Of a DNA stretch of 9,825 nucleotides, positions 1 through 9,825 are shown one piece after another. A program made the translations under genes and the position numbers. Each line of letters starts with the position of its first letter. Position 1 is the first letter of the stretch. Below the pieces are notes generated by a model. That model was not told the DNA's origin. It made no database searches and saw nothing but the letters and a program-made list of their open reading frames with translations. The stretch lies in NCBI GenBank assembly GCA_002841685.1, contig PHAM01000063.1, positions 1-9,825 of the forward strand, read 5' to 3'. Source of the DNA: Elusimicrobia bacterium HGW-Elusimicrobia-2 (GTDB taxonomy: Bacteria > CG03).

Positions 1-3000
1 GCGGGATACAATGGCGATGACATTTCTGCAACAAGTGCAAATCTTTATTATCCTTATGGTGTTTGTGTTGACTCATCAGGAAATATTTTTATTGCTGATT
101 GTTCTAATAATCGTATAAGAAAAGTTTTTTTTAACAATGCGCCGGTGCTTTCATGGACGGGCGAGTCGGGTTATGAATCCGACGGGCTTAACCCTGAAAC
201 GGGTGATACCTCAACAAATTTTGTCTATCGCGTGATGTACACGGATGCAGATAATAATCCTCCTTTGGCGGGTGGAGTGCATATATTTAAAGGAACTGTT
301 GAAATTGAAAACAGTCCGTTTACGCTGGCCGAAGTTGACCCATTAGATACAAATTATGTGGATGGCAAGCTTTATACTTCAACAATAACAATAACGCTTT
401 CCCCGGGGAACGATTATACATATTATTTTGAAGCATATGATTCATATAGCGCGCAGGCGACGGGCGAGGCGACAAGTCCGCCGGTTGACGCTCCCGATGT
501 TTCTAACAATGCGCCGGTGCTTTCGTGGACGGGCGAGACGGGTTATGAATCCGACGGGCTTGAACCGGAGACGGGGGATACAGCCACAAATTTCGCCTAC
601 CGCGTGATGTATATGGATACGGATAACGACGCTCCTTATTCGGGCTATCCGCGCGTGGTTATATTGAAGGGAGGTTCGCAGATTTCAGGAAGTCCTTACA
701 CAATGAATTATGTTTCCGGCTCATACAGCGCAGGCGCCATTTATACCTTGACCACCGCTCTTTCGCAGTTGGGTACGGATTACACTTATTATTTTGAGGC
801 GTATGATTCAAACAGCGCTGCGGCGACGGGACAGCCGACAACTTTGGTTTATGCTCCCGATGTTTCTGAAGGGGGAACTTATGTGAGCGGTCTCATTTCG
901 GTTAACACGACATGGAGCGCCGCTAACAGTCCTTATATCGTTACGGCAAATGCGGCGGTTGCGCAGGGCGTGACTTTAACAGTAGAGCCGGGCGTGACCG
1001 TGAAATTTTCAACCGGAACATATTTGCAAATTCAGGGATGTCTCAACGCTCAGGGCACATCCTCAAATAAAATAGTTTTCACTTCAAGACAGGGGACTCC
1101 CGCGCCCGGCGACTGGCAGTATATAAAATTCAACGACACCAGCGACGACGCGAATTGTGTTATAAAATTTGCTGAAATCAAATATGCGGATTTCGGAATT
1201 TATTGTACGGATGCTTCACCGTCAATAGGTGAAAATACAATTTCCAACAATAATTATGGTATCTATTATAACGGTGGCTCGTCTATAATTAGCAGTAATA
1301 CCATTTCAGGCAATTCCTACTGCGGCATAGGCATTTTTGATTATTCCAGTTTGCCGTTAGTAAGTAATAACGTTATATCAAACAATGGGAGTTATGGCGT
1401 CTATACTACAGCGCTTGCTATGATTTATAATAACGCTATCTCTTCAAACAATACCGGGATTTATTCTATCGGTAATCATACAGTAAGCAAAAATGCTATT
1501 TTGAACAATGTTTACGGCATTCGGTGTTTATGGTATATGACAGCAAGCAGGAATACTATTTTGAACAACGATTACGGTATTTATTTTTCAGGAGGGGGTG
1601 GTATCAGTATAACCAGCAACACAATATCGTACAATGGCAAAGGGATTTATGTTGGCGACAGCACTTATCCGCCAAGCATTACCGCAAATAACATAGACAA
1701 CAGCACGGGGACATATAATATAGAAAATCAAGCAGCCAACGACATCAATGCTACCGGCAACTGGTGGGGGACGACTGATACGGGCGTGATAGACAGCAGA
1801 ATTTTTGATTATTATGATGATTTTAATTATGGCAAAGTTCTTTACACTCCGATTGCGACTTCTGAAATCAATATAGTATCCCCGAATACGGCTCCGGCTT
1901 TGTCCTGGCTCGGTGCGGGTTATACCGGCTATGAATCAGATGGGATAAATTATGAGGTTGGCACGACAACAACCGTATTCACCTACAAGGTTCAATACAC
2001 CGATGCCGACGGCGATGCTCCGGCTTCGGGTTATCCGAAGGCGTATATTTTGAAAGGCGGGACGACCGTTCAGACATTGACGATGGAATATGTTTCGGGG
2101 ACTTACAGCGCCGGGGCGTTTTATTCAACTTCGACAAAACTCTCGGCGGCGGGTTCGGATTACACATATTATTTTGAGGCCTACGACGACCATGACGGCA
2201 GCGGCGATATTGCGGCGGGGCCCCCCACGGGTTCCGTTGACGCGCCTGATGTGACGGTGGGAAATAATTCGCCGACGCTGACATGGGTCGGCACGGCCGG
2301 TTATGAGGCGGATGGAGTGAACCCCGAAAGCGGCGACACAAACACTTCTTTTATTTTCAAAGTGAAATACACCGACCTTGATAACGACGCTCCGATGTCA
2401 GAGTATCCCAGAGGGGACCTCGGTCTTGACGGCTACTGGTACATGAGCGAGGAAGATTACTTGGACACTAATTATGCCGACGGTAAAATATACAAATTTG
2501 AAACTTGTCTTGATACCACAAGAGACGGTTATTTTTTTACGGCGTACGACGCAAACAGCAATATCGCTTCCGGCGAGGCGACTGCCGCTAAGGGCGGTCC
2601 AGCGGTTTCGGCTCCAGGATACTATTCTATTTCCGGATACGTCCTCGATAACAGTTCTAAACCCATTGCGGGTGTAAAGGTTGAGTTGTGGGCGGATGCG
2701 GGGCATACCAACAGGATTATGGAACAGGTTAGCGATGCCACCGGATTTTATGTTTTTAACGAATTGACATTATACAATTATTACCAGGCGGCGCCTGCAT
2801 CGGCGAATTATACATTTTCACCGGCCAGTCTCGGCGCTGATTCGCTCTCAGGGAGCCTGACGGGGCAGAACTTTTTCGGGACGCCGGTGGGGGCAAATAC
2901 TTACGCAATATCAGGTTATTGCTATGATAGCAACAGTAATCCGTTTGGAAGCGTTTATGTGTATCTTTATTATGGCGGGACAACATATTACAACACTTAC

Positions 3001-3450
3001 ACGGATAATAACGGTTATTTCAGTTTAGCCGGTGTTCCGGGAGGTAACTATAGTCTTTATGCGCAATCCGGCGGGACCAACCTTAATATAGGCGACGGCT
3101 ACACGACCTGCTACAGTTACGAGCCGCTCGGCGGGAATAAAAACAGTCAGAACTTTTATTTTGGTTCAGCCGTTTTTGAGCAAAATGATTTCAAGATATA
3201 CGGAAATGTTTTTGACCCGAGAACCGAAAGCTGCGGAATTAAATTCATCGCTGCCGCTAATGACAACGTTGATGTTAAAATTTATGATGCGGCCGGGCGG
3301 CTTATCAGGAATTTCCGGGAAACGACAGGAGTATTTTCATGGGACGGCAGGGACAAGGACGGGATAGTGGTAGTAAATGGGGTTTATTACGTGCACATAA
3401 AAAGCAACGGCATAGACAAAACCCATCCCGTCGCGATATTTAAGAAATGA
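1..3450 (+). CDS. Large mosaic secreted surface protein with NHL, Ig-like, beta-helix and FlgD-like C-terminal domains (5' end outside window)
   Basis: The frame is open from base 1, so the gene is 5'-truncated by the window; the GTG at 145 is an internal Val codon, not a start. 1149 residues are visible (numbered from base 1). Residues 1-43 match an NHL repeat (AGYNGDD...GVCVDSSGNIFIAD...NNRIRKV). Four Ig-like modules start with N-[NT]-[AS]-P-x-L-[ST]-W and contain YYFEAYD or a variant: residues 45-168, 169-291, 629-754 and 755-872. Between modules 2 and 3 lies a right-handed parallel beta-helix (about 292-628) with recurring NTIS/NAIL-x-N-x-x-GIY turns and a closing GNWWGT motif, as in NosD/PbH1 proteins. 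Two carboxypeptidase-regulatory-like modules follow (SGYVLDNSSKPIAGVKV near 875; SGYCYDSNSNPFGSVYV near 971). The last ~89 residues resemble the FlgD-like/T9SS type A C-terminus (VKIYDAAGRLIRNF, FSWDGRDKDG, NGVYYVHI). Likely an exported adhesin or surface-layer protein; ligand unknown. The stop overlaps the next start. Confidence 0.9.
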   Translation, partial: AGYNGDDISATSANLYYPYGVCVDSSGNIFIADCSNNRIRKVFFNNAPVLSWTGESGYESDGLNPETGDTSTNFVYRVMYTDADNNPPLAGGVHIFKGTVEIENSPFTLAEVDPLDTNYVDGKLYTSTITITLSPGNDYTYYFEAYDSYSAQATGEATSPPVDAPDVSNNAPVLSWTGETGYESDGLEPETGDTATNFAYRVMYMDTDNDAPYSGYPRVVILKGGSQISGSPYTMNYVSGSYSAGAIYTLTTALSQLGTDYTYYFEAYDSNSAAATGQPTTLVYAPDVSEGGTYVSGLISVNTTWSAANSPYIVTANAAVAQGVTLTVEPGVTVKFSTGTYLQIQGCLNAQGTSSNKIVFTSRQGTPAPGDWQYIKFNDTSDDANCVIKFAEIKYADFGIYCTDASPSIGENTISNNNYGIYYNGGSSIISSNTISGNSYCGIGIFDYSSLPLVSNNVISNNGSYGVYTTALAMIYNNAISSNNTGIYSIGNHTVSKNAILNNVYGIRCLWYMTASRNTILNNDYGIYFSGGGGISITSNTISYNGKGIYVGDSTYPPSITANNIDNSTGTYNIENQAANDINATGNWWGTTDTGVIDSRIFDYYDDFNYGKVLYTPIATSEINIVSPNTAPALSWLGAGYTGYESDGINYEVGTTTTVFTYKVQYTDADGDAPASGYPKAYILKGGTTVQTLTMEYVSGTYSAGAFYSTSTKLSAAGSDYTYYFEAYDDHDGSGDIAAGPPTGSVDAPDVTVGNNSPTLTWVGTAGYEADGVNPESGDTNTSFIFKVKYTDLDNDAPMSEYPRGDLGLDGYWYMSEEDYLDTNYADGKIYKFETCLDTTRDGYFFTAYDANSNIASGEATAAKGGPAVSAPGYYSISGYVLDNSSKPIAGVKVELWADAGHTNRIMEQVSDATGFYVFNELTLYNYYQAAPASANYTFSPASLGADSLSGSLTGQNFFGTPVGANTYAISGYCYDSNSNPFGSVYVYLYYGGTTYYNTYTDNNGYFSLAGVPGGNYSLYAQSGGTNLNIGDGYTTCYSYEPLGGNKNSQNFYFGSAVFEQNDFKIYGNVFDPRTESCGIKFIAAANDNVDVKIYDAAGRLIRNFRETTGVFSWDGRDKDGIVVVNGVYYVHIKSNGIDKTHPVAIFKK
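133..873 (+). repeat. Tandem pair of Ig-like modules, nearly identical DNA at their starts
   Basis: Copy 1 runs 133-504 and copy 2 runs 505-873 inside the mosaic surface gene. The first 57 bases of each (133-189 and 505-561) differ at only two positions, and the segment coding for YTYYFEAYDS is also close. Later parts diverge more. This fits a recent duplication or ongoing gene conversion between module starts. Confidence 0.85.
1885..2616 (+). repeat. Second tandem pair of the same Ig-like module, more diverged
   Basis: Copy 3 (1885-2262, starting NTAPALSW) and copy 4 (2263-2616, starting NNSPTLTW) share with copies 1-2 the GYESDG/GYEADG motif, a YTDxDxDAP segment and the FEAYD/FTAYD strand. 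DNA identity to copies 1-2 is visibly lower. Copy 3 has an insertion (DDHDGSGDIAAGPP). Copy 4 has lost YYFEAYD in favour of YFFTAYD. The beta-helix domain separates this pair from the first pair. Confidence 0.8.
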
Positions 3451-3743
3451 ACGAAAATCAGATTTTGGATAAAGCGGTTGATATTTTAGCCGGCGAGCTT
3501 AATCCGAAAAAAATTCTGCTTTTCGGCTCCCGCGCGAAAGGAAAAAATTCAAAGAACGCCGATTTTGATATAGCGGTTGATGCCGACGCGCCGGATATAA
3601 GGGAACAAAGAAAATTGGAGGAAAAATTGGAGGAAATATCAGGCCTGCATAAAATTGATATCGTATATCTCGGAAGCGTGGAAGATGATTTCAAGAGAAT
3701 TGTTATAAAAACGGGGAAAGTGATTTATGCAAGAGGAAATTGA
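3447..3743 (+). CDS. mntA: MntA-type minimal nucleotidyltransferase (antitoxin-like, HI0073 family)
   Basis: A 98-residue protein, the usual size for stand-alone minimal nucleotidyltransferases. The catalytic signature is complete: G27-S28 in LFGSRAKG, D39 and D41 in ADFDIAV, and a third acidic residue D71 in HKIDIVYL. The C-terminal tail IVIKTGKVIYAR matches the family's usual end. Characterised MntA antitoxins transfer AMP to a tyrosine of the neighbouring HEPN protein and so silence it; here the HEPN-family partner follows directly. The ATG at 3447 shares bases with the TGA of the surface-protein gene (ATGA, 4-base overlap). No convincing Shine-Dalgarno lies upstream, so translation probably depends on termination-reinitiation. 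It overlaps the next gene by 17 bases. The toxin-antitoxin role is inferred; the fold and active site are read directly. Confidence 0.88.
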   Translation: MNENQILDKAVDILAGELNPKKILLFGSRAKGKNSKNADFDIAVDADAPDIREQRKLEEKLEEISGLHKIDIVYLGSVEDDFKRIVIKTGKVIYARGN

Positions 3744-4119
3744 GCTTTCGTTAAAAAAATTAGAAGACGCCTTTTCCCGTCTTAAAGAATCCGTGGAAAT
3801 TGCTTCCAGCGAACTTGAGAAGGACGGCTCTATACAGAGGTTTGAATTTACATTTGAGTTGCTCTGGAAAACATTAAAGATATTTCTTGAAGAAGAAAAA
3901 GGGGTTATCTGCCACGCGCCGAAAGATTGTTTGAAAGAGGCTTTCAGGGTGGAGTGGATAGAGGGAGAAGATATTTTTCTGGACATGCTTAAAGACAGGA
4001 ATAGAACTTCTCACATTTACAACAAATCTATGGCGGAAGAAATATTTAGCAGAATTAAAGGCGAGTATGCCGGAGCGATAGAAAAGGTCGTGAAGAAATT
4101 GAAAGAGAGTCAAAAGTGA
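3727..4119 (+). CDS. HEPN-fold partner of MntA, HI0074 / nucleotidyltransferase substrate-binding family
   Basis: A 130-residue, largely helical protein. It carries the HI0074-family hallmarks RFEFTFELLWKTLKIFLEEE (residues 38-57) and DMLKDRNRTSHIYN (86-99). The latter contains R91-x4-H96-x-Y98, the RX4HXY motif in which Arg and His form the HEPN RNase site and Tyr is the residue AMPylated by MntA in the studied Shewanella pair. All three residues are present, so the protein is not obviously inactivated. The start at 3727 has GGGGA at 3713-3717, nine bases upstream. The gene overlaps the nucleotidyltransferase by 17 bases and its TGA overlaps the GTG start of the next gene. It could be a toxin (RNase) or, as originally proposed for HI0074, a substrate-binding subunit; sequence does not decide between these. 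Confidence 0.87.
   Translation: MQEEIELSLKKLEDAFSRLKESVEIASSELEKDGSIQRFEFTFELLWKTLKIFLEEEKGVICHAPKDCLKEAFRVEWIEGEDIFLDMLKDRNRTSHIYNKSMAEEIFSRIKGEYAGAIEKVVKKLKESQK
4105..4109 (+). promoter_or_regulatory. Ribosome binding site for the GTG-started barrel gene
   Basis: GAGAG lies six bases before the GTG at 4116. Together with the signal peptide that begins directly at this codon (MKSRRKIF...), it supports the unusual GTG start inside the end of the HEPN gene. The match to AGGAGG is only moderate. Confidence 0.45.
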
Positions 4120-5585
4120 AATCGCGCCGAAAAATATTTTATTTGTTTTTGATTTTTAATTTTACATTTTTTATTTTGCGGGAGGCGGGAGCTGAAACAA
4201 CCGCCTGCAGTTATATGTATTACAACCAGTCGCCGGTAAGTATGGGGATGGGCGGGCTGGATGATATTTTTGAAGCTTCGCCTGGAGCATCCGGCAATCC
4301 GGCTCTTCTTGCTTTCTGCGAGGGAGGTGAGCTGTCGGGGGGCGTGGAAAATGACGCTATGGAAGCCGCGATGAGCCGGGTGAGCGCGATTTTCAGGATA
4401 AAAAAAGCCGGTATTGCCTTCGGTGTTTTTTCCTATGAACAGAGTTTTCCCATTGTAAATTCTGACGGCACATCATATAGCGGCTTTTCGCAAAGCGGTG
4501 AAATAAACTCCCTTTCCATCGGCTACCCCATTTTGAAAAATCTGTCTTTCGGTTTGGGTATGAGAAATGTGAACGAAAGGTTTTTTGTCGCTGATTCCGA
4601 ATCCTATGATTCCGAATCCTATGCCGACAGCACTTCTTATGCGGATATGGGGCTCTTTTTCAGGCACCGGGGATTCAGGGCGGCATTTCGTGCGGCAAAT
4701 TTCGGAGAAGCGAAAATATGGGATGATGAGCCGCTGCCGTCTTACGGAGGATTTTCTATTGGTTATGCCGGAGACAGATTAAAAGCGGGAATTTCTGCAG
4801 GGAGTGATCAGGTGACGGCAATTTCCCGTCTTGGCTTGGAATACGCGCTTTCAGGCTGGTTTGCGGTTCGCGCCGGCATGGACCGGACGGATACTGCGGC
4901 GGATGGAATGTTTATGATTTCACCCTCTTTGGGTTTCAGCATTTCTTACGGTGCGTTCGCGTTTGATTTTGCCGCAGTGACGCATCCTGATTTAGGAAAC
5001 AGAGCGATGACGGCTTTAAGATATAACTGGGGCAGAAAAAAAGTGAAGCCGGCTTCCCCCGTCATTACTGAAGATAAAAAAACAAAGCCGGAGAGAACAA
5101 GGAAAGCGGCGCCGGCTGAAATAGCGCCGTTTGACGGTAAACCGGCGCAAAAAATTCCCCTGCCTGCTGCCCCGGAAGGTGAGAGGGTAAATATAGCGGT
5201 GACTGATTTTGAGGCGAGGGCGCCTCTTTCCCAGTCGGAAGCGGCGTTCATATCAGATTTTGTCAGAAGTGATTTTGTGAAGTCAGGCCGGTTTAATGTC
5301 ATAGAGAAAAACAATATGGATAAGGTGCTGGCGGAACAGGGTTTCCAGCAGACCGGCTGCTCTTCCGCCGAATGCGCGGTGGCAATCGGCAAGATTCTGA
5401 ACGTGAAACTGATGACTGTCGGGAGCTGCGGCCAGCTTCTGGGGAAATACATAATAACAATGAATATCGTGGATGTTGAAAGCGCGAAAATTATATTTTC
5501 CGATGATGCGTCAGTGGCTGACCCCAACGACCTCAGAAATAAAATAACGGAACTGATAGGGAGTTTCCTGAACACGGTAAAATAA
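4116..5585 (+). CDS. PorV/UPF0164-like outer-membrane barrel fused to a CsgG/LpoB-like domain
   Basis: 489 residues starting at GTG, with GTGA overlapping the preceding stop. Residues 1-26 form a Sec signal peptide (basic MKSRRK, hydrophobic core, AGA/E cleavage). The mature start, SPVSMGMGGLDDIFEASPGASGNPALLAF, matches the PorV/UPF0164 entry motif (GMGGA...D..A...NPA.L). Alternating strands through about residue 305 fit an outer-membrane barrel. A Lys/Pro/Ala-rich linker (about 308-352) leads to a CsgG/LpoB-like domain (about 353-489): VNIAVTDFEAR, FNVIEKNNMDKVLAEQGFQ, C415-SSAE-C420, and MNIVDVESAKIIFSD. PorV shuttles C-terminal-domain cargo in type IX secretion, and a protein with such a C-terminus lies just upstream. 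CsgG-like domains occur in envelope assembly factors. The exact function of the fusion is unknown; a role in surface display is inferred. A 15-base in-frame duplication is present at 4593-4622. Confidence 0.82.
   Translation: MKSRRKIFYLFLIFNFTFFILREAGAETTACSYMYYNQSPVSMGMGGLDDIFEASPGASGNPALLAFCEGGELSGGVENDAMEAAMSRVSAIFRIKKAGIAFGVFSYEQSFPIVNSDGTSYSGFSQSGEINSLSIGYPILKNLSFGLGMRNVNERFFVADSESYDSESYADSTSYADMGLFFRHRGFRAAFRAANFGEAKIWDDEPLPSYGGFSIGYAGDRLKAGISAGSDQVTAISRLGLEYALSGWFAVRAGMDRTDTAADGMFMISPSLGFSISYGAFAFDFAAVTHPDLGNRAMTALRYNWGRKKVKPASPVITEDKKTKPERTRKAAPAEIAPFDGKPAQKIPLPAAPEGERVNIAVTDFEARAPLSQSEAAFISDFVRSDFVKSGRFNVIEKNNMDKVLAEQGFQQTGCSSAECAVAIGKILNVKLMTVGSCGQLLGKYIITMNIVDVESAKIIFSDDASVADPNDLRNKITELIGSFLNTVK
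4593..4622 (+). repeat. Two-copy 15-base in-frame tandem repeat
   Basis: GATTCCGAATCCTAT occurs twice back to back, giving DSESY-DSESY at residues 160-169 of the barrel protein, followed by the related ADSTSYAD. The copies are identical, so this is a recent slippage product, probably in a loop between strands. Confidence 0.85.
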
Positions 5586-5587
5586 AA

Positions 5588-5613
5588 CGTGTTTGATATT
5601 TTTATCAAAAACG
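5588..5613 (+). terminator. Stem-loop immediately after the barrel gene
   Basis: Starting two bases after the stop, CGT-G-TTTGATA pairs with TATCAAA-A-ACG around a TTTT loop (10 of 11 pairs, one G-A mismatch). It is AT-rich and not followed by a U-tract, so it does not meet the classical intrinsic-terminator pattern. It may be a 3' mRNA-stabilising or weak termination structure. Confidence 0.4.
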
Positions 5614-5678
5614 GCAGGCTTTGCGCGGAGCGTGCCAGCGGCCGGCTGATTTTCAGAAAACTCGTATGAATCACACAC

Positions 5679-5777
5679 GAGGACAGTCCCCATCTACGAC
5701 ACGCCACGGCGAGCTTTCAGCCCGCCACAGGCGGACTTCGCAAGGCTCAGCTTCGTCCGTAATGGGGACAGTCCCCC
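5679..5777. repeat. REP/MITE-like palindromic element with terminal inverted repeats
   Basis: The left arm 5679-5700 (GAGGACAGTCCCCATCTACGAC) and right arm 5755-5776 are inverted copies. Positions 5679-5693 against 5762-5776 pair at 13 of 15, then TACG pairs again after a one-base bulge. The centre folds as CCGCC-ACA-GGCGG (5722-5734), and GCGA (5709-5712) pairs with TCGC (5738-5741). Both the arms and the inner stem share a midpoint near 5728, so the whole ~98 bp forms one long imperfect hairpin. GGGGACAGTCCCC at the ends is itself a small palindrome. Such elements are typically dispersed and non-autonomous, often moved by REP-associated Y1 transposases; no transposase lies in this window. 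It sits in the only long gap of the six-gene plus-strand block and overlaps the start of the next gene. Confidence 0.72.
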
Positions 5778-6646
5778 TTTTTATAATTTTTGCTTGTTTT
5801 TTTGCTGTTTTTGGCGCGGACTGGATTGCCGCTTCTGAGAATATTTTCAAAAGCGACACTATTGAATCCGGCAAAGGGAAAATAAGCAGGATCATAAGAT
5901 CCTCGGGGGATAAGCTGGACATGGGCTATAACGGCGGAGGCTTCAAGTCTTTTTCCGTGTCGCTCGGCGATATAGCCGGCCTGGGAATGGATAATCTGTC
6001 CAAACGCAAACAACACGAAAAAAGTGCCGTCGCCGCGCTCATTTATATCTCGCCCAAAAAGGGCGTGGAAAAATACATAAGAGAACTTATTAACGACGCT
6101 GATATGTGGGTGAGATGGGATGTTATCAACGCCCTTTACGCTCTCGGCGACGGTTCGGCCGGGACAATAGCCGCGATGAGCAGTCTTTTTAATGATCCCT
6201 GTCCCGACATCAGGATACAGGTTTGCCGTTTTTACGGCGCTCACGCCTCATCCACGGAAGTGAAGGCGGTGTATTCCCTCCTCTGGGATGAGAATACCGC
6301 TGTCCGGCATCAGGCGCTGGAGACACTCGCGTCAACGACGGGGACTGACGCGCTTATAAAAATTGCGGAGGCTATGCTGGAGGATGAGTCTTTTGACGTG
6401 CGGGGCTTGGCGCTGGAAATATTATTTGAGAAAAAAGCCGTGGATGAAACAAAAATATGCGGGATATTATCGGGAGATGATTCTATCCAGATGCGTCGAG
6501 CCGCCGCGGCCATACTGCTTAAAAACGGCACGGCCAAATCCATTTCCACGCTGATAAAAGCGGTGGAAGATAAAGATGAGAAGGTGTCGGAAACCGCCAG
6601 AAAAGCGCTTGAGCGGATCCGCGGCAGCTCCGATCTGCCTTTATAG
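5762..6646 (+). CDS. Exported HEAT-repeat protein
   Basis: From the ATG at 5762 the protein has 294 residues. Residues 5-19 (PLFIIFACFFAVFGA) form a hydrophobic export segment, though the usual basic n-region is missing. Residues 87-286 are six HEAT units spaced about 31-33 residues, each with a V/I/M-R helix: VRWDVINALYALGD (117), IRIQVCRFYGA (150), VRHQALETLAST (181), VRGLALEILFEK (213), MRRAAAAILLKNG (244), VSETARKALERI (275). HEAT solenoids are protein-binding scaffolds; the partner is unknown, perhaps in the periplasm. The frame continues upstream to ATG 5666 or TTG 5621, but that stretch is mostly the palindromic repeat and reads as basic, low-quality sequence, so 5762 is preferred. No start has a clear Shine-Dalgarno. 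MGTVPLF is encoded by the repeat end. The FecR gene follows 19 bases downstream. Confidence 0.8.
   Translation: MGTVPLFIIFACFFAVFGADWIAASENIFKSDTIESGKGKISRIIRSSGDKLDMGYNGGGFKSFSVSLGDIAGLGMDNLSKRKQHEKSAVAALIYISPKKGVEKYIRELINDADMWVRWDVINALYALGDGSAGTIAAMSSLFNDPCPDIRIQVCRFYGAHASSTEVKAVYSLLWDENTAVRHQALETLASTTGTDALIKIAEAMLEDESFDVRGLALEILFEKKAVDETKICGILSGDDSIQMRRAAAAILLKNGTAKSISTLIKAVEDKDEKVSETARKALERIRGSSDLPL
5764..5782 (+). terminator. Terminator-like hairpin with T-run at the right end of the palindromic element
   Basis: GGGGA (5764-5768), loop CAG, TCCCC (5772-5776), then C and five T (5778-5782). A short GC stem followed by a T-run resembles an intrinsic terminator. Unusually, it lies inside the first codons of the HEAT-repeat gene, so if active it would act as an attenuator or reduce read-through from the upstream genes. 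The five-pair stem is short and may be too weak. Confidence 0.35.
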
Positions 6647-6651
6647 TTTAC

Positions 6652-6660
6652 AGGGGGAGG
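6652..6660 (+). promoter_or_regulatory. Strong ribosome binding site for the FecR-domain gene
   Basis: AGGGGGAGG lies five bases before the ATG at 6666. It fixes that start over the upstream in-frame alternative at 6576, which would overlap the HEAT gene by 71 bases and place about 30 residues before the signal peptide. Confidence 0.75.
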
Positions 6661-6665
6661 ATAAA

Positions 6666-7412
6666 ATGACGGATAAATTCATTGCCGGTTTCTGCGCCGC
6701 CCTTTTCGCGGCTTCGGCGGGTTTCTCTTTTGCACAGGCCTTCGAGGAGCCGTCTGGCACAATACTTGATATCGGGGGAAAGGTGACGATTTTACGCGAA
6801 GATAAATGGGATGAGGCTGAAAAATTCGCGCCGGTGTATGAGAAGAGCTTTGTGAAAACCGATGACGCGGCTTTTGCCGAGATCATGTTTGATGATGAGA
6901 CCGCCGTGCGTTTTGAGGAAAACACCGAAGCGGAGATTCTTTCCTCCGGCGGCGCTCTTGAGGTTTCGCTCAAATCCGGCAGGGTGACATCTTCCGTTGT
7001 GCCGCAGGATGAGGCGGTTTTTTTTGTTTCTTCTCCTCTGGCGATAATAGGTGTCAGGGGCACGGAATTTACAGTAACGCATAACGGGAAAGAAACTACC
7101 GCCGCGGTCTATAAGGGAAAAGTTGAAGTTGAAAACAGGGGCAAGTTGCCGAAAAGAATAAAAGTCGCCTCGGGAAATCAGAGCTTTGTTTACGAGGGTT
7201 TTCAGCCGTCGGAGCCTGTGGGCCTGGGGCCGGAATATATAAAATACAGAAAAAAAGTTCTGGATAAATTCGTCAAAAGAACTATTAAGAACAGGAAAAA
7301 CAAGGAAAAAATACTTCTCAAAAGGATGAATTTACGCCAAAACGAAAAAAAAGCGATTATAGAAGAAATAAAGGGCAGAAAGATAAATCCCGAAAAAAGG
7401 GGACGTCCTTAA
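6666..7412 (+). CDS. Exported FecR-domain protein with a basic C-terminal tail
   Basis: 248 residues. Residues 1-25 are a Sec signal peptide ending in FAQA. The FecR domain (about 27-178) begins with GTILDIGGKVTI, contains FDDETAVRFEENTEAEI, and has the diagnostic SSPLAIIGVRGTEFTV (residues 122-137) followed by AAVYKGKVEVEN and VASGNQSFV. This is the periplasmic/surface FecR type seen widely outside iron signalling. There is no transmembrane anti-sigma architecture and no sigma factor nearby, so regulation of iron uptake is not implied. Residues 190-248 are a very Lys/Arg-rich, probably helical tail (YRKKVLDKFVKRTIKNRKNK). Gene spacing of 19 bases to the HEAT gene suggests cotranscription. 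The last codons (KRGRP and stop) are formed by a GGGGACGTCC motif resembling the ends of the palindromic element upstream. Confidence 0.87.
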   Translation: MTDKFIAGFCAALFAASAGFSFAQAFEEPSGTILDIGGKVTILREDKWDEAEKFAPVYEKSFVKTDDAAFAEIMFDDETAVRFEENTEAEILSSGGALEVSLKSGRVTSSVVPQDEAVFFVSSPLAIIGVRGTEFTVTHNGKETTAAVYKGKVEVENRGKLPKRIKVASGNQSFVYEGFQPSEPVGLGPEYIKYRKKVLDKFVKRTIKNRKNKEKILLKRMNLRQNEKKAIIEEIKGRKINPEKRGRP

Positions 7413-7413
7413 T
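7393..7413. repeat. Solo half-motif related to the palindromic element, at the FecR gene end
   Basis: A6-GGGGACGTCC-TTAAT resembles the reverse complement of the right end of the element at 5679-5777 (A5-GGGGGACTGTCCCC-ATTA), lacking two inner bases and two C. GGACGTCC (7401-7408) is a perfect 8-base palindrome. The motif encodes the terminal KRGRP and supplies the TAA stop. Relationship to the larger element is inferred from similarity only. Confidence 0.45.
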
Positions 7414-7440
7414 ATTTTCAGGAAACGCGGAACAGAGGCC

Positions 7441-8340
7441 TTAAAATTTCACCGTGGGCCGCAATATGAACTGGACGGACGGGCTTTCATGATCTTCTTT
7501 CATCACGCCCGAATATTTGCGCCGGCCTTCCCAGAGGATACCGGCTGATATTGAGTAAGATGCCCCCCTTTTCCGGACAGAGTGAGGAAAGTTTCTGCCC
7601 AGCAGCAATTGCAGTTTCACGGGTTTCAGGTCTTCTTTGCGGAACGCGGCGAACACATCAAAATTTGAATTCCGCCAGAAGCGGAACCGCCTCTGGGCGT
7701 AATCAATCCTGTCGCGGAACAAAGAAAAGTAAAAGGAATCGCTTATAGCCGGATTGTCATGGAGCTTCATTCCCGTTCGGAAACTCCATATCTGTTTGGA
7801 GAACCTTGTTACCCGCACTCCTTTTATCTTCCACTCCAGCTGGGCCCATGTGTCGTTGTATATCACGTTGTTTTTGAAGTGCTTTTTGCCCATTGTCAGT
7901 AGGCCTCCCGAGTAAGCTACTCCGGCGTAACCCGCCGCCTTTCCCGGCCTGAAGGGCACGATTTTTCCCACAAACAGCGACACTCCCCAGGGATCCTCTT
8001 CTCCCGCTGTCAGAGCGTTCAGCAGATTGGCGCTGCCGGAGAAGTCAAAATTCTCATACAGGGCGCTGTTGTGTTTTTTCGTGTGCGAGGCCGCGTACGG
8101 CAGGGGACTGACGAAAAGTTCGCAGAGTATTGCCGTGGGCCGGAATGATTCTTTCAGCAGATTGATATAAAGAGATGTTTCTGATTCGCTTTGCGTGATG
8201 GTTTTCTCTGTCCTCAGGATCTGTGAAAAACTCGCGTAGCTGTAATAGGGGTCGCCCTTCCAGCCGAAGTCTCTTGCCGACGCCCCGAAAGCGCACGGGC
8301 AGAACAGGATTATCAATAAGCATGCCTTTAAATTTTTCAT
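7441..8340 (-). CDS. Exported, probably outer-membrane beta-barrel protein of unknown family
   Basis: The start is taken at 8340, giving 299 residues that open with a clear signal peptide (MKNLKACLLIILFCPCAFG, likely cut after ASA). The in-frame ATG at 8466 would add 42 residues of non-signal-like sequence and is rejected. The mature protein is rich in aromatic residues and in alternating hydrophobic/polar stretches (LYINLLKESF, DSFYFSLFRDRIDYAQRRFRFW). It ends VQFILRPTVKF; a terminal Phe on an amphipathic strand is the usual BAM recognition signal of outer-membrane barrels. I recognise no specific family; the function is unknown. It is convergent with the FecR gene (28 bases between stops) and divergent from the glycosylphosphotransferase gene. 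No Shine-Dalgarno precedes the ATG; a -10-like TAAAAT ends only seven bases before it. Confidence 0.72.
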   Translation of the reverse strand: MKNLKACLLIILFCPCAFGASARDFGWKGDPYYSYASFSQILRTEKTITQSESETSLYINLLKESFRPTAILCELFVSPLPYAASHTKKHNSALYENFDFSGSANLLNALTAGEEDPWGVSLFVGKIVPFRPGKAAGYAGVAYSGGLLTMGKKHFKNNVIYNDTWAQLEWKIKGVRVTRFSKQIWSFRTGMKLHDNPAISDSFYFSLFRDRIDYAQRRFRFWRNSNFDVFAAFRKEDLKPVKLQLLLGRNFPHSVRKRGASYSISAGILWEGRRKYSGVMKEDHESPSVQFILRPTVKF

Positions 8341-8347
8341 GTCTGCT

Positions 8348-8356
8348 ATTTTAGCA
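8348..8356 (-). promoter_or_regulatory. Extended -10 promoter for the minus-strand barrel gene
   Basis: On the minus strand the sequence reads TGC-TAAAAT (8356 down to 8348), an extended -10 with five of six matches in the hexamer. No good -35 is visible, which extended -10 promoters tolerate. The hexamer ends seven bases before the ATG at 8340, so the expected transcript would start at or next to the start codon. Confidence 0.5.
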
Positions 8357-8434
8357 AAAAAAATCATTTTGAGCCCCATGCCCGCGTCTGTCCGGCCCGC
8401 CGCGGTTCGGTGACAAATATCACGCGAATTGTTT

Positions 8435-8463
8435 TTGATGTATCTGCGGCTTTCTGCTATAAT
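8435..8463 (+). promoter_or_regulatory. Sigma-70-type promoter with perfect extended -10 for the glycosylphosphotransferase gene
   Basis: TTGATG (8435-8440, four of six against TTGACA), a 17-base spacer, then TATAAT (8458-8463) preceded by TGC, giving a consensus extended -10. Only eight bases separate the hexamer from the ATG at 8472, so initiation is expected at about 8469-8472, giving a leaderless or near-leaderless mRNA. Confidence 0.7.
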
Positions 8464-8471
8464 CATGCCGA

Positions 8472-9812
8472 ATGAAGAAAAAATTTATTTTCGCCTTTAA
8501 ATTCGTTTACCTGTTCGCGGACGCCTCGGTTCTTTTGCTGGCTTTTATGCTGGCGAATTATATGAGGCACGGTTTGTTTTTCCATCCGGCGTATAACAGG
8601 TTGCTCACTCCTGTTCTGCTGGTTTTTATATATTTTTTCTATCACTATAAATTTTACAACAAGCTGCAGCTGACTTATGTTTACGAGCTTTTCAGGATCA
8701 TCCGCGCCGGGGCTGTGGCTTTCGGCTTTATTATAGTTCTCACATTTTTCTGGAGGCCTTTTTCTTATTCCAGGCTGATGCTCACATATTTTCTGATGTT
8801 TTCGGTGATCATGGTTTTTGCCGAAAGAGAGTTCCTGAAATTTTTTATGGATCTGTGCATAAAGAGGTTCTTTCAGCCGGATAAGATACTTGTCGTGGGC
8901 AGGGGGAGAATAGTGAGGGCCTTACAGCGGCGGCTTCGGCTGAGGCATCAGGCGGCTTTGTGGATAAATCATTATCCTGACGCGGAAGAATTGAGAGTGT
9001 ATACGCAAAACCGCGGTTTCAGCGGAATCGTGATTGCGAATTTTCCCCTTAACCACGAAAAGGTCGTGAGCATAGCTAACCTTTGTGAGAATTACGGCGT
9101 TGATTTTCAGCTCGTGCCGGATATTCTGGAACTCAAGCTCGGCGATCTTGTCATGGATGAATTTTTCGGCATTCCTCTTCTGAAGCTCAAGCCCACGCCA
9201 TTAACGGGCACTTATCTGTTTATGAAAAATATTTTTGATGTGGCCGCGACCATAGCGGGCGTGGCTGTTTTTATGCCGTTTTTTATCCTCATAGCGTCGC
9301 TGATAAAGATAGACAGCCCCGGTGAGATAATCTACAGCCACATAAGGCGGGGAAGAAGGGGCAGGGATTTTAAATTTTTCAAATTCCGCACGATGGTAAA
9401 AAACGCCGATGCCATAATCAGGGAAGAGCGCCGGTCCCATTACAAAAGCGGCAACCTGCTTTTTAAGAAAAAGCGTGACGCCAGAGTGACGCGAGTGGGA
9501 AGATTCTTGCGGAAGTTTTCGCTGGACGAACTGCCGCAACTCCTTAATGTGCTCAAAGGAGATATGTCAATAGTCGGCCCGCGCCCGCAGATCCTCAGCG
9601 AGGCCGAGGGTTATGACGAGTCGGCGCAAAGACGCTTGCGTATCAAACCCGGCATCACCGGTCTCTGGCAGGTCAGCGGCCGCAGCGATCTGACTTACGA
9701 AGAAATGGTGCGCCTGGATATTTTTTATGTGCAGAACTGGTCAATGGAGGAAGATTTTCGTATACTTTTAAGAACAGTACCCGCCGTTTTTTTCGGAAAA
9801 GGGGCTTATTGA
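8472..9812 (+). CDS. Polyprenyl-phosphate glycosyl-1-phosphate transferase (exopolysaccharide / O-antigen initiating enzyme)
   Basis: 446 residues, complete, and typical of the large polyprenyl glycosylphosphotransferase class. The N-terminal half has about four membrane helices (roughly 8-30, 44-58, 78-93, 101-117), then a Rossmann-like cytoplasmic domain (ILVVGRGRIVRAL, 139-151). The C-terminal catalytic domain starts with a membrane-inserted helix (252-280). It carries KFRTM (304-308), the catalytic D352-E353 in SLDELPQLLNVLKGDMS, VGPRP (368-372), PGITGLWQVSGR (393-404) and a terminal DFRILLRTVPAVF. The family moves a sugar-1-phosphate from a UDP-sugar to undecaprenyl phosphate at the inner membrane, the first step of surface-polysaccharide synthesis. 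The sugar cannot be told from sequence. No Shine-Dalgarno precedes the ATG; the promoter lies directly in front. Further polysaccharide genes probably follow beyond the right edge. Confidence 0.93.
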   Translation: MKKKFIFAFKFVYLFADASVLLLAFMLANYMRHGLFFHPAYNRLLTPVLLVFIYFFYHYKFYNKLQLTYVYELFRIIRAGAVAFGFIIVLTFFWRPFSYSRLMLTYFLMFSVIMVFAEREFLKFFMDLCIKRFFQPDKILVVGRGRIVRALQRRLRLRHQAALWINHYPDAEELRVYTQNRGFSGIVIANFPLNHEKVVSIANLCENYGVDFQLVPDILELKLGDLVMDEFFGIPLLKLKPTPLTGTYLFMKNIFDVAATIAGVAVFMPFFILIASLIKIDSPGEIIYSHIRRGRRGRDFKFFKFRTMVKNADAIIREERRSHYKSGNLLFKKKRDARVTRVGRFLRKFSLDELPQLLNVLKGDMSIVGPRPQILSEAEGYDESAQRRLRIKPGITGLWQVSGRSDLTYEEMVRLDIFYVQNWSMEEDFRILLRTVPAVFFGKGAY

Positions 9813-9825
9813 TCATCGGCGGGCC

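Follow-up and report, generated by a model that had tools for sequence, protein, structure and literature searches.

A palindromic mobile element probably read through in frame in the signal peptide of a HEAT-repeat protein in an Elusimicrobia genome, and its recurrence at predicted signal-peptide boundaries

In a 9,825-nucleotide stretch of DNA from an Elusimicrobia genome (the whole stretch is hereinafter called the window), a HEAT-repeat gene carries close to its 5' end a 98-bp palindromic mobile element, which is probably a nonautonomous MITE/REP-like palindrome that was inserted in frame in the signal peptide of the encoded protein and is read through from the start codon at position 5666. 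This reading is built on sequence comparisons, which show further copies of the element, empty orthologous sites, its in-frame position, a conserved upstream start, and further signal peptides that contain the element. What is new is that signal peptides have been hit repeatedly; the count of these hits is post hoc, and the export of the proteins is predicted. The features discussed below are collected in Table 1.

Table 1. Coordinates of the element, the affected gene, and the related transposase ends
Feature	Position	Strand	Basis or remark
Composite palindromic mobile element, 98 bp	5679..5776	+	Copies in G000 and congeners; orthologous sites empty in G001 and G002
Left half of outer palindrome, GAGGACAGTCCCCATCTACGA	5679..5699	+	Conserved in 46- to 47-bp minimal copies
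Right half of outer palindrome, CTTCGTCCGTAATGGGGACAGTCCCC	5751..5776	+	Conserved in minimal copies
Second, separately mobile repeat in the loop of the outer palindrome	5700..5750	+	Missing from 46- to 47-bp copies
HEAT-repeat gene from ancestral ATG 5666 through the element, 326 aa	5666..6646	+	Open frame; empty orthologues; ATGA overlap in G003 and G002
ATG proposed earlier as the start; probably an internal Met codon in the right arm	5762..5764	+	Paired; off the ancestral position
Signal-peptide hydrophobic core LFIIFACFFAVFGA, host sequence directly 3' of the element	5777..5818	+	
Scar of a lost amidohydrolase/dihydroorotase-like gene	5583..5669	+	TGA (5667-5669) overlaps ATG 5666
3' end of Y1 element, L022	L022:2131-2210		
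3' end of Y1 element, L104	L104:1921-2000		
3' end of Y1 element, L107	L107:2144-2220		
3' end of Y1 element, L110	L110:2366-2430	Reverse	

The genome from which the window was taken (G000; 1.78 Mb, 96% complete) was compared with three congeners (G001, G002, and G003, the last being its nearest relative); the named relatives of G000 are Elusimicrobia metagenome assemblies. Copies were sought in G000 by pattern, DNA, and family searches, with about 360 kb being sampled as stretches; for full copies of the outer element, every reading frame was inspected, and orthologues were found with one concatenated query. A 121-bp query recovered 14 matches in G000, one being the window itself and another a near-complete copy with 82% identity. 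The exact string GGGGACAGTCCCC occurs at six sites in this genome, and its reversed control occurs at none. The core of the inner repeat, GCGGACTTCGCAAGGCTCAGC (positions 5731 to 5751), is present at eight other G000 sites and at a few in G001 to G003, and outer elements number only a handful per genome. Neither this core repeat nor the minimal element was found in 12 other genomes of the phylum from outside the genus. The sequence-only reading of this DNA had proposed a mobile repeat, and the genome search, with further copies in G000 and the three congeners, bears this out. We also observed in G003 (G003:C42; L083, reverse strand) an element of the GGGGACAG type nested between GGTCAGGCCTTGACATTAGACAT-type inverted repeats, i.e., inside another element.

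The element has the termini GAGGACAGTCCCCATCTACG and GTAATGGGGACAGTCCCC, and its arms (5679 to 5700 and 5755 to 5776; complementary at 16 of 22 positions) and central hairpin (5722 to 5734) have their centres at 5727.5 and 5728, respectively, so that the near-common midpoint recognized earlier is real. However, the accompanying idea of a single long palindrome did not hold up, as only 22 of the 49 ungapped pairs over the 98 bp are symmetric (mean, 12.2, and standard deviation, 3.2, over all window centres), several other centres in the window outscore the claimed one, and copies without the stretch from 5700 to 5750 exist. Such minimal copies, with the form GGGGACAGTCCCCATCTACG-ACTTCGTCC-GTAATGGGGACAGTCCCC, were seen in all four genomes (G003:C59, G000:C54, G002:C54, and G001:C298); relative to them, the window copy has an additional 51 bp in the loop, and other copies have different loop inserts. 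Since the minimal copies lack the middle, the outer palindrome forms a whole without it, as an inverted dimer of GGGGACAGTCCCC units spanning 47 bp, and the middle is a second repeat lodged in its loop. We accordingly rejected one long perfect palindrome in favor of this composite build. The left half, read on the reverse strand, is TCGTAG-AT-GGGGACTGTCCTC and is thus GTAG tagged. As single-stranded DNA, the element folds with an energy of -23.5 kcal/mol (z = -4.4), which none of 200 shuffles equals, and as RNA in its context its fold has a z of -3.05 against shuffles.

The product of the HEAT-repeat gene is recognized by a HEAT_2 match (E = 1.3e-24), and its frame, as had been overlooked earlier, stays open from ATG 5666 across the whole element. 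The G003 orthologue (92% protein identity) shares both the element and its position, whereas the orthologues in G002 and G001 are empty and begin with ATG AGG AAA ATA GTT TTT GCC (MRKIVFA) and ATG AAG AAA ATA ATT TTT GCT TGT (MKKIIFAC), respectively, with the hydrophobic core following MRK or MKK directly and the n-region being shorter than in G000 and G003. The window reads ATG AAT CAC ACA CGA [element] CCC CTT TTT ATA ATT TTT GCT TGT, and the segment ATAATTTTTGCTTGT (5783 to 5797) is identical in the empty G001 orthologue. In both G003 and G002, an amidohydrolase (dihydroorotase-like) gene lies upstream, and its stop codon and the HEAT start overlap as ATGA; this start corresponds to window ATG 5666, which lies upstream of the element and in frame. 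Hence, 5666 is the ancestral start, and the insertion point of the element is 3' of it, within the signal-peptide codons. The sole match of the amidohydrolase gene in G000 is a scar of 28 codons (5583 to 5666) that is 71% identical to the C terminus of the intact G003 gene (E = 1.7e-6) and may form a 26-codon leader ORF from GTG 5589 to TGA 5669, with its stop overlapping ATG 5666. From the start to the end of the element, G000 and G003 agree at 107 of 111 nucleotides with no frameshift; codons 1 to 36 show just three codon differences, two of them synonymous, which would be consistent with coding. Translation from 5666 gives an n-region, MNHTRGQSPSTTRHGELSARHRRTSQGSASSVMGTVP, rich in Arg and His, and codons 2 to 32 include HGELSAR and TSQGSASSVMGTVPLF.

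We interpret these observations as follows. The element is an inverted dimer of GGGGACAGTCCCC units with a terminal motif of the IS200-like (Y1/HUH) type and a second repeat nested in its loop, and it would have entered the codons for the HEAT signal peptide, at the junction of the n-region with the hydrophobic core, before G000 and G003 diverged. ATG 5666 would still open the gene, with the ribosome reading the element, so that the n-region would be longer by about 33 codons (GQSPSTT...SSVMGTVP). A GGGGAC-ended Y1 transposase could have mobilized it in trans, with a putative preference for junctions of A-rich with T-rich sequence, of which the AAA-to-TTT step in signal-peptide codons would be one; the insertion may be tolerated since n-regions accept extra, mostly basic residues, and export of the HEAT protein would then continue.

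The sequence-only reading had instead proposed that the insertion replaced the original start and that the end of the repeat was co-opted for it. An ATG at 5762, followed by the codons for MGTVPLF, is indeed found in the right end of the element, and the comparison with orthologous loci free of the element, which that reading had called for, does uncover the ancestral start in the empty G002 and G001 genes; that the element altered the N terminus of a signal-peptide-bearing protein also stands. Replacement of the start was rejected for this gene on the strength of the empty orthologues, the ATGA overlap, and the in-frame ATG retained upstream, and the supposed lack of a basic n-region disappears once translation is begun there. 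In the form in which the element end supplies a new start at 5762, with the upstream part being a 5' untranslated region and ATG 5666 being unused, we regard the proposal as unlikely. It draws on the position of ATG 5762 directly before the hydrophobic core, on the IS200-like elements that do provide starts at other loci (see below), and on the loss from G000 of the coupled upstream gene, without which this genome could have switched to another HEAT start. Neither codon is well served by a Shine-Dalgarno sequence, with none at a usable distance before ATG 5762 and no strong one before ATG 5666, but in the folded RNA ATG 5762 lies within a hairpin stem with a pairing probability of at least 0.95 (probability of being unpaired, at most 0.05), and ATG 5666 is more open. 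Further, MGTVP has no basic residue, the frame from 5666 is intact in both G000 and G003, the ATGA coupling at that position is kept in G003, and parallel copies of the element in the reverse orientation (see below) have no internal in-frame ATG. Far less probable still is that the element is coincidental intergenic REP DNA, with the HEAT gene starting far downstream (the next in-frame ATG is about 85 codons on) and export being unchanged. Repeats at the beginning of genes are frequently misannotated as coding, and a caution to this effect has been given for REPs at the N termini of ORFs (PMC3733652); yet here a hydrophobic segment follows right after the element and is present in orthologues down to 35 to 42% identity, and in the empty genes a canonical signal peptide begins at the equivalent ATG.

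The reading-through of the element from ATG 5666 has parallels at three other genes (a, b, and c), where the palindrome lies in frame at the boundary between the n-region and the hydrophobic core (n/h boundary) and empty orthologues are known. In lipoprotein a of G000, the gene begins TTG AAA AGC TTT CGT AAA AAA and encodes TTG-KSFRKK[WDCPHYGRSRRWGLSP]FILAFSLIAGC, against the empty MKTRLKLYLATAAL in G003 and MKNRRKLYLTAAAL in G002; in G001, the insert is a different, GC-rich one that ends in RVVRLSPF. The coiled-coil gene b has the element in G003 and G001 and none in G000 and G002. The BamA-like (POTRA) gene c is empty in G003 (MRRFFSPLFAAAALC), contains the window-type element in G002 (MRR[...]LLFSALC), a different GGGACGTCC palindrome in G000 (MKKMGRPIFFHIHFPRIILRTSHFSLFAAAALC), and the end of a Y1-type element in G001 (MKKCRTSLFFAAAALC), i.e., three different elements at one boundary. 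In all three genes, the orientation is opposite to that of the HEAT copy, and the open frame, GDCPHYGRSRRWGLS, has no methionine; translation must therefore come from the old upstream start, which speaks for read-through in the HEAT gene as well. As a separate observation on gene b (L087 and L072), the occupation of the same boundary in G003 and G001, with absence from G000, points to either repeated insertion or clean loss.

Beyond signal peptides, orthologue comparison places the outer element in frame inside RibF and at the C terminus of a phosphomannomutase-like protein; other sites are the start of a hydrogenase maturation protease, a position nested in another repeat, and one between what we take, from sequence, to be metK and ahcY. 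The inner repeat alone is found in frame in the linkers of IF-2 (exactly 10 aa more in G000 than in G003) and DnaA. Its reading frame is shared by several unrelated proteins, giving RTSQGSA or RTSQSSA (L066, DnaA; L064, IF-2; and L055; each at about position 1501). Another copy (KLSPAKSA; L065, about position 1501; G003:C91) lies in a linker before the lipoyl-synthase-like C-terminal part of an open frame.

For a baseline, we used about 358 kb of G000 with 269 crude gene calls and a home-made signal-peptide rule, by which 80 of the calls have an N-terminal signal or anchor. Windows of 18 nucleotides at the n/h boundary make up 0.4% of bases and hold 2.9% of A-rich/T-rich junctions. Four of the nine independent outer-element sites are at such a boundary (P of about 3e-8 against 0.4% and about 8e-5 against 2.9%), with these P values being a guide only, as they are post hoc, come from nine sites and a home-made signal rule, and ignore the purging of harmful insertions. 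The clustering, though not the read-through, could also reflect survival alone, with purging elsewhere and tolerance of n-regions and no target preference, to which we give a substantial chance, if one somewhat short of even. In its favor, in-frame linkers (IF-2 and DnaA), a C terminus, and intergenic sites are occupied as well, and the flanks of the element are only moderately A/T rich (left, 41% A; right, 42% T). Against it, the boundary in the BamA-like gene was struck in three genomes, each time by a different element, and four autonomous Y1 elements are present at such boundaries; moreover, the count is in excess of the A/T-junction expectation. All of this is still compatible with strong purging elsewhere. 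This repeated landing makes the question of tolerance versus targeting testable.

These autonomous elements belong to a set of IS200-like (Y1_Tnp) genes in G000 to G003 that have terminal inverted repeats (e.g., GGGGACGGAGGTAATT, AGAAAAAGGGGACGTCCTTAATA, AAAAGGGGGACGG, and TGGGGTCAGGTCTTGACATT) and the termini GGGGACGG, GGGGACGTCC, GGGGTCAGG, or GGGACGTGC. None in these four genomes is bounded by the exact GGGGACAGTCCCCAT terminus, and thus we only infer mobilization of the palindrome in trans. Four Y1 genes (L022, L104, L107, and L110) each have directly downstream an exported or anchored protein; the 3' end of the element encodes the n-region of this protein (MIRKLGIIGKLITSVPFFLCAAFG, MRKLRTSPFSMLLIALV, MRRQIIGIFRIVRKALSTVPLFVALISG, and MKRYCHNVKHRPLLYVIFFLALAF) and contains its start, which is located at the stop of the transposase or close to it. 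Each of these 3' ends has a start codon and a basic n-region (MRKLRTSP, MIRKLGIIGKLITSVP, MRRQIIGIFRIVRKALSTVP, and MKRYCHNVKHRP), then GTCCCC, and then the hydrophobic core; for L022 and L107, transposon-free orthologues with ordinary signal peptides are known. A fifth case (L196) comes from another family of the phylum (G015), with MKLSHFHIRPLLLFLVLC read from a TTG that overlaps the transposase TGA, and no such start-supplying arrangement was seen at Y1 genes L108, L109, L193, L203, and L204. Thus, the earlier notion that the end of an element supplies a start fails for the HEAT gene, where ATG 5666 is kept, but seemingly applies to IS200-like elements elsewhere in the genus. Tentatively, GGGGAC-ended IS200-like elements and their MITEs might home on signal-peptide codons, with the 3' end of the autonomous form giving a start codon and basic residues, rebuilding the signal peptide, and coupling its translation to the transposase gene. 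If Y1 elements do carry spare starts and n-regions, a transposon could enter an important exported gene without destroying it, becoming translationally coupled to it. Separately, in three congeners (L021:2422-2460, L105, and L106), a nucleotidyltransferase-like gene takes its start codon (MSRPDPI) from a GGGGTCAGG-ended Y1 element.

In-frame palindromic elements inside proteins are best known from Rickettsia, and REPs typically occur in hundreds of copies per genome, with some known REPs being intragenic. Both the Rickettsia palindromic elements (RPEs) and intragenic REPs furnish precedents for in-frame palindromes (PMC3733652, PMC10969869). As outlined in these two articles, RPEs (Ogata et al. 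2000) are palindromes of about 100 to 150 bp that occur in frame in unrelated protein genes and add a recurrent peptide, and proteins with an N-terminal RPE-1 are reported to be expressed. Like RPEs, the element described here is palindromic, has several copies per genome, and, by comparison with empty orthologues, is in frame in unrelated proteins (HEAT, lipoprotein, BamA-like, RibF, the phosphomannomutase-like C terminus, and IF-2); unlike RPEs, which we compared by their description, it comes from another phylum, has a low copy number, and is concentrated at the n/h boundary of signal peptides. A second comparison is with Y1 transposases flanked by terminal inverted repeats (TIRs) (TIRYT/RAYT-type; TIRtrons), whose TIRs share GGGGWSAS and occur as dimeric TIR repeats (PMC3733652). 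The ends of the element, GGGGACAG, fit GGGGWSAS, its organization is dimeric, and the same genomes contain Y1 transposases whose terminal repeats have GGGGAC or GGGGTC, but it differs from a TIR-dimer MITE of a TIRYT in the want of a Y1 gene with the same termini and in its nested second repeat. It also resembles GTAG/CGTC-tagged REPs, BIMEs, and REPINs in consisting of two inverted hairpin units, each with a tag (left unit, GTAG-AT-GGGGACTGTCCTC on the reverse strand; right unit, GTAAT-GGGGACAGTCCCC, with a degenerate GTAA/CGTC stretch), and departs from REPs in having a handful of copies per genome. Its best classification is as a low-copy MITE/REP-like element showing RPE-like in-frame insertion. 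In the open-access literature, we found no paper on RAYT/REP insertion in signal peptides or on the string GGGGACAGTCCCC. In-frame palindromes with clean empty sites are seen here in an uncultured lineage of a phylum other than that of Rickettsia. Elsewhere in the window (3447 to 4119), a small nucleotidyltransferase (Polbeta) overlaps an NTase substrate-binding-like protein, forming a pair with an MNT/HEPN-type arrangement.
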